Of a stretch of 64,000 bases of DNA, positions 1 through 64,000 are shown piece after piece. Below the pieces are notes generated by a model, which saw only the letters and a program-made list of their open reading frames with translations, was not told the DNA's origin and did no database searches. Position numbers and translations under genes: made by a program. The DNA lies in NCBI RefSeq assembly GCF_029024965.1, contig NZ_CP118982.1, positions 2,542,001 to 2,606,000 of the forward strand. Direction: 5' to 3'. Source of the DNA: Staphylococcus equorum (lineage in GTDB: Bacteria > Bacillota > Bacilli > Staphylococcales > Staphylococcaceae). Positions within the stretch are counted from its first letter, which is position 1. Each line of letters begins with the position of its first letter.

Positions 1-181
1 CTGCATACGCTGTACTCATAGGTAATTGAGTCATTGCCATAGATAAAGCTAAGAAGCTCAAACTAAAGAAACCTATCAATCCTATGACAGCAGATGTTTT
101 TCGTGTATGCGTATAAGCATTTAAAAAGTTAATGCCTAACATTTCAAAAACACCTGCAATGATTAATAATATCCAAGCCAT
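1..181 (-). CDS. SMR-family exporter subunit, second of a pair (cut by window edge)
   Basis: Small multidrug resistance transporter subunit whose C-terminal part lies beyond base 1. The reading starts at the ATG at 181 and opens MAWILLIIAGVFEMLG, which carries the membrane-embedded Glu13 expected in SMR proteins. Its ATG overlaps the TAA of the upstream SMR gene (TAATG), so the two are translationally coupled. Paired SMR genes often form heteromeric exporters, and the guanidine-I riboswitch upstream makes guanidinium the likely substrate. About 60 of roughly 105 residues are visible. The family call is firm; the substrate is inferred from the riboswitch. Confidence 0.85.
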   Translation of the reverse strand, partial: MAWILLIIAGVFEMLGINFLNAYTHTRKTSAVIGLIGFFSLSFLALSMAMTQLPMSTAYA

Positions 182-507
182 TATGCTTCTCCCCCTTTAT
201 CTGGTGTGACTAATTTCAAACAAATCACACCTAAAAGTAATGTTAAAATTAATATAATTTTTCCATAATTAACTTCCTGGCCAAAGAAAGCAAAATCAAA
301 TATAGTGACACCTGTTGTACCCAGACCAACAAATACTGCATAAGATGTACCCACTGGTAACATTTTGGATGCATCTATAAGCAAATAAAAACTTAAAAAT
401 ATAGCTATAATTGTTAACATCCATTCTAGACCTGTCGTTGCATGTGTTAACCCAATGACCCAACCAACTTCAAATATTGATGCGATAATAATTTTTATCC
501 AATTCAT
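181..507 (-). CDS. SMR-family guanidinium-type exporter subunit, first of a pair
   Basis: A 108-residue, four-helix small multidrug resistance protein in the cell membrane. It begins MNWIKIIIASIFEVGW, with the essential Glu13 that exchanges protons for substrate. The SugE/Gdx branch of this family exports guanidinium. An AGGAGG ribosome binding site sits 8 bases upstream of the ATG at 507, and a guanidine-I riboswitch with an intrinsic terminator lies just upstream, so expression should need guanidine. It forms an operon with the next SMR gene through a TAATG overlap. The family is certain; the guanidinium role follows from the riboswitch and was not shown by residue analysis. Confidence 0.9.
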   Translation of the reverse strand: MNWIKIIIASIFEVGWVIGLTHATTGLEWMLTIIAIFLSFYLLIDASKMLPVGTSYAVFVGLGTTGVTIFDFAFFGQEVNYGKIILILTLLLGVICLKLVTPDKGGEA

Positions 508-530
508 TCATATTCCTCCTATTAAAATAA

Positions 531-650
531 AAAAGCCCGAGAGATAGTTATCACTACTATCTCCCAGGCTTTTATCCTTCCGTGTCACATTCAACATGTG
601 GCTTCCTCTCGGACCAGTCCAACATTGAGTGTTGCGGAACCCTAGAAAGC
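531..650 (-). promoter_or_regulatory. Guanidine-I (ykkC) riboswitch with intrinsic terminator
   Basis: Read on the minus strand from 650, the segment contains the conserved ykkC blocks CTAGGGTTCCG, ACTGGTCCGAGAGG, ACGGAAGGATAAAAGCC and GGGAGATAGT. The last block is reused as the 5' arm of a terminator whose 3' arm is ACTATCTCTCGGGCTTTTTT (531-571). This is the classic layout in which ligand binding prevents the terminator from forming. It sits 24 bases upstream of the first SMR gene. The motif match is direct; ligand identity comes from knowledge of this riboswitch class. Confidence 0.93.
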
Positions 651-668
651 TTTTATTTAATTCTCTGT

Positions 669-697
669 ATCATATCAATTTATCTTATAGACATCAA
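669..697 (-). promoter_or_regulatory. Sigma-A promoter for the riboswitch-SMR transcript
   Basis: On the minus strand TTGATG (697-692) and TATGAT (674-669) are separated by exactly 17 bases, and transcription would begin just before the 5' end of the guanidine riboswitch. Seen in sequence; start site inferred. Confidence 0.7.
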
Positions 698-699
698 GC

Positions 700-956
700 A
701 TAGCATTTCATTCTTACTCAATTTAAAATTATTATCATTTAAAAACGCTTACAAGAAACACTTAGGTGTCTTTTTACATTTTTATTTTAAAAAGTTTTAA
801 TTATTTAAGTCATTACCCTCTACATTTTATGAATTTTCATGTATACTATATATCAGATTAGAACTATTATAATCTAAATGCTTAATCAATGAAATGAATT
901 CTCAATTAAAACAATCCGATTATTGGATTGAAATATAAAAAAAGTGAGGGATTACT
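700..956. other. AT-rich intergenic stretch, no gene seen
   Basis: The region between the riboswitch promoter and the 74-residue gene holds no convincing coding frame or structured RNA. Its right end must contain the promoter for the gene at 957. A reading of 72 codons at 582-800 overlaps the riboswitch on the other strand and is not a gene. Confidence 0.6.
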
Positions 957-1181
957 ATGCAATTATTAAATTACAAAATGCACAATGATGAACTCATCGC
1001 TACAGTGTTATCCGATAAGAAGCAAGTATTCAAATACACGTTTGATGTAAACACGCCGGAATATGAAATCTTAGATGTACTTGAAGAAATTAACGAATAT
1101 GTAGACAATGGTCACCATCCATTAGGTTGTTCATTACTAAAAAATTATACACACGCGGATGTGAGTCAAAATAGTTTATAA
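957..1181 (+). CDS. Conserved small staphylococcal-type protein of unknown function
   Basis: A soluble 74-residue, acidic protein (starts MQLLNYKMHNDELIA) with no signal peptide or membrane helix. A GTGAGGG ribosome binding site lies 7 bases before the ATG, and a strong terminator follows within 20 bases, so it is a single-gene transcript. I do not recognise a domain. The composition (many Asp/Glu, short beta-rich opening, then a predicted helix at about 35-50) fits a small globular protein. No function is assigned. Confidence 0.7.
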   Translation: MQLLNYKMHNDELIATVLSDKKQVFKYTFDVNTPEYEILDVLEEINEYVDNGHHPLGCSLLKNYTHADVSQNSL

Positions 1182-1198
1182 TATTGATCACACAGCAA

Positions 1199-1251
1199 AA
1201 AGATGAGTATTACTGTTCACTTAGAAACAGTAATTACTCATCTTTTATTTT
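1199..1251 (+). terminator. Intrinsic terminator after the 74-residue gene
   Basis: The arms AAGATGAGTATTACTGTT and AACAGTAATTACTCATCTT form a long hairpin followed by a T-rich run. Confidence 0.85.
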
Positions 1252-1387
1252 TGCTTGTTAATCTTCATGAAAAATACTACCTTTAATTGAACTGTGCATG
1301 GTATATTGAGTTAGTTAACATCATATACCGGGTAAATACATAATAAAGATATTCAAACGTGATAAATATAATTGGGGGGGACGCAAA

Positions 1388-1564
1388 ATGTTCTATGGTT
1401 CAATATTACTCATTATTCTTGGTATTGTACTATTAATTTTAAATAAACGCCTTTCAAAAAAAGGTGATACAAGTAAAAAACAAAGTTTTATTAGTTTCGG
1501 CGTGATGTCATTAGTTTTTGGTCTTTTTGGCCTTATAGGTGTTATTATTATGGCATTGACTTAA
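1388..1564 (+). CDS. Small two-helix membrane protein (58 residues)
   Basis: ATG at 1388 follows a GGGGGGG-rich ribosome binding site (ATTGGGGGGGACGCAAA). The 58-residue product has two hydrophobic helices (about 4-18 and 35-55) separated by a short basic loop, RLSKKGDTSKK. It is a likely integral membrane protein facing the cytoplasm with the loop. No family was recognised. It stands alone and ends just before a bidirectional terminator shared with merA. The good start signal and the amphipathic layout support a real gene. Confidence 0.6.
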   Translation: MFYGSILLIILGIVLLILNKRLSKKGDTSKKQSFISFGVMSLVFGLFGLIGVIIMALT

Positions 1565-1578
1565 TATTTATTGCATGT

Positions 1579-1620
1579 AAAAAGGTGATAGAGCCCCTCA
1601 AGGGGAATCTATCACCTTTT
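1579..1620. terminator. Bidirectional terminator between small membrane gene and merA
   Basis: AAAAGGTGATAGA and TCTATCACCTTTT pair around a second inner stem CCCCTCAAGGGG, with A and T runs at both ends. It can serve both converging genes. Confidence 0.85.
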
Positions 1621-1634
1621 AACTTTCCACACTA

Positions 1635-2957
1635 TTACATATCAAATAAATCATTAAATGATTCAACCATCGTTGGATGTGTATAAATATTATCTTTCAA
1701 TACCTTATAATTTAACTTTTGATCTATTGCTAATTTTAATACATTAATGATTTCTTCTGATTCTAAGCCATATAATGTTGCTCCAAGTATTGTTTCCGTA
1801 TCTTTATTCACTACTACTTTAAACAAGCCTCTTGGATCATTATTCACTTTATGTCTAGGGATAGCGTTAACTGGAAGTGCGTTTTCTATTACATTGTAGC
1901 CTTGATTTTTAGCTTCTTGACCAGTCAAACCTACACGTGCCATTGGCGGATCAATAAATACTGTATAAGGCACAGCGCCTCTATTTTCAGTAGAACGCAC
2001 ACCCGTTCCAAAGAGTTGATCTTTAACAATTCTAAAGTCATCTAAAGAGATATATGTGAATTGCATACCACCTTTAACATCACCGATTGCATAAACATGT
2101 TGCGCATCCGTTTGGAGATATTCATTCACTTTAATTTCTCCATGCTCACCAAGCGTTACATCCGTATTGTCTAAATCTAAATCCACATTAGGCTTACGAC
2201 CAGTCGCTAACAGGACTGCATCCGCTTCATAATCTCCATTAGACGTATGCACAATAGTTCCAGATTCAGTATCTTCAAAGCGCTCTGTGTTCACATTGTA
2301 TATGATATTTACACCTTTGTTAGCTAAATCTTTTTTAACTTCTGTAACTATATCATGATCTTCTTTAGGCATAATATCGTTGCCACGTTCAAGTACGGTC
2401 ACTTGTGTATCGAAGTTAGCAAACATTGACGCAAATTCTAAAGCAATATATCCAGCACCAATGATGACTAATTGCTTAGGCTGAAAATCCAAACTCATAA
2501 TCCCAGCAGAATCGTATAAATGCTGAGAACTTTCGACGCCTGTAATTGGTGGTATGACTGACATTGCGCCCGTATTAATAACGACATCTTCTGCATGCAA
2601 TGTTTCCACTACATCCTCATTGTCATTTAATAACTTCACTTCATTGTTAGATTTGAACTTCGCAGTATAATCCAAGACTTCAATATTATTATCATCTGCA
2701 AGATTATGATAATTTTTATTATTCAACGCATCTACCACATCTTTTTTTCTAGAAAATGCTTTGTTAAAATCATTATGAGTTAGACCTTCGTGAACAAGCG
2801 TTTTTGAAGGAATACAACCAACATTGATACAAGTGCCACCATACATCTTTTTAGACTTCTCAATGACTGCTACTTTTTTACCTTGTGCTGAAGCAAATTT
2901 CGCTAATGTTTTACCACCTTTACCAAATCCTATAATCACTAAATCAAATTGTCTCAT
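1635..2957 (-). CDS. merA: Flavin disulfide reductase MerA-like (hypothiocyanous acid reductase)
   Basis: A 440-residue pyridine nucleotide-disulfide oxidoreductase. It has an N-terminal FAD Rossmann motif (GFGKGGKTLA), the redox pair CINVGC (Cys43, Cys48), a central NAD(P)H-binding GAGYIALEFASMF, the FAD motif YAIGD, and a C-terminal dimerisation domain with HPTMVES. In Staphylococcus aureus the protein with Cys43 in this position is MerA, which protects against HOCl/HOSCN and is repressed by HypR; related RclA-type enzymes reduce hypothiocyanous acid. Here the Rrf2-type hypR gene overlaps its start by 14 bases, so the operon is conserved. It lacks the N-terminal metal-binding domain of true mercuric reductases, so mercury reduction is unlikely. 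Confidence 0.88.
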   Translation of the reverse strand: MRQFDLVIIGFGKGGKTLAKFASAQGKKVAVIEKSKKMYGGTCINVGCIPSKTLVHEGLTHNDFNKAFSRKKDVVDALNNKNYHNLADDNNIEVLDYTAKFKSNNEVKLLNDNEDVVETLHAEDVVINTGAMSVIPPITGVESSQHLYDSAGIMSLDFQPKQLVIIGAGYIALEFASMFANFDTQVTVLERGNDIMPKEDHDIVTEVKKDLANKGVNIIYNVNTERFEDTESGTIVHTSNGDYEADAVLLATGRKPNVDLDLDNTDVTLGEHGEIKVNEYLQTDAQHVYAIGDVKGGMQFTYISLDDFRIVKDQLFGTGVRSTENRGAVPYTVFIDPPMARVGLTGQEAKNQGYNVIENALPVNAIPRHKVNNDPRGLFKVVVNKDTETILGATLYGLESEEIINVLKLAIDQKLNYKVLKDNIYTHPTMVESFNDLFDM

Positions 2958-3378
2958 GAATATCCTCCTTCATTACATCATTTAATACATCTGTAATTGT
3001 TATAGTTTTATAATAATTTATTAATATATCATTTTCTTTTTGCTGAAACTTAGACATTGTAGTCCCTATTTCCCTGGAAATCTCACAATCACTACCTTCG
3101 TCACCTGTAAAAATACGTCCATCTGATCTTTCCTCATTAAATAATTCAAATAAGTCTGCCAGATTAACATCAGCGGTTACTTCATTAGCTTGATAACCAC
3201 CATACTTCCCCCTACTAGCATCTAGGTAATGTTGATCATTTAACTTTCTTGTCACCCTGCGTAATTGCACAGGATTAATACATATCCGCTCTGATAATGA
3301 ACCACTACTATAACGTGCATCTGAATGCTTAACTAGAAATGTTAGCAGATGGACTGCTATATTAAACTCTAAATTCAT
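2944..3378 (-). CDS. hypR: Rrf2-family redox-sensing repressor HypR-like
   Basis: A winged-helix Rrf2 regulator that should repress itself and merA until oxidised. The ATG at 3378 is chosen because AAAGGTG lies 6 bases upstream; an in-frame GTG at 3387 has no spacing for a binding site. With this start (144 residues) a cysteine falls at position 33 (ERICINP) and another near 98 (SDCEIS), matching the Cys33/Cys99 pair that forms the intersubunit disulfide in S. aureus HypR. I see no third cysteine near the C-terminus. The last codons overlap merA, indicating translational coupling. Confidence 0.87.
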   Translation of the reverse strand: MNLEFNIAVHLLTFLVKHSDARYSSGSLSERICINPVQLRRVTRKLNDQHYLDASRGKYGGYQANEVTADVNLADLFELFNEERSDGRIFTGDEGSDCEISREIGTTMSKFQQKENDILINYYKTITITDVLNDVMKEDIHETI

Positions 3379-3390
3379 TCGCATCACCTT

Positions 3391-3416
3391 TAATTGTAAC
3401 TTTTATAATTACATTA
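3391..3416. promoter_or_regulatory. Imperfect inverted repeat, candidate HypR operator
   Basis: TAATTGTAAC-TTTTAT-AATTACATTA, an imperfect palindrome containing TGTAA and TTACA half sites, sits immediately upstream of hypR where an autoregulatory operator is expected. The pattern is seen; binding is inferred. Confidence 0.5.
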
Positions 3417-3571
3417 AAACATGTCTTGAAATTACTCGAAAGTTTTTTGCTTATACTATCTATATTCCCAATTACAGTAATATATATCTAACAATGTTAT
3501 TGTTTTGCATTACTGACTACATTTAATATACTTATGTGCAAGGTGGTATTAACAATAAAGGAGATGGAGAA

Positions 3572-3946
3572 ATGATTAAAAAATTAGATGAAGTTATGAT
3601 ATACGTATATGATCACGATAAAGCAATTGAATTTTGGACAAAAAACTTAAACTTTGTAGTAGTAGCCGATGACGAAGAAATGGGTATGCGCGTAGTAAAA
3701 CTGCTTCCAGAAGACGATGCTCAAACTGCTATTGTATTGCAGGACAAAGCGAAAGTTGACGAAATGGACATGGGTGTCAGTACAACTACACCATCACTGA
3801 TTTTCGCAACAACACAATTCGACCACTTATATGATCGTTTGAAATCTAATCAAAATGCAGTTGGAGACATTATGGATTTACCTATGGGTAGAGTCTTTAA
3901 TTTTGCAGATGCCGAAAACAATTATTTCGCAGTTAAAGAAATATAA
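3572..3946 (+). CDS. VOC-family (glyoxalase/dioxygenase fold) protein
   Basis: A 124-residue vicinal oxygen chelate protein beginning MIKKLDEVMIYVYDHDKAIE and ending with the paired beta-alpha repeat DAENNYFAVKEI. The VOC fold uses two beta-alpha-beta-beta-beta units. The first metal ligand position here is Glu/Asp rather than the usual His, so metal dependence is uncertain. The start at 3572 is favoured by GGAGATGGAG 3-9 bases upstream; an in-frame ATG at 3536 would lack this. It is divergent from hypR-merA, and may share its stress regulation, which is inference only. Confidence 0.8.
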   Translation: MIKKLDEVMIYVYDHDKAIEFWTKNLNFVVVADDEEMGMRVVKLLPEDDAQTAIVLQDKAKVDEMDMGVSTTTPSLIFATTQFDHLYDRLKSNQNAVGDIMDLPMGRVFNFADAENNYFAVKEI

Positions 3947-4175
3947 TTCTACGATACTTTAAATGAACTTTGCTCATGATCTAGGACATAAATATATCCC
4001 TCCGCCTCAATTATGAAAACATACAACTTACCTTAATCTAGCATGTTCTTCCCATAATAATTGTAAATAACTGTTAAGTCGTAAGTAATGTAATTGTAAT
4101 CAACACATAACCTGTATAACCCATTAAGTTTGTTATACTTTTATAGCCACTAAATATGTATTACAGGAGACAATT

Positions 4176-4922
4176 ATGAAAAGAATCTTCCACTTGTATT
4201 TATATTATTTAATTATGTTAGCTATCGTTGCCGCTATTTTACTTTCTTTATATTTTTTATATGTGTGGAAAAACAATCAGCCGCAAAATCAAGACTATTA
4301 TAAGAATTTCGAAGAACTGAAAGCTGACACAAAAGAAGATCGTGATTGGCAAATCAATTCAAAAACGACAAATAACAAAGATATATTAGTTACTGCTATT
4401 CATGGTGGCGGTATTGAGCCTGGCACTTCTGAATTGGCAAAAATCATTTCTAAAAAAGGTAACTTTAATCTATATAGTTTTGAAGGTTTATTAAAATCGA
4501 ATAATGCTAAATTGCATATTACTTCGACTCGTTTCGATGATCCCAAATTAAAAGACATGACGAGCAAATCTGATGAAACGGTGTCTATTCACGGCATTCG
4601 AGAAGATAAAAAAGTTGTCTACATTGGTGGTAAAGATAAAGATATGGCCAAATCTATACGTAAGGAATTAGAAAATGAAGATTTTAATGTTGAAAATAGC
4701 CCTGATTATGTAAATGGCGATTCCAGCCAAAATATCATTAATAAAAATGATACAGGCTCAGGTGTTCAACTTGAGATTTCAACAGAATATCGTAAGTCAT
4801 TTTTTGAGGACGATGAGCTTGGTCGCTCCACGAGAGAAAATCCAAATGATTACAGACAATCCATCTACGACTTTGCTGAAGCTGTTACAAAGGGCGTAAA
4901 AGAGCAAACAACAAAAGATTAG
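4176..4922 (+). CDS. Membrane-anchored poly-gamma-glutamate hydrolase-family protein
   Basis: A 248-residue protein with one N-terminal membrane helix (about 8-30) and an extracellular domain that begins with YKNFEELKADTKEDRDW and the motif AIHGGGIEPGTSE. His and Glu of that motif match the zinc-binding opening of the phage-type poly-gamma-glutamate hydrolase family (DUF867, carboxypeptidase-like fold). A second part, SGVQLEISTEYR, carries the conserved Glu. The role would be hydrolysis of gamma-glutamyl polymers at the cell surface; many staphylococci make such a capsule, but no cap genes are in this window. It has an AGGAGA binding site and stands alone before a terminator. Confidence 0.82.
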   Translation: MKRIFHLYLYYLIMLAIVAAILLSLYFLYVWKNNQPQNQDYYKNFEELKADTKEDRDWQINSKTTNNKDILVTAIHGGGIEPGTSELAKIISKKGNFNLYSFEGLLKSNNAKLHITSTRFDDPKLKDMTSKSDETVSIHGIREDKKVVYIGGKDKDMAKSIRKELENEDFNVENSPDYVNGDSSQNIINKNDTGSGVQLEISTEYRKSFFEDDELGRSTRENPNDYRQSIYDFAEAVTKGVKEQTTKD

Positions 4923-4926
4923 CAAT

Positions 4927-4977
4927 AAAAAATCCAGGAAGTCTACCTTAATTAGAGTAGTTTTCTGGATTTTTATT
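4927..4977. terminator. Terminator between the hydrolase-like gene and the PTS regulator
   Basis: AAAAATCCAGGAA and TTTTCTGGATTTTT pair across an inner stem (TCTACCTTAATTAGAGTAG). T and A runs flank both sides, so it can act for both converging genes. Confidence 0.8.
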
Positions 4978-4992
4978 GTTTTAAATTCATTA

Positions 4993-6853
4993 TTAATAAA
5001 TATCAAAGTACGTTTCTTTTAAATCTTTTTCATTTGACTGATTTAATAATTCTACTACTAAACTAAAATCATTAATAATATGACTAATCCTTTTGAAAAT
5101 AGGTTCCATATCAACTGTTGTTTGTGATTTTAAACCTAAACAAAAGACAAGTTGAACATCTTTGTCCCCCCATTGAATAGGTTTGTCTAATTTAACTATA
5201 TAAATAAAAGATTGTTTAGCAGACGGTGTAACAGGATGAGGAACAGCGATAAGGTTACCATAAGCCGTAGTAGCTACTTCTTCTCGTTCATTAACTTTTT
5301 CAAAAAAGTCTGATTTTATATAATGCAATGCTTTTAAATCAGACTCAATTTCTGATAATAATTCATCTTTGCTTTCAACATTACTTTTAATCGCAAAAAG
5401 TTCAATTAACTTTTCTTTTTGTCCTACATTGTAGTTATCTATAAATTTTTTCAAGTTTAAAATATCTACATCAGTTAAAATTGTATTTACATAAATGACA
5501 GGTACAGAGAAATCTTTTTCCAGAGGAATTGTTGATATTATTAAATCTGTTCCTTGCAATTTATGTTCACTTAACTCATACAATTGTAATGAATTGGTTG
5601 TCGTGATTTCGTTACTAAAGTTTTCAATCAATTTATATTTTATTAGCTGTGAACTAGCCAAACCAGATGCACAAACAATAGTTGTATTGATTTTGTTATC
5701 CAGATTGTTCGGTTTTTTCAAAGCCAATTCAAAATGCAAAGCAAGGTAACCAATTTCACTTTCAGAAATTCTTATTTTGTATACTTCTTCAATTACTTTA
5801 CTTCCTACTAAAGCGATATCAAATGAAAATGGATAGTTCTTTTTAATTTCTGCTAATAATGGATTTCTGATATTCATTTTATATTTATATCTCGTAATAG
5901 AAGTAGATAAATGTAAGCTTAGATTATTTCTCAATTCTTCTTCATCTGTTAAATCTAAGTGAAACACTTGTTTTATTCTTCTTAAAATATGCTCTATCAA
6001 CATATTTAATTCTTTATTTTCATGAATATTAGCGTTTTCTGAAGTAAGACCTGACGTTAATATATGTGCCCAAATATATTGTTTTTCTTTAGTAGGTAAT
6101 TGGATATTAAAATTGCATTCTATCATTTCTACTAACTGCTTAAAAAATTGATTAACATCTTCACTCGTTTTCGTATAGCCATTAAATATATTACCTTCAT
6201 CTTTAATAATGAGTTTATGTTCAACCCTAAACAGTGCTATATATATATATATGAACAACCAAATTTTCTAATTTCACATCAGGTATTGTAATGTTAAATC
6301 GATTGATTATTCCGATAATTTTATTTTTAAGTACATTTATTTCTTCGCTATCAAAAAGCTCATCCATAGATAACGGATCTAATAAAAACTCTGCAATCGC
6401 ATATCTTTTCTGAAATTCATGTCCATCTATTTTCAACCCATGATATGGGCTTGTTATCAGATTCAAATCATGTTTTTCTAACTGTTCTCGTATCATTTTC
6501 AAGTCTTTCTTTATAGTCGTATCACTTACAAACATTCGTTCACTTAAATCGTCAATCTTTACATAGTTATCCAGTACAAGTAATTGACTAAATATATATC
6601 TAACTCTACTATCTTGATTATTAAAATTGAGAAGCTCATCTTTTAAATATTGATCATTTAGGAATAAATTGAATTTTTCTTTATTTTTTATTATCAATTT
6701 ATATCCCACTGATTTCTTAGAAAAAATATAAAATCCAAATTCTTTTTCTGATTCATTTAATTCTTTCAAATCATTTCTAACTGTTCTAGGAGAAACACTC
6801 AAACTTTTACCTATAAACTCCCCAGAAATATAGGTGCTTGAATAATTATACAT
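4993..6853 (-). pseudogene. LicR/CelR-type PTS-regulated activator, split by a TA-repeat frameshift
   Basis: Two adjacent frames together encode one PRD regulator of the downstream-facing beta-glucoside PTS operon. The upstream frame (6853-6227) supplies the helix-turn-helix and most of PRD1 and ends VVHIYIYSTV-stop. The other frame resumes within the same motif as IYIALFRVEHK and continues with PRD2, an EIIB-like domain (CASGLASSQL) and a C-terminal EIIA-like domain (AVPHPVTPSAKQ). The break is at the 15-base TA run at 6238-6252. Loss of two TA units would restore HIYIALFRV, the usual PRD signature, and gain of one unit would also restore the frame. The regulator is therefore either recently inactivated or switchable. 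Domain identity is clear. Confidence 0.87.
6238..6252. repeat. TA dinucleotide run inside the PTS regulator gene
   Basis: Seven TA units plus one T. The run lies in the PRD1 His-motif codons and sets the reading frame of the regulator. Dinucleotide tracts of this length are prone to strand slippage. Confidence 0.9.
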
Positions 6854-6936
6854 AAGCCGTATAATTTTTAAAGTTCTTTTGTTCTTTTGTTCATTCCCTC
6901 ACTCCAATTACCTTACACTTTAGTATTGATTATATA

Positions 6937-8316
6937 TTATAATTCAAACATGTTTTCCTCTGATAATTTTTTAAACCAATACCCACTCTTTTTAATTGTA
7001 CGTGCTTGCGTATTAATGTCCACAGAAATAAATCCATATCTATTTTTATAGGCATTCATCCAAGACCAATTATCCATAAATGTCCACATATGGTAACCTT
7101 TACAATTTGCACCTTCTTTAATAGCTTTATTAAGCCAATACAAATGATCTTTCAAAAATTCGATTCTATAATCATCTTGTATTTGATTGTTTTCTATAAA
7201 CCTTGCTTCATTTTCTACGCCCATTCCATTTTCAGAAATAAATGAAGTAATATTGCCATAGTTATTTTGTAAGTTTTTCATGATATCATAGATACCTTCT
7301 GGATAAATTTCCCAACCTCTATAAGGGTTCATTTTTCTGCCTGGCATTTCATAATTATCAAAATAAAATTCTGGGGTGAATGGCGAATTAGGGTTAGGTA
7401 TATTTTCTTTAGCTTTAACACGTCTAGGTAAATAATAATTTACGCCTAATAAATCTACTGTATTATGTTTTATGATTTCCAAGTCTTCACTCTTATAAAA
7501 AGGCATTAAATCCTGTGCTTTGATCATTTCTACTAATTGTTCTGGAAAAGTACCTTTTGTAGCAGGATCTAGAAAACTCTTATTAAAAAATAAATCTGCT
7601 ATTAATGCAGCTTTTTTATCTTCTTCATTTTCACTTCTTGGATAAGAAGGTGTTAAGTTCAACACTATGCCTATTTCTCCGTTATAGTTCTGTTCTTTAA
7701 ATAACTTGATTGTTTTAGCATTTGCTAATATCGTATTAAAAGCATATTGAAAACCTCTTTTGGCATCATTGATATCAGGATAACGGAAATTATATAAATA
7801 GCCTCCTTCAACTGGCACAATCGGCTCGTTAAACGTAAACCATTTTTTCACTCTATCACCATATAAATCAAAGCATTTTTGTGCATAAGCAACATAATTA
7901 TCGACAACTTCTCTCGATTCAAACCCTCCTTTATTTTGTTGTTTCATAGGCATATCAAAGTGATATAAATTAACAAAAGGCTCAATGCCATTAGCTATTA
8001 ATTCATTAATGACATTATTATAAAATTCAACTGCGTTTTCGTTTATATTTCCTGTATCTTGATTTATCATCCTTGTCCAAGAAATGGACAAACGAAACGA
8101 ATTATGGCCTGTTTCTTTCATCAGTTTAATATCTTCTTTATATGTGTTATAAAAATTCGATGTGACATCTGGTCCAACATTATCATAAAATCGATTTGGT
8201 TCTTTTTCATACCAGTAATCCCATATGGATTGTTCAGTCATAGATTTCGTTCCTTCAGTTTGTGTCGCACTTGCCGCACTGCCCCACCAAAAATCTTTCG
8301 GAAAAGTAATTTTCAT
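6937..8316 (-). CDS. bglA: 6-phospho-beta-glucosidase, GH1
   Basis: A 459-residue cytosolic glycoside hydrolase of family 1. The acid/base glutamate is in TFNEP (Glu164), the nucleophile in ISENG (Glu362), and the N-terminal FWWGSAASATQTEG is typical. It would cleave phosphorylated beta-glucosides such as cellobiose-6-phosphate delivered by the PTS encoded just upstream. Only 12 bases separate it from the EIIA gene, so it is the fourth gene of the operon EIIB-EIIC-EIIA-bglA. The natural sugar could be cellobiose, a lichenan oligosaccharide or an aryl-beta-glucoside; the sequence alone does not decide. Confidence 0.93.
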   Translation of the reverse strand: MKITFPKDFWWGSAASATQTEGTKSMTEQSIWDYWYEKEPNRFYDNVGPDVTSNFYNTYKEDIKLMKETGHNSFRLSISWTRMINQDTGNINENAVEFYNNVINELIANGIEPFVNLYHFDMPMKQQNKGGFESREVVDNYVAYAQKCFDLYGDRVKKWFTFNEPIVPVEGGYLYNFRYPDINDAKRGFQYAFNTILANAKTIKLFKEQNYNGEIGIVLNLTPSYPRSENEEDKKAALIADLFFNKSFLDPATKGTFPEQLVEMIKAQDLMPFYKSEDLEIIKHNTVDLLGVNYYLPRRVKAKENIPNPNSPFTPEFYFDNYEMPGRKMNPYRGWEIYPEGIYDIMKNLQNNYGNITSFISENGMGVENEARFIENNQIQDDYRIEFLKDHLYWLNKAIKEGANCKGYHMWTFMDNWSWMNAYKNRYGFISVDINTQARTIKKSGYWFKKLSEENMFEL

Positions 8317-8328
8317 AAAAGTTCTCTC

Positions 8329-8643
8329 CTATCTGTTTGCTTTTATTTCTTGATAAATATCGATGATTTCGTTTGCCATATCTTTTATTGTTAGTGCATT
8401 CATTAAATGATCTTGTGAATGTATAAGTATTAAATTTAATTGATAATCTTTTCCTTGTGCTTCTTCTTGCAATAAACTTGTTTGAAAATTATGCGCCTTA
8501 TTTATTTCTTGCTCTGCTTCTTTCATTTTTTCCTTAGCAGTCTCGAAATCATTTTCTTTCACATATTGAATTGCTTCCATTGCACTTGACCTACCATTTC
8601 CAGCTAGCAAGATAATTTGGAATGCTATTTCTGTATTATCCAT
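8329..8643 (-). CDS. PTS lactose/cellobiose-type EIIA component
   Basis: A 104-residue EIIA of the Lac family. It has the early helix LAGNGRSSAMEAI and the phosphoryl-accepting histidine in LILIHSQDHLM (His75). It passes phosphate from HPr to the EIIB encoded two genes upstream. It lies between EIIC (6 bases away) and the GH1 gene. Confidence 0.93.
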   Translation of the reverse strand: MDNTEIAFQIILLAGNGRSSAMEAIQYVKENDFETAKEKMKEAEQEINKAHNFQTSLLQEEAQGKDYQLNLILIHSQDHLMNALTIKDMANEIIDIYQEIKANR

Positions 8644-8649
8644 GATATA

Positions 8650-9945
8650 TTACTCCTCACTCTTTGATTTTTCTTGTTCTTTTCTAAAATAACCATTGTC
8701 CAATACTTTAAAGAATGGTAACCAAATTAAGAACGTAACAATTAAATTAAATAGCTGTAATACTGCACCTTGCCAAGCGTTTCCTGTAGCTAAATATCCA
8801 CTTATGAAAATAGGAGTTGTCCAAGGAACAATGACGCCAGAAGGTTTAGGTACCAATCCTAATCCCATAGAAAAATAAGTTATTATAGTTACTACGACTG
8901 GAGCAATAATCCATGGTACAAGTATAATTGGATTCATTATTACTGGTAATCCAAATAATATCGGTTCGTTTACATTGAAAATAGAAGCTGGGGCGCCTAA
9001 CTTCCCAATTTCTTTGTTTTGCTGACTTCTGGAAACAATAAATATCAATATAATGACTACCATTGTGCCACCAGTACCGCCCATACCTACTAAGAATGTG
9101 TCTATAAATTGTTTGGTTATAATATTAGGCAACTCTTGATTTGCTTTAAATGCCTCTAAATTTTCGTTATTCAAAGAATACCAAATTGGATCAAATACAG
9201 TATTTACAATGATTTGGCCATGTAATCCGAAAAACCAAAATATTTGTATTAGAAGTACTGCAATAATTGTAGCCGTCAATCCGCTACCTAATTCTGTTAA
9301 TGGTTGTTGCAAAATTGTATAAATAAAGTTTTGTAATGTATCGAAAGGTGTAAAAGAAATTAATATTCTAACGATTAATATCACCGAAAGTGTTACCGAA
9401 ATAGGAATTAAAGCACTGAATGATTTGGCCACTTGAGTTAGTACACCATTAGGCATTTTAATTGCTATCTCTTTCCGACATAGATAACTGTAAATTTCAC
9501 ACGAAATAATAGACACAAAAATACCTAAGAACATACCTTTTGCCCCTAAAATCTCGACCGGTATGACGCCTTCCGTTTTTTCAAAAACTTGAGGTGTTAA
9601 AATCAAAACACTACTTAATGCTGTTACAGCGCCATAAATACCTTCAAATCCATTTTTCTCTGTCAGCTTATAACCAATACCTATAATTACATATAGCCCC
9701 ATTATAGAGAGCGTGGACTCTGAATCTGGTCCAACCATAGCTTGCCAAGCCGAAAATTGTGATTCAGATAATATTTTGTCTAAAAATGGAAAATTGGCTA
9801 TTACAATAAAAATTGAACCAAAAATAATTAAAGGTAAAGCAACCATAAATCCATCTCTTAAACTCGAAAGATACTTATTGTTATTCAAGTTATCTGCAAT
9901 TGGTAATAATATATCTTCTAGTTTTTCCATAAATTTATTTTCCAT
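8650..9945 (-). CDS. PTS cellobiose-type EIIC permease
   Basis: A 431-residue integral membrane permease with about ten hydrophobic segments and the typical family motifs GLHGQ and NEPILFG (sugar-binding loop). The product lies in the same operon as EIIB and EIIA. It transports and phosphorylates a beta-glucoside. Length and motifs fit the LicC/CelB group. The ATG follows EIIB by 9 bases. Confidence 0.94.
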   Translation of the reverse strand: MENKFMEKLEDILLPIADNLNNNKYLSSLRDGFMVALPLIIFGSIFIVIANFPFLDKILSESQFSAWQAMVGPDSESTLSIMGLYVIIGIGYKLTEKNGFEGIYGAVTALSSVLILTPQVFEKTEGVIPVEILGAKGMFLGIFVSIISCEIYSYLCRKEIAIKMPNGVLTQVAKSFSALIPISVTLSVILIVRILISFTPFDTLQNFIYTILQQPLTELGSGLTATIIAVLLIQIFWFFGLHGQIIVNTVFDPIWYSLNNENLEAFKANQELPNIITKQFIDTFLVGMGGTGGTMVVIILIFIVSRSQQNKEIGKLGAPASIFNVNEPILFGLPVIMNPIILVPWIIAPVVVTIITYFSMGLGLVPKPSGVIVPWTTPIFISGYLATGNAWQGAVLQLFNLIVTFLIWLPFFKVLDNGYFRKEQEKSKSEE

Positions 9946-9954
9946 ATGGTTTCA

Positions 9955-10278
9955 CTACTTTCCTATTAAATTTAGTGATTGCTTTAATACACCATCACCA
10001 TCAATACGCCCATATGCAACAGTATCAATAATATCAATAGGAATTTCGATATTGTTTTCTTTAGCGTATTTTTCAAATTTTCGCTTCATGAATCTCATTT
10101 GCGGACCAATTAATAACACGTCATAGTTATCTAATTTTGAAAAAGCATTATCACTTGATACTGCTTCAATGTTAACTTCAATATCAGCACTTTCTGCTGC
10201 CTCTTTCATCTTGGTAACTAATAAACTTGTAGACATCCCTGCGGAACATGATAATAAAATATTTTTGATATAAATCAT
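9955..10278 (-). CDS. PTS cellobiose-type EIIB component
   Basis: A 107-residue EIIB with the phosphocysteine loop ILLSCSAGMSTSLL (Cys11). It is the first gene of the beta-glucoside operon. The only ATG in place, at 10278, directly abuts GAAGGG with no spacer, an unusual arrangement. The family normally begins at about MKNILL, which here would be an ATC codon three residues later. The start is therefore less certain than the gene. Confidence 0.92.
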   Translation of the reverse strand: MIYIKNILLSCSAGMSTSLLVTKMKEAAESADIEVNIEAVSSDNAFSKLDNYDVLLIGPQMRFMKRKFEKYAKENNIEIPIDIIDTVAYGRIDGDGVLKQSLNLIGK

Positions 10279-10306
10279 CCCTTCTGTTTGTTTATCAAAC
10301 TATACT

Positions 10307-10322
10307 ATGTATGCGCTTACAC
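10307..10322 (-). promoter_or_regulatory. Catabolite-responsive element (cre) upstream of the PTS operon
   Basis: On the minus strand GTGTAAGCGCATACAT fits the WTGNAARCGNWWWCAW cre consensus except for its first base. It overlaps the likely promoter (TTGTCC and, 17 bases on, TACATA) about 30 bases before the EIIB start, so CcpA should repress the operon when preferred sugars are present. Confidence 0.85.
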
Positions 10323-10428
10323 ATTAATGGACAATTTTTTCTTTACTATAGGAAAATGAGTTTAATAATCTAGAAAGATTATATTATCTTGGTGTTTTGT
10401 TTATATAACTTTAAAGAGTAAAATTATT

Positions 10429-10470
10429 ATAAAAACCGTTTTACTATTAGAAATAGCAAAACGGTTAAGG
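10429..10470 (-). terminator. Intrinsic terminator after the 79-residue membrane gene
   Basis: On the minus strand AACCGTTTTGCTATT and AATAGTAAAACGGTT pair, followed by TTTAT. Confidence 0.85.
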
Positions 10471-10484
10471 GTTTAAACTTTTCA

Positions 10485-10724
10485 TTATTTTATTTTTTTC
10501 AAAAGAAAGGATGCTAAAGCACAGATAATTGTCACCCAAAGTAGGATACTAAATACGATAGCATTGCTCCCACTTATTGTGATACCCGTATTAAAATTTC
10601 CGTTAGGGTCACTTTCTATATAGAAATTTGCGCCAAATACAAATAGTAAGGCAATAAAAGATACAATGCCAACTACATCAAACAATAATTTAATATAAGG
10701 ATATTTAATATTTTTAGCTATCAT
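10485..10724 (-). CDS. Small two-helix membrane protein (79 residues)
   Basis: The ATG at 10724 is chosen because AAGGA lies 8 bases upstream; the in-frame ATG at 10754 has no such site. The 79-residue product (opening MIAKNIKYPYIKLLFDVVG) has two membrane helices with an extracytoplasmic loop rich in Asn, Gly and Ser, and a basic C-terminus (LLKKIK). No named family was recognised. Single-gene unit with its own terminator. Confidence 0.65.
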   Translation of the reverse strand: MIAKNIKYPYIKLLFDVVGIVSFIALLFVFGANFYIESDPNGNFNTGITISGSNAIVFSILLWVTIICALASFLLKKIK

Positions 10725-10868
10725 GTGACCATTCCTTACTTTAGTTTTATTCACTGCCCTAGATTAAAAAGCTACTATACTTTTATTTAATTTTAATATA
10801 TCATAAAAATTTTAATTGTGATATTATATTACTCAATTGTTTTTTTATTTTTTTAGGAGGCTTTTACT

Positions 10869-10940
10869 ATGGAGTTAATAGTTGCCATCATAGTTGGTTT
10901 ACTTATAGGGTTTTATTATCATAAAAAAAGAAGTATTTGA
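10869..10940 (+). CDS. 23-residue membrane peptide, coupled to the next gene
   Basis: A strong TTTTAGGAGG site lies 8 bases before ATG at 10869. The peptide MELIVAIIVGLLIGFYYHKK plus RSI is one hydrophobic helix with a basic tail. Its TGA overlaps the TTG start of a 44-residue reading, so the two would be translationally coupled. Too short for family assignment; it resembles small membrane peptides or type I toxin-like peptides in layout only. Confidence 0.5.
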   Translation: MELIVAIIVGLLIGFYYHKKRSI

Positions 10941-11071
10941 CTGTAAAAGATTGGTTTTTTGGCTTATTCGTTATACTAATAGCTGTAATTATAACTAGCG
11001 GCTTTATGCACATAGACGCTTTAGTGGAAGGGTTTCAAGATGGTATAAAAGAAGACGTAGACCTAAAATAA
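10937..11071 (+). CDS. 44-residue membrane protein translated from an overlapping TTG
   Basis: TTG at 10937 overlaps the TGA of the upstream 23-codon gene by two bases. The product (opening LTVKDWFFGLFVILIAVIIT in the raw frame) has one membrane helix followed by an acidic soluble tail, EGFQDGIKEDVDLK. The pair may instead be one small gene broken by a frameshift: a helix-basic loop-helix-acidic tail would result. I do not recognise either part. Confidence 0.45.
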   Translation: MTVKDWFFGLFVILIAVIITSGFMHIDALVEGFQDGIKEDVDLK

Positions 11072-11106
11072 GTTTGTAGCTAAAATATTGCATATAAAAC
11101 TACAAA

Positions 11107-11150
11107 AGGAAACAACACGATCCGAAGACTATAGGTTGAGTCCGTTTCCT
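11107..11150 (+). ncRNA. Structured element with GAYTAYAGGYT loop motif, copy 1
   Basis: AGGAAAC (11107-11113) pairs with GTTTCCT (11144-11150) around a loop holding CGAAGACTATAGGTTGAG. The same loop motif within a different stem recurs at 15704-15745 and 52521-52573. A further small hairpin ACTC-GAGT follows. The shared motif suggests one RNA element family. Strand is assumed from the motif orientation, and function is unknown. Confidence 0.4.
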
Positions 11151-11173
11151 ACTCAAGTGAGTCTAAGAATATA

Positions 11174-11216
11174 AAATAGCTGTTAGATATCACAAAGATA
11201 TCTAACAGCTATTTTT
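11174..11216. terminator. Strong bidirectional terminator before the LysM amidase
   Basis: AATAGCTGTTAGATATC and GATATCTAACAGCTATT pair perfectly, with T and A runs outside. It serves the minus-strand amidase gene and any plus-strand transcript from the small genes. Confidence 0.9.
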
Positions 11217-11239
11217 AACATTCATTAAACATTATAAGG

Positions 11240-12541
11240 CTATTTTATTTTTAAAATTTGTCCTGTTTTAATGCTATTTGAATCTAGATTATTATCGGAT
11301 TTTATTTTACTCACTGTTGTATCTTGTTCTTTAGCGATACTATACAAGGTATCATCTTTTTCAACGGTATATGTTTTAACTAAGTAGAGTGTTTGCCCTT
11401 TACTGATATTATTCGTTTCAAGATTATTCCATTTTTTGAGATCTTCAATACTCACTTTGCTTCTTTTAGAAATATTGTATAAAGTGTCACCTTCGACTAC
11501 TTTATGTGTATCACCTGAAATACTATCGTCATTACTATCAGGGTCCGTCAATTTCAATGTTTGACCGACGGATAATGTATTATCGTTTAAGTCATTCCAT
11601 TTTTTAATATTATCAATTGTTACGCCACTTCTCTTAGATATACTATACAATGTATCGCCTTTAACTACTTTATAAGTAGAACCTGTAATGGCATCGTCAT
11701 CTTCGCCACCTAATTCTTTATAGTGTTTCTGAACTAAACTATAAAATTGATTCATGTTATAGCCCCATTGGTTAAAATAACCTACAGGGTCAGTATGGTT
11801 TGTCCCACCCCAGTATTGACTAACTGCATTATGACTAATAATTGTTCCAGTTCCTTGATTATTATCTGCAAGTGAAGGTTGTAGTCCGTTTTGTTTTAAC
11901 ATTTTAGCAGTCAAATAAGCTTGGTTGTTCACAGACTTAGAAAAACCATCAAATGTGTTAGATCTTGTTAATTCTATTTGATAAAAATATGGGTTAGCAT
12001 TCGCTCCGGCGCCCCATGCTAAATAGTCGCTTGGCGCTGTTTGTATAATTTTGTCGCTACCTGCATATGCGTGAACAAAGGCATTATTGTAGTTATTATA
12101 CATGTAATTTACTTCACCATCGATTGTACTATTAGGGTTTGCAGTTTCATGAATAACGACACCGATGAATTTCCCTGATTTATAATTATATTTTGGTAAA
12201 TTATTCATACGAGAATCTTGCACTATTTTTGCAGGTTCTATGTTGTTATTGTCTATGTATGTATTAACGTCTTGGTACGCTCTATTTGCAAATGTACTCA
12301 TTTCTACTGAATTATGTTCTGCAACTTTATCATGTAGCTTCAAATCCCCTGCCGTTAACTGTTCTTTCAAAGCTTGCGGACTCATTTTTTGTGCTTTTTC
12401 AAAATCTATTGCCTTACTTGTATTTTCATTTTTAGTTTCTTCTGCACTCTTATTAGAATTATCTTCTTGTGCGGTTGCAACTGTACTACTTAACAATAAA
12501 CTTGTGGCTAACATTAATGACAAACTTACCCTATACTTCAT
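11240..12541 (-). CDS. Secreted N-acetylmuramoyl-L-alanine amidase with three LysM repeats
   Basis: A 433-residue cell-wall hydrolase. Residues 1-25 are a signal peptide (cleavage near VATA-QE). Residues 26-110 form a Lys/Glu-rich linker. Residues about 120-275 are a zinc-dependent Amidase_2 domain with His131 (VVIHETAN), Glu190 and His249 (NHTDP), close to the AmiA domain of staphylococcal Atl. Three LysM repeats lie at about 290-332, 347-388 and 390-433, each with GDTLYSI or a close variant. It would cut the bond between muramic acid and stem peptide at the cell surface, bound by LysM. It is a monocistronic gene. LysM at the C-terminus differs from Sle1/Aaa, which has LysM first. Confidence 0.92.
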   Translation of the reverse strand: MKYRVSLSLMLATSLLLSSTVATAQEDNSNKSAEETKNENTSKAIDFEKAQKMSPQALKEQLTAGDLKLHDKVAEHNSVEMSTFANRAYQDVNTYIDNNNIEPAKIVQDSRMNNLPKYNYKSGKFIGVVIHETANPNSTIDGEVNYMYNNYNNAFVHAYAGSDKIIQTAPSDYLAWGAGANANPYFYQIELTRSNTFDGFSKSVNNQAYLTAKMLKQNGLQPSLADNNQGTGTIISHNAVSQYWGGTNHTDPVGYFNQWGYNMNQFYSLVQKHYKELGGEDDDAITGSTYKVVKGDTLYSISKRSGVTIDNIKKWNDLNDNTLSVGQTLKLTDPDSNDDSISGDTHKVVEGDTLYNISKRSKVSIEDLKKWNNLETNNISKGQTLYLVKTYTVEKDDTLYSIAKEQDTTVSKIKSDNNLDSNSIKTGQILKIK

Positions 12542-12720
12542 AACACCATCTCCTATTTCAAAAATTTAAAAACACGACACTATATAAATATCTATTCCTT
12601 GCACAACACCTTATTGTCTCATCTTATAATATTATAAGATTATTTACAAAACATAGTTTTATTTTATGCTATTATTTCAAATATTTTTATATAGTCATAA
12701 TCATTATTTTGATTTTCGCA

Positions 12721-12752
12721 CAAAAAAGCTACTACCTTAAAAGGCAGCAGCT
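12721..12752 (-). terminator. Terminator after the 62-residue membrane gene
   Basis: On the minus strand AGCTGCTGCCTT and AAGGTAGTAGCTTTTTT form a hairpin with a T run. Confidence 0.75.
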
Positions 12753-12757
12753 TATAT

Positions 12758-12946
12758 TCAAATGTCCATAAACACACTAGATAAAATAGCAACCAATGCG
12801 ACTACGAGTACCAATACTAAAAGTGAATCAATTCGTTTTTGGTTACGTTCATTCATAGGTTTTCTAAATTCTTTTAATGCGAAAAATCCTGTAATTAATA
12901 CAATAACTAAACACAATAAATGAAATACCAACGCTAATACTTCCAT
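12758..12946 (-). CDS. Small two-helix membrane protein (62 residues)
   Basis: The ATG at 12946 has GGAG 8 bases upstream; two earlier in-frame codons sit on the binding site itself. The 62-residue product has helices at about 5-25 and 42-60, joined by a basic loop FRKPMNERNQKR on the cytoplasmic side. Unrecognised family; similar tiny membrane proteins are common in staphylococci. It forms a single unit with its own terminator. Confidence 0.65.
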   Translation of the reverse strand: MEVLALVFHLLCLVIVLITGFFALKEFRKPMNERNQKRIDSLLVLVLVVALVAILSSVFMDI

Positions 12947-13195
12947 TATCATCACTCCAAACTTGAAATAATTAAGTTTGTTGCTTTAAATCTTCTTATA
13001 TTATTTAGACTTTTCATGTACAAAGCCTTCCCGATTCGATATGTTACGATTTATATTTCACAGTTACAAAAAACAAAGATTAATTTATATTCTTTTTATT
13101 CAATTACCCCTTTTTCGACGATTAGAAACAAATATCACTCGTTCATCTAGCATATGTAATAATAAAATTCTCCACTATAATTAACACTACAAAAA

Positions 13196-13228
13196 TAACC
13201 CCGTAAGCCTAAGCTTACGGGGTTTTCA
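13196..13228 (-). terminator. Terminator of the rpsF-ssb-rpsR operon
   Basis: AACCCCGTAAGCTTAGGCTTACGGGGTT hairpin directly after rpsR, with a T run on the minus strand. Confidence 0.9.
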
Positions 13229-13241
13229 GATACAATATCTA

Positions 13242-13484
13242 TTATTGTTCTTCTTTAACATATGGTAATAATGCCATATGACGAGAACGTTTAATAGCTA
13301 ATGTCAACATACGTTGATATTTAGCTGAAGTACCTGTTACACGACGTGGTAAAATTTTACCGCGTTCTGAGATAAAACGTTTTAATAAGTCTGTGTCTTT
13401 ATAGTCGATGTGTGTAATTCCGTTTGCTGTGAAATAACAAACTTTTTTACGACGACGTCCGCCTCTTCTTGGTCCACCTGCCAT
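13242..13484 (-). CDS. rpsR: 30S ribosomal protein S18
   Basis: An 80-residue bS18 protein with the basic N-terminus [16 protein letters not shown] and the conserved core [20 protein letters not shown]. It partners S6 in the 30S platform. Last gene of the rpsF-ssb-rpsR operon, preceded by AGGGAGG. Confidence 0.98.
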
Positions 13485-13535
13485 GGTAACTGCCTCCCTT
13501 TTTATGATATTTTCTTATTTATATACGCTATATAA

Positions 13536-14069
13536 TTAGAATGGTAAGTCATCATCACTAATATCAATTGGTCCGTTTGCATTTGCAAATGGATTATCCG
13601 ATTGATTATTTTTGTTTGATGAATTGTTGTTATAATTATTGTTGTTGTTTTGGTTATTGTTTTGATAAGATGACGTATTTTGACCTGATTGTTGTCCGCC
13701 AAAGTTTTGGAAATTGTTATTTCCTTCTTGGGCATGACGTTGGTTTTGGTTTTTAGGTTCAAGGAATTGAACACTATCACAAACCACTTCAGTTACAAAT
13801 ATACGACGACCTTCTTGGTTTTCGTAGCTACGTGATTGAATGCGACCGTCAACGCCAGCTAAACTACCTTTGAATAAGTAGTTATTAACATTATCTGCTT
13901 GTTTTCTAAAAACGACACAGTTAATGAAATCTGCTTCGCGTTCCCCTTGCGCATTTGTAAACGTACGGTTTACTGCTAGAGTAAAAGTCGCAACACTCAC
14001 GCCTGAGGGTGTTGTTCTATATTCTGGATCTTTCGTTAAACGACCGACTAAAACAACTCTATTTATCAT
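13536..14069 (-). CDS. ssb: Single-stranded DNA-binding protein
   Basis: A 177-residue SSB. An OB fold occupies about 1-110 (opening [16 protein letters not shown]), followed by an Asn/Gln-rich disordered linker and the acidic C-terminal tip DDDLPF that recruits replication and repair partners. The low-complexity linker creates long false readings in other frames. Middle gene of the operon between rpsF and rpsR. Confidence 0.98.
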
Positions 14070-14088
14070 TTAAACGAACCCCCAATTA

Positions 14089-14394
14089 TTATTTTTTAGT
14101 CTTATCTTCGTCTGCACGAATTACGATATAACGGATGATATCATCGTTGATTTTAGCTAAACGTTGGAATTCATCAGTAGCTTCATTGTCTTCAGCTTGG
14201 ATACGTACTAAGTTGTAATAACCTTCACTGAAATCATTAATTTCATAAGCTAAACGACGTTTACCCCAATCTTTAACTTCTAAAGCCTCTGATCCGTTAG
14301 AAGATAAAATACCGTTGAAACGTTCAACGACAGCTTTTTTAGCATCTTCTTCAATGTTCGGACGAACGATGTACATAACTTCATATGTTCTCAT
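14089..14394 (-). CDS. rpsF: 30S ribosomal protein S6
   Basis: A 101-residue bS6 with the typical opening [20 protein letters not shown] and [10 protein letters not shown]. It binds S18 on the 30S platform. First gene of the operon; its ribosome binding site lies in a probable S6:S18 autoregulatory hairpin. Confidence 0.98.
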
Positions 14395-14404
14395 TTATAA
14401 TTGC

Positions 14405-14451
14405 ACCTCCTTGTGGTCTATGCGGCTCATCATCATATGTGATAAGCAAGG
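14405..14451 (-). promoter_or_regulatory. Probable S6:S18-binding leader of rpsF
   Basis: On the minus strand CCTTG (14451-14447) can pair with CAAGG (14413-14409), which is part of the ribosome binding site CAAGGAGG. The enclosed segment holds TCAC-ATATGATGATGA and GAGCCGCATAGACCA. The CCG trinucleotide next to a stem that hides the start signal is the hallmark of the known S6:S18 leader, by which the protein complex shuts off its own operon. Confidence 0.65.
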
Positions 14452-14543
14452 AATAATTTTCATTACTCACAATCAAGAATTATAGCACAGCGCATCACAT
14501 TTTACAATGGTTATTGTACTGCTATAATCTAAAAAATATCAAA

Positions 14544-14561
14544 ATGTTTCATATGAAACAT
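14544..14561. promoter_or_regulatory. parS-like palindrome
   Basis: ATGTTTCATATGAAACAT is a perfect 18-base palindrome. Its core TGTTTCATATGAAACA equals the Firmicute parS sequence TGTTTCACGTGAAACA except that the central CG is TA. In other staphylococci a ParB-type gene lies beside mscS in this neighbourhood. It lies between rpsF and the GH25 gene. Binding by ParB is inferred; it could also be an operator. Confidence 0.5.
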
Positions 14562-14796
14562 GCTGTACAGTCACAATAAAATGCCTTTCAAATTTCTTGT
14601 AAAACGCTTTATGCTGATATTTAATATTTAAATTCTAAATAAAATTAATCTTAATAAAAAATTGATCATATAAGATATAAGGTTGATAAATCTTTTTAAT
14701 TCTAATAGCATACAATTTGAGTTCGTTTTTTATAATTATAAACTTATTTAGCACCTAGCATTTTCAAAATATTAATTACATATAAAGGAGAATATT

Positions 14797-15591
14797 ATGG
14801 TTTCAGTAATCAAAAAAGGTTTAGTCACTGCAAGTGTATTATTTGCATCAACGTTAGCAATGAACGCAGCACACGCCGCTGGAGATACATCAAACCAAAA
14901 AGGAACGATGGGGTATGGCTATCAACAATACATTGAAAAACACCCTGAAAAATCATCCAAACAAAGTTCAAGTGAAGTACAATCTGAAGCAAGCACAACA
15001 CAATCTGGCGAACGTGTTCTAGACATTTCAGAATGGCAAGGCGACTTAACTGAACAAGAAGTTATAGACCTTAAAGCTAATTATGACTTCATCATCATTC
15101 GTGCTCAATACGGCTCTGAAAAAGTGGATGCTTCATTGGAACACAATTCAGCTTTATTAGACAAACACGGCTTGGACTTTGGCGTATATTCTTATAGTAT
15201 GTATGAAAATCCTGAAGATGCACGCTACGAAGCTCAAACATTATACAACCGTGCACCTAAAGCTAGCTTTTACATCAATGATTTTGAACAAGATACAGTC
15301 ACTTCAGGTACTTCAGAAGAAAGTACATCTGCATGGTATGATGAAATGAAAAGTTTAGCTGGTAACAAGAAAGTACTATTCTATTCTTATGAAAATTTCA
15401 TGAAGGAACATGCTTCAGAATCAGTAGGTGAATATGACGGTTATTGGATCGCTAACTACAATCCTGATCAACCTGCTAGTGAACATGTCTTATGGCAATA
15501 TACTGATAGTTACGCATCACCTGAACTAGACCAAAATGTCGATGCAAACTACACTGGTCCAGGTGTCGATACATCATGGTTCACATCTTAA
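14797..15591 (+). CDS. Secreted GH25-type lysozyme
   Basis: A 264-residue secreted protein with a signal peptide (about 1-27, cleaved after AAHA), a Ser/Gln-rich linker (about 28-75), and a GH25 muramidase-fold domain starting RVLDISEWQGDL. The first catalytic Asp of the family is in LDISEWQG, and the central pair is in FYINDFEQD. The C-terminal WQYTDS and VDANY also fit the family. It would cut the glycan backbone of peptidoglycan at the surface. AAAGGAG precedes the ATG by 7 bases. No wall-binding domain is seen. Monocistronic; adjacent to the peptide cluster but not co-oriented with it. Confidence 0.88.
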   Translation: MVSVIKKGLVTASVLFASTLAMNAAHAAGDTSNQKGTMGYGYQQYIEKHPEKSSKQSSSEVQSEASTTQSGERVLDISEWQGDLTEQEVIDLKANYDFIIIRAQYGSEKVDASLEHNSALLDKHGLDFGVYSYSMYENPEDARYEAQTLYNRAPKASFYINDFEQDTVTSGTSEESTSAWYDEMKSLAGNKKVLFYSYENFMKEHASESVGEYDGYWIANYNPDQPASEHVLWQYTDSYASPELDQNVDANYTGPGVDTSWFTS

Positions 15592-15703
15592 ATTTATATA
15601 CTTTAAAATATATTAGCTCATACATCACAACTGTTCAAGTTGGTTGTATGAGGTTCATTTAAATAACGACAACGATTTAGCCAACTCCAGACTCGTTAAT
15701 AAA

Positions 15704-15745
15704 GCATTAGTCGAAGATTACAGGCTGACGTGCACAAACTAATGC
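15704..15745 (+). ncRNA. Structured element with GAYTAYAGGYT loop motif, copy 2
   Basis: GCATTAGT (15704-15711) pairs with ACTAATGC (15738-15745) around CGAAGATTACAGGCTGAC. It lies 110 bases after the GH25 stop and 15 bases before a plus-strand terminator, so it is either the 3' end of the GH25 transcript or a small RNA with its own terminator. A hairpin CTCATACA-TTGTATGAG at 15614-15652 precedes it. Confidence 0.45.
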
Positions 15746-15760
15746 CAATGTCGACACTCT

Positions 15761-15796
15761 GAGACAATCTCTATAATAGAGATTGTCTTTTTTTAA
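15761..15796 (+). terminator. Intrinsic terminator downstream of GH25/structured element
   Basis: GACAATCTCT and AGAGATTGTC pair, followed by seven T on the plus strand. Confidence 0.9.
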
Positions 15797-15831
15797 AGCG
15801 TTAATTGAATATACTCTAATTTTATTGTAAG

Positions 15832-15869
15832 AAAAAAGACCAAACAACACGATGGGTTGTCCGGCCTCT
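15832..15869 (-). terminator. Terminator of PSM-like cluster 1
   Basis: On the minus strand GGCCGGACAAC and GTTGTTTGGTC pair around CCATCGT and are followed by TTTTTT. It lies about 100 bases after the last peptide gene of the cluster, like the terminator of cluster 2. Confidence 0.75.
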
Positions 15870-15969
15870 TATATATTTGAATTCAACGTTATAAGTCGTT
15901 AAATTAAAATGTATTTTGATTGGGTGTTAAAGAATCATAACCTTTAATTAGGGTACTTCTAAGTAACTT

Positions 15970-16029
15970 TTATACTGGTAAGATGCTTGATACTAAGTCT
16001 AAAACTGTTTGTAATAATCCGCCTAACAT
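15970..16029 (-). CDS. PSM-like peptide 1C (19 residues)
   Basis: AAGGAGG lies 6 bases before ATG at 16029. The product MLGGLLQTVLDLVSSILPV is an unprocessed-looking amphipathic helix without a leader sequence. Its counterpart in cluster 2 is MLGDIVQTILDLVSSILPL (14 of 19 identical). Size, lack of signal peptide and amphipathicity match phenol-soluble modulins, which act as surfactants and cytolysins exported by Pmt. It is acidic or neutral, unlike the cationic S. aureus PSM-alpha set. Confidence 0.8.
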   Translation of the reverse strand: MLGGLLQTVLDLVSSILPV

Positions 16030-16125
16030 AGTAACGCCTCCTTATTCTAAACATTGAATGTTGTTATTCTAATTGTTTAATCTAAGTGACACTTAAAATA
16101 TAAATGTTACACAAAATATCTCGTA

Positions 16126-16173
16126 TTATTTAAGTAATGCTTTAAAAATTAGTTCGATAATATTTTCTATCAT
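16126..16173 (-). CDS. PSM-like peptide 1B (15 residues)
   Basis: GGGAGGGG lies 6 bases before ATG at 16173. The product MIENIIELIFKALLK matches the cluster 2 peptide MIENIVELIFKSLLK at 13 of 15 positions. It has no signal peptide, and the charged residues (Glu3, Glu7, Lys11, Lys15) fall on one helical face. At 15 residues it is shorter than any PSM I know. Middle gene of a three-peptide operon. Confidence 0.78.
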   Translation of the reverse strand: MIENIIELIFKALLK

Positions 16174-16218
16174 AATCGAGCCCCTCCCATCACATAAACC
16201 TACTCACTATTTTTTTAA

Positions 16219-16275
16219 CTATTCTACTTGATCAAGGATTAATCCAAGAATTTGTTCTACTAGATTTGCTAACAT
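16219..16275 (-). CDS. PSM-like peptide 1A (18 residues)
   Basis: GGGGGTG lies about 7 bases before ATG at 16275. The product MLANLVEQILGLILDQVE differs from the cluster 2 peptide MLATLVEQILNLVLDQVE at three positions. It is amphipathic and acidic. First gene of the minus-strand cluster. Conservation of sequence, order and strong ribosome binding sites between two separate clusters argues that these tiny frames are real genes. Confidence 0.8.
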   Translation of the reverse strand: MLANLVEQILGLILDQVE

Positions 16276-16523
16276 ATGATGCACCCCCTTGAAGTGTCTA
16301 AATACAGACTAACATAAAACAAATTCCAATAAAATCATTTTGTGACCAAAAACAATATATTTACTAAAAGTTAACTTTAGTTTTACATAAATTAATTATT
16401 TAATGTACAATTCAATTGATTGTGCTTTTATTCACTAAATATTCTATCGCACTGTTCCCTATTTTAGCTTTATATAATTGTGTAAAATTCCACAAAATAC
16501 ACATTGTAGTTTTAGACAAAATA

Positions 16524-16563
16524 AAAAAGCCTTCTCATCACTATTTTATAATGAGAAGACTTC
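16524..16563 (-). terminator. Terminator after ychF
   Basis: On the minus strand GTCTTCTCATTATAA and the complementary ATGAGAAGGC form a hairpin followed by TTTTTT. Confidence 0.85.
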
Positions 16564-16572
16564 ATGCTTATC

Positions 16573-17670
16573 TTACACGTTAAATCTAAAGTGTACGACG
16601 TCGCCATCTTTCATAATATATTCTTTACCTTCTAAGCGCTGTTTCCCAGCATCTTTGGCACCATTTTCGCCATTGAATTCAACGTAATCATCGTAGCTTG
16701 TTACTTCGGCACGGATAAAACCACGCTCAAAGTCTGTATGAATAATACCCGCACACTGTGGCGCTGTCATACCTGAGATGAACGTCCATGCACGTACTTC
16801 TTGAACACCCGCAGTAAAGTACGTTGCTAAACCAAGTAAGTCGTATGTTGTACGAATTAAACGATCTAAACCAGGTTCTTCAATACCTAAGTCTTCTAAG
16901 AACATTTCTCTATCTTCATCTTCAAGCGTTGCAATTTCTTCTTCAATCTTAGCGCTAATTACGATAACTTCTGAATCTTCTTTGCTTGCATACTCACGAA
17001 TTAATTTAACTTTTTCGTTATCTTCATCGCCAATTTCATCTTCGCCTACATTAGCAATATATAACATTTCTTTAGAAGTTAATAACTGTGCTTGATTTAC
17101 AAATTTTTGATCTTCATCATTAAATTCAAGGCTACGAACAGGATTTCCTTCTTCTAATGCTTCTTTAATTCTTGCTAAAATGCGAGCTTCATTCACTGCA
17201 TCTTTATCTTTTTGTTTCGCCATTTTTTCTGCTTTTGGCAAACGTTTTTCAACAGATTCTAAATCTGCCAATACTAATTCCATATTGATTACTTCGATAT
17301 CATCAACTGGGTCTACGCGTCCTGAAACATGTGTCACATTATCATCGTCAAATGCACGTACTACTTGGCAAATTGCATCTACTTCTCGAATATGTGATAA
17401 GAATTTATTACCAAGTCCTTCACCTTTAGAAGCCCCTTTAACGATTCCAGCGATATCTGTGAATTCAAATGTTGTTGGGATGGTTTTCTTTGGTTGTACC
17501 ATTTCTGTTAATTTATTTAATCTGCTGTCTGGCACTTCTACGATACCTACGTTAGGATCGATTGTCGCGAACGGATAATTCGCTGCCAGTGCACCTGCTT
17601 TTGTGATTGCATTGAAAAGTGTAGACTTACCTACGTTGGGCAAACCAACTATACCTGCTGTTAAAGCCAT
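16573..17670 (-). CDS. ychF: Redox-responsive ATPase/GTPase YchF (Obg family)
   Basis: A 365-residue Obg-like P-loop NTPase that binds ribosomes and prefers ATP. P-loop GLPNVGKSTLFNAIT is at about 8-20, followed by the switch segment DIAGIVKGASKGEGLGNKFL, the relaxed specificity motif NVGE, and the C-terminal TGS domain ending VVHFRFNV. Length and domains are standard. The start overlaps the stop of the DUF951 gene by one base. It belongs to the mscS-DUF951-ychF transcription unit. Confidence 0.97.
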   Translation of the reverse strand: MALTAGIVGLPNVGKSTLFNAITKAGALAANYPFATIDPNVGIVEVPDSRLNKLTEMVQPKKTIPTTFEFTDIAGIVKGASKGEGLGNKFLSHIREVDAICQVVRAFDDDNVTHVSGRVDPVDDIEVINMELVLADLESVEKRLPKAEKMAKQKDKDAVNEARILARIKEALEEGNPVRSLEFNDEDQKFVNQAQLLTSKEMLYIANVGEDEIGDEDNEKVKLIREYASKEDSEVIVISAKIEEEIATLEDEDREMFLEDLGIEEPGLDRLIRTTYDLLGLATYFTAGVQEVRAWTFISGMTAPQCAGIIHTDFERGFIRAEVTSYDDYVEFNGENGAKDAGKQRLEGKEYIMKDGDVVHFRFNV

Positions 17671-17885
17671 TATTCATTCTCCTTATTTTCAGTATCTTGA
17701 TGAGACACTAATATTTTTTTTAGTTTTTTATTAAAAGTTTGTCTTGGGATCATAATACTTCTTTGACAGTTTTCACATTTTATCCGGATGTCTGCACCTA
17801 CACGAATGATTTTAAAACAATTCGTGCCACACGCATGTTGTTTTTTCATCTCTACAATATCATTTAAACCGTAATTTGATGTCAT
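17670..17885 (-). CDS. DUF951 zinc-ribbon-like protein
   Basis: A 71-residue protein whose first half contains the DUF951 pattern: MKKQHACGTNCFKI, then RIKCENCQRSIMIPR. Cys residues in CGTNC and CENC could bind zinc. A role is not known; it is nearly always next to ychF in Firmicutes. Coupled to ychF by a one-base overlap. Confidence 0.9.
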   Translation of the reverse strand: MTSNYGLNDIVEMKKQHACGTNCFKIIRVGADIRIKCENCQRSIMIPRQTFNKKLKKILVSHQDTENKENE

Positions 17886-17906
17886 TCTGTCACACCTCCG
17901 AACATC

Positions 17907-18791
17907 TTATGCATTATTTTGTTGATTCGCGTCGTATTGTACCATCATAGGTTTCGGTATTTGAATCTCATGCTTTTTAAATAATTTTAAAATCTCTTTT
18001 CTTAAAATACGTGCACCTGAAAAACCTTCTCCAGGTATCGTTTCAGCAGAAATCCACAGTGTAATTTCATCTCTTGTAATGGAATTAATACCAATCACTT
18101 CTGGATTTGATATAAATAAATAATATTTAGAACGCATTGTTTCAAAATGTTCGACTAATATCTCTTCTACTTTATCTATATCTTCTTCTACGGAAACCGG
18201 TATTTCTACCATTGACTCACCATTCGTTACTGAGTAGTTTGTAATTTCACCCACACTACCATTAGGTAATGTTGTTAGCTCGCCCGTAATCGTATTAATT
18301 CGCATCGAACGTAAACCAATTGACTGTACTGTACCTTCCGCAACGGTAGTACCACTACTATTGATTTTAACATAATCTCCTACATCAAATTGATTTTCAA
18401 AAATAATGAAGAAACCAGTGATAATATCTTTAACAATTGTTTGTGCGCCGAAACCAACTGCTAAACCAACAACACCAGCACTAGCAATAATGCCTCCAAC
18501 GCTTATACCAAACTTACTTAAGATTGTAGTCAATACGATAAACCATACCACATATGCTACTACGTTTTGAACTAATGCTATTAAAGTTTTAGAACGTTTT
18601 TTATTCGCTTTTTTACCTCTATTTTGTATTTTAAAGAATTGTGCTATTCCTTTATTTATAAAATGTAAGACAACCCAAGCCACAATGATATAAACAATAA
18701 TCATGATGATATTCGATATCAATGTTTGATATGTCTCTGGCTTGGTTAATGGTTCAATTAATGAATAAAGGATGCTTTTAATTTGATCCAA
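17907..18791 (-). CDS. mscS: Small-conductance mechanosensitive channel, MscS family
   Basis: A 294-residue channel with three N-terminal membrane helices. The pore-lining third helix VGGIIASAGVVGLAVGFGAQ is Gly/Ala-rich as in MscS, and is followed by the beta domain (FDVGDYVKINSSG, LRSMRINTITGELTTLPNG). It releases solutes during osmotic downshock. It heads the mscS-DUF951-ychF unit. In other staphylococci a ParB-like gene often follows this position; here the space holds a PSM-like cluster. Confidence 0.95.
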   Translation of the reverse strand: MDQIKSILYSLIEPLTKPETYQTLISNIIMIIVYIIVAWVVLHFINKGIAQFFKIQNRGKKANKKRSKTLIALVQNVVAYVVWFIVLTTILSKFGISVGGIIASAGVVGLAVGFGAQTIVKDIITGFFIIFENQFDVGDYVKINSSGTTVAEGTVQSIGLRSMRINTITGELTTLPNGSVGEITNYSVTNGESMVEIPVSVEEDIDKVEEILVEHFETMRSKYYLFISNPEVIGINSITRDEITLWISAETIPGEGFSGARILRKEILKLFKKHEIQIPKPMMVQYDANQQNNA

Positions 18792-19440
18792 CTACACTTC
18801 CTCCTTAGCCATAACTCTATACCATTCTATTATAATCAATTTTTCTATGAAATAAATCCAACTTCAGCTTTAACTTCATAGAAAATTTTATAATTAAGAA
18901 CAGTCGAAATATATTCTACAGAGACATAATTATTTTCTCTCACTAAAATAATTATAGACTTATATAGTTTATTAAAAATGTATCTGAAAGGATAGTTTTA
19001 AACCTTATATTGTACTTAAGCTTTAAAGGGGTTCTTTAATGAAGCTTTATATCAATAATCATTAAATTAATCGGATATTTCTAGTAATAGACTAATGATG
19101 CAATGATTAAAATTTGAAATTTCATTATAATATAACTTTTATGTATATCTTTATTTTTATTCCTAGTCATAAGATTGCCTACAGAACTTAAAAAATGGCA
19201 AAAGAAAAAGAACCATAATTAAAAATTATGATTCTTTAACACCCAATTTAGAATTATACTATAATGCATACACAAAATTCAAGTGTTTTACATTTTATTT
19301 GTTAAATTTTCAAACAAACAAAATTCACTACCTCCCAAATGTCTATAACTCTATTTAAATATATATAAATTTCATCAATCTCTTTTTACAATATTTAAAA
19401 TACAACTAAATAAATATAAAATTACAATAAATTTAATATA
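18792..19440. other. Intergenic region upstream of PSM-like cluster 2; one terminator-like repeat
   Basis: No gene is seen. A hairpin AAAGAACCATAATT / AATTATGATTCTTT at 19201-19236, followed by AACACCC, is a copy of a sequence also found after both peptide clusters (15929-15955 reversed; 19843-19878). Its presence upstream of cluster 2 may mark a decayed third cluster or a mobile repeat. A short frame with AAAGGGG at 19039 encodes only eight residues (MKLYINNH). Confidence 0.5.
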
Positions 19441-19443
19441 ATA

Positions 19444-19508
19444 ACACTTGCGCATTAAATATAAACACTTAGGGATTTTTTACCAATTTTTTATGTATTT
19501 ATTATAAT
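19444..19508 (+). promoter_or_regulatory. Promoter of cluster 2 with AgrA-like direct repeats
   Basis: ACACTTGCG (19444-19452) and ACACTTAGG (19465-19473) are direct repeats separated by exactly 12 bases. This is the geometry of AgrA sites (two 9-base repeats, about 12 apart; ACAGTTAGG-like). A TATAAT -10 box is at 19503-19508 with a poor -35, as expected of an activator-dependent promoter. The AgrA assignment is inference: each repeat differs from the consensus at the fourth base, the first at more positions. Confidence 0.5.
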
Positions 19509-19532
19509 ATTCAGATAAAGGGGGTGTATACA

Positions 19533-19589
19533 ATGTTAGCAACTCTAGTAGAACAAATCCTTAACTTAGTATTAGACCAAGTAGAATAG
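19533..19589 (+). CDS. PSM-like peptide 2A (18 residues)
   Basis: AAAGGGGGTG lies 7 bases before ATG at 19533. The product MLATLVEQILNLVLDQVE is an acidic amphipathic helix without a leader, 15 of 18 identical to the first peptide of cluster 1. First of three peptide genes on the plus strand. Confidence 0.8.
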   Translation: MLATLVEQILNLVLDQVE

Positions 19590-19626
19590 CAATTACAAGA
19601 TAGTATTTATGAAGGAGGGAATTGAA

Positions 19627-19674
19627 ATGATCGAAAACATCGTTGAACTCATCTTCAAATCACTTTTAAAATAA
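19627..19674 (+). CDS. PSM-like peptide 2B (15 residues)
   Basis: GAAGGAGGG precedes ATG at 19627 by 7 bases. The product MIENIVELIFKSLLK is nearly identical to the 15-residue peptide of cluster 1. It carries two Glu and two Lys on one helix face. Middle gene of the cluster. Confidence 0.78.
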   Translation: MIENIVELIFKSLLK

Positions 19675-19761
19675 TCCTCGTAAATTTAGATTGAGACAAT
19701 ATTGCACTTTGTATAGCGTCTTGAACTATTAGGTTACATAACTTTTATAAGGAGGGGTATT

Positions 19762-19821
19762 ATGCTAGGAGATATCGTACAAACAATTTTAGATTTAGTA
19801 TCAAGTATTTTACCATTATAA
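19762..19821 (+). CDS. PSM-like peptide 2C (19 residues)
   Basis: AAGGAGGGG precedes ATG at 19762 by 5 bases. The product MLGDIVQTILDLVSSILPL loosely recalls the DIISTIGDLV core of delta-haemolysin but lacks its basic tail. It matches the third peptide of cluster 1 at 14 of 19 positions. Confidence 0.8.
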   Translation: MLGDIVQTILDLVSSILPL

Positions 19822-19938
19822 GAACAAAACGTTAACGCTTAAGAACTCTAATTAAAGATTATGATTCTTTAACACCCAAATATATATATGATGATAGTCA
19901 TTTTTTAAGTAAACGGTTCTTCTGAATTCCTATAATTA

Positions 19939-19980
19939 ACAAGCACTTACTGAGCCTTACATCGGTAAGTGCTTGTTTTT
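19939..19980 (+). terminator. Terminator of PSM-like cluster 2
   Basis: ACAAGCACTTACTGA and GGTAAGTGCTTGTTTTT pair, with a T run on the plus strand. Confidence 0.88.
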
Positions 19981-20008
19981 GCCAAAAATGCTTTAATTAT
20001 AATATTAA

Positions 20009-20052
20009 AAAGCCTAATCAACTTCTATTTGGAAATTGATTAGGCTTTTTAA
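20009..20052 (-). terminator. Terminator of the mpsABC operon
   Basis: AAAAAGCCTAATCAA and TTGATTAGGCTTTTT form a long hairpin about 40 bases after the mpsC stop, with T runs both ways. Confidence 0.88.
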
Positions 20053-20094
20053 ATACTAGCGTTTAATTTTCATTAATAAATGTGGTGAATTGTT

Positions 20095-20463
20095 CTATTC
20101 AGCAATTTGTTTTTCAAGGTCATTATGAAGTTTAAAAATCATCACACGTTCACCTGTACGAGAACTTAAATCAGTATGAAAACCTTTGACTTCTTCGCCA
20201 GTAATGGATAATACAATGTCATCGAGTGCTTCAATACCTGATTCCACGAGTTTTGAGCGTGTTCTTTTAATTGTTACTAGTCCTTCGTTCGTTTCACAAA
20301 CTTTATACTCTGCTTGTGTTAATACACCTTGTAAACTCACAATAATCATATCGCGCAATATATCTGTTTTTACAGAAAGAGAGCCACGGCCAAGGAAGTC
20401 CTTTTCCCATTGAGTAATTGCTTTGCTGATTTCAGACTCATAAGTGCCTTTGGTTGTTTTCAT
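20095..20463 (-). CDS. mpsC: DUF2294 protein MpsC
   Basis: A 122-residue DUF2294 protein (motifs GRGSLSVKTDILRDMIIV and SSRTGERVMIFKL). In staphylococci this small protein is encoded after the MpsA-MpsB bicarbonate/cation transporter, and its own role is not settled. It follows mpsB by about 200 bases with an independent ribosome binding site (CAGGAGATG), so it may be partly uncoupled. Confidence 0.88.
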   Translation of the reverse strand: MKTTKGTYESEISKAITQWEKDFLGRGSLSVKTDILRDMIIVSLQGVLTQAEYKVCETNEGLVTIKRTRSKLVESGIEALDDIVLSITGEEVKGFHTDLSSRTGERVMIFKLHNDLEKQIAE

Positions 20464-20665
20464 TTAGTATGCATCTCCTGTAGAACCAAAATGAGGTTAA
20501 GTTAGATAATTATTTGAATAAAGATAACATTATCATTTTTTCATACTTTTCTCCATAGTTCTACAATATCACCTGGGAAATCATTTATATTATATTTAAT
20601 AAATTAAGTACGATAAGATATCAATATTCTCATAGATTTTCAATGACATGATATTCAAATATAGC

Positions 20666-23293
20666 TTAATAATCCGTTGACCAGTCATGCCACTGGCCAT
20701 CTTCATCAATCGTTGCTAATCTCACCCAACCGTTTTGTACTTTTTGTTGGAATGCTTTGTCCGCTTCCAGTCGTTCTTTCACAAAGTCTTCAGGCGCTTG
20801 AATCACTACAAGTAAACGTATAGGTGAATGATACATTTTATCATCTGACGACATCACGGATTGCCAAGGTAAACCTGTTAACAAATCACTCGCATTCCCT
20901 TGCATAACTCCAATGCCAGCTGTCACCGTTTGTGTTGTTTTACTACCACTACCATAATAATGGGGCGCAACTGTAGAAGCGTAATATTGTAAGTTAATCC
21001 ATTGTGCTACAACTGCAGGTCCACCGATAATATTTGCTAATATACTACCATCAAGGTCGTTTTTCCAATCATAATTATGTAAAAACGCTCTACCTTGTAA
21101 GTTACCGTGCTTTGTTAGCTCACGTTGTCCAATAATAAAGGAGGCATTTTTAGCTAAGCCCCACTCTGGTCTTATCTCGCTCCAATCATTTGATAAGCGA
21201 TGCGCTTCATTAACAGGGTTTTTCTTCGTTACGTTATTATTTGGTAATTGTTCTAAGCGTTGTTCGTTAGCATAATAACTGACGTTAGGCATTGCTGCTT
21301 CGATAGCATCATAAGCTTTTTGTGCCTCTTCTGGTAATTCTGGTACATAAACCCATTCTAATACGTCCACAGAAGTCTGATGTTCTGCAGCTGCGAATAC
21401 GGTCGTTTCCGGAATTTCAATACCCTCACGTGCTAGCCCCTGTCTCACTTCTGGCAAGTTACATAACTTCGCTAATACTTTGCCATTAAAACCACTTGCT
21501 GCACCACCACATGCACCACAATCTAACGAGGCAGCATACGGGTTATTCGCACTTTGACTACCATGACCACACATAACAACTAAGGGTGAAAAATCTGTCG
21601 TTAAATCCATTAAGCGTAGTGCTTGGCGTGTATAATTTAACTGCTCATCTTTTGTAAACCCTACAGGCAAACCATCTTCTTTACGATGATGGTGATCAAG
21701 TGTCAGTGCTGTATCTTCTGGTTTTTGTAACCAACCTGCATAGAACCTGCGAATCCCATTTCCTACACGATTAGGTATGAAACTACGCGTAAATGTTTGT
21801 AGCGTTAACCATGGACCACTGAGTTCTGGTAAGAGTAAACTTGGTAACACATTCTGCTTCATTTTTTTAAAAGTATATGTGACCGATTCAAGTACATGCT
21901 TACGTTGTCGGAAAATAGTTGGTTCTTTTTCCTGTGTATACTCTTTAATTTTATGCTGTGGCTTACTCATTACAGGTAAAGATGGATGACTATGTTGATT
22001 CCCAAGTTCATTTTTAGCAATCGGCAAACCAAAGAACCCTGCAATACCTATCGTTTCAAAGGGGCCTGCTGCTTCAATTTGTTTACGAAATGGCTCAGAA
22101 CGCACATCTATACAAAATGCCATTTGTGCGAGTGGCGTGTCATTCTCTAACAACGCTTGCTTCTCAGGCGCAACAATCTTTCTTAATTGCTGATTATATG
22201 TTGCTTCCCACGCCTCTAACAATAATTTACGACGTAATTGATCATTAAACTGAGCGGCAAACAATACATGTTGTTGTTGTTCTTGCGTTGTTAATTTGTC
22301 CCATTGTTCTGCCGTAAAACCACCCCATTGCATCCATGACAAAATGCAATCCGTTAATGAAATAGATTGATTCGCTGACGTGTCATTTGTCGATATGTCT
22401 GATAAATATGGTTCCATGATTACCCACTCTATCCCTAAGCGAATCGCAATGTAATCTAATAACAATGACTCCATTTTACTATTATTGTCGTGTTGCCATA
22501 GCATCATACCTGCCCAACCTGGTAATGATAATAAATGATTCTCTAAATAATTTTGTGTATCTTCCTCAGCAATACCTAATTTTAACAATGTTGTTCTAAT
22601 TAATGATTCAGCATCATCAGGTAAAGTCTTCAATCGAGCACGTTGGTGTTTCGTTAACGCTAGATCATATTGGACTAAACGTCTCCATGAATAGAATAAT
22701 CCTTTGTCACGATGAGGCATTGTCCACCCTGATTGTGCATCATCAACAAATAACTTACACCATTTAATAACGTGATAATCCACTGTATCGATTAATTTTT
22801 TATTATTTTCATCCATTACATATGTAGACAATAACGACGTTGAGCTTTTGACATCACTTGATAAATCTACATCCTCTAACTGTTGAGCCAATGCATCAAC
22901 TTGCTCTTGTACATGCTGATTAGATTTTAAAGGATGTAATTTTAAAGCATTACGTCCATATTTCACTGCACTTTCTCTTGGGATTGCTAACGACGCTTGC
23001 TCCAACCACTTTTGGAATCGTTCCTCTATCTTACAGTCGTCTATTTCGCCCTGTTTCTTAGCTTCTAATATACTTGCTATCGCAGGGTAAATATCTACTT
23101 CTCGCACTTGTTTAAGCCAATGTGCAACTTCATCAAACGTTTTATCCTCTAACCCAGACCACGGACTTCTTGCCGCAAACACTGAAATGGGTGATAACGG
23201 GACAATAACCTTACTTGCAGCATCAATTAATTTTCGAATATCATTATGATTGTTTTGTGAAACATAATCTGTCTCTCTATTTGTTTCCCCCAC
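20666..23293 (-). CDS. mpsB: MpsB/DabA, DUF2309 subunit of the CO2/bicarbonate uptake complex
   Basis: An 875-residue DUF2309 protein. With MpsA it forms a membrane-potential-linked bicarbonate (DIC) transporter; DabA relatives have a carbonic-anhydrase-like zinc site. Visible candidate zinc-site motifs are CIDVRSEPFR (Cys, Asp) and MCGHGSQSANNPYAASLDCGACGG (His and Cys cluster). It begins at GTG at 23293, one base after the mpsA stop, with AAGGAGG inside the mpsA end, so the two are tightly coupled. Confidence 0.95.
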   Translation of the reverse strand: MGETNRETDYVSQNNHNDIRKLIDAASKVIVPLSPISVFAARSPWSGLEDKTFDEVAHWLKQVREVDIYPAIASILEAKKQGEIDDCKIEERFQKWLEQASLAIPRESAVKYGRNALKLHPLKSNQHVQEQVDALAQQLEDVDLSSDVKSSTSLLSTYVMDENNKKLIDTVDYHVIKWCKLFVDDAQSGWTMPHRDKGLFYSWRRLVQYDLALTKHQRARLKTLPDDAESLIRTTLLKLGIAEEDTQNYLENHLLSLPGWAGMMLWQHDNNSKMESLLLDYIAIRLGIEWVIMEPYLSDISTNDTSANQSISLTDCILSWMQWGGFTAEQWDKLTTQEQQQHVLFAAQFNDQLRRKLLLEAWEATYNQQLRKIVAPEKQALLENDTPLAQMAFCIDVRSEPFRKQIEAAGPFETIGIAGFFGLPIAKNELGNQHSHPSLPVMSKPQHKIKEYTQEKEPTIFRQRKHVLESVTYTFKKMKQNVLPSLLLPELSGPWLTLQTFTRSFIPNRVGNGIRRFYAGWLQKPEDTALTLDHHHRKEDGLPVGFTKDEQLNYTRQALRLMDLTTDFSPLVVMCGHGSQSANNPYAASLDCGACGGAASGFNGKVLAKLCNLPEVRQGLAREGIEIPETTVFAAAEHQTSVDVLEWVYVPELPEEAQKAYDAIEAAMPNVSYYANEQRLEQLPNNNVTKKNPVNEAHRLSNDWSEIRPEWGLAKNASFIIGQRELTKHGNLQGRAFLHNYDWKNDLDGSILANIIGGPAVVAQWINLQYYASTVAPHYYGSGSKTTQTVTAGIGVMQGNASDLLTGLPWQSVMSSDDKMYHSPIRLLVVIQAPEDFVKERLEADKAFQQKVQNGWVRLATIDEDGQWHDWSTDY

Positions 23294-23294
23294 T

Positions 23295-24824
23295 TTAGTG
23301 TCCTCCTTTTGTTAAATATGTTTTAAGGTAGTTTGGATGACGTTCTACAGTCTCAGCTTTTGCATCCCCGATACGTACAAGCCACATATATAATATTGAA
23401 AATGCAACCGATGAACGATTACGCGCGACCCACGTACTCATTAAACTACCAAGCAAGAGCACTAAAGCTACAATTACAACGACAAGCATAGGTGGTTGAA
23501 CACTATTGAAAGTCATCGTATGTAAGGCGCTAGCGAAGAAGTGATGAACGATAAAGTATACTGCACCAACGACGATGAGTATCAATAAGCCCATGATACG
23601 TCCGAATTTCCCTTCTCCAAATGCCACAAGTTGTGTCCATGATACAGATAATGACCAAGCTAAGATGAGTCCACTCACTAAGCGGTAGCCTTCTCCTGGT
23701 GATGTAAGCCAAAAACCTAAACCAATCGCCAAAGCTAATATACGTCCTGACACAATCCATAAGTATGACATTCTCTCACTTGCACGACTTGGTACATTAA
23801 AGTGACGCACTGCTGAACCAGAACGTAAGAAGAGCGTTGCTTTAAATAGACCATGTAAAATCAAATGGATAATCGCAGGAATGTATGCACCCATTGCACA
23901 CTGGATTAACATAAAGCCCATTTGTCCAATTGTTGATCCTACTAAAAGTCGTTTATAGTCTACATGCACTAAACTTATACCTGCACCAATCAGTACAGAA
24001 ATACTCGCAAACAATAACAACACAAATGTTGCAATGTCACCATTAAATATCGGTGAAAATCTTGCTAATATGACGCCACCCGCATTAACGATACCTGCAT
24101 GCATAATAGCCGACACTGGTGTTGGCGCTGCAACTGATTCTATCAACCATCTTTGAAATGGAAATTGTGCAGCTGGTACCATAACCGCTAATATAATGAG
24201 CATATTAATACCAAAACTTTCCCACGCATTAATTTGAGCTAAATTTGAAGCTGTGAAAATTGAGGTGTATCGCCATTCACCAGTTAGTAATGTCATCCAC
24301 ACTACTGCCAACAATAATGCTATCCAACTTAACAAAAACAATTTACCAGTTACTTTTGCAGCAGCTCTCGTCACTTTCCAAGCGCTTGTTAAGCTGATTA
24401 ATAGCGTTAAACCAAGTAACGTTATGCCCCAACTGACAACCATAATACGCAAATCACCTGTTAACCAAGCCATGGCGGCAAAACTAGTCGTAATTGTAAA
24501 TAAAGTGAAGTACTTTCTATAACTTCGATCGCCCATTAGATACTGTACACAATAACGTTGAATGATTAAGCCTATGACTAAAACGAAAAAGGCCATTAAC
24601 CACGCTAGAAAATCTGAATACCAAAACCCTACTTCTATATTTTTCGGTGCGCCTATAAGTCCGATAAATGCTACAAGCGGCGGTAATGCCACTAAGAATA
24701 TATGTATACGCACATACGCCAATGGTATGCGTGAATTTAAAAACATTATGCCACTCAATACAGAAACAATGACAGTGATAAAAAATATAATTAACAGTAT
24801 TGATACATTAAGCGATGTGAGCAT
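23295..24824 (-). CDS. mpsA: MpsA/DabB, NuoL-like membrane subunit of the CO2/bicarbonate uptake complex
   Basis: A 509-residue multi-pass protein of the NADH dehydrogenase subunit 5/antiporter family. It has about 13 membrane segments and the typical APTPVSAIMHAGIVNAGG loop. In S. aureus MpsAB supplies bicarbonate and supports growth at atmospheric CO2 and membrane potential. It heads the operon. A terminator-like hairpin about 95 bases upstream, in the same orientation, could attenuate it. Confidence 0.95.
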   Translation of the reverse strand: MLTSLNVSILLIIFFITVIVSVLSGIMFLNSRIPLAYVRIHIFLVALPPLVAFIGLIGAPKNIEVGFWYSDFLAWLMAFFVLVIGLIIQRYCVQYLMGDRSYRKYFTLFTITTSFAAMAWLTGDLRIMVVSWGITLLGLTLLISLTSAWKVTRAAAKVTGKLFLLSWIALLLAVVWMTLLTGEWRYTSIFTASNLAQINAWESFGINMLIILAVMVPAAQFPFQRWLIESVAAPTPVSAIMHAGIVNAGGVILARFSPIFNGDIATFVLLLFASISVLIGAGISLVHVDYKRLLVGSTIGQMGFMLIQCAMGAYIPAIIHLILHGLFKATLFLRSGSAVRHFNVPSRASERMSYLWIVSGRILALAIGLGFWLTSPGEGYRLVSGLILAWSLSVSWTQLVAFGEGKFGRIMGLLILIVVGAVYFIVHHFFASALHTMTFNSVQPPMLVVVIVALVLLLGSLMSTWVARNRSSVAFSILYMWLVRIGDAKAETVERHPNYLKTYLTKGGH

Positions 24825-24917
24825 ATTAGATTCTCCTTTCTTTTTACATTACTTTTAGCGTTACAAGATTAAACTACTTTCATTTATAACTTGTTATGTC
24901 CAGTTATTTTTCCATTA

Positions 24918-24973
24918 AAAAAAGCCGACAATATACAATAAACCACGTATGATTTATTACAATTGTCGGCTTC
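24918..24973 (-). terminator. Terminator-like hairpin in the mpsA leader
   Basis: On the minus strand GCCGACAATTGTAATAAATC pairs with GATTTATTGTATATTGTCGGC-type sequence and is followed by TTTTTTT. It lies 94 bases upstream of mpsA in the same direction, with no minus-strand gene before it. It could end an upstream small RNA or act as an attenuator. Confidence 0.75.
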
Positions 24974-24979
24974 ATTACA

Positions 24980-25365
24980 ACGCACTTTTTAAAGAAGTGA
25001 TTTGCTTTGCTACCTTATATGTATGAATGTTTATGAATTTTATACTCTAAAATATTACATTTAATCTTATATGACGGATGATTTTAACTTTTCAACACTA
25101 TTCGTACACTTTTTCAATTTGCCAATAATATTATTAACAACTTGCTAAAGCTTTAACATCGTGAAAAAAGCAGTATTCAACGACTATTTTTATTTAATAT
25201 TACAAACATATACTTATTATTCGTGATTGTCAAGAAACACAAACTTCATTCAAATCTGTACCTCCTATTGTAAAAGTGCAAAATATAACAACTAGTTGTT
25301 CGAGAAATGAGTGAAATGTAAATGAAGCATGTTAAAATGAGTAACAAAAGTTGGGAGGCGTAGAT
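24980..25365. other. Divergent region between mpsA leader and the AraC gene; no gene seen
   Basis: AT-rich, no coding frame supported. It must contain the promoter of the mpsA leader (minus) and of the AraC-type gene (plus; GTTAAAAT near 25331 is a possible -10 box). Confidence 0.5.
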
Positions 25366-26250
25366 TTGGAAAATAGGTTAAATTATAATTCTTATGGTTT
25401 TAGATTTAAAGGAGATTATCAAGATAAAGTTGCTGGATTAAATGCAATGGGTTTTGAACTTCAACAAAGCCAAGAATACAAATGGCATGGTTTAAATCGT
25501 GGAGAAAATGATGTATTTATCTTTCAGTATACGACAAATGGCTATGGCATTATTCAAATAGAAGATAAAACTTTTAATTTAGAAAAAGGAGAAGCTTTTT
25601 TTGTCAAAGTTCCAAGTAACCATTGCTATTATCTACCTCATAATTCAAATGAATGGGAATTTCTCTATTTCACAATTTATGGCGATGAAGTCAGTAGATT
25701 ATTTAATATAATTGTAAATACATACGGAAATATATTCAAATTACCTTTACACTCAAAACCAATTAAACATATTATAGAAACTTTAGAAAAAGTGGATACT
25801 ATCGGAATCAACCATGGTTACGACGCTTCTTCTTGCGCCTACGCCTTTATTATGAAGTGCTTAGAGTATTTTGAATACGGCTATCAACACTCTGATGATT
25901 TCCCTCTATCTATTACAAAAGCGATTAACTTCATTGAAAAACATTATCAAGAAGACATAAGTCTAGATGATATTGTTAAAGTGTCTAATTTATCTAAATA
26001 TCATTTCACCCGCCAATTTAAAAAGTCTATAAAAGAAACCCCCATTAATTTTTTAGCAAAAACTAGAATAAACAAATCACTTATTTTATTAACCTCAGAT
26101 GATAAGAACATTGAATACATCGCACAAGAAGTGGGCTACACTTCTAGTAATTATTTTAGTAAAGTATTTAAAAAGTTTATCGGGACAACTCCAAATAATT
26201 ACAGAAAAACCATCAATATAATGCCTGTAGATAAAGTTTTCACCGATTGA
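25366..26250 (+). CDS. AraC-family regulator of the alpha-galactoside genes
   Basis: A 294-residue regulator with an N-terminal cupin-like sugar-sensing domain (IFQYTTNGYGIIQ) and two C-terminal helix-turn-helix motifs (DISLDDIVKVSNLSKYHFTR and NIEYIAQEVGYTSSNYFSK). The TTG at 25366 is preferred, since GGGAGGCG lies 5 bases before it; the TTG at 25351 overlaps the binding site. It precedes the GH4 alpha-galactosidase gene by 160 bases on the same strand, fitting an MSM/RafR-like local activator. Confidence 0.88.
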   Translation: MENRLNYNSYGFRFKGDYQDKVAGLNAMGFELQQSQEYKWHGLNRGENDVFIFQYTTNGYGIIQIEDKTFNLEKGEAFFVKVPSNHCYYLPHNSNEWEFLYFTIYGDEVSRLFNIIVNTYGNIFKLPLHSKPIKHIIETLEKVDTIGINHGYDASSCAYAFIMKCLEYFEYGYQHSDDFPLSITKAINFIEKHYQEDISLDDIVKVSNLSKYHFTRQFKKSIKETPINFLAKTRINKSLILLTSDDKNIEYIAQEVGYTSSNYFSKVFKKFIGTTPNNYRKTINIMPVDKVFTD

Positions 26251-26410
26251 CAAAGAGCAATATATTACTCTTTTTAAAAATATTTACGCTTGTTTATCCT
26301 CTAGTTAATGACTAACCTAAAAGTAAGCTATAGCGATTCAAGTATTTTATTTCCATAAAATAAATTCAGTTGTTTAAGTTTTATTTTCCAACTGTCAGGA
26401 GGAGTAAATA

Positions 26411-27709
26411 TTGAAAAAGATTACATTTTTAGGTGCAGGAAGTACTGTTTTTGCAAAGAATGTACTAGGCGATTGTATGACTGTGGATGCTTTGCAAGAT
26501 TTTGAATTCGCATTATTTGATATAGATAAAGAGCGTTTAAAAGATTCAGAAATGATGTTGAATAACTTGAAACAAAACATGAATTCTACCATTACAATTA
26601 AAGCATATCAAAATCGTAAAGCAGCATTGAGTAGAGCAAAATATGTCATAAATGCAATACAGGTTGGTGGCTATGATCCGGCTACAATTACTGATTTTGA
26701 AGTACCAAAAAATTATGGATTACGACAAACAATTGCCGACACACTTGGCATTGGTGGCATTTTTCGTAATTTGAGAACTATTCCCGTAATGCAAGATTTT
26801 GCCAACGATATAAAAGAAGTTTGTCCCGAAGCTTGGTTTTTAAATTATACAAACCCCATGGCTGTTTTAACAAATATTATGTTGAAAGAAGGCATTAAGA
26901 CAGTGGGCCTATGTCATAGTGTGCAAGTATGTGCTAGTGAATTACTTGAGTCTTTGGAATTACCAAAAGATAACATACAGTGGAAAATCGCTGGAATCAA
27001 TCATATGGCTTGGCTATTAGAAATTAAACGTAACGAAAAAGATCTTTATCCAGAAATTAAAAAGCGAGCTAAAGAAAAACAAAAAACAACTCACGACGAC
27101 ATGATTCGGTTTGAATTACTGGATAAATTTGGCTATTACGTCACAGAATCGTCTGAACATAATGCCGAATACCATCCATACTTTATCAAAAGCCAGTATC
27201 CGGAATTAATAGCTAATTACAATATTCCATTAGATGAATATCCACGACGTTGTGTTAAACAAATAGATGATTGGAAACAAATGCGCGATGATATTGTTAA
27301 TGATCAAAACCTTTCACATGAACGATCTCATGAATACGGTTCTTATATTATTGAAGCTATGGAAACAAATAAGCCATTTAAAATTGGTGGCAACGTTTTA
27401 AATACAGGTGGGTTAATCAATAATTTACCTGAAAATGCAGTTGTTGAAGTTCCTTGCTTAGTTGATGCAAATGGTGTTTCACCTACTTATGTTGGGGATT
27501 TACCAGAACAACTTGCAGCCCTCAATAGAACCAATATAAATACACAATTATTAACAATTGAAGCTGCTTTAACTAAAAGTAAAAGTAAAATTTACCAAGC
27601 TGCTATGTTAGATCCACATACCGCAGCTGAGTTATCTATTAACGACATTATTTCCTTATGCGACGATTTAATTGAAGCACATGGCAATTGGTTACCAGAA
27701 TATAATTAA
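26411..27709 (+). CDS. melA: Alpha-galactosidase, GH4
   Basis: A 432-residue NAD- and Mn-dependent GH4 enzyme. NAD-binding FLGAGSTVFAKNVLGD is at the N-terminus, the metal ligand Cys is in GLCHSVQ and His in INHMAW. Similarity is to MelA alpha-galactosidases acting on melibiose and raffinose. The start is TTG at 26411 after AGGAGGAG. A terminator follows, so the transporter gene downstream has its own promoter. Confidence 0.92.
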   Translation: MKKITFLGAGSTVFAKNVLGDCMTVDALQDFEFALFDIDKERLKDSEMMLNNLKQNMNSTITIKAYQNRKAALSRAKYVINAIQVGGYDPATITDFEVPKNYGLRQTIADTLGIGGIFRNLRTIPVMQDFANDIKEVCPEAWFLNYTNPMAVLTNIMLKEGIKTVGLCHSVQVCASELLESLELPKDNIQWKIAGINHMAWLLEIKRNEKDLYPEIKKRAKEKQKTTHDDMIRFELLDKFGYYVTESSEHNAEYHPYFIKSQYPELIANYNIPLDEYPRRCVKQIDDWKQMRDDIVNDQNLSHERSHEYGSYIIEAMETNKPFKIGGNVLNTGGLINNLPENAVVEVPCLVDANGVSPTYVGDLPEQLAALNRTNINTQLLTIEAALTKSKSKIYQAAMLDPHTAAELSINDIISLCDDLIEAHGNWLPEYN

Positions 27710-27710
27710 A

Positions 27711-27756
27711 ATAAAAACCAGGCTTTTACTATTTATCTTAGAAAAGTCTGGTTTTT
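27711..27756 (+). terminator. Terminator after melA
   Basis: AAAACCAGGCTTTT and AAAAGTCTGGTTTTT form a hairpin with a T run. Confidence 0.82.
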
Positions 27757-27858
27757 CTAAGATTATTAAATTCCATTAATGATTACACAATGTAGAAATA
27801 TAGCTTAACACTCTATTTCACAAGCATATTAACTATGCGTATTTTGTTAACGCAATGA

Positions 27859-27874
27859 TTTAAAGCGCTTTCAT
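27859..27874 (+). promoter_or_regulatory. cre-like site upstream of the symporter gene
   Basis: TTTAAAGCGCTTTCAT fits WTGNAARCGNWWWCAW with one mismatch (third base). It lies 33 bases before the TTG start, so CcpA control of the transporter is likely. Confidence 0.72.
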
Positions 27875-27906
27875 TATTGATTAGATACTATAGAGAGGTG
27901 ATATAA

Positions 27907-29277
27907 TTGAAGAGACAAATAACCCGTAAAGAAAAATATTCATTTGGAATTGGTGCATTTGGTAAAGATTTGGTTGTTAACTTAATAGGTATATATCTTA
28001 TGTATTATCTTACCGACATCTTAGGTGTTGCGGCCGGTTTTGTGGGCTCCTTATATTTTGTTGCTCGTATTTGGGATGCGATTAACGATCCAGTCATGGG
28101 AATGATTGTGGATAAAACTAAAACTAAATGGGGGAAATTCAGACCCTGGTTAGTCATAGGCACACTTATAAATTCTATTGTAACAATTATTTTATTTACA
28201 AATTTTGATTTAACAGGAACAAGTTTATATATATTTATTTCAATTATGTATATTCTTTGGGGCATGACTTATACAATGATGGATGTTCCTTATTGGTCAT
28301 GGTTACCTAATCTAACCAATAATCCCACCGAACGTGAAGAAGTATCTGTCATCCCTCGTATTTTTGCGAGTTTAGCAAACTTAATTCTTGGAGCTATAGG
28401 TTTAAGTGCTGTAATATATTTAGATACAATTTTCGGCACTGGAGATCAATCTACTGGTTTCTTAATTTTAACGGGAATTATCATTCTTTTTTTCATAACT
28501 ACAATGGGCATTACCGTATGTAATGTAAAAGAGGCTCCTACAAATATTGATACTGGTATTACACTACGCTTTAAAGATATTTGGCGAATACTATTTACCA
28601 ATAAAGAATTACTAGCCTATATCGGTATCCTAATTACGTTTTTCTTATGTACTCAAATCATTGGCAATGTACTCATTTATTATTTTAGTTATGTGGCAGA
28701 ATCAAAATTCTTATTTGCCCTATATAACGGTATGGGATTTGTAGAAATTATAGCATTAATTCTTTTCCCTAGAATTGCCAAATTACTTACAAGAGAACGT
28801 ATATTTCCGATTGCAACATGTAGTATCATTATAGGCCTACTCATTTTATTACTAGCTAGTTATTTTTCACCAAGTGCTATATTACCAGTTGTTATAGGTA
28901 CTACTTTTATAAAAATTGGCACTGGATTTATCATGGGTATTATAACAGTTTCTATTGCCGATGTAATAGACTATAGTGAAATGAAATTTGGTCAAAGAAA
29001 CGAAAGTGTCATTACTTCTACTCAAACATTTTTAATGAAAACAGCTATGGCAGTTTCTGGTTTGATTACTGGTTGGAGTTTAACTTTTTTAGGTTATCAA
29101 CCTGGTGTAGAACAAAGTGAATTCACCAAGAATGGATTGCGTTTTATCATGACTATTCTACCTATTATTTGTATAATAGCAAGTTACCTCATTTATAAAT
29201 GGAGCTATAATTTAAAAGGTACATACATTAAAGATGTAGTACATGTATTGAATCAAAGAAAAAGTAAAAAAGGTTGA
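27907..29277 (+). CDS. Glycoside-pentoside-hexuronide (GPH) family sugar:cation symporter, MelB-like
   Basis: A 456-residue, 12-helix permease. The early helix segment DILGVAAGFVGSLYFVARIWDAINDPVMG with DAxxDPxxG is the GPH signature. MelB carries melibiose with Na+ or H+. Pairing with the GH4 alpha-galactosidase points to melibiose/raffinose-type galactosides. The start is TTG at 27907 after GAGAGGTG. A cre-like site precedes it. Confidence 0.9.
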   Translation: MKRQITRKEKYSFGIGAFGKDLVVNLIGIYLMYYLTDILGVAAGFVGSLYFVARIWDAINDPVMGMIVDKTKTKWGKFRPWLVIGTLINSIVTIILFTNFDLTGTSLYIFISIMYILWGMTYTMMDVPYWSWLPNLTNNPTEREEVSVIPRIFASLANLILGAIGLSAVIYLDTIFGTGDQSTGFLILTGIIILFFITTMGITVCNVKEAPTNIDTGITLRFKDIWRILFTNKELLAYIGILITFFLCTQIIGNVLIYYFSYVAESKFLFALYNGMGFVEIIALILFPRIAKLLTRERIFPIATCSIIIGLLILLLASYFSPSAILPVVIGTTFIKIGTGFIMGIITVSIADVIDYSEMKFGQRNESVITSTQTFLMKTAMAVSGLITGWSLTFLGYQPGVEQSEFTKNGLRFIMTILPIICIIASYLIYKWSYNLKGTYIKDVVHVLNQRKSKKG

Positions 29278-29342
29278 TATTAAAAACAAACGAAAGTATT
29301 AGATACTCTCATTTATTCCTTGATTTTAAAATTCTACACTTT

Positions 29343-29402
29343 CAATTCCCCGGGAAATATTCAAAGGTGATATTTTGCCCAAATTGGAGCCTGATGAATA
29401 AT
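29343..29402 (+). pseudogene. Candidate 3' remnant of a formamidase-type gene
   Basis: In the frame ending at the TAA that overlaps the FmdB ATG (TAATG), the last codons read GDILPKLEPDE. The stop/start overlap is what is expected of an upstream coding partner, and FmdB genes commonly follow acetamidase/formamidase genes. The rest of such a gene is absent: the melB-like symporter lies 65 bases upstream. Only a short piece is visible, so this is tentative. Confidence 0.35.
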
Positions 29403-29667
29403 GCCAAACTACACATACACATGTCCGAATTGTGATGAATTTACAATTCGTCAATCCATGAACGACATACACAATAACGTTTCGTGCCCTGAATGTGGAC
29501 ATTTATCTAAACGTGTATATACTGCTTTTCAAACCTATGGAATGGACTCAAAGTTAAAAAATCGTATTGAACAAGGACAACAACCCAAACCCGTTACCAA
29601 AGATAAATTACCTCAACAAAATCGTGCAACTACAAATGCTGTCAGACCTTGGATGGCCGGACATTAA
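29401..29667 (+). CDS. fmdB: FmdB-type zinc ribbon protein
   Basis: An 88-residue protein with the FmdB zinc ribbon in the first 45 residues (YTCPNCDEFTIRQSM... VSCPECGHLSKRV; four Cys in two CPxC knuckles) and a polar tail ending RPWMAGH. FmdB was named as a putative regulator of formamidase. The partner enzyme gene is not present here. The ATG at 29401 overlaps a stop codon that appears to belong to the lost partner. Confidence 0.82.
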   Translation: MPNYTYTCPNCDEFTIRQSMNDIHNNVSCPECGHLSKRVYTAFQTYGMDSKLKNRIEQGQQPKPVTKDKLPQQNRATTNAVRPWMAGH

Positions 29668-29692
29668 TATATTTAATAGCATTACAAATACT

Positions 29693-29736
29693 CAGATCCA
29701 CCATTGCTTAGAATTAAGTAGTAATGGTGGATCTTT
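29693..29736 (+). terminator. Terminator after fmdB
   Basis: AGATCCACCATT and AATGGTGGATCT pair and are followed by TTTT. Confidence 0.85.
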
Positions 29737-29989
29737 TATATTCATTACTTCTAAATAATAATTTCATCGGTACATTCACACCCTCACACTGAGTACATTT
29801 AATTTAAAAACATTAATTTTACTTTCAGTAGATAGAATTAACATTTCGTTAATAATTTTAATAAAACTAAAAAGAGTTATTTTTTTAATAAAAGTATAAT
29901 TTGTGATATATTTATAAAATAATCATCATATATATATTCATTTTACTTAATATTTTTATTTATTTTCAAAAACAAAGGGGATGGTTTTA
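29737..29989. other. AT-rich promoter region of the SDR/C-domain cassette
   Basis: No coding frame is supported. TATAAT-like segments around 29895-29925 (AAAGTATAATTTG, TTTATAAAAT) are candidate -10 boxes for the gene at 29990. This region is markedly AT-rich, marking the left edge of the secondary-metabolite locus. Confidence 0.45.
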
Positions 29990-30808
29990 ATGAAAGTTGC
30001 TATAGTCACAGGAGCAAGTAGTGGAATTGGTTTTGATACAGCTAAAATGTTAGCCAAAAAAGACTACCGTGTTTATGCTCTTGCAAGAAACACAAAGAAA
30101 ATGCAAGGTTTATTAGCATATAATGTCAAAATAATGAAACTAGACATAACAGATTATAATGCAATCAAAGAAGTAGTTAACCATATTTTAAATAAAGAAG
30201 GCCATATAAATATTTTAATAAATAATGCTGGCTATGGATCATATGGTGCTATTGAAGATGTATCAATTGAAGAAGCGAAAAGACAGTTCGAAGTAAATCT
30301 ATTTGGTCTATCTGAAATAACAAGAGCCGTTATACCTTCCATGCGTGAACAAAAAGCAGGAAAAATTGTAAATATATCGTCAATCGGTGGACGTATACCT
30401 AATTATCTAGGAACTTGGTATCATGCTTCTAAACATGCTTTAGAGGGATACAGCGAAAGCTTACGTTTAGAACTTTCCGAATTTGGTATAGACGTTATCG
30501 TTATTCGACCGGGTGGTATAAAAACAGAATGGTCTTCTATTACAGCTCAAAATCTTAAATCATCTGCTAAAGGAGGAATCTATGAAGAAAAAGCTTTAAC
30601 ACTGGCAAATTCAATGATTAAATTAAATTCACTTAATTTATTTTACCCTCCTTCCGCTGTAGCTAAAGTTATAACTAATTCAATAGAAAGACGCTTTGTA
30701 AAACCGCAATATATTGTCGGTTTTCTTGCTAAAACCTCTATTTTTTTACATGCATTACTACCAGTTAAGCTATATAATTTTATTATCAAAAAACCGGTAT
30801 CTAAATAA
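29990..30808 (+). CDS. Short-chain dehydrogenase/reductase in the NRPS locus
   Basis: A 272-residue classical SDR. The NAD(P) motif TGASSGIG is at about 8-15, followed by NNAG, the active-site serine in ISSIGG, and the YHASK pair (Tyr, Lys). The ATG at 29990 is preferred: AAAGGGG is 9 bases upstream, whereas the ATG at 29981 abuts it. The C-terminal hydrophobic stretch (FLAKTSIFLHALLPVKLYNF) suggests membrane association. It lies 22 bases before the stand-alone condensation protein gene, so both are likely co-transcribed. Candidate role: oxidation or reduction of the NRPS product, by context only. Confidence 0.88.
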   Translation: MKVAIVTGASSGIGFDTAKMLAKKDYRVYALARNTKKMQGLLAYNVKIMKLDITDYNAIKEVVNHILNKEGHINILINNAGYGSYGAIEDVSIEEAKRQFEVNLFGLSEITRAVIPSMREQKAGKIVNISSIGGRIPNYLGTWYHASKHALEGYSESLRLELSEFGIDVIVIRPGGIKTEWSSITAQNLKSSAKGGIYEEKALTLANSMIKLNSLNLFYPPSAVAKVITNSIERRFVKPQYIVGFLAKTSIFLHALLPVKLYNFIIKKPVSK

Positions 30809-30830
30809 TTTATGACAGGAGCGAATTTAA

Positions 30831-32108
30831 ATGTCCACTGCAAATCTAACTTTGGCTCAAAATCATTATGCAATGTTGGAGTTATCACAACCTAATACAA
30901 GCATTTCTAATCTTTCTAATTTATTATATATCGAAAACACTTATTCTTATGATGCAATAAACAATGCATTAAATAAGCTTGTTGAAAATTTTGATGCATA
31001 TAGAATTCATATAATTAATGAATCAGGTGAACTAAAACAATCTTTACAACCTTTTAATTTCGAATACTTCCCATTAGTTGAATTTACAGACGAAGCTCAA
31101 TATAACGCTTGGATTGATCAACAAAAAAGCAAATGCTTATTTGATTTAAATAGCGATTTATACGACTTTACAATTGTAAAAAAACCCGATGGAAAACATT
31201 GCGTTTTCTTCACACATCATCATATTATTACTGATGCATGGAGCATAACGCATTCCGTTAACTATGTCGCAAAAACTCTGATTGGCCACAATATGGAACC
31301 CAATCCTTATTCTTATTTAGATATCACTAATGATGACAAAAAATACTTAAATTCTAACCGTTATGAAATCGATAAAAATTATTGGTTTAATAAAGTATTG
31401 AATTTTGAAATTACTGATTTTTTACCAAAGTTACAAAATGAAAATTATAAATCAGTAAGAAAATCTTATTCTCTTACTGAAGATGAATTTAAGTTCCTTC
31501 ATAAAATGTGCAGTGATTATTCTATTAGTATTAGTACAATGTTTATGTCTTTAATGCATTTATATGTTAGTAAATTATCGAATAAGAAGCAAAATTCAAT
31601 TGGTTTAATGGTACATAATAGAAGTAGTAACATCGAAAAAGAAACTTGTGGTCTTTTTACAAAAGCGCTACCATTAATTGTTGAAATAAACCCTGAGCAA
31701 ACTGTTGAAAGTTTTATCAACTTAGTTAAAAAAGAGAACTTCACTTTACTAAAACATAGAAAAATACCTACTACATTATTAATAGAACAAAATAAGGAAA
31801 AAGATGTAACGGCCTTAGCTGATTTTGCTATTTCATATCATAATATGCAATATGATAATGAAATTACAAAAGAAGGTTTTAAAGAGGAATGGTTATTAAA
31901 TGAAGCAAATCTTTACAACAAATTAAATATGAATATTAGTAATAGAAATAATGAGAATACATTGCATATCGATTATGACTTCAGCACATTCTATCTAAGC
32001 GAGACTTATATTGAACAAATGCATTATAGTTTAATGGATATTTTAGTTCAATTTCATAATAATCCGCACACATGCTTAAACGACATAGACGTTGTTCCTT
32101 TTAAATGA
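30831..32108 (+). CDS. Stand-alone NRPS condensation-domain protein
   Basis: A 425-residue condensation-family protein made of one C domain. The catalytic motif HHHIITDAWS is intact (second His as base, Asp). Sequence runs in parallel over its whole length with the N-terminal C domain of the convergent NRPS (HHVISDAWS; shared VHNRSSNIEKE-type/MHNRNKK block; TLLKHRKIP/NILKHRKYP; MNISNRNNENTL/VNISNRNRKNTL). It could acylate or transfer an aminoacyl chain, release the product, or act as an esterifying C domain. There is no adenylation or carrier domain, so it must act on a carrier supplied in trans. Confidence 0.88.
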   Translation: MSTANLTLAQNHYAMLELSQPNTSISNLSNLLYIENTYSYDAINNALNKLVENFDAYRIHIINESGELKQSLQPFNFEYFPLVEFTDEAQYNAWIDQQKSKCLFDLNSDLYDFTIVKKPDGKHCVFFTHHHIITDAWSITHSVNYVAKTLIGHNMEPNPYSYLDITNDDKKYLNSNRYEIDKNYWFNKVLNFEITDFLPKLQNENYKSVRKSYSLTEDEFKFLHKMCSDYSISISTMFMSLMHLYVSKLSNKKQNSIGLMVHNRSSNIEKETCGLFTKALPLIVEINPEQTVESFINLVKKENFTLLKHRKIPTTLLIEQNKEKDVTALADFAISYHNMQYDNEITKEGFKEEWLLNEANLYNKLNMNISNRNNENTLHIDYDFSTFYLSETYIEQMHYSLMDILVQFHNNPHTCLNDIDVVPFK

Positions 32109-32120
32109 GGTCGATAATTC

Positions 32121-32275
32121 ATGGTAAATATTACTTTGTTTTGTATTCCACATGCAGGGGCAATAAATTTATATTTCACCCCTAAAATATAAACTTCAAA
32201 AATGATATTGCTTTAAAACCATTAGAACTTCCAGGTCATGGAGAAAGATTAAGGCTCTTTGTTAAAGAGGATTGA
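32121..32275 (+). pseudogene. Type II thioesterase remnant (GrsT-like)
   Basis: A 23-codon frame opens MVNITLFCIPHAGAINLYF, the N-terminal signature of type II thioesterases (LFCIPHAGG). It stops and, in another frame, LKPLELPGHGERL follows, the next conserved block (ELPGHGER). The rest (about 180 residues including GHSMG and the catalytic His) is missing. An internal deletion, a frameshift and a lost 3' part make it a pseudogene. The proofreading thioesterase of the cassette is therefore absent, unless supplied elsewhere. A terminator and an ISL3 remnant follow. Confidence 0.85.
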
Positions 32276-32284
32276 TACAATTTT

Positions 32285-32323
32285 TTGAGATTAGGCAACC
32301 TTATGTTGCTTAATCTCTTTTTT
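32285..32323 (+). terminator. Terminator after the thioesterase remnant
   Basis: GAGATTAGGCAAC and GTTGCTTAATCTC form a hairpin followed by TTTTTT on the plus strand. Confidence 0.85.
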
Positions 32324-32363
32324 GCTTGAAGAAGCATAAAGTATTGAAGTTAGTAAAATACGG

Positions 32364-32590
32364 CTCATACATATCAAGTGTATGAGTCAAAACTTTGTAC
32401 CTTTCTGTTAAGTGAAACGGTAAATATTTTTCATGAGTGTAATTTTCTATCTTTTACGATATCCATGACTTTATATGTTGTTGCGTCGCAAAAGATGAAA
32501 CTATTAACACTTGTCCACATGTTTAACGCATTTAAATTCATCCATCTTATTTTCAATGATAGATATTTTTTGCGCTTTTTTATACCAAAA
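32364..32590 (-). mobile_element. Decayed ISL3-family transposase fragment
   Basis: On the minus strand one frame gives MDEFKCVKHVDKC-stop; a shifted frame continues NSFIFCDATTYKVMDIVKDR and KLHS-stop, then KIFTVSLNRKVQSF. These match the catalytic-core opening of ISL3 transposases of the IS1181 kind (IDEFK..., FIFCDA.T...DI..DR). Two stops and a frameshift show long inactivity, and the rest is missing. A hairpin CTCATACA/TGTATGAG at 32372-32388 may be unrelated. It lies exactly where the convergent cassette has lost the thioesterase, so IS-mediated deletion is plausible. Confidence 0.7.
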
Positions 32591-32622
32591 AACAGGACTG
32601 ATTTTTAAGTCTGTCCTGTTTA
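32588..32622. terminator. Hairpin between IS remnant and NRPS end
   Basis: AAACAGGACTGA and AGTCTGTCCTGTTT pair. A terminator-like stem with T/A runs on both sides. Confidence 0.55.
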
Positions 32623-32646
32623 GTATAGATCCTAAAAAATAAAAAC

Positions 32647-32679
32647 GAGGTAGCAAAATAAAATTTGCTACCTCATTTT
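32647..32679 (-). terminator. Terminator of the NRPS gene
   Basis: On the minus strand GAGGTAGCAAATT and TTTGCTACCTC pair directly after the NRPS stop, followed by TTTTTAT. Confidence 0.9.
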
Positions 32680-32680
32680 G

Positions 32681-35600
32681 TTAGAAATTATTTTTTGTAT
32701 GATTAATCATTATATTTAATGTATTTTCACTTGTTGGTTCCCACTGGAAATTCAATTTTTCTAGTATGAAATTAGTTTTATAATCCAAAATTTCAAAATG
32801 TGCTTTATTAAATAATGTATTGTCTAAGATACCTGTATGCAGTAGAAATGCATTGACTTCATCACTCATTACACCAAGATTTATACATTCCATTAAGTGA
32901 TCCAAAAAAGCATCCCAATAAACAGCTTCTATATAATGGTTGTTCTCATTATATACTGCCATTAATTTCTGGAGTGATAAGCGCTTGTTGTTATAAATGT
33001 GATGGATTTCATTGCTTAATTGATCATTCAATATTAATTTATTACATGCTTTTGCAGCTTGGTCCACATGAGTAAATTCTAAGTCATCTTCTTCGAGCCT
33101 TGGAAACTTTTGAAGCATCTTGAATGATTTTATAACACTATAAAAAGCATTGTTTTCTTCATTTTTTTGAAAAATTCCTGTTCTAGAGTCACATTGTAAG
33201 TTACCTAGTCTATAAATGTTCGTCTCAATGCCTTCTTCACGATAAGCAATAAGTAATTTTTCAGCTTCTATTTTACTATCAATATAAATATTATTTGGTT
33301 TTTGAGAAATATCCACGTCATATTCAGAAAAAGTACTACTATCTTTATCCTCTATACTGCCTGAAGCTATACTAATTGTAGACATATGGTGAATTTCTTT
33401 TTTATTTTTATCTTTTGCAAACGATATTAAGTTGTGGATTGATTTAACATTTGTGTTATAAGAAGACTCTTCTGTCGCAAAATGATTTACATTTGCTGCT
33501 GCATTTATAATAATATCTATATTATTTACTAAATAATCATAATTGCTATTAGAAAAACCTAAATATTTTGATTCAATATCGCCCTCTACAAAATGAATAC
33601 GACTCAAATCCTCTGTTTTTAATTGAGAATTAAAGTAATAGAACCAATTGTTATTTAATTTGTTCTCACCACTTATTTTTTCACTATTTCTCACTAAGAC
33701 ATAAATAATTAAATCTTTACGTTCTAGTAGATCTTTTAATATATGGATACCTAAATAACCTGTAGCTCCTGTCAATAATATTTGTTTATCTGATTTAACT
33801 ACATCTTTATCAATAAATTTATAATTTTCATTACTTTTCACTTTGTAATCATTGATTTCAGATATAAAGTCACTATTAAAATGATGTTCATTCTTAACAT
33901 TCGGAATTTTTAATGCGTCTAATTTTGTCATTACATTCATTTCTTCACGTTCAACCAACGCTTTACTTATAGATGCAATGGTCTGTAACTCAAAGATGTC
34001 TTTAATTGATATATTATATGATTTAGATATTAAAGATGTTAACTTTATAGCCTTAAGTGAATCTCCTCCCATTTCGAAGAAATTATCATGAATACTAATT
34101 TGATCCACATGTAATACTGCTTCAAACGTTTTTGCTACAGCACTTTCCATATCATTTGTCGGCGCTACATATACTTTACTTTCAACTTTAATTTCTGGTA
34201 AAGCTTTTTTATTCAGCTTTCCATTTGAAGTTACTGGCAGTTCATCAAGTTGCGTCATATATGCAGGTATCATATAATCTGGTAACTTTTGACCTAAAGA
34301 TGTTTTTAAAGATCCAAAATCAAGTGAGTCATCTGATACTAAATACGCACAAATAGATAGTTCATTATCAACCATCGGTCTCGCTACAATCGCTACATCA
34401 TTGATATGAGTATGTTGTCTTAAAATACTTTCTATTTCACCCAATTCAATACGATAACCGCGTATTTTAACTTGTTCATCTATACGGCCTATATAAATAA
34501 TATTGCCGTCGCCATTCCATTTCGCTAAATCTCCCGTACGATATAATTTACCTTTCCCAAATGGATTATCAATAAATTTCTCTTGTGTTAATTCAGGACG
34601 ATTTAAATAACCTGCTGTGACACCGACACCTGCAATACAAAGTTCACCAGGCACTCCGATACCCATTATATTATTATCTTCATTTAAAATATAAGCTTGA
34701 ATATTGGAGATTGGTTTGCCGATTGGAATCGAATCATATGTTTTATGATTTTCACAGTCAAAACTTGTTACGTCAACGGTTGTTTCAGTAGGGCCATATA
34801 GGTTGAGTAAGGCAGTATTGTTTTTATTTCCAATAAAATGATTAAAGTCATTAACTTGTTCCGGTTTTAATGCTTCTCCACTAGCTAAAACATATTTTAG
34901 TTTCGAAATGGCTTGTGCGTTGTTTGTAGATTTAATAAAATTAACAAACATATTTAACATCGACGGCACGAAGTGAACCATCGCTACTGAGTAACCTTCT
35001 AATAATTCAGTTATTTTTTCAGGGTTCCCTTCTTCTCCAGAAGGTAGTAGAACAATTTGACTACCAAGCATTGCCCAGCCAAAGATTTCCCATACTGAAA
35101 CATCGAATGTATAAGGCGTTTTAAATAATATTGTATCTTCACCATCGACATTATATTTATTTATCACCCAGTTTAAACGGTTCATAACGCCTTCACTATG
35201 CGCCATAACGCCCTTCGGTTTTCCAGTTGTACCTGAAGTATAAATAACATACATTAAGTTAGACTCATCTGAAATTTGTTTTAAATTAGAAGTTGGGAAT
35301 GCTTCTAACCTTGTTGTTTCAGTTAAATCAATGACTTTATTTCCATAATTTATAGCTTCATCTAATTCTCGATCTGTTAATAAAACCTTCGGTTGACTAT
35401 CTTCTAAAATATAATTAATGCGGTCAATTGGGTACTTAGGATCGATTGGAACATAAGCACCACCTGCTTTTAAAATCCCATAAATACCAATAATCGTTTC
35501 AAGTTGTCGATCCATAATTAAGGCAATTAAACTGTTAGCTCCAACACCTTCAGCTCTTAATTGATAGGCAAGCTGATTCGCACGTGCGTTTAACTCATCA

Positions 35601-38600
35601 TAATTTAAACTTTCACCTTCATACGTAATGGCTGTTTGATAAGGCGTTGCTTTCACTTGTTTTTCAAAACGCTCTACAAATGTTTCCTTATTATTTAAAC
35701 TAGCCTCTGTATCATTAAATTTATCAAAAATAACTGCTTTTTCTTCTTTAGTTATCATCTCAATCTCAGTCATTTTTTGAGAAGGATCCTTTGTAATTTC
35801 AACTAAAATTTCCATAAAGTGTTTCAACATACGCTCTATCGTCGCTTTACTAAATAATTCACTTGCATATTCTAATGAAACTTTATACCCTTCATTTTCT
35901 TCAATTGTCATACTCAAATCAAATTTCGCATTTGTATGTGATGCTTCTTTAATTTCAACAGACCAATCATTAATTTCAAATGCTTGATTATCATTATTTT
36001 GTAAGGCGAATAATACATCGAATAAAGGATTACGACTTAAATCGCTTCTTTCTACTACTTCTTCTACTAAATCTTCGAGTGGATACTCTTGATTATCAAA
36101 AGCTTTTATAGAAAGGTTTTTCACTTCTGACAATAGTTGCTCGAACGATTTATCCCGTTCTGGATAGCTTCTCATTGCCAACGTGTTAACAAACATACCT
36201 AATATATCTTCGGTATCTTTATGTGTTCTTCCGGAGACAGGGCTACCAATGACTATATCTTCTTGCCTACTATATTTATGAAGTAATACCATAAATGATG
36301 CCGATAAAATCATGTAATCTGTACTACCTGTTGTTTGCGCAAGCTGATGAATCGCTTTCTTAGTTTCATTAGGCATGTGCATTGACATTGTTCTACCTTT
36401 AAAACTTTGCTGTTTAAGTCTAGGGTAATCATAAGGTAAATCTAAAACAGGTGCTTCCTTTTCAAATTGTGATAACCAAAATGAACGTTGTTGACTTAAA
36501 TCACGTTCACGCATCCATTCACTATAGTCTCTATAACGTATTTTCAATTCTTCTAATGCTTGGTTTTGATACAATCTCGAAAAATCTTTGATAATAATAT
36601 TAATAGATAGACCATCTGAAATGATATGGTGCATATCAAATAATAAGAGATATTTTTGTTCGTCACTTTTCACTACTTTTACTCTTAATAGCGGCGCCTG
36701 TGCTAAGTCAAATGGACTTACAAATTCACTTAACAGAGTATCATCGTTAACTTCCATTTCCTCTTCATAATCTATATTTATAGATACACTATCCTCAATA
36801 ATTTGAACAGGTTCTCCTTCAAACACTTCAAAACGTGTCCTTAAAATTTCATGATGGTTAATTAAACTCTGAAAAGCAAAACGTACACGTTCAATATCTA
36901 CTTCACCTTTAATTTCAAATATTCCAGGCATATTGTAAGCCGTTTGTCCCTCTGTCATTTCATTTAAAACATATAATCTCTTCTGTTGTGAAGACACGTA
37001 ATAAGCGGATTTATCTTCAGCTTGTGGAATATCTTGAATATTCGTATGGTCTTCACTATTTTTTATAAACTCAGCTAATTGGGCAACCGTTGGTTTCTCA
37101 AAGATAATTTTTAATGGTAATCTGATTCCAATATAATGTTCAATTTCATTGATTACACTAATGGCTTTAAGTGAATGTCCTCCCATTTCGAAGAAATTAT
37201 CATGAATACTAACTTGATCCACATGTAATACTGCTTCAAACGTTTCTGCTACAGCGCTTTCCATATCATTTGTCGGCGCTACATATACTTTACTTTCAAC
37301 TTTAATTTCTGGTAAAGCTTTTTTATTCAGCTTTCCATTTGAAGTTACTGGCAGTTCATCAAGTTGCGTCATATATGCAGGTATCATATAATCTGGTAAC
37401 TTTTGACCTAAAGATGTTTTTAAAGATCCAAAATCAAGTGAGTCATCTGATACTAAATACGCACAAATAGATAGTTCATTATCAACCATCGGTCTCGCTA
37501 CAATCGCTACATCATTGATATGAGTATGTTGTCTTAAAATACTTTCTATTTCACCCAATTCAATACGATAACCGCGTATTTTAACTTGTTCATCTATACG
37601 GCCTATATAAATAATATTGCCGTCGCCATTCCATTTCGCTAAATCTCCCGTACGATATAATTTACCTTTCCCAAATGGATTATCAATAAATTTCTCTTGT
37701 GTTAATTCAGGACGATTTAAATAACCTGCTGTGACACCGACACCTGCAATACAAAGTTCACCAGGCACTCCGATACCCATTATATTATTATCTTCATTTA
37801 AAATATAAGCTTGAATATTGGAGATTGGTTTGCCGATTGGAATCGAATCATATGTTTTATGATTTTCACAGTCAAAACTTGTTACGTCAACGGTTGTTTC
37901 AGTAGGGCCATATAGGTTGAGTAAGGCAGTATTGTTTTTATTTCCAATAAAATGATTAAAGTCATTAACTTGTTCCGGTTTTAATGCTTCTCCACTAGCT
38001 AAAACATATTTTAGTTTCGAAATGGCTTGTGCGTTGTTTGTAGATTTAATAAAATTAACAAACATATTTAACATCGACGGCACGAAGTGAACCATCGCTA
38101 CTGAGTAACCTTCTAATAATTCAGTTATTTTTTCAGGGTTCCCTTCTTCTCCAGAAGGTAGTAGAACAATTTGACTACCAAGCATTGCCCAGCCAAAGAT
38201 TTCCCATACTGAAACATCGAATGTATAAGGCGTTTTAAATAATATTGTATCTTCACCATCGACATTATATTTATTTATCACCCAGTTTAAACGGTTCATA
38301 ACGCCTTCACTATGCGCCATAACGCCCTTCGGTTTTCCAGTTGTACCTGAAGTATAAATAACATACATTAAGTTAGACTCATCTGAAATTTGTTTTAAAT
38401 TAGAAGTTGGGAATGCTTCTAACCTTGTTGTTTCAGTTAAATCAATGACTTTATTTCCATAATTTATAGCTTCATCTAATTCTCGATCTGTTAATAAAAC
38501 CTTCGGTTGACTATCTTCTAAAATATAATTAATGCGGTCAATTGGGTACTTAGGATCGATTGGAACATAAGCACCACCTGCTTTTAAAATCCCATAAATA

Positions 38601-40129
38601 CCAATAATCGTTTCAAGTTGTCGATCCATAATTAAGGCAATTAAACTGTTAGCTCCAACACCTTCAGCTCTTAATTGATAGGCAAGCTGATTCGCACGTG
38701 CGTTTAACTCATCATAATTTAAACTTTCACCTTCATACGTAATGGCTGTTTGATAAGGCGTTGCTTTCACTTGTTTTTCAAAACGCTCTACAAATGTTTC
38801 CTTATTATTTAAACTAGCCTCTGTATCATTAAATTCATTTAAAATTGTATATTTCTCATTTTCATCCAATATCTCTATATTTTTGATTTTTGTATTTGGA
38901 TTTTCTATTGCCTTATCCATGATTTTTAAAATAATATTATGTAAATCTATAATTTCTTTCTCATTCACAATAGCTGTTTGATAATCATAATCTACAGTTA
39001 AAGTGTTCTTTCGATTTCTATTACTAATATTCACAGTTAATGGCGCGTTATTTGAGCCATTTTCTATCCATTCATCTGAATAAACATTTTTTAAAACTTC
39101 ATGACTGTATTGAGTATTTTGGTAAGAGATCAGACAGTCTAATAGTCCTTTTTGCCCACCACTATCTTCTACTATATTTCTATAAGGGTATTTTCTATGC
39201 TTTAATATATTGAAGGTTTCATATTTTGTTTGAGTTAATAAATCAGATATAGAATAATCACTAGAGACATCAATTATAATTGGCAACGCCCTTGAAAATA
39301 CTCCTGTAACTCCTTTTTCTGCTTTTTTATTTCTATTATGCATTATCGACCCAACTGAAATTTTTTTCGATGCCGTTTTTTTATATTTTATAATAATCAT
39401 CATAGCAGAGAATAAATTATTAATACTTATATTATTTTTTTCACAAAATTCGTGTATTCTATGGGTTTCAATATCAGACAAACTATAACTTTTTCTATTA
39501 CTATGACCATTATTATCACTATTTTTCTCGAATAATTCATTGTCTTCTAAATTTTCAGTCTTTTTCAACCAGAAAGATTTATCTTTTTCAAATCTTTTAG
39601 TATTTTTATATTCTATTTCTTCTTCGATGTAATCAAAATATGTAGATTCTATTTCCTTGCTATTCGGTCCATCATTTAAATATTTACTTATTGTATTTGC
39701 AGCTACTGTTATACTCCATGCATCTGAAATGACATGATGTTCCATCAAAAATATTCCGATTTTTCCAGTAGGTAATTTCACTATTTTAAAGTCAAATAAG
39801 TCACTATCTGTTGAAAATAAATTTTTGCGTGCTTGTTCATTAATCCATTTGGTATACCCTACTTGATTATTCTTAAAGTCAACAAAATCAAATTTTTTGT
39901 CTTTATGTTCACTAATATATTGTTTATATTCACTCTTCACTTTTTTCAATTTAATTCTATAAGTTTCATGTGTTTTTATTAGATTATTTAATGCTTTTTC
40001 TATTTCTTCTATTTTAATACCAGGTTTAATATAAATAATAACTGATATATTATTAATACTATTATTTTCATAATATTCTTGTAGTTGAATAATCTCAGTT
40101 TGTGCATCTGATAAATTAATTGTTTCCAT
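32681..40129 (-). CDS. Dimodular NRPS C-A-T-C-A-T-R, both A domains with serine-type code
   Basis: A 2482-residue nonribosomal peptide synthetase. Domains in order: C1 about 5-425 (EHHVISDAWS, His130); A1 about 432-945; T1 (GGHSLKAI, Ser986); C2 about 1045-1465 (MHHIISDGLS); A2 about 1470-1985; T2 (GGDSLKAI, Ser2024); terminal thioester reductase about 2110-2482 (TGATGYLG, YxxxK near 2285). The A-domain pocket residues read by alignment to PheA are D-V-W-H-L-S-L-V-D-K, one change from the serine code DVWHLSLIDK, and they are the same in both modules. AusA of S. aureus is A-T-C-A-T-R with Val and Tyr/Phe; this protein has an extra N-terminal C domain and different pockets. The predicted product is an N-acylated or free Ser-Ser aldehyde, which could cyclise to a pyrazinone. 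The upstream Sfp-type gene would activate the carriers. Confidence 0.93.
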   Translation of the reverse strand: METINLSDAQTEIIQLQEYYENNSINNISVIIYIKPGIKIEEIEKALNNLIKTHETYRIKLKKVKSEYKQYISEHKDKKFDFVDFKNNQVGYTKWINEQARKNLFSTDSDLFDFKIVKLPTGKIGIFLMEHHVISDAWSITVAANTISKYLNDGPNSKEIESTYFDYIEEEIEYKNTKRFEKDKSFWLKKTENLEDNELFEKNSDNNGHSNRKSYSLSDIETHRIHEFCEKNNISINNLFSAMMIIIKYKKTASKKISVGSIMHNRNKKAEKGVTGVFSRALPIIIDVSSDYSISDLLTQTKYETFNILKHRKYPYRNIVEDSGGQKGLLDCLISYQNTQYSHEVLKNVYSDEWIENGSNNAPLTVNISNRNRKNTLTVDYDYQTAIVNEKEIIDLHNIILKIMDKAIENPNTKIKNIEILDENEKYTILNEFNDTEASLNNKETFVERFEKQVKATPYQTAITYEGESLNYDELNARANQLAYQLRAEGVGANSLIALIMDRQLETIIGIYGILKAGGAYVPIDPKYPIDRINYILEDSQPKVLLTDRELDEAINYGNKVIDLTETTRLEAFPTSNLKQISDESNLMYVIYTSGTTGKPKGVMAHSEGVMNRLNWVINKYNVDGEDTILFKTPYTFDVSVWEIFGWAMLGSQIVLLPSGEEGNPEKITELLEGYSVAMVHFVPSMLNMFVNFIKSTNNAQAISKLKYVLASGEALKPEQVNDFNHFIGNKNNTALLNLYGPTETTVDVTSFDCENHKTYDSIPIGKPISNIQAYILNEDNNIMGIGVPGELCIAGVGVTAGYLNRPELTQEKFIDNPFGKGKLYRTGDLAKWNGDGNIIYIGRIDEQVKIRGYRIELGEIESILRQHTHINDVAIVARPMVDNELSICAYLVSDDSLDFGSLKTSLGQKLPDYMIPAYMTQLDELPVTSNGKLNKKALPEIKVESKVYVAPTNDMESAVAETFEAVLHVDQVSIHDNFFEMGGHSLKAISVINEIEHYIGIRLPLKIIFEKPTVAQLAEFIKNSEDHTNIQDIPQAEDKSAYYVSSQQKRLYVLNEMTEGQTAYNMPGIFEIKGEVDIERVRFAFQSLINHHEILRTRFEVFEGEPVQIIEDSVSINIDYEEEMEVNDDTLLSEFVSPFDLAQAPLLRVKVVKSDEQKYLLLFDMHHIISDGLSINIIIKDFSRLYQNQALEELKIRYRDYSEWMRERDLSQQRSFWLSQFEKEAPVLDLPYDYPRLKQQSFKGRTMSMHMPNETKKAIHQLAQTTGSTDYMILSASFMVLLHKYSRQEDIVIGSPVSGRTHKDTEDILGMFVNTLAMRSYPERDKSFEQLLSEVKNLSIKAFDNQEYPLEDLVEEVVERSDLSRNPLFDVLFALQNNDNQAFEINDWSVEIKEASHTNAKFDLSMTIEENEGYKVSLEYASELFSKATIERMLKHFMEILVEITKDPSQKMTEIEMITKEEKAVIFDKFNDTEASLNNKETFVERFEKQVKATPYQTAITYEGESLNYDELNARANQLAYQLRAEGVGANSLIALIMDRQLETIIGIYGILKAGGAYVPIDPKYPIDRINYILEDSQPKVLLTDRELDEAINYGNKVIDLTETTRLEAFPTSNLKQISDESNLMYVIYTSGTTGKPKGVMAHSEGVMNRLNWVINKYNVDGEDTILFKTPYTFDVSVWEIFGWAMLGSQIVLLPSGEEGNPEKITELLEGYSVAMVHFVPSMLNMFVNFIKSTNNAQAISKLKYVLASGEALKPEQVNDFNHFIGNKNNTALLNLYGPTETTVDVTSFDCENHKTYDSIPIGKPISNIQAYILNEDNNIMGIGVPGELCIAGVGVTAGYLNRPELTQEKFIDNPFGKGKLYRTGDLAKWNGDGNIIYIGRIDEQVKIRGYRIELGEIESILRQHTHINDVAIVARPMVDNELSICAYLVSDDSLDFGSLKTSLGQKLPDYMIPAYMTQLDELPVTSNGKLNKKALPEIKVESKVYVAPTNDMESAVAKTFEAVLHVDQISIHDNFFEMGGDSLKAIKLTSLISKSYNISIKDIFELQTIASISKALVEREEMNVMTKLDALKIPNVKNEHHFNSDFISEINDYKVKSNENYKFIDKDVVKSDKQILLTGATGYLGIHILKDLLERKDLIIYVLVRNSEKISGENKLNNNWFYYFNSQLKTEDLSRIHFVEGDIESKYLGFSNSNYDYLVNNIDIIINAAANVNHFATEESSYNTNVKSIHNLISFAKDKNKKEIHHMSTISIASGSIEDKDSSTFSEYDVDISQKPNNIYIDSKIEAEKLLIAYREEGIETNIYRLGNLQCDSRTGIFQKNEENNAFYSVIKSFKMLQKFPRLEEDDLEFTHVDQAAKACNKLILNDQLSNEIHHIYNNKRLSLQKLMAVYNENNHYIEAVYWDAFLDHLMECINLGVMSDEVNAFLLHTGILDNTLFNKAHFEILDYKTNFILEKLNFQWEPTSENTLNIMINHTKNNF
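34143..35721 (-). repeat. A2-T2 copy of a 1579-bp internal direct repeat
   Basis: From the first codons of the adenylation domain to the linker before the carrier core, this segment matches 37257-38835 with an offset of 3114 bases (1038 codons). I saw no mismatch where I compared them, including synonymous sites, while the flanks diverge sharply at 35722/38836. Four base differences appear in the next 100 bases toward the carrier (34042-34142), so the homology tapers there. Confidence 0.9.
37257..38835 (-). repeat. A1-T1 copy of the 1579-bp internal direct repeat
   Basis: Partner of 34143-35721. Both copies are in the same orientation within one gene, so recombination between them could delete or duplicate a 3114-base module in frame. 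Near-total identity implies recent duplication or ongoing gene conversion. Confidence 0.9.
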
Positions 40130-40327
40130 AATTAAACCCCCTTTTTTTATATCTTAAGATTAACATATTTTTTTAAAAAAATAACCTTTTATAACTTTTA
40201 TTATTATTAAAATAAAGGTTATAAAAAGTTATAGATTGTAAATATTTTGTAAATATTTTATTGAAATCAAAAAATAATATTAATTAAAACAAACGTAGTG
40301 TAAAAACAGCCTATAGGAGCAGCTGGT

Positions 40328-41005
40328 TTACAACACTTTAATAAGTGATTTTTTTATATTTTGATAAGTAACCAATTCAATATCAGGTTCGGTGATATTT
40401 TTGCAACAAACAGCTACTTTGTAATTTGCGATAATATCTAACAATAGAAAATGATTTGTAATAACTTGATTATTGAACGACAGTTTAATGTTTTGTTTCC
40501 TATTAAGATCAAAAGATAAATCTTGAATATTCAAATATAAACCCTGTCCTACAAATTTAATATAGCTCTCTTTTAAGCACCAAATCGAAAAGAAATTTTC
40601 TTTATTATTGCTCAGCTTAGCGCGTTCACTATCATGTGTTATATCATTAAACAGCTTCTTATTTATGTCTTCTATTTGTTCTATATCGACCCCTACTGAC
40701 GAATTGGAGATATAACAAGCCGCCCATTCATTTGAATGAGATAAATTAAAATGTACATTCTGTGCTTTTGCTAAAAAAGGTTTGCCATACTCATTTTCCT
40801 CAAAAATGAGTTCTTCAGGAGAAAATCCATAATCTTGTATCAGCGCATAATACAATAACAGTTCACTAACCAAAGCAAGCATTTTATCATTTTCAACATG
40901 TAACTTATGGATTCTGCTCCGCTTGTCGCCTTTTATACGATTTAAAAAACGTTTTTGTATAGCATCATAGTTTAAGTCACTAACATTTATTAAATATAAC
41001 TTCAT
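40328..41005 (-). CDS. Sfp-type 4'-phosphopantetheinyl transferase (AusB-like)
   Basis: A 225-residue Sfp/Gsp-family enzyme that attaches phosphopantetheine to carrier-domain serines. Motifs: NLSHSNEWAA, VGVDIEQIED (Mg-binding Asp and Glu) and FFSIWCLKESYIK (W..KE..K). The gene is upstream of the NRPS on the same strand with about 200 bases between them. It should act on Ser986 and Ser2024 of the NRPS. The same pairing is seen in ausAB, where the transferase gene accompanies ausA. Start at 41005 is the only well-placed ATG I see. Confidence 0.92.
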   Translation of the reverse strand: MKLYLINVSDLNYDAIQKRFLNRIKGDKRSRIHKLHVENDKMLALVSELLLYYALIQDYGFSPEELIFEENEYGKPFLAKAQNVHFNLSHSNEWAACYISNSSVGVDIEQIEDINKKLFNDITHDSERAKLSNNKENFFSIWCLKESYIKFVGQGLYLNIQDLSFDLNRKQNIKLSFNNQVITNHFLLLDIIANYKVAVCCKNITEPDIELVTYQNIKKSLIKVL

Positions 41006-41282
41006 CTATTTGCTCCATTCTAACTAGGTTTAATACATATCGATTTACAAAAATATACAATGATATAAAAAGTTATTAAAAATATTATATTATCATTTAC
41101 ATAATAACACGTGGAAATAATTTTGATATTAAATATTTTTTAAGATTTTGTTATTGTAATAATAATTTATATCATACAGATATATTGGTTTTAGAAGAAA
41201 CAAATTGATGGAAATAACAAAATATTATGTATACCCCCTTTTATATTGTATAGTGCGTATAAAAGAGTTAGGAGATGCTTGA

Positions 41283-41486
41283 ATGAAAGTTAACAAAATA
41301 ATTTATATGCTATTAGCCTTCTTTCTAGGTGGATTGGGCGTCCATAAATTTTACTCAAACAAAAGAAAAATAGGGATATTATATTTTGTGTTTTGTTGGA
41401 CTGGTATTCCTGAAATCATTGGTATCGTAGAGGCGATTTTAACTGTTTTTAAAAAGGCAGATAGTAATGGTGATATAACAGTATAA
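41283..41486 (+). CDS. TM2-domain membrane protein
   Basis: A 67-residue protein with two membrane helices and the TM2 signature LGGLGVHKFYSNKRKIGILY. TTAGGAG lies 7-13 bases before the ATG. Function of TM2 proteins in bacteria is not established. It is divergent from the phosphopantetheinyl transferase gene. The 277-base gap before it holds a promoter-like TATATTGTATAGT and nothing else seen. Confidence 0.85.
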   Translation: MKVNKIIYMLLAFFLGGLGVHKFYSNKRKIGILYFVFCWTGIPEIIGIVEAILTVFKKADSNGDITV

Positions 41487-41530
41487 AGAAATTTAAAATT
41501 CCAGTTCCCAAAGAATCTATTAATATAAAA

Positions 41531-41574
41531 AATAGCAGTGAAGTCCTCTATCATTATAGATTTCTTCACTGCTA
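41531..41574. terminator. Bidirectional terminator between TM2 and the flavin reductase
   Basis: ATAGCAGTGAAG and CTTCACTGCTAT form a long stem flanked by A and T runs. Confidence 0.85.
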
Positions 41575-41610
41575 TCTTCTTATGTTTTAATTTTATAACA
41601 ATTCAAACAT

Positions 41611-42315
41611 TTATATTGTTAAGAATTCTGAGCGTTGTTTCTCACGCTTATCAATTACAATTTGTGACGTTTTAACATCTAATTCTAATAATTTTTCGAT
41701 ATTTTGAGTTACGAATTCATCGCTTCCTACTATATAGAATAAGGCGTTTTTATCCATTGCAATATTTTCTAATTCTTCATAATATGATGCTCTACTATCC
41801 ACAAATTGTGATGTGAATTTTTTATCTGGTACAGACTTAAATATATCTGTAAATAAGAATTCTCTAGACGAATCAACATTTATAGAATGTATTTTATTAA
41901 CATCCTCAGCGTTCTCTAAATATTTAAGTACTATTGGTCTATATGTTGCCAAACCAACGCCAGAAGATAGTAAATACACATTTTTACTTTCTCTTTTTAG
42001 TGGAATATTTGAATGTGTTTTAAAAATTGCTACTTCCTGTCCAACTTCTAAATTATTTAAAATATTTTTAAACTCAGAACATTGTTTTCTTATTCTTGTA
42101 GTAATTCCAATTATATTCTCATTAGGAACGGTAGAAATCGACATATGGCGCACCAAGCTTTTATTTGGTTTTTCGCCTTCATTAAAGCCTTTTAAGCCCA
42201 TGTGTGTATGAGATCCTTCTTCCCAAGTAAATCCCTCTGGGCAATCAAGTAAATACGTTTTAATTTCAGACGTTTCATTAATAATCTTATTTATTTTAGT
42301 CCAATATATCTGCAT
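41611..42315 (-). CDS. FAD-dependent ferredoxin-reductase-like oxidoreductase, Fur-regulated
   Basis: A 234-residue protein of the ferredoxin-NADP reductase fold. The FAD-binding beta-barrel segment has RHMSIST (RxxS), and the pyridine nucleotide domain has LSSGVGLATYRP and YIVGSDEF. Proteins of this build reduce ferric siderophores or supply electrons to small carriers. A Fur box lies 56 bases upstream, so the gene should be induced by iron starvation. It is monocistronic, flanked by a terminator. It is not IruO, which is a larger thioredoxin-reductase-like enzyme. Substrate unknown. Confidence 0.78.
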   Translation of the reverse strand: MQIYWTKINKIINETSEIKTYLLDCPEGFTWEEGSHTHMGLKGFNEGEKPNKSLVRHMSISTVPNENIIGITTRIRKQCSEFKNILNNLEVGQEVAIFKTHSNIPLKRESKNVYLLSSGVGLATYRPIVLKYLENAEDVNKIHSINVDSSREFLFTDIFKSVPDKKFTSQFVDSRASYYEELENIAMDKNALFYIVGSDEFVTQNIEKLLELDVKTSQIVIDKREKQRSEFLTI

Positions 42316-42370
42316 TTATATATTCTCCTCATCATTTACGATTAAATCTATTTATATAATATACTCCAAA

Positions 42371-42385
42371 TGATAATAATTATCA
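42371..42385. promoter_or_regulatory. Fur box
   Basis: TGATAATAATTATCA is a perfect inverted repeat and matches the 7-1-7 Fur box exactly. It overlaps the expected -35 region of the flavin reductase gene. Confidence 0.88.
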
Positions 42386-42386
42386 A

Positions 42387-42497
42387 TTAAAGCATATTAC
42401 TGTTTATCGAAAATAATTTTACAGAAGTGATTTTCGCTATATTTAAAGCGTGAGTAGAAAAAAGGGCAGCTAACTCTCCTGTTGAATATATAGACAT
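42387..42497 (-). pseudogene. N-terminal remnant of a MerR-family regulator
   Basis: AGGAGGTGA lies 5 bases before ATG at 42497. The 36-codon reading opens MSIYSTGELAALF, the N-terminal helix of MerR-type regulators (YSTGELAKLC), but then departs (STHALNIAKIT) and lacks the rest of the helix-turn-helix. It reads into the Fur box of the next gene. Most likely the 5' stub of a deleted regulator; a genuine tiny peptide cannot be excluded. Confidence 0.5.
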
Positions 42498-42608
42498 ATT
42501 TTTCACCTCCTATTTTATTTAATAAACTATTACCCTGAGTAACAGTCAATATAAATAAACACTCTCATTATGTTTTCTACCAAATTATTTATGAAAAGTC
42601 GAAATATT

Positions 42609-42636
42609 TATACCCCTATACGGTATGTGTTATACT
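42609..42636 (+). promoter_or_regulatory. CsoR-type operator and promoter of copBL
   Basis: TATACCCCTATACGGTATG contains the GC-rich core of CsoR operators (TACCCC-TATA-CGGTA). TATACT at 42631-42636 is a good -10 box. The site sits in the spacer, so apo-CsoR encoded elsewhere would repress until copper binds. Confidence 0.78.
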
Positions 42637-42680
42637 AAAATCATCTTATTACCAATTCTATAAATATAGGGGGTTTTATT

Positions 42681-44723
42681 ATGGAACATAATGATCAACA
42701 CCATAATCATGATGCTCATAGTCATCACGAACATGAGCATCATGACAGCCATAATGGTCATGCGCATCATCACGGCAATTTTAAAAATAAATTTTTTATT
42801 TCTTTAATTTTTGCAATACCTATTATTATTCTATCACCAATGATGGGTGTTACATTGCCATTCCAATTTTCATTTCCAGGTTCTGATTGGATTGTTTTAA
42901 TCCTTGCTACAATTTTATTCTTTTACGGTGGCAAACCATTTTTAACAGGTGCTAAGGATGAGATTTCAACTAAAAAACCTGGCATGATGACGCTAGTTGC
43001 TTTAGGCATTTCAGTGGCTTATTTTTATAGTTTATATGCTTTTTACATGAATAATTTCACCGATTCCTCAACGCATACAATGGATTTTTTCTGGGAATTA
43101 GCGACTTTAATTTTAATTATGTTGTTAGGTCATTGGATTGAAATGAATGCTGTAGGTAAAGCAGGCAATGCATTGAAAAAAATGGCAGAACTGTTACCGA
43201 ATATTGCAATTAAAGTGACAGAAGATGACCAACGTCATGAAGTTAAAATTGATAACATCAATATTGATGATATTGTTGAAGTTAAAGCTGGGGAAAGCAT
43301 ACCTACAGATGGCACAATCACTCAGGGCGAGACATCAATTGATGAATCATTAGTTACTGGTGAATCAAAAAAAGTTGCCAAAAAGTATAATGATGACGTT
43401 ATTGGCGGCTCTATCAATGGTTCAGGCACAATACAAGTTAAAGTTACAGCCACTGGTGAAAATGGCTACCTATCTCAAGTTATGGGATTAGTTAATCAGG
43501 CGCAAAATGATAAGTCAAAAGCCGAGCTTCTCTCAGATCAAGTAGCAGGTTATTTATTTTATTTTGCAGTGAGCGTAGGGTTAATTTCATTTATTGTATG
43601 GATGCTTATTCAAAATGATATCGACTTCGCACTTGAAAGACTTGTTACTGTATTAGTTATTGCTTGTCCACACGCATTAGGACTGGCCATTCCATTAGTT
43701 ACAGCACGCTCCACTTCTATAGGTGCACATAATGGCTTAATCATAAAAAACAGAGAATCTGTAGAAATTGCCCAACATATTGATTACGTTATGATGGATA
43801 AAACAGGAACACTTACTGAAGGTGATTTTACAGTAAATCACTATGAAAGTTTTACTGATGAATTCCATGAGGAGATAATATTGAGTCTATTTGCTTCATT
43901 AGAAAGTAGTTCTAATCATCCACTTGCTACTGGAATCGTTGATTTTACTAAAGGTAAAAATATCTCGTATGCTAATCCTAAAGAAGTTAATAATTTACCA
44001 GGCGTAGGATTAGAAGGCACAGTTGATAATAAAATACTCAAAATAACGAATGCTTCTTATCTCGATAATAACAATCTTAAGTATAATAAAGAACAATTCA
44101 CTCATCTTGCTCAACAAGGTAATTCTATTAGTTATTTAATTCATAACCAACAAGTTATTGGCATGATTGCACAAGGCGATAAAATCAAAGAAAGCTCACA
44201 ACAAATGATTTCAGACTTATTATCAAGAAACATTACACCAGTGATGCTTACTGGTGATAATAAAGAAGTTGCAGAAACAGTTGCTAAACAATTAGGAATT
44301 AACGATGTCCATGCACAATTAATGCCCGAAGATAAAGAAAGTATTATTAAAGCATATCAAAGCAGAGGTAGTAAAATTATGATGGTTGGCGATGGAATCA
44401 ATGATGCTCCCAGTCTTATAAGAGCAGATATTGGAATGGCGATAGGCGCTGGAACAGATGTAGCAGTCGAATCAGGCGATGTCATACTTGTTAAAAGCAA
44501 TCCCTCCGATATTATCAATTTCTTTACACTTTCTAAAAACACTATGAGAAAAACAATTCAAAATTTATGGTGGGGTGCTGGATATAACGTTGTAGCCGTT
44601 CCTCTTGCAGCCGGTATATTAGCTTTTATAGGTTTAATATTATCTCCTGCTGTAGGTGCAATACTCATGTCCTTAAGTACAGTTATCGTAGCAATTAACG
44701 CTTTTACTTTAAAATTAAAATAA
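42681..44723 (+). CDS. copB: Copper-exporting P1B-type ATPase CopB
   Basis: A 680-residue P-type ATPase. A His-rich N-terminus (about 1-32, repeated HH and HEHEHH) replaces the CxxC metal domains of CopA. The membrane ion motif is CPHALGLA (near residue 329), typical of CopB rather than the CPC of CopA; the phosphorylation site is DKTGTLTEG (Asp373), and [10 protein letters not shown] closes the hinge. It exports copper from the cytoplasm. It is followed 18 bases later by copL, the same pair found on mobile copper islands (such as ACME) of staphylococci. GGGGG precedes the ATG. Confidence 0.96.
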
Positions 44724-44741
44724 ATGATAGGGGTTAAAATT

Positions 44742-45287
44742 ATGATTAAAAAATTAAGCTTTATTATATTAGCATCAGGCCTCGTATTATCAGCTTGCTC
44801 AAATGGCAGTGGAGAGGAAAAAGATTCTAAAGATCAAAAACACGAGGAACATATGGAACATAAAAGTGAAAATAAAGTTCCAGAGGATATGGAGAGCACA
44901 GAAGAAAGTAAATTTAAAAAAGATGATGAAGTTACTATTACAGCAGGACACATGCCAGGTATGAAAAATGCGGAAGCTACTGTAAAAGGTGCTTATGAGA
45001 CTTATGCTTATGTCGTAAGCTATACACCCACAAATGGGGATGAAAAGGTAAGTAATCATAAATGGGTTGTTAATGAAGAAGTTGCCGATGCCCCTGAAAA
45101 TGGCTTTAAGAAAGGTGATACAGTTAAATTAGAAGCTGACCATATGCCAGGTATGAAGGGGGCAGAAGCAAAAATAGATGATGTAAATAAGACAATTGTT
45201 TATGTAGTTGATTATAGATCAACTGAAAATGACAAAATGGTTAAAAATCATAAATGGATGACAAGTAACGAACTAAAATCGAGATAA
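44742..45287 (+). CDS. copL: Copper-binding surface lipoprotein CopL (YdhK/DUF1541 repeats)
   Basis: A 181-residue lipoprotein. The ATG at 44742 has AGGGG 8 bases upstream; an in-frame ATG at 44724 overlaps the copB end. The signal peptide ends in the lipobox LVLSAC. A His/Glu-rich linker (HEEHMEHK) and two DUF1541 repeats follow, each with HMPGM (about residues 68 and 128). In S. aureus USA300 CopL protects against external copper. Cotranscribed with copB. Confidence 0.93.
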   Translation: MIKKLSFIILASGLVLSACSNGSGEEKDSKDQKHEEHMEHKSENKVPEDMESTEESKFKKDDEVTITAGHMPGMKNAEATVKGAYETYAYVVSYTPTNGDEKVSNHKWVVNEEVADAPENGFKKGDTVKLEADHMPGMKGAEAKIDDVNKTIVYVVDYRSTENDKMVKNHKWMTSNELKSR

Positions 45288-45407
45288 ATTAAATTATCCT
45301 TTTAGACTTTTTAAAATCTAACCGCATTTAGCATTCCCATTACTTTCGATATTATAATACAGATGATATGACGTAATAAAAAGAGCAAACACTTTTCAAT
45401 AAAAAAA

Positions 45408-45456
45408 TAAACCTGGCACTATCATTAAAATTACTCAATGATATTGCCAGGTTTTT
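45408..45456. terminator. Terminator between copL and the acyl-CoA synthetase
   Basis: AAACCTGGCA and TGCCAGGTTT pair across an inner stem (TATCATT/AATGATA), flanked by A and T runs; bidirectional. Confidence 0.85.
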
Positions 45457-45485
45457 GTGTACTAAGCATTTTTAAGTTTAATCAA

Positions 45486-47063
45486 TTACGATTGTTTCTT
45501 TTTCTCAGCGTCTCTTAATTCGATACGTCTAATTTTACCTGAGTTGGTCTTAGGTAAGTCTTCGACAAACTCGATGGCTCTTGGATATTTATATGGCGCA
45601 ACGTCATGTTTGACGTAGTTTTGTAATTCTTTGATTGTGTCTTCATTACCAGTTACATCATCTTGTAAAATAATAAATGCTTTAACGATGTTCCCTCTAA
45701 TTTCATGTGGGCTTGCAACAACAGCACATTCTTTTACGTAAGGATGTTTCGTAAGTGAATCTTCAACCTCGAATGGTCCTATTGTATAGCCAGAACTAAT
45801 AATGATGTCATCTTTACGACCTTCAAACCAGAAATAACCATCTTCGTCTATTTTAGCTAAATCACCCGTCATAAAATAGTCACCATTTTGTGGTTCTGCT
45901 GTGCGTTCTGGGTCTTTATAATAACCTTTGAATAATGCAGGTAAGTCTAACGGCACTGCGATATTACCTACTTCGCCTACTTTAGAAAGTTCACCATCAT
46001 CATTAATAACTGTTACATGACTACCAGGGATTGCTTTACCCATTGAACCGGGACGGCTCTCTGTATCTTTTAAAAATCCAATCAACAGTGTACTTTCTGT
46101 TTGGCCGTATCCATCTCTTACCGTAAGATCAAAGTTTTCTTGGAATTTTTCAACGACTTCTCTATTTAATGGTTCGCCTGCAGACACTGCACTATGCAAA
46201 TGTTCTAAATTATAATCTGTTAAATTAGACAGTTTTGCCATCAAGCGATACTCAGTCGGTGTACAACAAAGCGCATTAATTTTATTATCTTGTAATAACT
46301 GTAAATATTTTTCAGCATCAAATCTTCCATTATATACAAAGGCAGTTGCACCTGATCCCATAATTGATAACAATGGGCTCCATACCCATTTTTGCCACCC
46401 TGGTGCAGCAGTTGCCCAAACAATATCGTCTTCTTTAATACTCAACCAATGTTTTGGCGCCATCTGCATATGTGCATAGCCCCAACCGTGTGAATGGACA
46501 ACAGCTTTAGGATTACCAGTTGTACCAGACGTATAAGATAATAAAGCAATATCTTCACGAGAAGTTTCAACAATCTCTAATTGATCCGTTGAATTTGCTT
46601 TTTCATCTTCAACTGACATCCATCCATCTTCTTGACCGCCAACAATAAATTTAGTTAAAGTGTCGTATTCTTTGACTGCTTTAAACTCATCAAGCGCATC
46701 TGAAATAACTACAATTCCTTTTACTTCACCATGTGTAATTCTGTATTGTAAATCTTTCGTACGTAACATTTCAGAACTAGGGATAATAATGATACCTAAT
46801 TTTAAGGCAGCAAGATAAACCTCATATGTCTCAATACAACGTGGCATCATGACGAGCACTTTGTCACCTTTTTTAAAACCATATTTTAAAAACATATTAC
46901 CAACTTTATTCGCATTTTTGATAAGGTTGGTATATGTAATTTCTCTATTTTCTCCTGTTTCATTTTCAAATATTACAGCTTTTTTAGATTGATCTACTGT
47001 AAATTTTTCGATTTCGCTCACTATGTTATAAGTTTCTGGAGCGATTAAATCTTGTTTATTCAT
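45486..47063 (-). CDS. Acyl-CoA synthetase (AMP-forming; MbcS/medium-chain type)
   Basis: A 525-residue ANL-superfamily ligase. ATP loop YTSGTTGNPKAVVHSH, adenylation motif DGYGQTES, hinge GRKDDIIISSGYTIGP and the C-terminal catalytic lysine in PKTNSGKIRR are all present. These enzymes make acyl-CoA from short- and branched-chain carboxylic acids; S. aureus MbcS, for 2-methylbutyrate and isobutyrate, is the probable orthologue. Monocistronic. The AGGAGAG site lies 6-12 bases before the ATG. The acyl substrate is inferred from family resemblance. Confidence 0.9.
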   Translation of the reverse strand: MNKQDLIAPETYNIVSEIEKFTVDQSKKAVIFENETGENREITYTNLIKNANKVGNMFLKYGFKKGDKVLVMMPRCIETYEVYLAALKLGIIIIPSSEMLRTKDLQYRITHGEVKGIVVISDALDEFKAVKEYDTLTKFIVGGQEDGWMSVEDEKANSTDQLEIVETSREDIALLSYTSGTTGNPKAVVHSHGWGYAHMQMAPKHWLSIKEDDIVWATAAPGWQKWVWSPLLSIMGSGATAFVYNGRFDAEKYLQLLQDNKINALCCTPTEYRLMAKLSNLTDYNLEHLHSAVSAGEPLNREVVEKFQENFDLTVRDGYGQTESTLLIGFLKDTESRPGSMGKAIPGSHVTVINDDGELSKVGEVGNIAVPLDLPALFKGYYKDPERTAEPQNGDYFMTGDLAKIDEDGYFWFEGRKDDIIISSGYTIGPFEVEDSLTKHPYVKECAVVASPHEIRGNIVKAFIILQDDVTGNEDTIKELQNYVKHDVAPYKYPRAIEFVEDLPKTNSGKIRRIELRDAEKKKQS

Positions 47064-47668
47064 TATTTACTCTCCTTTTATTTGAATATCTATAATCTGT
47101 ACAATTGTACTTTAAATGTATAGATTACTGATTACTTATCCAAATACTTTCCAATAATTTAATGATAATTTTAAACTTATTACATGTAAATAGATACGAT
47201 TATGACTTAAATGATTTATTTACTTATTTATTATAGCAAAAGTGACCCATAGATAGATATATTTTAAATTCAGAATAATTAAAATATTTTTGCAAAATCA
47301 TTTTTTTATACACTTATTAATTCCACAAAAAGCTCTAGCAATCACTTTATAGAGTTCTGAAATTAATCTAAATAATTTATGTTAACTCCTGATTTTTCAA
47401 CTTCATTTATATTTCCCTTCATATAAATAGAGTTTATTTTGACATTAGCTATAATAAAAGTGTAGTATTTCATACGTAGCATTATAAATGTGTAAATCAC
47501 TACGAAAATTATACGCACCATTTCAAAATTATTAAAATAGATTGAGAAATGGTCCCTGTTCATCAATTATCGGATGTATTATTTATTTTTAAGCTCAATC
47601 ACTAGATTGAAAATGAGCTTAGTGTTAATCTGTTTAAATGTGCAATTTTTATGAAAGAAGTGAGTCTA
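47064..47668. other. 605-base intergenic region, promoter hairpin only
   Basis: No gene is supported; a 67-codon reading on the minus strand (47363-47566) has no ribosome binding site or familiar sequence. An inverted repeat AAGCTCA/TGAGCTT at 47591-47620 sits upstream of the MdeA-like gene and may be an operator or leader hairpin. Confidence 0.5.
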
Positions 47669-49072
47669 TTGACTGAAACAGGAGCATTCCATGTAGAAAA
47701 AAGAATCCCCTTATTTATCGTATTATTATCAGGGGCCTTTATTACAATTTTAAACCAAACATTACTTGGTACAGCTTTACCCCCTATTATGAAAGACCTA
47801 CAAGTATCTGAAAGTACGGTACAGTGGTTACAATCTATATTTATGTTAGTAAACGGTATAATGATACCTGTTACTGCATTTTTAATTCAACGTTATACAT
47901 CGAGGCAGTTATTCTTAACCGCCATGAGCATTTTTGCATTAGGTACTTTAATCTGTGCTGTCGGACTAGATTTTTCAATGCTATTAATTGGACGTGTCTT
48001 ACAAGCAGCAGGCGCTGGTATTATGATGCCATTAATGCAAACAATCTTATTCTTACTTTTCCCTGTAGAAAAACGTGGTACCGCAATGGGCTTATTCGGC
48101 TTAGTCATTGCATTCGCGCCAGCGATTGGACCTACGCTATCAGGTATTTTAGTAGAGCATCTCTCATGGAGAAGTGTCTTCTACGTCGTATTCCCAATTG
48201 CAGTTGTTATCATCGTTGCTTCAATTTTCCTATTGAAAAACGTTACAGAAACTTCAAACCCAAAACTAGATATCGCATCAGTAATTCTATCTACACTAGG
48301 TTTTGGTGGACTCTTATACAGTTTCAGTTCTGTTGGAGAAGCAGGATGGGGCAGTGTACAATTTATCTTACCACTTATCGTTGGTATCATTGCATTAGTT
48401 ATATTTATTCGTCGCCAGTTAAACCTCAAAGAACCTATGCTTGAATTTAGAGTGTTTAGCTACAGCATTTATACGTTAGGTACAGTATTAAGCATGTTCG
48501 TATTTGGTGTATTAATCGCATCAAACATTATTTTACCATTATATATGCAAAATATGATTGGATTCTCTGCATTAGAATCTGGTTTAGTATTATTACCAGG
48601 CGCTGTTGTTATGGGAATAATGAACCCAATTACAGGTTATTTATTTGATAAATTTGGCGGTAAATGGCTCGCTCGTATTGGCTTGCTCGTATTAGTTGCT
48701 TCAACAATACCATTTACAATGCTCACAGCTGATACAACCTTTACTTATCTTGCCACGGCTAACGCAGTACGTATGGTATCACTAGCAATGGTTATGATGC
48801 CTATGACAACGCTAGCGATTAATCAATTACCGAATAGTCTCATTGCTCATGGTACTGCTATGAACAACACATTTAGACAAATGGCCGGTGCAATCGGTAC
48901 AGCGTTATTCATTACGTTAATGTCTGTTTCAGCTATTCCTAGTGAAGGTCTAGAAGGTATGATTCATGGTGTGAATGTAACATTCATGGTCGCTACTGGT
49001 ATATCAGTCATCGCATTATTATTATCAGCTAAACTTAAAGATGACAGTAAACCATCACGCAGAACAATTTAA
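47669..49072 (+). CDS. mdeA: MdeA-like multidrug efflux MFS transporter (DHA2, 14 TM)
   Basis: An MFS pump of about 467 residues with 14 predicted helices. It has the loop motif GAFITILNQTLLGTALPPIMKDL and the antiporter motif C region (VIAFAPAIGPTLSGIL). It corresponds closely to S. aureus MdeA, which exports quaternary ammonium compounds, novobiocin and mupirocin. TTG at 47669 follows GAAGTGAG; an in-frame ATG at 47651 has no binding site, so the shorter form is preferred. Monocistronic. Substrates are by homology. Confidence 0.86.
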   Translation: MTETGAFHVEKRIPLFIVLLSGAFITILNQTLLGTALPPIMKDLQVSESTVQWLQSIFMLVNGIMIPVTAFLIQRYTSRQLFLTAMSIFALGTLICAVGLDFSMLLIGRVLQAAGAGIMMPLMQTILFLLFPVEKRGTAMGLFGLVIAFAPAIGPTLSGILVEHLSWRSVFYVVFPIAVVIIVASIFLLKNVTETSNPKLDIASVILSTLGFGGLLYSFSSVGEAGWGSVQFILPLIVGIIALVIFIRRQLNLKEPMLEFRVFSYSIYTLGTVLSMFVFGVLIASNIILPLYMQNMIGFSALESGLVLLPGAVVMGIMNPITGYLFDKFGGKWLARIGLLVLVASTIPFTMLTADTTFTYLATANAVRMVSLAMVMMPMTTLAINQLPNSLIAHGTAMNNTFRQMAGAIGTALFITLMSVSAIPSEGLEGMIHGVNVTFMVATGISVIALLLSAKLKDDSKPSRRTI

Positions 49073-49108
49073 TTAGACAATCGATCAAAAAGCTTCATTA
49101 TAATAGAT

Positions 49109-49166
49109 AATAAAAAAACACTTTCGTTACATTCATATAAATAGAATGTTTTCGAAAGTGTTTTTT
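49109..49166. terminator. Terminator after the MdeA-like gene
   Basis: AAAAACACTTTCG and CGAAAGTGTTTTTT form a hairpin, with ACATTC/GAATGT inside. Poly-T on both strands. Confidence 0.85.
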
Positions 49167-49206
49167 ATATTTTAATATATTAACTTTGGTTGATAAAAAT
49201 GCTTTA

Positions 49207-49325
49207 TTAACTGTTCGATTTGTTAGCGTGCAGTGTTTTCATTGCAAATCTCGCTATTGGTTGAGCTATGAGTAGTTCAATCCAAAATGCAATAAAAAGT
49301 TACGAGGCCAATTATAAAAGAATAT
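49207..49325 (-). pseudogene. DUF2798-type membrane protein remnant
   Basis: After the M20 gene stop the minus strand reads FEIFFYNWPRNF in one frame and, one base over, IAFWIELLIAQPIARFAMK then TLHANKSNS-stop in another. Together they resemble the C-terminal half of DUF2798 membrane proteins (WxRNF..A...LL.A.P.AR..M). The front part is missing. A small decayed relic. Confidence 0.5.
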
Positions 49326-49333
49326 TTCAAAGA

Positions 49334-50530
49334 TTAGTCTGTAGCAGAAAGTCTGTTAATTGCAATTTCACCCACTGCTTTCGCTGCAACTAATAATGCA
49401 TCTTCATTCACTTCAAACTTAGGATGATGATTCATATATGGCGCTTCAATGTCTTCTGGTTTACAGCCAACGATGAAAAAGGCACCTGGTATTTCTTTTA
49501 AATAATACGCAAAATCTTCAGAACCTGAAACTGACGGTATTTCTACAAGATGTTCAAAATAATCACCCTTACTTGCTGTTAAAATATCTACCACTTGTTC
49601 TGTTTGTGCGGGATGATTGTATAGCACAGGATAACCAAATTGGTAATCTAAATCATACGTAACATCAAAACCGACCGCTACGCTTTTTGCGACTTTCTCA
49701 ATCTCTTCATACATAAATTGCTCTAAGTCATCATTAAGATAACGTGCTGTTCCTTTGATTGTAACTTTGTCTTGTATAACATTGGCTCCACCAGGTGCAT
49801 CAAACGCACCAACAGTAATCACACCCATTTCTGAAGGATCGATACGTCTAGACACTATTGTTTGGAGGGTGTTTACAAAATTGGTACCTGCAATCAAAGC
49901 ATCGTGTGTTTTATGAGGACTCGCAGCATGACCACCTAAACCATTAATCGTTAAAGTAAATGTAGAACTACCAGCGAAAGCATTGCCTTTATTATATCCA
50001 ATCACGTCTGTACCAGCGACGGGTACTACATGAATACCATATATTTCATCTAAATCATTTAATGCACCTGATTGCATCACTTGTTGTGCACCACCTGGAG
50101 GCATTTCTTCAGCATGTTGATGAATAATTTTAACTGTACCTGAAAGTTCATCTTTTATTTCAATTAATGCGTCTGCTAATCCTAACAAATACGCGGTATG
50201 TGCATCATGGCCACACGCATGCATCACCCCTTCATTTGTTGACTTAAAGGGCACATCTATCTCTTCTTGTATTGGCAACGCATCAAAATCAGCGCGTAAT
50301 CCTATTGTTTTGCCAGGTTGTCCCCCTTTGATTTCTACAATAATTGCGTTACTACCTAGAACAGGTTGCGTAACTGTAACTTCTTTCGATTTGTAAAAAT
50401 CTTTAATATATTGCGCCGTAGCATCCTCTTGGAATGACAACTCCGGATGTTGATGTAAATAACGACGATGCTGAATCATCTCAGATTCCTTCTCTTCCAA
50501 CTTTTCAAATAATATCTCTTTTGTATTCAT
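49334..50530 (-). CDS. M20-family amidohydrolase
   Basis: A 398-residue M20D metallohydrolase (HipO/IAA-amino acid hydrolase group). Metal ligands appear in HACGHDAHT and HAEEMPPGG; the dimerisation domain holds GLGGHAASPHKT; the C-terminal PSVSGSEDFAYY supplies the last ligand. It deacylates N-acyl amino acids or similar amides in the cytosol. Monocistronic with GTGAACAG before ATG. The exact substrate cannot be read from the sequence. Confidence 0.92.
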   Translation of the reverse strand: MNTKEILFEKLEEKESEMIQHRRYLHQHPELSFQEDATAQYIKDFYKSKEVTVTQPVLGSNAIIVEIKGGQPGKTIGLRADFDALPIQEEIDVPFKSTNEGVMHACGHDAHTAYLLGLADALIEIKDELSGTVKIIHQHAEEMPPGGAQQVMQSGALNDLDEIYGIHVVPVAGTDVIGYNKGNAFAGSSTFTLTINGLGGHAASPHKTHDALIAGTNFVNTLQTIVSRRIDPSEMGVITVGAFDAPGGANVIQDKVTIKGTARYLNDDLEQFMYEEIEKVAKSVAVGFDVTYDLDYQFGYPVLYNHPAQTEQVVDILTASKGDYFEHLVEIPSVSGSEDFAYYLKEIPGAFFIVGCKPEDIEAPYMNHHPKFEVNEDALLVAAKAVGEIAINRLSATD

Positions 50531-50687
50531 AACTGTTCACTTCTTTCGATTTGTTTATAAATAATTTAACTACTTTAAAATTTTAAATCTAAAAGAATAT
50601 TAATACAAAAATAAATTACTGTTTTATGGAATTTTACATTTTTAAATATTTAATGAAGTAATGTTAATCTCTCTTATTATGAAATTT

Positions 50688-51869
50688 TTATAGTATATCT
50701 ACTTGTACTTCTGTCTCATTTTTATAAACGATATACATCATAATGCTAGCAATCACCACCATAATAAAGCCAAAATATGGTGTCATTGAAAGAGAAAAAT
50801 GATTGAGCACATATCCTCCGATGACCGCTCCCAATGTGATGCCGATATTGAAGGCAGCAATGTTTAAACTAGAAGCAAAGTTAGTCGTTGCCTTATTTTT
50901 ACGTTCTGCAAAAAGCACCACAATCAATTGCAGACCCGGAACGTTCATAAATGCGAACAACCCCATAATAAGTATGGCTATCGTACCTAAGAAATAATGT
51001 GTCACAGATAAGCCTAGAAGTAATAAAACAATAGCTTGAATTAAAAATATCCATATAAGTACTTTTGTTGGCTTATTGTTTGTTAATTTCCCACCAAGTG
51101 TATTGCCAATAGCAACCATTACACCATATATCACAAGTAGTAGTACCACCGCTTCGTCACTATAATTCAAAATATCTGTAAGTATACTAGTCAGGTATGT
51201 GTAGACTACAAAAGTGCCACCGTAACCGAGTGCAGTAATCAAATAAACCATCATTAATGACTTGTTTTTAAACACTTCTAATTGTTCCTTTATCGATGCC
51301 TGAGCATATTCTTTCAAATTACTTGGCACTGCAAATATATTAATGATTAAACTGATCAATCCAATCATAGCAATCGTAATAAACGACGCTTCCCAACCAA
51401 AGTGCTGACCAATCCACGTTCCTAATGGTACGCCTGTAATTGTAGCAACGGTTAAACCTGTAAACATCATTGCAATCGCGCTTGCACGCTTATCAGGCGT
51501 TATCAAATCACTTGCGATTGCTGTGGCTATAGACATAAACACTCCGTGCATTAATGCCGATAATACACGCATTGCTAGCAACATACTAAACGTGGTAGCA
51601 AAGGCAGCAAGTGTATTCGCAACAATGAAAATAAGCATAATCATTAATAGTAAATGCTTCCGTTTCATTTTATTTGTCAGTGGTGTTAGTACAGGTGCTC
51701 CTATTGTTACCCCCACAGCATACAAAGATACAGTTAATCCTGCTAATGAAATCGTAGTATTAAAAGCATTTTTAATGAGCGGTAAGAGACCTACACTAAT
51801 AAATTCAGTCATTCCAATTGCAAAGGCAGACATTGCTAACGCTAATATAGCGAATTTGTTTTTTCTCAT
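50688..51869 (-). CDS. MFS exporter (AraJ/PbuE type, 12 TM), divergent from hxlR
   Basis: A 393-residue, 12-helix DHA1-group transporter. It opens MRKNKFAILALAMSAFAIGM and carries the family motif TEFISVGLLPLI and loop KMKRKHLL. Relatives export purines, arabinose or drugs. The HxlR-family gene is transcribed divergently 121 bases away, so the pair is a regulator with its pump, likely induced by an electrophile or toxic compound. AAGGAG lies 13 bases before the ATG. Confidence 0.88.
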   Translation of the reverse strand: MRKNKFAILALAMSAFAIGMTEFISVGLLPLIKNAFNTTISLAGLTVSLYAVGVTIGAPVLTPLTNKMKRKHLLLMIMLIFIVANTLAAFATTFSMLLAMRVLSALMHGVFMSIATAIASDLITPDKRASAIAMMFTGLTVATITGVPLGTWIGQHFGWEASFITIAMIGLISLIINIFAVPSNLKEYAQASIKEQLEVFKNKSLMMVYLITALGYGGTFVVYTYLTSILTDILNYSDEAVVLLLVIYGVMVAIGNTLGGKLTNNKPTKVLIWIFLIQAIVLLLLGLSVTHYFLGTIAILIMGLFAFMNVPGLQLIVVLFAERKNKATTNFASSLNIAAFNIGITLGAVIGGYVLNHFSLSMTPYFGFIMVVIASIMMYIVYKNETEVQVDIL

Positions 51870-51934
51870 AATGTTTTTTGACTCCTTCTTGTTTTGTGTA
51901 TGTGTTAATATAAACTACACGTATCAAAAGCGGA

Positions 51935-51972
51935 AGTACGCACTTTAAAGTACTATAGGCACCTTTGAGTAC
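51935..51972. promoter_or_regulatory. Candidate HxlR operator, three AGTAC repeats
   Basis: AGTAC occurs at 51935, 51949 and 51968 in the divergent gap, within AAGTACGCACTT and the near-direct repeats AGTACTATAGG and AGTACCTATAAGG. HxlR-type sites are GTAC-rich. Binding is inferred. Confidence 0.5.
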
Positions 51973-51990
51973 CTATAAGGAGGTAATTAA

Positions 51991-52371
51991 ATGAGCAAAT
52001 CTTATAATATTGGCGTCGAAGCAACCATTGATGTCATCGGTGGAAAATGGAAACCTGTCATCTTATGTCATTTACAAAACAACGGGTTGATGCGTACATC
52101 TGCATTAAAACGTGCTATTCCAACGATCACTCAAAAAATGTTAACACAGCAATTACGTGAACTAGAGAATGACGGTATCATCAACCGTATCGTATATGAT
52201 CAAATCCCGCCTAAAGTTGAATACGAATTATCAACTTATGGTCAAACACTAGGAGAATTACTTTCTTCACTTTGTTATTGGGGAGAGTTCCATATTGAAA
52301 AAATGCACCAACAAGGTGAAACGGTCTCATTAGCACAACAAGATTTTGTCGATATACCCAAACCGAGTTAA
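51991..52371 (+). CDS. HxlR-family transcriptional regulator
   Basis: A 126-residue winged-helix regulator with the family opening VEATIDVIGGKWKPVILCHL (Cys26, where redox-sensing members keep a cysteine) and REL.NDGIINRIVYDQIPPKVEYELS. AAGGAGG precedes the ATG. It is divergent from the MFS exporter and most likely controls it. Confidence 0.92.
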   Translation: MSKSYNIGVEATIDVIGGKWKPVILCHLQNNGLMRTSALKRAIPTITQKMLTQQLRELENDGIINRIVYDQIPPKVEYELSTYGQTLGELLSSLCYWGEFHIEKMHQQGETVSLAQQDFVDIPKPS

Positions 52372-52411
52372 AAAAATGCCCCTTTCTATAACTTTAGAAA
52401 GGGGCATTTTT
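52372..52411 (+). terminator. Terminator after hxlR
   Basis: AATGCCCCTTTCT and AGAAAGGGGCATT pair, followed by TTTTG. Confidence 0.9.
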
Positions 52412-52498
52412 GTATACCAAATTATTATGATTTTTATCTATATTTAATAGATAGATGAGTATATTCCATACAGAAGTATCGTTCTTCTATAAAATTGT

Positions 52499-52600
52499 GC
52501 CGATTTTTTAAAGAGATGACGCCTAGGGTAATAGTATGAGTGAGAGACTACAGGCTCGAGCCATACCCCAGGCAAGCATGCACTTTCAAAATCGGGGATT
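52499..52600 (+). ncRNA. Structured element with GAYTAYAGGYT loop motif, copy 3
   Basis: Nested stems: an outer CCGATTTTTTAAAG with CTTTCAAAATCGG, then GCCTAGGGTA (52521-52530) with TACCCCAGGC (52564-52573). The inner loop contains GAGAGACTACAGGCTCGAG and AGCC. The 3' arm is followed by ATTTTTAT, giving it its own terminator-like end. It is unrelated to its neighbouring genes, so a stand-alone small RNA of about 100 bases is the simplest reading. Orientation is assigned from the motif and T run. Confidence 0.5.
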
Positions 52601-52650
52601 TTTATATTCTAAAATCTTTTGTATACCAAATTATTATAATTATTTTGTTC

Positions 52651-53460
52651 TTAAGTCTTGTTTTTGGGGATTCCTAAATCTTTAGGAACCATCGTTTCAA
52701 GTTGTAGTTCTTCATCTTCATAGTACAGTTTCTTTAAATCAACATCGAAGAATTGTTTCATTCTTTGTTCAGTCATTACTTCAGTTGTTTCACCAAAGAC
52801 AATACCTTTTTCTTTTCCAGTAATAATTACATTATCTGATAGATAAAACGCATGGTTTGGATAATGCGTATTAATAATGCACGATATCCCCTGTTCTTTT
52901 GATAGCTTACGTATCGTTTGTAAAATCGTAATTTGTTTTTGAATATCTAAATGAGATTCTGGCTCATCCAGTATTAATAATTCAGGGCCCGACACAAGTG
53001 TTCTTGCGATAAGTGCTAATTGTAATTCTCCGCCACTGACTTCGTTACATGATTGATTGGCTAAATGGCTAATACCTACTGTTTCCAGCGCTTCAATTGC
53101 AGCCGCTTCATCTTTTTTTGAAGGTTGTGCTAAAGTACTTATAAATGGTGCTCTCCCCATAATCACAAGTTCTAAGAGCGTATAACCAAAAGTCATTTTT
53201 TGAGCTTGTGGCACATAACCAATCTTCTTCCATAATTCTTTTTTCTTCAGGTCATTTAACGGGACATCATTGATAAACGTTTCGCCATCCGTCCAATCTA
53301 GCAGACCAATAACACATTTTAGCAATGTTGTTTTTCCTGCACCATTAGGCCCTAGAATGGATAAGACCTCGCCAGGAGCCAATTTAAAACTCACATCTTC
53401 TTTATATAAATAAGGTTTGTTTTTATAATGAAAATTGCCTGCTTTTACTTCTAAGTGCAT
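52651..53460 (-). CDS. ABC transporter ATPase, FecE/FepC type (iron-siderophore or related)
   Basis: A 269-residue ATPase. Walker A GPNGAGKTTLLK, Q-loop YVPQAQKM, signature VSGGELQLALIAR, Walker B LLILDEPESHLD. It drives the permease encoded just upstream. The ATG at 53460 overlaps the permease TAA (TAATG) and has GGGAGG 9 bases upstream; the longer GTG start at 53466 is less likely. Last gene of an operon that begins at 56826. Confidence 0.92.
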   Translation of the reverse strand: MHLEVKAGNFHYKNKPYLYKEDVSFKLAPGEVLSILGPNGAGKTTLLKCVIGLLDWTDGETFINDVPLNDLKKKELWKKIGYVPQAQKMTFGYTLLELVIMGRAPFISTLAQPSKKDEAAAIEALETVGISHLANQSCNEVSGGELQLALIARTLVSGPELLILDEPESHLDIQKQITILQTIRKLSKEQGISCIINTHYPNHAFYLSDNVIITGKEKGIVFGETTEVMTEQRMKQFFDVDLKKLYYEDEELQLETMVPKDLGIPKNKT

Positions 53461-54459
53461 TACCACGAACCTCCCATACGGCGTAATAAGTATGCAAAAA
53501 ATGGTGCGCCAATAATTGCAGTTAAGATAGATAATGGAATTTCAGTAGCTGTTAAACTTCTAGCTAAGTTATCAATAATTAACAGATACGTACTACCGAT
53601 AGCGAGTGATACAGGTAACACATATTGATTATTGTTACCTACAAACATACGTGCAATATGTGGGATGATTAAACCAACCCATCCTACGATACCCGCTACT
53701 GCAACCGTAGCTGCTGTGATTATCGTTGTACCTGCAATGATTGCCCATTTTAAAGATACAACAGGAATCCCCATAGATTTAGCTTCATCTTCTGGTAACG
53801 TGAGTAAATTGAGTCTCCATCTTAGTGTATACAATATGAGCACACCTATAATGATAATTGGTGCCGCAACATATAAATCTTTATAAGTTGCAGTTCCTAG
53901 ACTTCCCATTAACCAATATGTTATTGCAGGTAATTTTTCTTCTGGATCAGCTACGAACTTCATTAATGAAATAAGCGCGTTAAATAATGCTGATGTAATG
54001 ACACCTGCGAGTACAAACATAAAGATTGGAGAATTTTTTTTGATTTCCCGCTACAAAGAATGCAAACAATATCGCCAATAATCCAAATGCTAAAGCCAAT
54101 ATTTGTGCGCCAAATGTGTTACCAAAGAACAATATACCTAGGGAAGCTCCAAATCCAGCTCCTGCTGAAACACCGAGTATGTCTGGCGAAACTAATGGGT
54201 TGCCAAACATGCCTTGGAAACTCGCACCAGAAATAGACAATCCACCCCCTATTAATAAGGCTAATAATATTCTTGGAAAACGGACATTCATCACAACTGT
54301 TTCTTGCACTGGCGCCCAAGTTTCTTCTATAGGAATAATTTGTGATGTTAAAATTTTAATAATGGTAATAGGATCTATAAAAACTCTTCCTACTCCGAGT
54401 GAAATAATTGCTACCACAAGTGGTAAAACAATTAATAATAATATTTTTGATTTCTTCAT
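53460..54459 (-). pseudogene. FecCD-type permease split by a homopolymer frameshift
   Basis: Two frames together make one BtuC/FecCD permease of about 330 residues. The first frame (54459-53980) covers the N-terminal helices up to FFVAGNQKKF, then reads out of frame to a stop. The second (to 53460) resumes at SPIFMFVLAGVITSALF and runs to the normal end LLRRMGGSW. The change lies at eight A (T at 54034-54041 on the plus strand); seven would restore GNQKNSPIFMFVL. With eight, a full permease requires slippage or frameshifting. All flanking genes look intact, so this is recent, phase-variable, or a sequence error. Confidence 0.88.
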
Positions 54460-54470
54460 TAGTTAACTCC

Positions 54471-55604
54471 TTAATACTTCGCTGCATCAGATGACGGATG
54501 TAAAATAGACTCAACATCTTCGTCTGATAATTTATAGTCGTAAAAATCTTGGTAATATGATTTAATTTCATCTTTCATATCATAGTTGAATTTATCTGGG
54601 TGATTATGTTGCGCCATCCATTTAAGCATTAATGGCGCATCTCCGTTTGGTGGGAACCAACGATAGATACCTAAAGGGACCTTATAGACCGCTTTGTCTT
54701 TAACTGCTTTTACCTGACTCCAATCTTGACCAGACACTTTGTTTTTCAATAAATCATTAGGCTGGGTCTCAGTGAAGTTCGTAATATAGATTTTATCTGG
54801 ATTCCATTTATAAATTTGCTCCATATTAACTTCTTTTTGACCATCGACACCGTCATCGCCAACATCATCTATACCACCAGTTGCTTCTGTCCATTTTTCA
54901 CTAAAGAAATTACCGCCACCGACAACAATAGAGTTGTCTGTATGTTGATGTAAGAATAGCACTTTGGGTTTGTCTGATTTTTTCGTGCCTTTTAGACCAT
55001 CATCAATCATTTTTTGAGATTTTTCTCCCTCTTTCATAAATTTCTCAGTTCTATCGCTCGTCTTACCACCTTTAACATCTGAAGTGACTTTTAACCAGCT
55101 GTTAAACGTAGCTAAAGGATCAGCGTCTTCTACCTTGATTGTTTCTAGTCCCATGGTTGGTATACCACTCTCCGCAACTTTATCTAAGGTTTTCTGTTCA
55201 GTAGCATTTTCAAAATAGACATCTGGGTTTATTTTAGAGAGTTCTTCTATATTAACATCGCCATTTTTCACAAATTCTGTAGACGCTTTTTTAATATCAG
55301 GCGATATTTTAGAAAGTATAGAATTTTCTGCAGCGTTATACGCATTAGGATGTAGACCTTTAATTTCTTTTGTAGAATTCGTCCCTACAAACCAAGTAGA
55401 AAAGTATGGTAAGATGCCTCCTACTACAATACTGTCTGGATCTTTCTTTATTTTCACTTCTCGGCCTGTTTGATCTTCCACTATTTTTTCTTCTTTTGTT
55501 AATTCTTTCTCTTCTGAATTCGTAGCTGTCGTATTTGAATTACATGCTGTAAGTAATGTAGCTGATAATACAATTCCAGCTAGAGCACTATATTTTTTCT
55601 TCAT
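54471..55604 (-). CDS. ABC transporter substrate-binding lipoprotein (class III, iron-complex type)
   Basis: A 377-residue lipoprotein. The signal peptide ends in lipobox LLTAC (Cys21); a Thr/Glu/Lys-rich linker follows; then a BtuF/FhuD-type binding fold with IVEDQTGREVKIKKDPDS. The ligand is not evident; Trp-rich regions (RWFPPNG, WMAQHNHP) may line the site. It overlaps the preceding accessory gene by 4 bases and precedes the permease by 11. A Fur box at the operon head indicates iron control. Confidence 0.9.
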   Translation of the reverse strand: MKKKYSALAGIVLSATLLTACNSNTTATNSEEKELTKEEKIVEDQTGREVKIKKDPDSIVVGGILPYFSTWFVGTNSTKEIKGLHPNAYNAAENSILSKISPDIKKASTEFVKNGDVNIEELSKINPDVYFENATEQKTLDKVAESGIPTMGLETIKVEDADPLATFNSWLKVTSDVKGGKTSDRTEKFMKEGEKSQKMIDDGLKGTKKSDKPKVLFLHQHTDNSIVVGGGNFFSEKWTEATGGIDDVGDDGVDGQKEVNMEQIYKWNPDKIYITNFTETQPNDLLKNKVSGQDWSQVKAVKDKAVYKVPLGIYRWFPPNGDAPLMLKWMAQHNHPDKFNYDMKDEIKSYYQDFYDYKLSDEDVESILHPSSDAAKY

Positions 55605-56206
55605 TGATTATCTCCTGTTCTTAGCCATTGTCCTAAACCATGTAAAAATGGCTTTGCTTGATTAATAAAACCGAGTCCGATATGAAACATTGGATCTAAC
55701 GACGTTACGATTAACTCGCCATTGAAATTGATATCATCAATATAAAAAATAGACCGTCCATCTGGTGTATTTAACAGTGATTTCGCGCCATTTGGTGGAG
55801 CAAACGTGCCGTGATAATGCCACTTCATATCATCCACTTTCAAGTATTCATATAAACTATGCGTTTGATAATCAGGGTTTAACGGGAGGTCGCCGTTGGG
55901 TCGAACCCACCAACTGAAATTCACTTCAGAATCTTCCCAATGTATGTGAGGAAACCATTGATCCAATACTTCTCCAAAAATTACTAGCCGCTTACCTTGT
56001 TTTAAAAAATTTAAAAATATTTGTCTATGTTGTTTCAATAATTGAATATCTAGTCGACACGATAATAAAATTGTGTCATAGCAACTTAAGTCGTATGAAC
56101 TTAATGTTCTAATATGTATCACGTCATTATATAAATACTTAAATTCCTGTTCTTCTAAAAATCTATTTTGGTATGGTGTCCCATTAACAATCAAAGCTAT
56201 ATTCAA
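55601..56206 (-). CDS. Unrecognised GATase-like accessory protein, type B
   Basis: A 201-residue soluble protein without signal peptide. Its first half has a Rossmann-like/class I amidotransferase-like pattern (YDTILLSCRLD, FLKQGKRLVIFGEVLDQWFPHI) lacking the catalytic Cys triad. The second half has WWVRPNGDLPL, MKWHYHGTFAPPNGA and SLDPMFHIGLGF. It is homologous to the protein encoded at 57630-58232 (shared W..HG.F.PP and DWFP-type motifs). Start and stop overlap its neighbours by 4 bases each. Encoded in an operon with the iron-type lipoprotein, so it may process or sense the ligand. I do not know a function. Confidence 0.75.
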   Translation of the reverse strand: MNIALIVNGTPYQNRFLEEQEFKYLYNDVIHIRTLSSYDLSCYDTILLSCRLDIQLLKQHRQIFLNFLKQGKRLVIFGEVLDQWFPHIHWEDSEVNFSWWVRPNGDLPLNPDYQTHSLYEYLKVDDMKWHYHGTFAPPNGAKSLLNTPDGRSIFYIDDINFNGELIVTSLDPMFHIGLGFINQAKPFLHGLGQWLRTGDNQ

Positions 56207-56826
56207 TGTTGATAATCCTCCCTAATTCTCGATGCTTCTGTACGTATGGCATTTAACATCTGTAGCCCCACTTGATTTGAAGTGTTGTCTTCGTATGTAT
56301 AGATACGATACATATCGGTGCCAGCACCTGCATATATCGTTCCTTTATGTGTTCGGTCTACATAAACAATAGGTTGTTGTTCTTGATCCGTTATTAACAC
56401 TTTTGCTTGCTCAGGAACTGTTTCAAAATAGCCTCTTGAAAAGAAACCCCGCACGCCTCGTCTATATTCCAAATCTTTTACTTTAATGTTCTCAAAAAGC
56501 CCATTATCCGTTGCTTTCACTTCTAAAGCCCGATCTTTTAATGGGATGGAAGACCTTTTCCAATTCGATACACAATTCAACCAAGGTAAAGATTTTTCCA
56601 CTAATGTGAAAATCACTCCGCCTTGGTTGATGTAATCAGTTAATATGGCGTCATGTGCCAAAAGATAAGTTTCATCAATATGGTTTGAAATAATTACGCC
56701 ATCAAATGTATTTAAATTAGTGTTTGGTAAATCGTATACATTTAAAAACACGAGTCCTCTTTGACGATCTAATTCTGTAAGTCTCGAAAATTGGATGTCT
56801 ATTGCTAAATATGCGATTTCATTCAT
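56203..56826 (-). CDS. Unrecognised GATase-like accessory protein, type A
   Basis: A 207-residue cytosolic protein. It opens MNEIAYLAIDIQFSRLTELD and has the pattern FDGVIISNHIDETYLL...YINQGGVIF, then RRGVRGFFSRGYFETVPEQA and IVYVDRTHKGTIYAGAG. The last two blocks recur in the protein at 57005-57637 (KGVAGFFARGHYQTQPEHE, VTYVDR..EGTLFMHAG), so they are paralogues. First gene of the iron-importer operon, translationally coupled to the type B gene. No catalytic motif is obvious. Confidence 0.75.
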   Translation of the reverse strand: MNEIAYLAIDIQFSRLTELDRQRGLVFLNVYDLPNTNLNTFDGVIISNHIDETYLLAHDAILTDYINQGGVIFTLVEKSLPWLNCVSNWKRSSIPLKDRALEVKATDNGLFENIKVKDLEYRRGVRGFFSRGYFETVPEQAKVLITDQEQQPIVYVDRTHKGTIYAGAGTDMYRIYTYEDNTSNQVGLQMLNAIRTEASRIREDYQH

Positions 56827-56890
56827 TTTTCTACTTCCCTTGCTAAATTTTATATTTATGCGTATTTTATAATATATAAACCATTTTACC

Positions 56891-56909
56891 GATAATGATT
56901 CTCAATTTC
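56891..56909. promoter_or_regulatory. Fur box in the divergent promoter of the importer operon
   Basis: GATAATGATTCTCAATTTC matches the 19-base Fur consensus GATAATGATTATCATTATC at 14 positions. It lies between the two divergent gene pairs, near the -35 region of the minus-strand operon. Both directions are likely iron-repressed. Confidence 0.75.
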
Positions 56910-57004
56910 AATTAAAAATTTAAAATTGAATTTAAATTAAAAAATTAATTATCATCAAAAATGTTATTTCAAAAAAACAAATTAATTATAAAAGGATGTT
57001 TTTA

Positions 57005-57637
57005 ATGACTTATTTAATTGGGCACATTGACCCTGAACATGCATTTGGCGTAACCAAAGAAAATAATATAGACAAAGAAGTAATAGTAGAATATATCCCT
57101 CAATATGAAATTCATAAATTAGACATTTTTAAATTTGATGCAATTATTATTCCAAATTTCGTAGATCAAGAATATTTGTATCGTCATAAGCGTTTGATTG
57201 ATGACTATTTGAACGCTAAAAAAGTCATTGTCTTTTTTGGTCACTTATTCAAACCATTTTTACCAAAAACTGCTTTGTTTATGCCGGAACACATTAATCA
57301 TTTCAGTGATTATTCGCTATATCCAAACAATGACTCCTCTATCTATGCCAATGTCGATACTGACGACATGACATTTAATAAAGGGGTCGCTGGTTTCTTT
57401 GCAAGAGGCCATTACCAAACGCAACCTGAACATGAAATACACTTAACATTTCGTAACGGACATGTTGTGACCTATGTAGATAGAATTTCAACTGAAGGCA
57501 CACTCTTTATGCACGCTGGCCGTTCACTTTTAGGATACATAGCACAAAATAAAACAACCGATTATATTTCTAGTCAATTTACAACTTGGTTAAAACAAGA
57601 AATCACATCGTTACAAGGAGGAGAATTCAATGAATAA
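57005..57637 (+). CDS. Unrecognised GATase-like accessory protein, type A paralogue
   Basis: A 210-residue soluble protein. The ATG at 57005 has AAAAGGA 8-14 bases upstream; an earlier in-frame ATG at 56996 directly follows it and is unlikely. It has FDAIIIPNFVDQEYLYRH, KKVIVFFGHLFKPFLP, KGVAGFFARGHYQTQPEHE and VTYVDR. It is the paralogue of the type A protein at 56203-56826. It overlaps the next gene by 8 bases. Expression should follow the shared Fur box. Confidence 0.75.
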   Translation: MTYLIGHIDPEHAFGVTKENNIDKEVIVEYIPQYEIHKLDIFKFDAIIIPNFVDQEYLYRHKRLIDDYLNAKKVIVFFGHLFKPFLPKTALFMPEHINHFSDYSLYPNNDSSIYANVDTDDMTFNKGVAGFFARGHYQTQPEHEIHLTFRNGHVVTYVDRISTEGTLFMHAGRSLLGYIAQNKTTDYISSQFTTWLKQEITSLQGGEFNE

Positions 57638-58232
57638 AATAGGTGTTATATACTCTGGAAATGAGTCACATTATCGTACATTCCACGAACCTAAGTTTCA
57701 TCAATTTATAGACCAATTAATTTACCATCCAGATTTTTTAGGAACAGACATTAGCATGCTTGATATATTGATCGTGCCTTCGCAGTTAAACCAGCCCTTA
57801 TTATTAAAAAGCGTCAATAAAATTCACGCTTTCGCACAATCTGGAGGCACCGTTATCGCATTCGGACCACAACCACATGACTGGTTACCAAATCAAAATT
57901 GGGAATTTAGACCTACTAACTTTTGGTGGTGGTTAGAAGAGAATGCTGATAGTGGTTTGCTTTTATCAGCACCGAATCATTCACTATTCGCACGTTACCT
58001 TACGCTAAATGATTGCACATGGCATCAACATGGCGTGTTTTGGCCACCAGAAGATGCTGAAATATTAATTGCCTCAAAAAATGGCGGTGCTGTCCTATAT
58101 GAACAAAACTCCGAACAATATGGTCATTGGATTATTACAACGCTAGATACTGATTATCATTTTGGCTCATATTTCATGCCAGCTACAGAAAAATTTCTCG
58201 AAGGCTTTTTTCCGTACTTAGCTTATGAATGA
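57630..58232 (+). CDS. Unrecognised GATase-like accessory protein, type B paralogue
   Basis: A 200-residue soluble protein preceded by GGAGGAG. It shows LDILIVPSQLNQPLLL, FAQSGGTVIAFGPQPHDWLP, a Trp-rich NFWWWLEENAD, CTWHQHGVFWPPEDA and TLDTDYHFGSYF. It is homologous to the type B protein at 55601-56206. The A-B gene pair therefore exists twice, back to back. The product may form a heterodimer with the type A paralogue. Function unknown. Confidence 0.75.
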   Translation: MNKIGVIYSGNESHYRTFHEPKFHQFIDQLIYHPDFLGTDISMLDILIVPSQLNQPLLLKSVNKIHAFAQSGGTVIAFGPQPHDWLPNQNWEFRPTNFWWWLEENADSGLLLSAPNHSLFARYLTLNDCTWHQHGVFWPPEDAEILIASKNGGAVLYEQNSEQYGHWIITTLDTDYHFGSYFMPATEKFLEGFFPYLAYE

Positions 58233-58287
58233 ATTTTTATAAATAAGAAAAAACCATAATATTAATGACAATCACGTAGTTTATACA

Positions 58288-58335
58288 AAAAATGATGGCT
58301 TCTACTTTATTTCACGTAGGAGCCATCATTTTTTA
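58288..58335. terminator. Bidirectional terminator between the accessory pair and an SDR gene
   Basis: AAAAATGATGGCTTCTAC and GTAGGAGCCATCATTTTTT form a long hairpin. Confidence 0.9.
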
Positions 58336-58391
58336 GTTATAGTTTTTTTATTTCCCAAGAAATAATGATGATAAGGTTATTCATATTTATT

Positions 58392-59153
58392 CTAAAATGC
58401 TGCAGTCCATCCGCCATCTGCTGTGACGATTGTCCCATTGATAAAACTCGAATCATCAGAAGCTAAAAATAATGCTACTTTAGCAATTTCTTCTGCTTGC
58501 CCTGTTTTAGGTATCGCACTTTGTGCTATTTTTGTACGTTCAGCTCCAAAGTGATTAATATTTTTCATTGAATCAGATATATTTGTTTCAATTGCCCCTG
58601 GCGCAATCCCATTACAGCGTATACCTTTTTCAGCATACATAAATCCAGTGTTTTTTGTAAGTCCTACGAGAGCATGTTTAGAAGCACTATAAATGGCGCC
58701 CGCATGAGCACTATTTAATCCGCCTGTAGAAGTCGTATTGATAATGATACCTTCTTGTTTTTCCAAGAATATTGGCATCGCCTTGCGCATTGCCCTCATC
58801 GCACCTTTAGTATTAATATCAAATATTAAATCCCATCGTTCATCCAAGATATCTCCCACAGGCTCAAATCCATCCATAACTCCAGCATTATTGACTAAAA
58901 TATCTAAAGTACCATAGGATTCTATAGCAGTATCGATCATATTATCGATATCTTCTTGCTCAACTATGTTTACCTCAATGGCTTGAGCAACACCATTATT
59001 TTCGTTAATCTCTTTTGACACTGCTTCTGCCTTTTCTAAATTAAGATCAGCTATGATAACTTTAGCGCCTTCTTTAGCATATAATTCAGCAATTGCTTTA
59101 CCCATTCCAGATGCTGCACCTGTGACAATCGCTACTTTATCTTTTAATTTCAT
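58392..59153 (-). CDS. SDR-family oxidoreductase
   Basis: A 253-residue classical SDR. NAD-binding TGAASGMG (about 12-19), NNAG, active-site Ser in NTTSTGG and YSASK. C-terminal SSFINGTIVTADGGWTAAF is typical of the glucose-dehydrogenase-like/3-oxoacyl reductase-like group. Monocistronic. GGGAGAA lies upstream of ATG. Substrate unknown. Confidence 0.9.
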   Translation of the reverse strand: MKLKDKVAIVTGAASGMGKAIAELYAKEGAKVIIADLNLEKAEAVSKEINENNGVAQAIEVNIVEQEDIDNMIDTAIESYGTLDILVNNAGVMDGFEPVGDILDERWDLIFDINTKGAMRAMRKAMPIFLEKQEGIIINTTSTGGLNSAHAGAIYSASKHALVGLTKNTGFMYAEKGIRCNGIAPGAIETNISDSMKNINHFGAERTKIAQSAIPKTGQAEEIAKVALFLASDDSSFINGTIVTADGGWTAAF

Positions 59154-59456
59154 AATATTCTCCCTTTCTTTCTATTTTAATAGCTACTAGTGTAAATATA
59201 TCATTTCGAGATTTTTTTAGCCCAAAATGAAGTTGTCGCTTTCAATTGCCTTACAACAAATATAAATAATGAAATGATTGTACGTATCTTTTGCTATAAT
59301 TGGTTCAATGATATATTAGTTAAAAGAAGATATGCCCTATACACCAAATATTTAGTTGATAACATAGCTAAAGTTCATTTCAATAAATTTTAATTTTTCA
59401 TATTTCTCAGTACAATAGAAATATGAAAAATTTAACACACTAAGGAGAATACAATC
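59154..59456. other. Divergent promoter region between SDR and MaoC-type genes
   Basis: 303 bases without a supported gene. It holds start signals for both directions. No operator pattern stood out. Confidence 0.5.
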
Positions 59457-59882
59457 ATGAAACTAGATGAATTTCACATTGGCGAAGAATTTACGACTAA
59501 GCCATATAAAATAAGCGAAGAAGCTATTACTGATTTTGCTAGTGAATTTGATCCACAATATATGCACTTAGATAAAGAAAAAGCGCAACAAGGCAGATTT
59601 AATGGTGTCATCGCTTCTGGTATCCAGACACTAGCCATTTCTTTCAAACTATGGATTGAAACAGGAAAATATGGAGAAGATGTCATTGCAGGTACACATA
59701 TGAATAATATTAAATTTATCAAACCAGTATTTCCGGACGACGAATTACATACAGTTATAAAAGTTATTGATAAAAAGGCTAGTAAAAGAGACCAAGGATT
59801 ACTTACGGTATTAATGACAACATTTAATCATGAAGAAGTTAAAGTATTTGAAGGCGAACTCACGGCACTTATCAAACGTTAA
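59457..59882 (+). CDS. MaoC-like hotdog-fold hydratase
   Basis: A 141-residue single-hotdog protein of the MaoC group. The active-site segment EFDPQYMHLDKEKAQ supplies the Asp and His of the enoyl-hydratase dyad, followed by the glycine-containing GVIASGIQT. It would hydrate 2-enoyl-CoA compounds. Monocistronic, preceded by AAGGAGAA and followed by a terminator. A fatty acid or related CoA pathway is likely, but not shown. Confidence 0.88.
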   Translation: MKLDEFHIGEEFTTKPYKISEEAITDFASEFDPQYMHLDKEKAQQGRFNGVIASGIQTLAISFKLWIETGKYGEDVIAGTHMNNIKFIKPVFPDDELHTVIKVIDKKASKRDQGLLTVLMTTFNHEEVKVFEGELTALIKR

Positions 59883-59904
59883 AATTTTCAAAATATATAA
59901 CAAA

Positions 59905-59950
59905 AGCGGGACAAAAACCAACATTTGAAAGTTGTTTTTTGTCCCGTTCT
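59905..59950. terminator. Terminator between MaoC-like and SDR genes
   Basis: GCGGGACAAAAA and TTTTTTGTCCCG pair, with an inner CAAC/GTTG stem; works in both directions. Confidence 0.88.
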
Positions 59951-60015
59951 CGTTAATAAATTATTTTATTTCAACTCAATTGATACAAAAATACTTCGTT
60001 ATACTTTTAACATCA

Positions 60016-60771
60016 TTAGTATAATTTAATACTACCGCCATCTACCATAACCGTTTGTCCTGTGATATATTGTGCATCTTCGCTTCCTAAAAATACTGCT
60101 ACTGGACCAATATCATTTTCAACATCTCCAAATTTTTGCAACGGAATGCCTTGAACGACCTTTTCATAATAATCTGGGTTATCTTTACGCCACTGATCAA
60201 CGCCTTCAGAATAAGCGATTGGCGATATGATATTTGCATTAATGCCAAATTCTCCAAATTCATTCGCTATCACACGTGTAATACCACGTATCGCCTCTTT
60301 TGCTACAACATATGCACCTTGATTCTTATCACCTTTTACAGCGGCACCTGAACCAAAGTTTATAATATTACCTTTTGTTTCTTTCAAATAAGGTATAACC
60401 ATTTGGCATAAATAAAATGTCGCATAAAACCCCGTATTCAGAGATAAATTCAAATCTTCTTCTGTAATATCTAAAAAAGAATTCATGCGAGATGCATGTG
60501 CATTATTAACCAATATGTCAATTTTTCCATAGTTTACAATTGTAGTATCGACACAAGCTTGCAAAGAATCTTTATTTGTTAAATCTGTTTTAATAAATAA
60601 TGTTTCGTATCCTTGATCATTCAATGTTTCACTCAATAATCTTCCTTTTTCTTCAGCAATATCAGCGATAACTACTTTAGCATGTTCCTTAGCATAAGAC
60701 TTCACAATTCCAGAGCCAATACCTCCTGCACCGCCTGTCACAATTGCTACTTTACCTTCTAGTTTAGCCAT
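60016..60771 (-). CDS. SDR-family oxidoreductase
   Basis: A 251-residue SDR with TGGAGGIG, NNAH in place of the usual NNAG, active-site FGSGA and YVVAK. C-terminal AQYITGQTVMVDGG is standard. It lies downstream of a MarR gene on the same strand (43 bases), so the MarR protein may control it. It is divergent from another SDR across the MarR promoter. Substrate not predictable. Confidence 0.88.
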   Translation of the reverse strand: MAKLEGKVAIVTGGAGGIGSGIVKSYAKEHAKVVIADIAEEKGRLLSETLNDQGYETLFIKTDLTNKDSLQACVDTTIVNYGKIDILVNNAHASRMNSFLDITEEDLNLSLNTGFYATFYLCQMVIPYLKETKGNIINFGSGAAVKGDKNQGAYVVAKEAIRGITRVIANEFGEFGINANIISPIAYSEGVDQWRKDNPDYYEKVVQGIPLQKFGDVENDIGPVAVFLGSEDAQYITGQTVMVDGGSIKLY

Positions 60772-60814
60772 TAAATCACACTTTCGTTTTTTATATTGGG
60801 TTACTTACAAAATG

Positions 60815-61249
60815 TTATTTATTCATTTGTTTTACATGACTATAAAGTTTCTTCTGAATATTAAGTAGTTGTGTCACTTCATCATCATTCAATACTGAAT
60901 AAATGTCATTTCTCATTGCTTGACCTTGTTTTTGAGCCTCTTCTAACACATCCAACCCCTTTGCAGTAATAGTAATTAAAATGGAACGTCTATCTTCTTC
61001 TTGGTGTTCCCTTACTATGTAACCTTCTTTAACGAGTTTGTTTGTCAAACCGGTAATTGCTCCTGAAGTATAGCCAAGGGACTGCGCAAGCGCTGATGGT
61101 TTTTGCGCTCCATGCTCCTTAAGTTTAGATAAGGCAATAATTTGTGAAATATTGACATTCATATTAAATTGTTTCAAAAAAAGTGTCATTGTCGCATCGT
61201 TAAATAACTCAGCAGTATGAATGAGTTCGAAAAAATTATTCTTTTCCAT
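60815..61249 (-). CDS. MarR-family regulator
   Basis: A 144-residue winged-helix regulator with the MarR core QKPSALAQSLGYTSGAITGLTNKL, the wing REHQEEDRRSILITITAKG, and a C-terminal dimerisation helix. It sits between two SDR genes, one downstream on its strand and one divergent, and likely represses both when its ligand is absent. An inverted repeat in the gap is a candidate operator. Confidence 0.92.
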   Translation of the reverse strand: MEKNNFFELIHTAELFNDATMTLFLKQFNMNVNISQIIALSKLKEHGAQKPSALAQSLGYTSGAITGLTNKLVKEGYIVREHQEEDRRSILITITAKGLDVLEEAQKQGQAMRNDIYSVLNDDEVTQLLNIQKKLYSHVKQMNK

Positions 61250-61293
61250 GATATCCCTCCTATATATGTTGATATAACAATAGTATATATAAA

Positions 61294-61310
61294 TTTACTT
61301 TAGCAGTAAA
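61294..61310. promoter_or_regulatory. Candidate MarR operator
   Basis: TTTACT-TTAGC-AGTAAA is an inverted repeat in the divergent gap. A weaker ATTTACTGTTAAAT lies at 61343-61356. Confidence 0.55.
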
Positions 61311-61393
61311 ATACTTAAACCTAAATATTTAACTTTTAATGTATTTACTGTTAAATTATATAATAAGAAATAGAAATTGGGAGGATGTTATTT

Positions 61394-62128
61394 ATGAAAA
61401 GATTAGACAATAAAGTTGTAATTATTACTGGGGCAGCACAAGGTATGGGGAAAATGCACGCAGAAAAAGTATTGAATGAAGGTGCAAAAGTCGCGATAAC
61501 TGACATCAATGAAACGCTCGGTCAAGAGGTTGCACAAGAACTTGGGGAAAGTGCACTTTTTATTAAACATGATGTTTCTAATGAAGCAGATTGGCAAAAT
61601 GTAGTAGATACGGTAATCAATAAATGGGGCAAAATAGACGTCTTAGTTAACAATGCTGGCATTACTTATAACACGCCTTTAGAAGAGCTCAGTTTAGAAA
61701 GTTATATGAAAATTGTAAACATCAATCAAGTGTCTGTATTTTTAGGTATAAAATCAGTCGCTTCAACTATGAAAGAACAACAACACGGTTCAATTATTAA
61801 CATATCTTCTATGAATGGACTTGTCGGTGGTGCTATTGGTTACACAGATACAAAATTTGCAGTTCGGGGTATGACGAAAGCTGCTTCAAGTGATCTTTCA
61901 CCATATAATATACGTGTAAACTCAGTACATCCGGGTGTGATTCAAACACCTATGATTGAACAAGAAGGCGTTAAAGAAGCAGTTGAAGAATTTGCGAAAA
62001 CTATTCCAATGCGTCGTATCGCTTTAACAGAAGAAGTATCTAATATGGTCATCTTTTTAGCTTCAGATGACGCGAGTTACTCTACAGGTTCTGAATTCGT
62101 CATCGATGGCGGTCTTACTGCGTTATAA
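61394..62128 (+). CDS. SDR-family oxidoreductase (3-alpha/20-beta-type)
   Basis: A 244-residue SDR. The ATG at 61394 has GGGAGG 9 bases upstream; the ATG at 61385 overlaps it. NAD-binding TGAAQGMG, NNAG, active-site ISSMNG and YTDTK, plus DASYSTGSEFVIDGG. Closest in pattern to 3-alpha/20-beta-hydroxysteroid-like or glucose dehydrogenase-like enzymes. Divergent from the MarR regulator. Substrate unknown. Confidence 0.9.
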   Translation: MKRLDNKVVIITGAAQGMGKMHAEKVLNEGAKVAITDINETLGQEVAQELGESALFIKHDVSNEADWQNVVDTVINKWGKIDVLVNNAGITYNTPLEELSLESYMKIVNINQVSVFLGIKSVASTMKEQQHGSIINISSMNGLVGGAIGYTDTKFAVRGMTKAASSDLSPYNIRVNSVHPGVIQTPMIEQEGVKEAVEEFAKTIPMRRIALTEEVSNMVIFLASDDASYSTGSEFVIDGGLTAL

Positions 62129-62159
62129 ACAACTTATGAAAAGCAAATGTTTTACACAT

Positions 62160-62204
62160 TAAAAACCCCTTCACAACCATTTAAATGGTTGTGAAGGGGT
62201 TTTA
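62160..62204 (+). terminator. Terminator after the SDR gene
   Basis: AAAACCCCTTCACAACCATTT and AAATGGTTGTGAAGGGGTTTT pair perfectly. Works in both directions. Confidence 0.95.
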
Positions 62205-62243
62205 TAATAATTCATAGTATCTATTGAAATCAAATTGCTAATT

Positions 62244-62567
62244 CTATTTTTTAGGCTCTACATAAGCAACAAATTTTTCAGCATTATCTTTATTTAAATC
62301 TGTTAATGAAAATGTGCCAATGCTAAAGCGCATCGTTAATACATTATCATTTAATTCGATATTTTCAATTTCGTCATATCTAATGTTTCTATAGTAAAAC
62401 TGTCCATCCATATCAACATTTAAAATAAGACGTTCATTTGTTGCGACATAAGCTGCCTCATATACTTTGATTTCACCTTGAACAGGGTACTCCATTTTTC
62501 CTAAAACGGAAGGACCTTGTTTCTCAGTTGGAAATAAATCTTCTGGATTAATATTATCTAATATCAT
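62244..62567 (-). CDS. PH-domain-like protein (YokE type)
   Basis: A 107-residue cytosolic protein. The second half (about 35-105) resembles bacterial pleckstrin-homology domains of the YokE kind: AAYVATNERLILN, YRNIRYDEIENIELN, LTMRFSIGTFSLT. It lies 20 bases after the catalase gene on the same strand, so it is probably read from the same transcript. Function unknown. Confidence 0.7.
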   Translation of the reverse strand: MILDNINPEDLFPTEKQGPSVLGKMEYPVQGEIKVYEAAYVATNERLILNVDMDGQFYYRNIRYDEIENIELNDNVLTMRFSIGTFSLTDLNKDNAEKFVAYVEPKK

Positions 62568-62587
62568 TCGATTACCTACCTTTTCAA

Positions 62588-64000
62588 TTAGTCTGCAACT
62601 TCTAAGTCTACAGTATTAATATCAATACCCATAGCATCTGCTACACCTTGACCGTAAGCTGGATCTGCTTTATAACAATGTCTAATGTGACGGTGTTTAA
62701 GTGGGTCAGTAACTGGCCCCATTTCGTTAGCCGTATTATTAAATAATATTTGTTGCTTATCAGGTGACATGCGACGGAATAATTCACCAGGTTGTTCAAA
62801 GTAGTTATCATCATCTTCACGATAGTCATATTCGAATGCTTGACCTTGAATGTCTAAGCCTGGTTTTTTGTATTGCGGTTGGTCTTCAAGCGCACCGTTA
62901 CTATTTGGATAATAGTGTGTGCCACCGCCTTGATTATTATCTAAAATTCTCATTTGACCATCTCTACTGAATGGACAAATATTTTCAACACCTACACCTT
63001 TAGGTTGGTTTACTGGAATTTGCCAATGGTTAGCACCAAGTCTGTAACGTTGTGTGTCACCATATGAGAATAAACGGCCTTGTAACATTTTGTCTGGTGA
63101 AAAGTCTAGCCCTGGTACGATGTTTGTTGGTGCAAATGCTGCTTGTTCAACATCTTGGAAATAGTTTTCAGGGTTTCTGTTTAATTCAAACTCTCCTACT
63201 TCGATTAATGGGTATTCGTCTTTATACCAAACTTTTGTTAAATCAAATGGATTATCTTTATGGTTGCGTGCTTGTTCTTCAGTCATTACTTGGATGTACA
63301 TTTTCCATTTAGGGAAGTTACCTTCTTCAATGTTTCCAAATAAATCTCTTTGAGAAGACTCTCTGTCATTTGCTATAACTTGTGCTGCTTCTTCAGGTGA
63401 ATAGTTTTCTATACCTTGTTGTGTTCTGTGGTGGAATTTAACCCAAACACGCTCGCCTTTATCATTGTACATAGAGTATGTGTGAGACCCAAAGCCATGC
63501 ATATTTCTGAAACCTTTAGGAATACCACGATCTGACATCACTATCGTAATTTGATGTAACGCTTCTGGTAATAATGTCCAGAAATCCCAGTTTGCTTGAG
63601 GATCTCTCATGTTTGTTTTTGGATTACGTTTAACAACATGGTTTAAACTTGCGAATAATTTAGGGTCTCTGAAGAAGAAGACTGGTGTATTGTTACCAAC
63701 TAAATCCCAGTTACCTTCGTCCGTATAAAATTTCAATGCAAAGCCACGAATGTCACGTTCTGCATCAGCTGCACCACGTTCACCTGCTACTGTTGAAAAA
63801 CGAGCGAACATTTCAGTTTCTTTTCCAACTTCAGAAAAAATACTTGCACAAGTGTACTGTGTAATATCATTTGTTACTTTAAATGTACCAAACGCACCAG
63901 AACCTTTTGCATGCATACGACGTTCCGGAATAACTTCTCTATCGAAGTGCGCCATTTGTTCTATGAAATATATATCTTGCATTAAAAGCGGACCTCTAGG
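62588..64000 (-). CDS. katA: Catalase (5' end beyond window)
   Basis: The visible 470 residues of a monofunctional haem catalase. The distal catalytic His is in [10 protein letters not shown], Asn in [12 protein letters not shown], and the proximal haem Tyr in [14 protein letters not shown]. The frame stays open past the first visible Met (MQDIYFIEQ) to the window end, reading [12 protein letters not shown], which matches the usual catalase N-terminal region. About 30-40 residues lie outside. It breaks down hydrogen peroxide and in staphylococci is PerR/Fur-controlled; the promoter is not in view. Confidence 0.97.

Follow-up and report, generated by a model that had tools for sequence, protein, structure and literature searches.

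A reductase-ended two-module nonribosomal peptide synthetase of Staphylococcus equorum with an exact internal repeat and a predicted N-acyl-Ser-Ser aldehyde product

Background

Several described nonribosomal peptide synthetases (NRPSs) may serve as a reference for the locus presented here. The N-acyl dipeptide aldehyde synthetases of gut bacteria consist of two modules, begin with an acylating condensation (C) domain and end in a reductase (R) domain. AusA, the staphylococcal aureusimine synthetase, is built of two adenylation-thiolation (A-T) modules with a terminal R domain, with a phosphopantetheinyl transferase (PPTase) gene next door, and its dipeptide aldehydes become pyrazinones. EntF, the serine module of enterobactin synthesis, has a thioesterase end and acts iteratively. 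R-ended synthetases of N-acyl dipeptide aldehydes are known from gut bacteria (PMC8518294, PMC12327764, in their available parts), and OaaC, a stand-alone enzyme that works on free amines, has a fatty-acid amide C domain which joins acyl-ACP to amines (PMC13142362, available part). For staphylococci, NRPS regions without a product are reported in the available parts of studies on S. shinii (PMC12388102) and S. xylosus (PMC12350326).

In our study, we analysed 64,000 nucleotides of S. equorum contig NZ_CP118982.1 (assembly GCF_029024965.1, positions 2,542,001 to 2,606,000), referred to as the window, and compared the NRPS encoded there with the systems above and with 84 Staphylococcus genomes. 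What we would call new is an all-serine R-ended series of synthetases, homogenised twin units within one gene and possible one-module alleles. The initial annotation of this DNA had mentioned neither the exact repeat, the one-module entries and the family of one, two, three and five modules, nor the stand-alone starter-type C protein (trans-C) and the short-chain dehydrogenase-type oxidoreductase (SDR) described below.

Gene architecture and A-domain pockets

The NRPS gene is an intact minus-strand open reading frame, and its domain order, proposed earlier from the letters alone, was borne out by Pfam and by motifs (Table 1). Pfam matched Condensation, AMP-binding and PP-binding twice each and NAD_binding_4 once. 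Motifs were intact in every NRPS domain inspected, including NGKLNK, which is present twice with the A10 lysine kept in both A domains, and the NADP-binding GATG and the YIDSK (YxxxK) motifs of the R domain.

Table 1 Features of the NRPS locus, with positions counted from the first nucleotide of the window
Feature	Position	Strand	Evidence
Two-module NRPS, 2482 aa, C-A-T-C-A-T-R	32681..40129	-	ORF (exact extent), Pfam, motifs
N-terminal C domain, aa 1-430, starter type, HHVISDA	38840..40129	-	Pfam, motif, structure-database match, three trees
Copy 1 of exact 1,579-bp repeat (A1 and start of T1)	37257..38835	-	Self-comparison
T1 core, aa 959-1022, GGHS	37064..37255	-	Pfam, motif
Internal C domain, aa 1042-1467, HHIISDG	35729..37006	-	Pfam; clusters with internal C domains in trees
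Copy 2 of exact 1,579-bp repeat (A2 and start of T2; T2 motif GGDS)	34143..35721	-	Self-comparison
Terminal thioester reductase region, aa 2076-2482; NAD_binding_4 aa 2119-2361; GATGYLG, YIDSK	32684..33904	-	Pfam, motifs
trans-C, stand-alone starter-type C protein, 425 aa, HHIITDA; putative partner	30831..32108	+	Pfam, motif, trees, dN/dS
SDR oxidoreductase, 275 aa, 22 bp upstream of trans-C; putative partner	29981..30808	+	Pfam, orthologue loci, dN/dS
4'-Phosphopantetheinyl transferase, 225 aa	40328..41005	-	Pfam; 103 bits vs AusB model (cut-off 225)
Reductase-like protein, 234 aa, with weak similarity to ferredoxin-NADP reductases; cluster membership uncertain	41611..42315	-	Model search, locus comparison, dN/dS
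Site at which S. equorum TMW 2.2347 (L005) has its three-module NRPS, its PPTase and its thioesterase gene; empty in the window between aligned flanks	13502..13535	.	Flank alignment

In its domain order, its starter-group N-terminal C and its intact R motifs the protein resembles the gut synthetases of ruminopeptin and N-octanoyl-Met-Phe-H, from which it differs by a serine code in both modules, by the exact A-T repeat and by its staphylococcal host. Among the best 120 of 167 matches found with the N-terminal C domain there were R-ended proteins, distantly related and 2451-2494 aa long, that agree in architecture and Pfam content, including an N-terminal C, and have 25-30% identity over that domain, which does not imply that they are the gut enzymes themselves.

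Pocket codes were read by script, without a trained specificity predictor. Both A domains gave DVWHLSLVD at nine positions, followed by the A10 lysine. E. coli K-12 EntF, taken as a control through the same script, gave DVWHFSLVD, so the claim of a pocket one change away from the serine code held: eight of nine positions are equal, Leu stands for Phe at the fifth, and the lysine is present. The A domains of EntF and the window share 35% identity and, unlike EntF, the window protein ends in R. Serine loading by both A domains is predicted from this code, and it is the firmest step of our reading, ahead of acylation, which in turn is firmer than the choice of aldehyde over alcohol.

The protein had also been described as unlike AusA, and we agree, although both are staphylococcal, have two A-T modules and a terminal R, and are encoded beside a PPTase gene. 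Orthology with AusA was rejected, because the score was 1709 bits against an NCBIfam AusA cut-off of 2500, the pockets are different and an extra C domain precedes the first module, whereas an AusA-type protein (L059) has one C domain at about aa 1016. Instead of DVWH, AusA-type proteins carry DAFWLGGTF and D-A-x-S-x-G-A-V-I; in our control, the first A domain read DAFWLGGTF in 11 of the 13 AusA-type loci of the genus, and DVWH in none of the 13.

The N-terminal C domain and the predicted product

In three trees the N-terminal C stood apart from the internal C domains of the same proteins. The tree of 101 rows placed it in a 38-row clade (support 100) which takes in 11/11 Staphylococcus starter-position and stand-alone C domains, 26/27 N-terminal C domains of database proteins (P0094 is the exception) and, from an NRPS of Paenibacillus polymyxa, the first C, and which leaves out the Vibrio N-terminal C of L101. 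In the tree of 52 rows, the fengycin-type first C of Bacillus amyloliquefaciens joined the starter group (18-row clade, 95/91); EntF's C domain, which has a very long branch, was also placed on the starter side, although weakly (83/54). The B. amyloliquefaciens locus is unannotated at its NRPS and was named from its neighbours and from glutamate- and tyrosine-type codes, a combination linked to fengycin. N-terminal position alone proves no starter C, since 40 of the 54 rows labelled N-terminal in a tree of 126 rows fell outside the Staphylococcus-Paenibacillus clade.

The best solved-structure relative of the N-terminal C is 12KH, the structure of OaaC (PMC13142362, available part), although in the window protein the domain is fused to a serine module and OaaC is not. 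The N-terminal C has Ala directly after the motif Asp, where HHxxxDG usually has Gly. This Gly position is called conserved, leaving room for the donor, in the available part of PMC7804268, and Ala occupies it in 36% of fatty-acid amide C domains according to section 9 of PMC13142362. The acyl gate residue of RzmA is R148 (PMC7804268, available part); counted along the motif, its place is taken by Ile140 in the window protein, and our guess is that such a gate might suit short to medium acyl chains.

Two roles had been suggested for this domain, N-acylation and loading from a partner, and a Pfam search of the own genome favoured the first. Three C domains were found in all, together with four PF00550 matches above the Pfam cut-off, namely T1 and T2 of this protein and a pair of short ORFs (79 and 124 aa), which we infer to be AcpP and DltC. 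This set offers no NRPS partner that might load the first C, and N-acylation is favoured because there is no other NRPS carrier in the genome; an acylated first Ser is likelier than a free amine.

Putting these points together, we think it fairly probable that this two-module R-ended NRPS loads serine twice, is likely acylating through its first C, and releases an N-acyl-Ser-Ser aldehyde. The starter C would transfer an acyl group from a donor, presumably CoA or ACP, to Ser on T1, the internal C would then join this Ser to Ser on T2, and NADPH-dependent release by R would give the N-acyl-Ser-Ser aldehyde, presumably as such and not as the alcohol. The intact GATG and YIDSK of the terminal R support the reductive release that had been proposed.

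A pyrazinone had been offered as the other product of this enzyme. Once acylated, the amine can no longer form a ring with the aldehyde, which makes direct formation of a pyrazinone unlikely and weakens that part of the proposal. A pyrazinone would be formed if the N-terminal C were inactive or dispensable, as the free Ser-Ser aldehyde would close and oxidise to a bis-hydroxymethyl pyrazinone like the AusA products. AusA relatives end in R as well, and the dipeptide aldehydes of gut bacteria were obtained in the form of pyrazinone by-products (PMC12327764, available part), but AusA-type proteins have no N-terminal C, while that of the window keeps an intact HHxxxD and clusters with starter C domains, and we regard this route as improbable.

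The literature searched, mostly outside subscription journals, describes no Ser-Ser staphylococcal product, in line with the earlier remark that none was known. If the N-acyl aldehyde is the true product, a class of N-acyl oligoserine aldehydes would join the few staphylococcal nonribosomal products, and the compound could inhibit proteases or act in lipid-like signalling. The host species is food-associated.

Linked genes

Orthologues of trans-C (62-88% identity) were found in 5 of the 84 genomes, the own one included, and all five loci also hold an R-ended NRPS and the SDR (77-94% identity), in a gene order that differs between one-module and two-module loci. This co-occurrence in 5/5 loci, together with dN/dS values of 0.26-0.33 for trans-C and 0.08-0.16 for SDR, argues for a task shared with the NRPS: SDR could reduce the aldehyde, and trans-C could add a second acyl group.

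A second reduction, by R or by the linked SDR, would turn the end product into the alcohol N-acyl-Ser-serinol, in which case N-acyl serinols would come from the one-module form. The presence of SDR beside trans-C and a C-A-T-R-type NRPS in four other loci fits such a pathway, and N-acyl serinols are bacterial GPR119 agonists that act on human receptors (PMC10666787, available part). However, SDRs are common, with some match in 84/84 genomes, and this putative partner does not adjoin the NRPS in the three- and five-module loci; we consider the alcohol rather unlikely.

Still less likely, in our opinion, is a pathway in which trans-C takes part and enlarges the product beyond an N-acyl dipeptide aldehyde, for example by acylating a serine hydroxyl or, in the manner of OaaC, by transferring the acyl product to a free amine. 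Its orthologues adjoin such an NRPS in 4/4 other loci, the dN/dS values are those given above, and its HHIITDA agrees with the (D/H)HxxxD[S/A] definition for fatty-acid amide C domains in section 9 of PMC13142362, among which the HHxxxDA form is common. Against this, the best solved match of trans-C is surfactin synthetase (58 bits, versus 28 bits for 12KH), two of three non-window orthologues read differ at the motif (HHAITDA, HHTITDV), and the nearest neighbour in trees is the N-terminal C of the C-A-T-R protein P0055, so trans-C may be a split-off remnant. No carrier ORF adjoins trans-C. An AlphaFold2 model of it, made from five sequences, had a mean pLDDT of 53.2 and a pTM of 0.40.

The reductase-like protein has no Pfam match, is 95% identical in S. 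equorum BC9 and has a dN/dS of 0.08. An acyl-CoA synthetase of the MbcS family is encoded at 45486-47063, and its 78% relative in G034 lies at a locus without such an NRPS. We also noticed a P-type ATPase and DUF1541 gene pair at 42681-45287; related pairs occur near NRPS genes in L008 and L132, on other sides. Other Staphylococcus genomes have more stand-alone starter-type C genes, in L087 (10257-11537), L088 (8644-9909), L089 (9555-10838), L127 (6771-8060) and L138 (9353-10633), some of which occupy sites that hold a C-A-T-C NRPS in relatives.

The exact repeat

The two A-T units of the gene are identical over 1,579 bp. In three- and five-module relatives, module pairs had about 70-79% base identity where blastn aligned them, and the longest exact run was 14-39 bp, rising to 50 bp in L008, where the gene is broken. 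Within the core (aa 433-957) the two protein copies differ at no position in the window, at 4 in the database protein P0005 and at 11 in P0047, a 2482-aa relative named S. equorum whose core is about 10% different from that of the window. Among the 57 core positions that vary between window and P0047, 46 have the same new residue in both copies, 2 are unlike and 9 changed in one copy. Free divergence since before the split would not give 46 of 57 changes alike, so the copies are homogenised; the A-T units are kept alike in each lineage by conversion or by repeated duplication. Such homogenisation would keep both positions serine.

At the DNA level no plasmid match to the NRPS region was found. 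A chimeric origin of the gene was considered and is not clear, as domain affinities are mixed and lack a sharp switch: the N-terminal C is nearest to the one-module C-A-T-R protein of L076 (65%; seven compared besides BC9), the R domain to S. arlettae (71%), and the A domain showed no sharp switch of affinity in 60-residue windows.

One-module database entries

We used the N-terminal C as a query against 5.8 billion proteins. Among the best 120 of the 167 matches, two entries are 2482 aa long, represent 149 and 36 members and match this domain at 100% and 83% identity, respectively, and at least 42 entries of 1395-1456 aa, 30 of them of 1444 aa, match it at 99-100%. The latter length equals 2482 minus the repeat spacing of 1038 aa. 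Compared with window residues 1-432 plus 1471-2482, the 42 short entries show 0 to 17 differences, five with a small gap, and P0013 is identical to the predicted product of a one-unit deletion. Four of the one-module entries (P0034, P0036, P0043, P0045) bear the name S. equorum.

Recombination between the copies of the exact repeat could remove a C-A-T unit without loss of frame, leaving a C-A-T-R enzyme for one serine. Product length could then be a population-level switch, in which some strains make N-acyl-Ser-serinal and others N-acyl-serinal, within a two-, three- and five-module all-serine R-ended series making N-acyl oligoserine aldehydes. We give this reading nearly an even chance and hold it tentatively, because entries are not strains; some pairs, such as P0016/P0017 and P0021/P0022, have their differences in common and seem to represent a single gene with alternative starts.

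There is a substantial, if less than even, chance that the one-module entries are collapsed short-read assemblies and that all strains really have two modules. The repeat exceeds the length of short reads, and in S. equorum BC9 two contigs end exactly at it, each with 21 bp of copy 1; the second copy is lacking from the assembly, and one A domain is missing at the contig break. But BC9 broke rather than collapsed, whereas the 42 one-module entries read through in frame, two of them on chromosome-size contigs of 2,809,077 and 2,721,344 bases. Moreover, three T-domain positions that distinguish T1 from T2 divide these entries into four classes (20, 17, 3 and 2), as expected of several junctions, or of conversion. 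The exact repeat and the one-module entries make a change of NRPS module number open to testing inside a single species, where so far it had to be deduced from comparisons of distant ones.

The same search brought two distant C-A-T-R proteins, P0090 and P0095 (1401 and 1404 aa), with the serine-type code DVWHFSLVD, which are candidates for makers of a one-serine aldehyde or serinol. The C-A-T-R protein P0051 of S. gallinarum, 1444 aa, has a different code, DAWFFGLVE.

Related synthetases in Staphylococcus

R-ended multi-module relatives occur in 13 of the 84 genomes, with two modules in the genome of the window and in BC9, three in G005 (S. arlettae), G028 (S. equorum TMW 2.2347) and G067, and five in eight genomes. 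DVWH was kept in 52/52 A domains read, window included, which exceeds chance, followed by L/I/F/P, S/T, L/F, I/V and D/E; serine-type codes were found in 49/49 A domains read from the 11 genomes with three or five modules. The five-module genes and the three-module genes of G028 and G067 all lie at the same conserved site, together with genes for a PPTase and a protein of the thioesterase family, the thioesterase domain having been checked in two of these loci. No thioesterase above the Pfam cut-off was found in the window's genome; BC9 has one adjoining its NRPS.

Such genes may also underlie an entry in the table of PMC12388102, where S. shinii SC-M1C has unassigned NRPS regions of 56,796, 44,376 and 44,328 bases. 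These equal, as a matter of arithmetic only, 39,999 plus genes of 16,797, 4,377 and 4,329 bases, which are the sizes of the five-module, C-A-T-C and one-module genes in G083; the two-module gene is absent among those regions of the table.

G028, G059 and G083 each have a 1442-aa C-A-T-R protein with another code, DPWVLGVID. The same code is found in C-A-T-C NRPSs of 1458-1480 aa in six genomes (L125, L126 and L128-L131, in G083, G077, G081, G082, G052 and G059), which have a C-terminal condensation domain and no thioesterase or reductase. A second NRPS of S. equorum TMW 2.2347 lies at 9971-17528 of L008, where a C-A-T-C-A-T ORF, its first code DPWVLGVID and its second serine-type, is followed by a further C domain in the next ORF.
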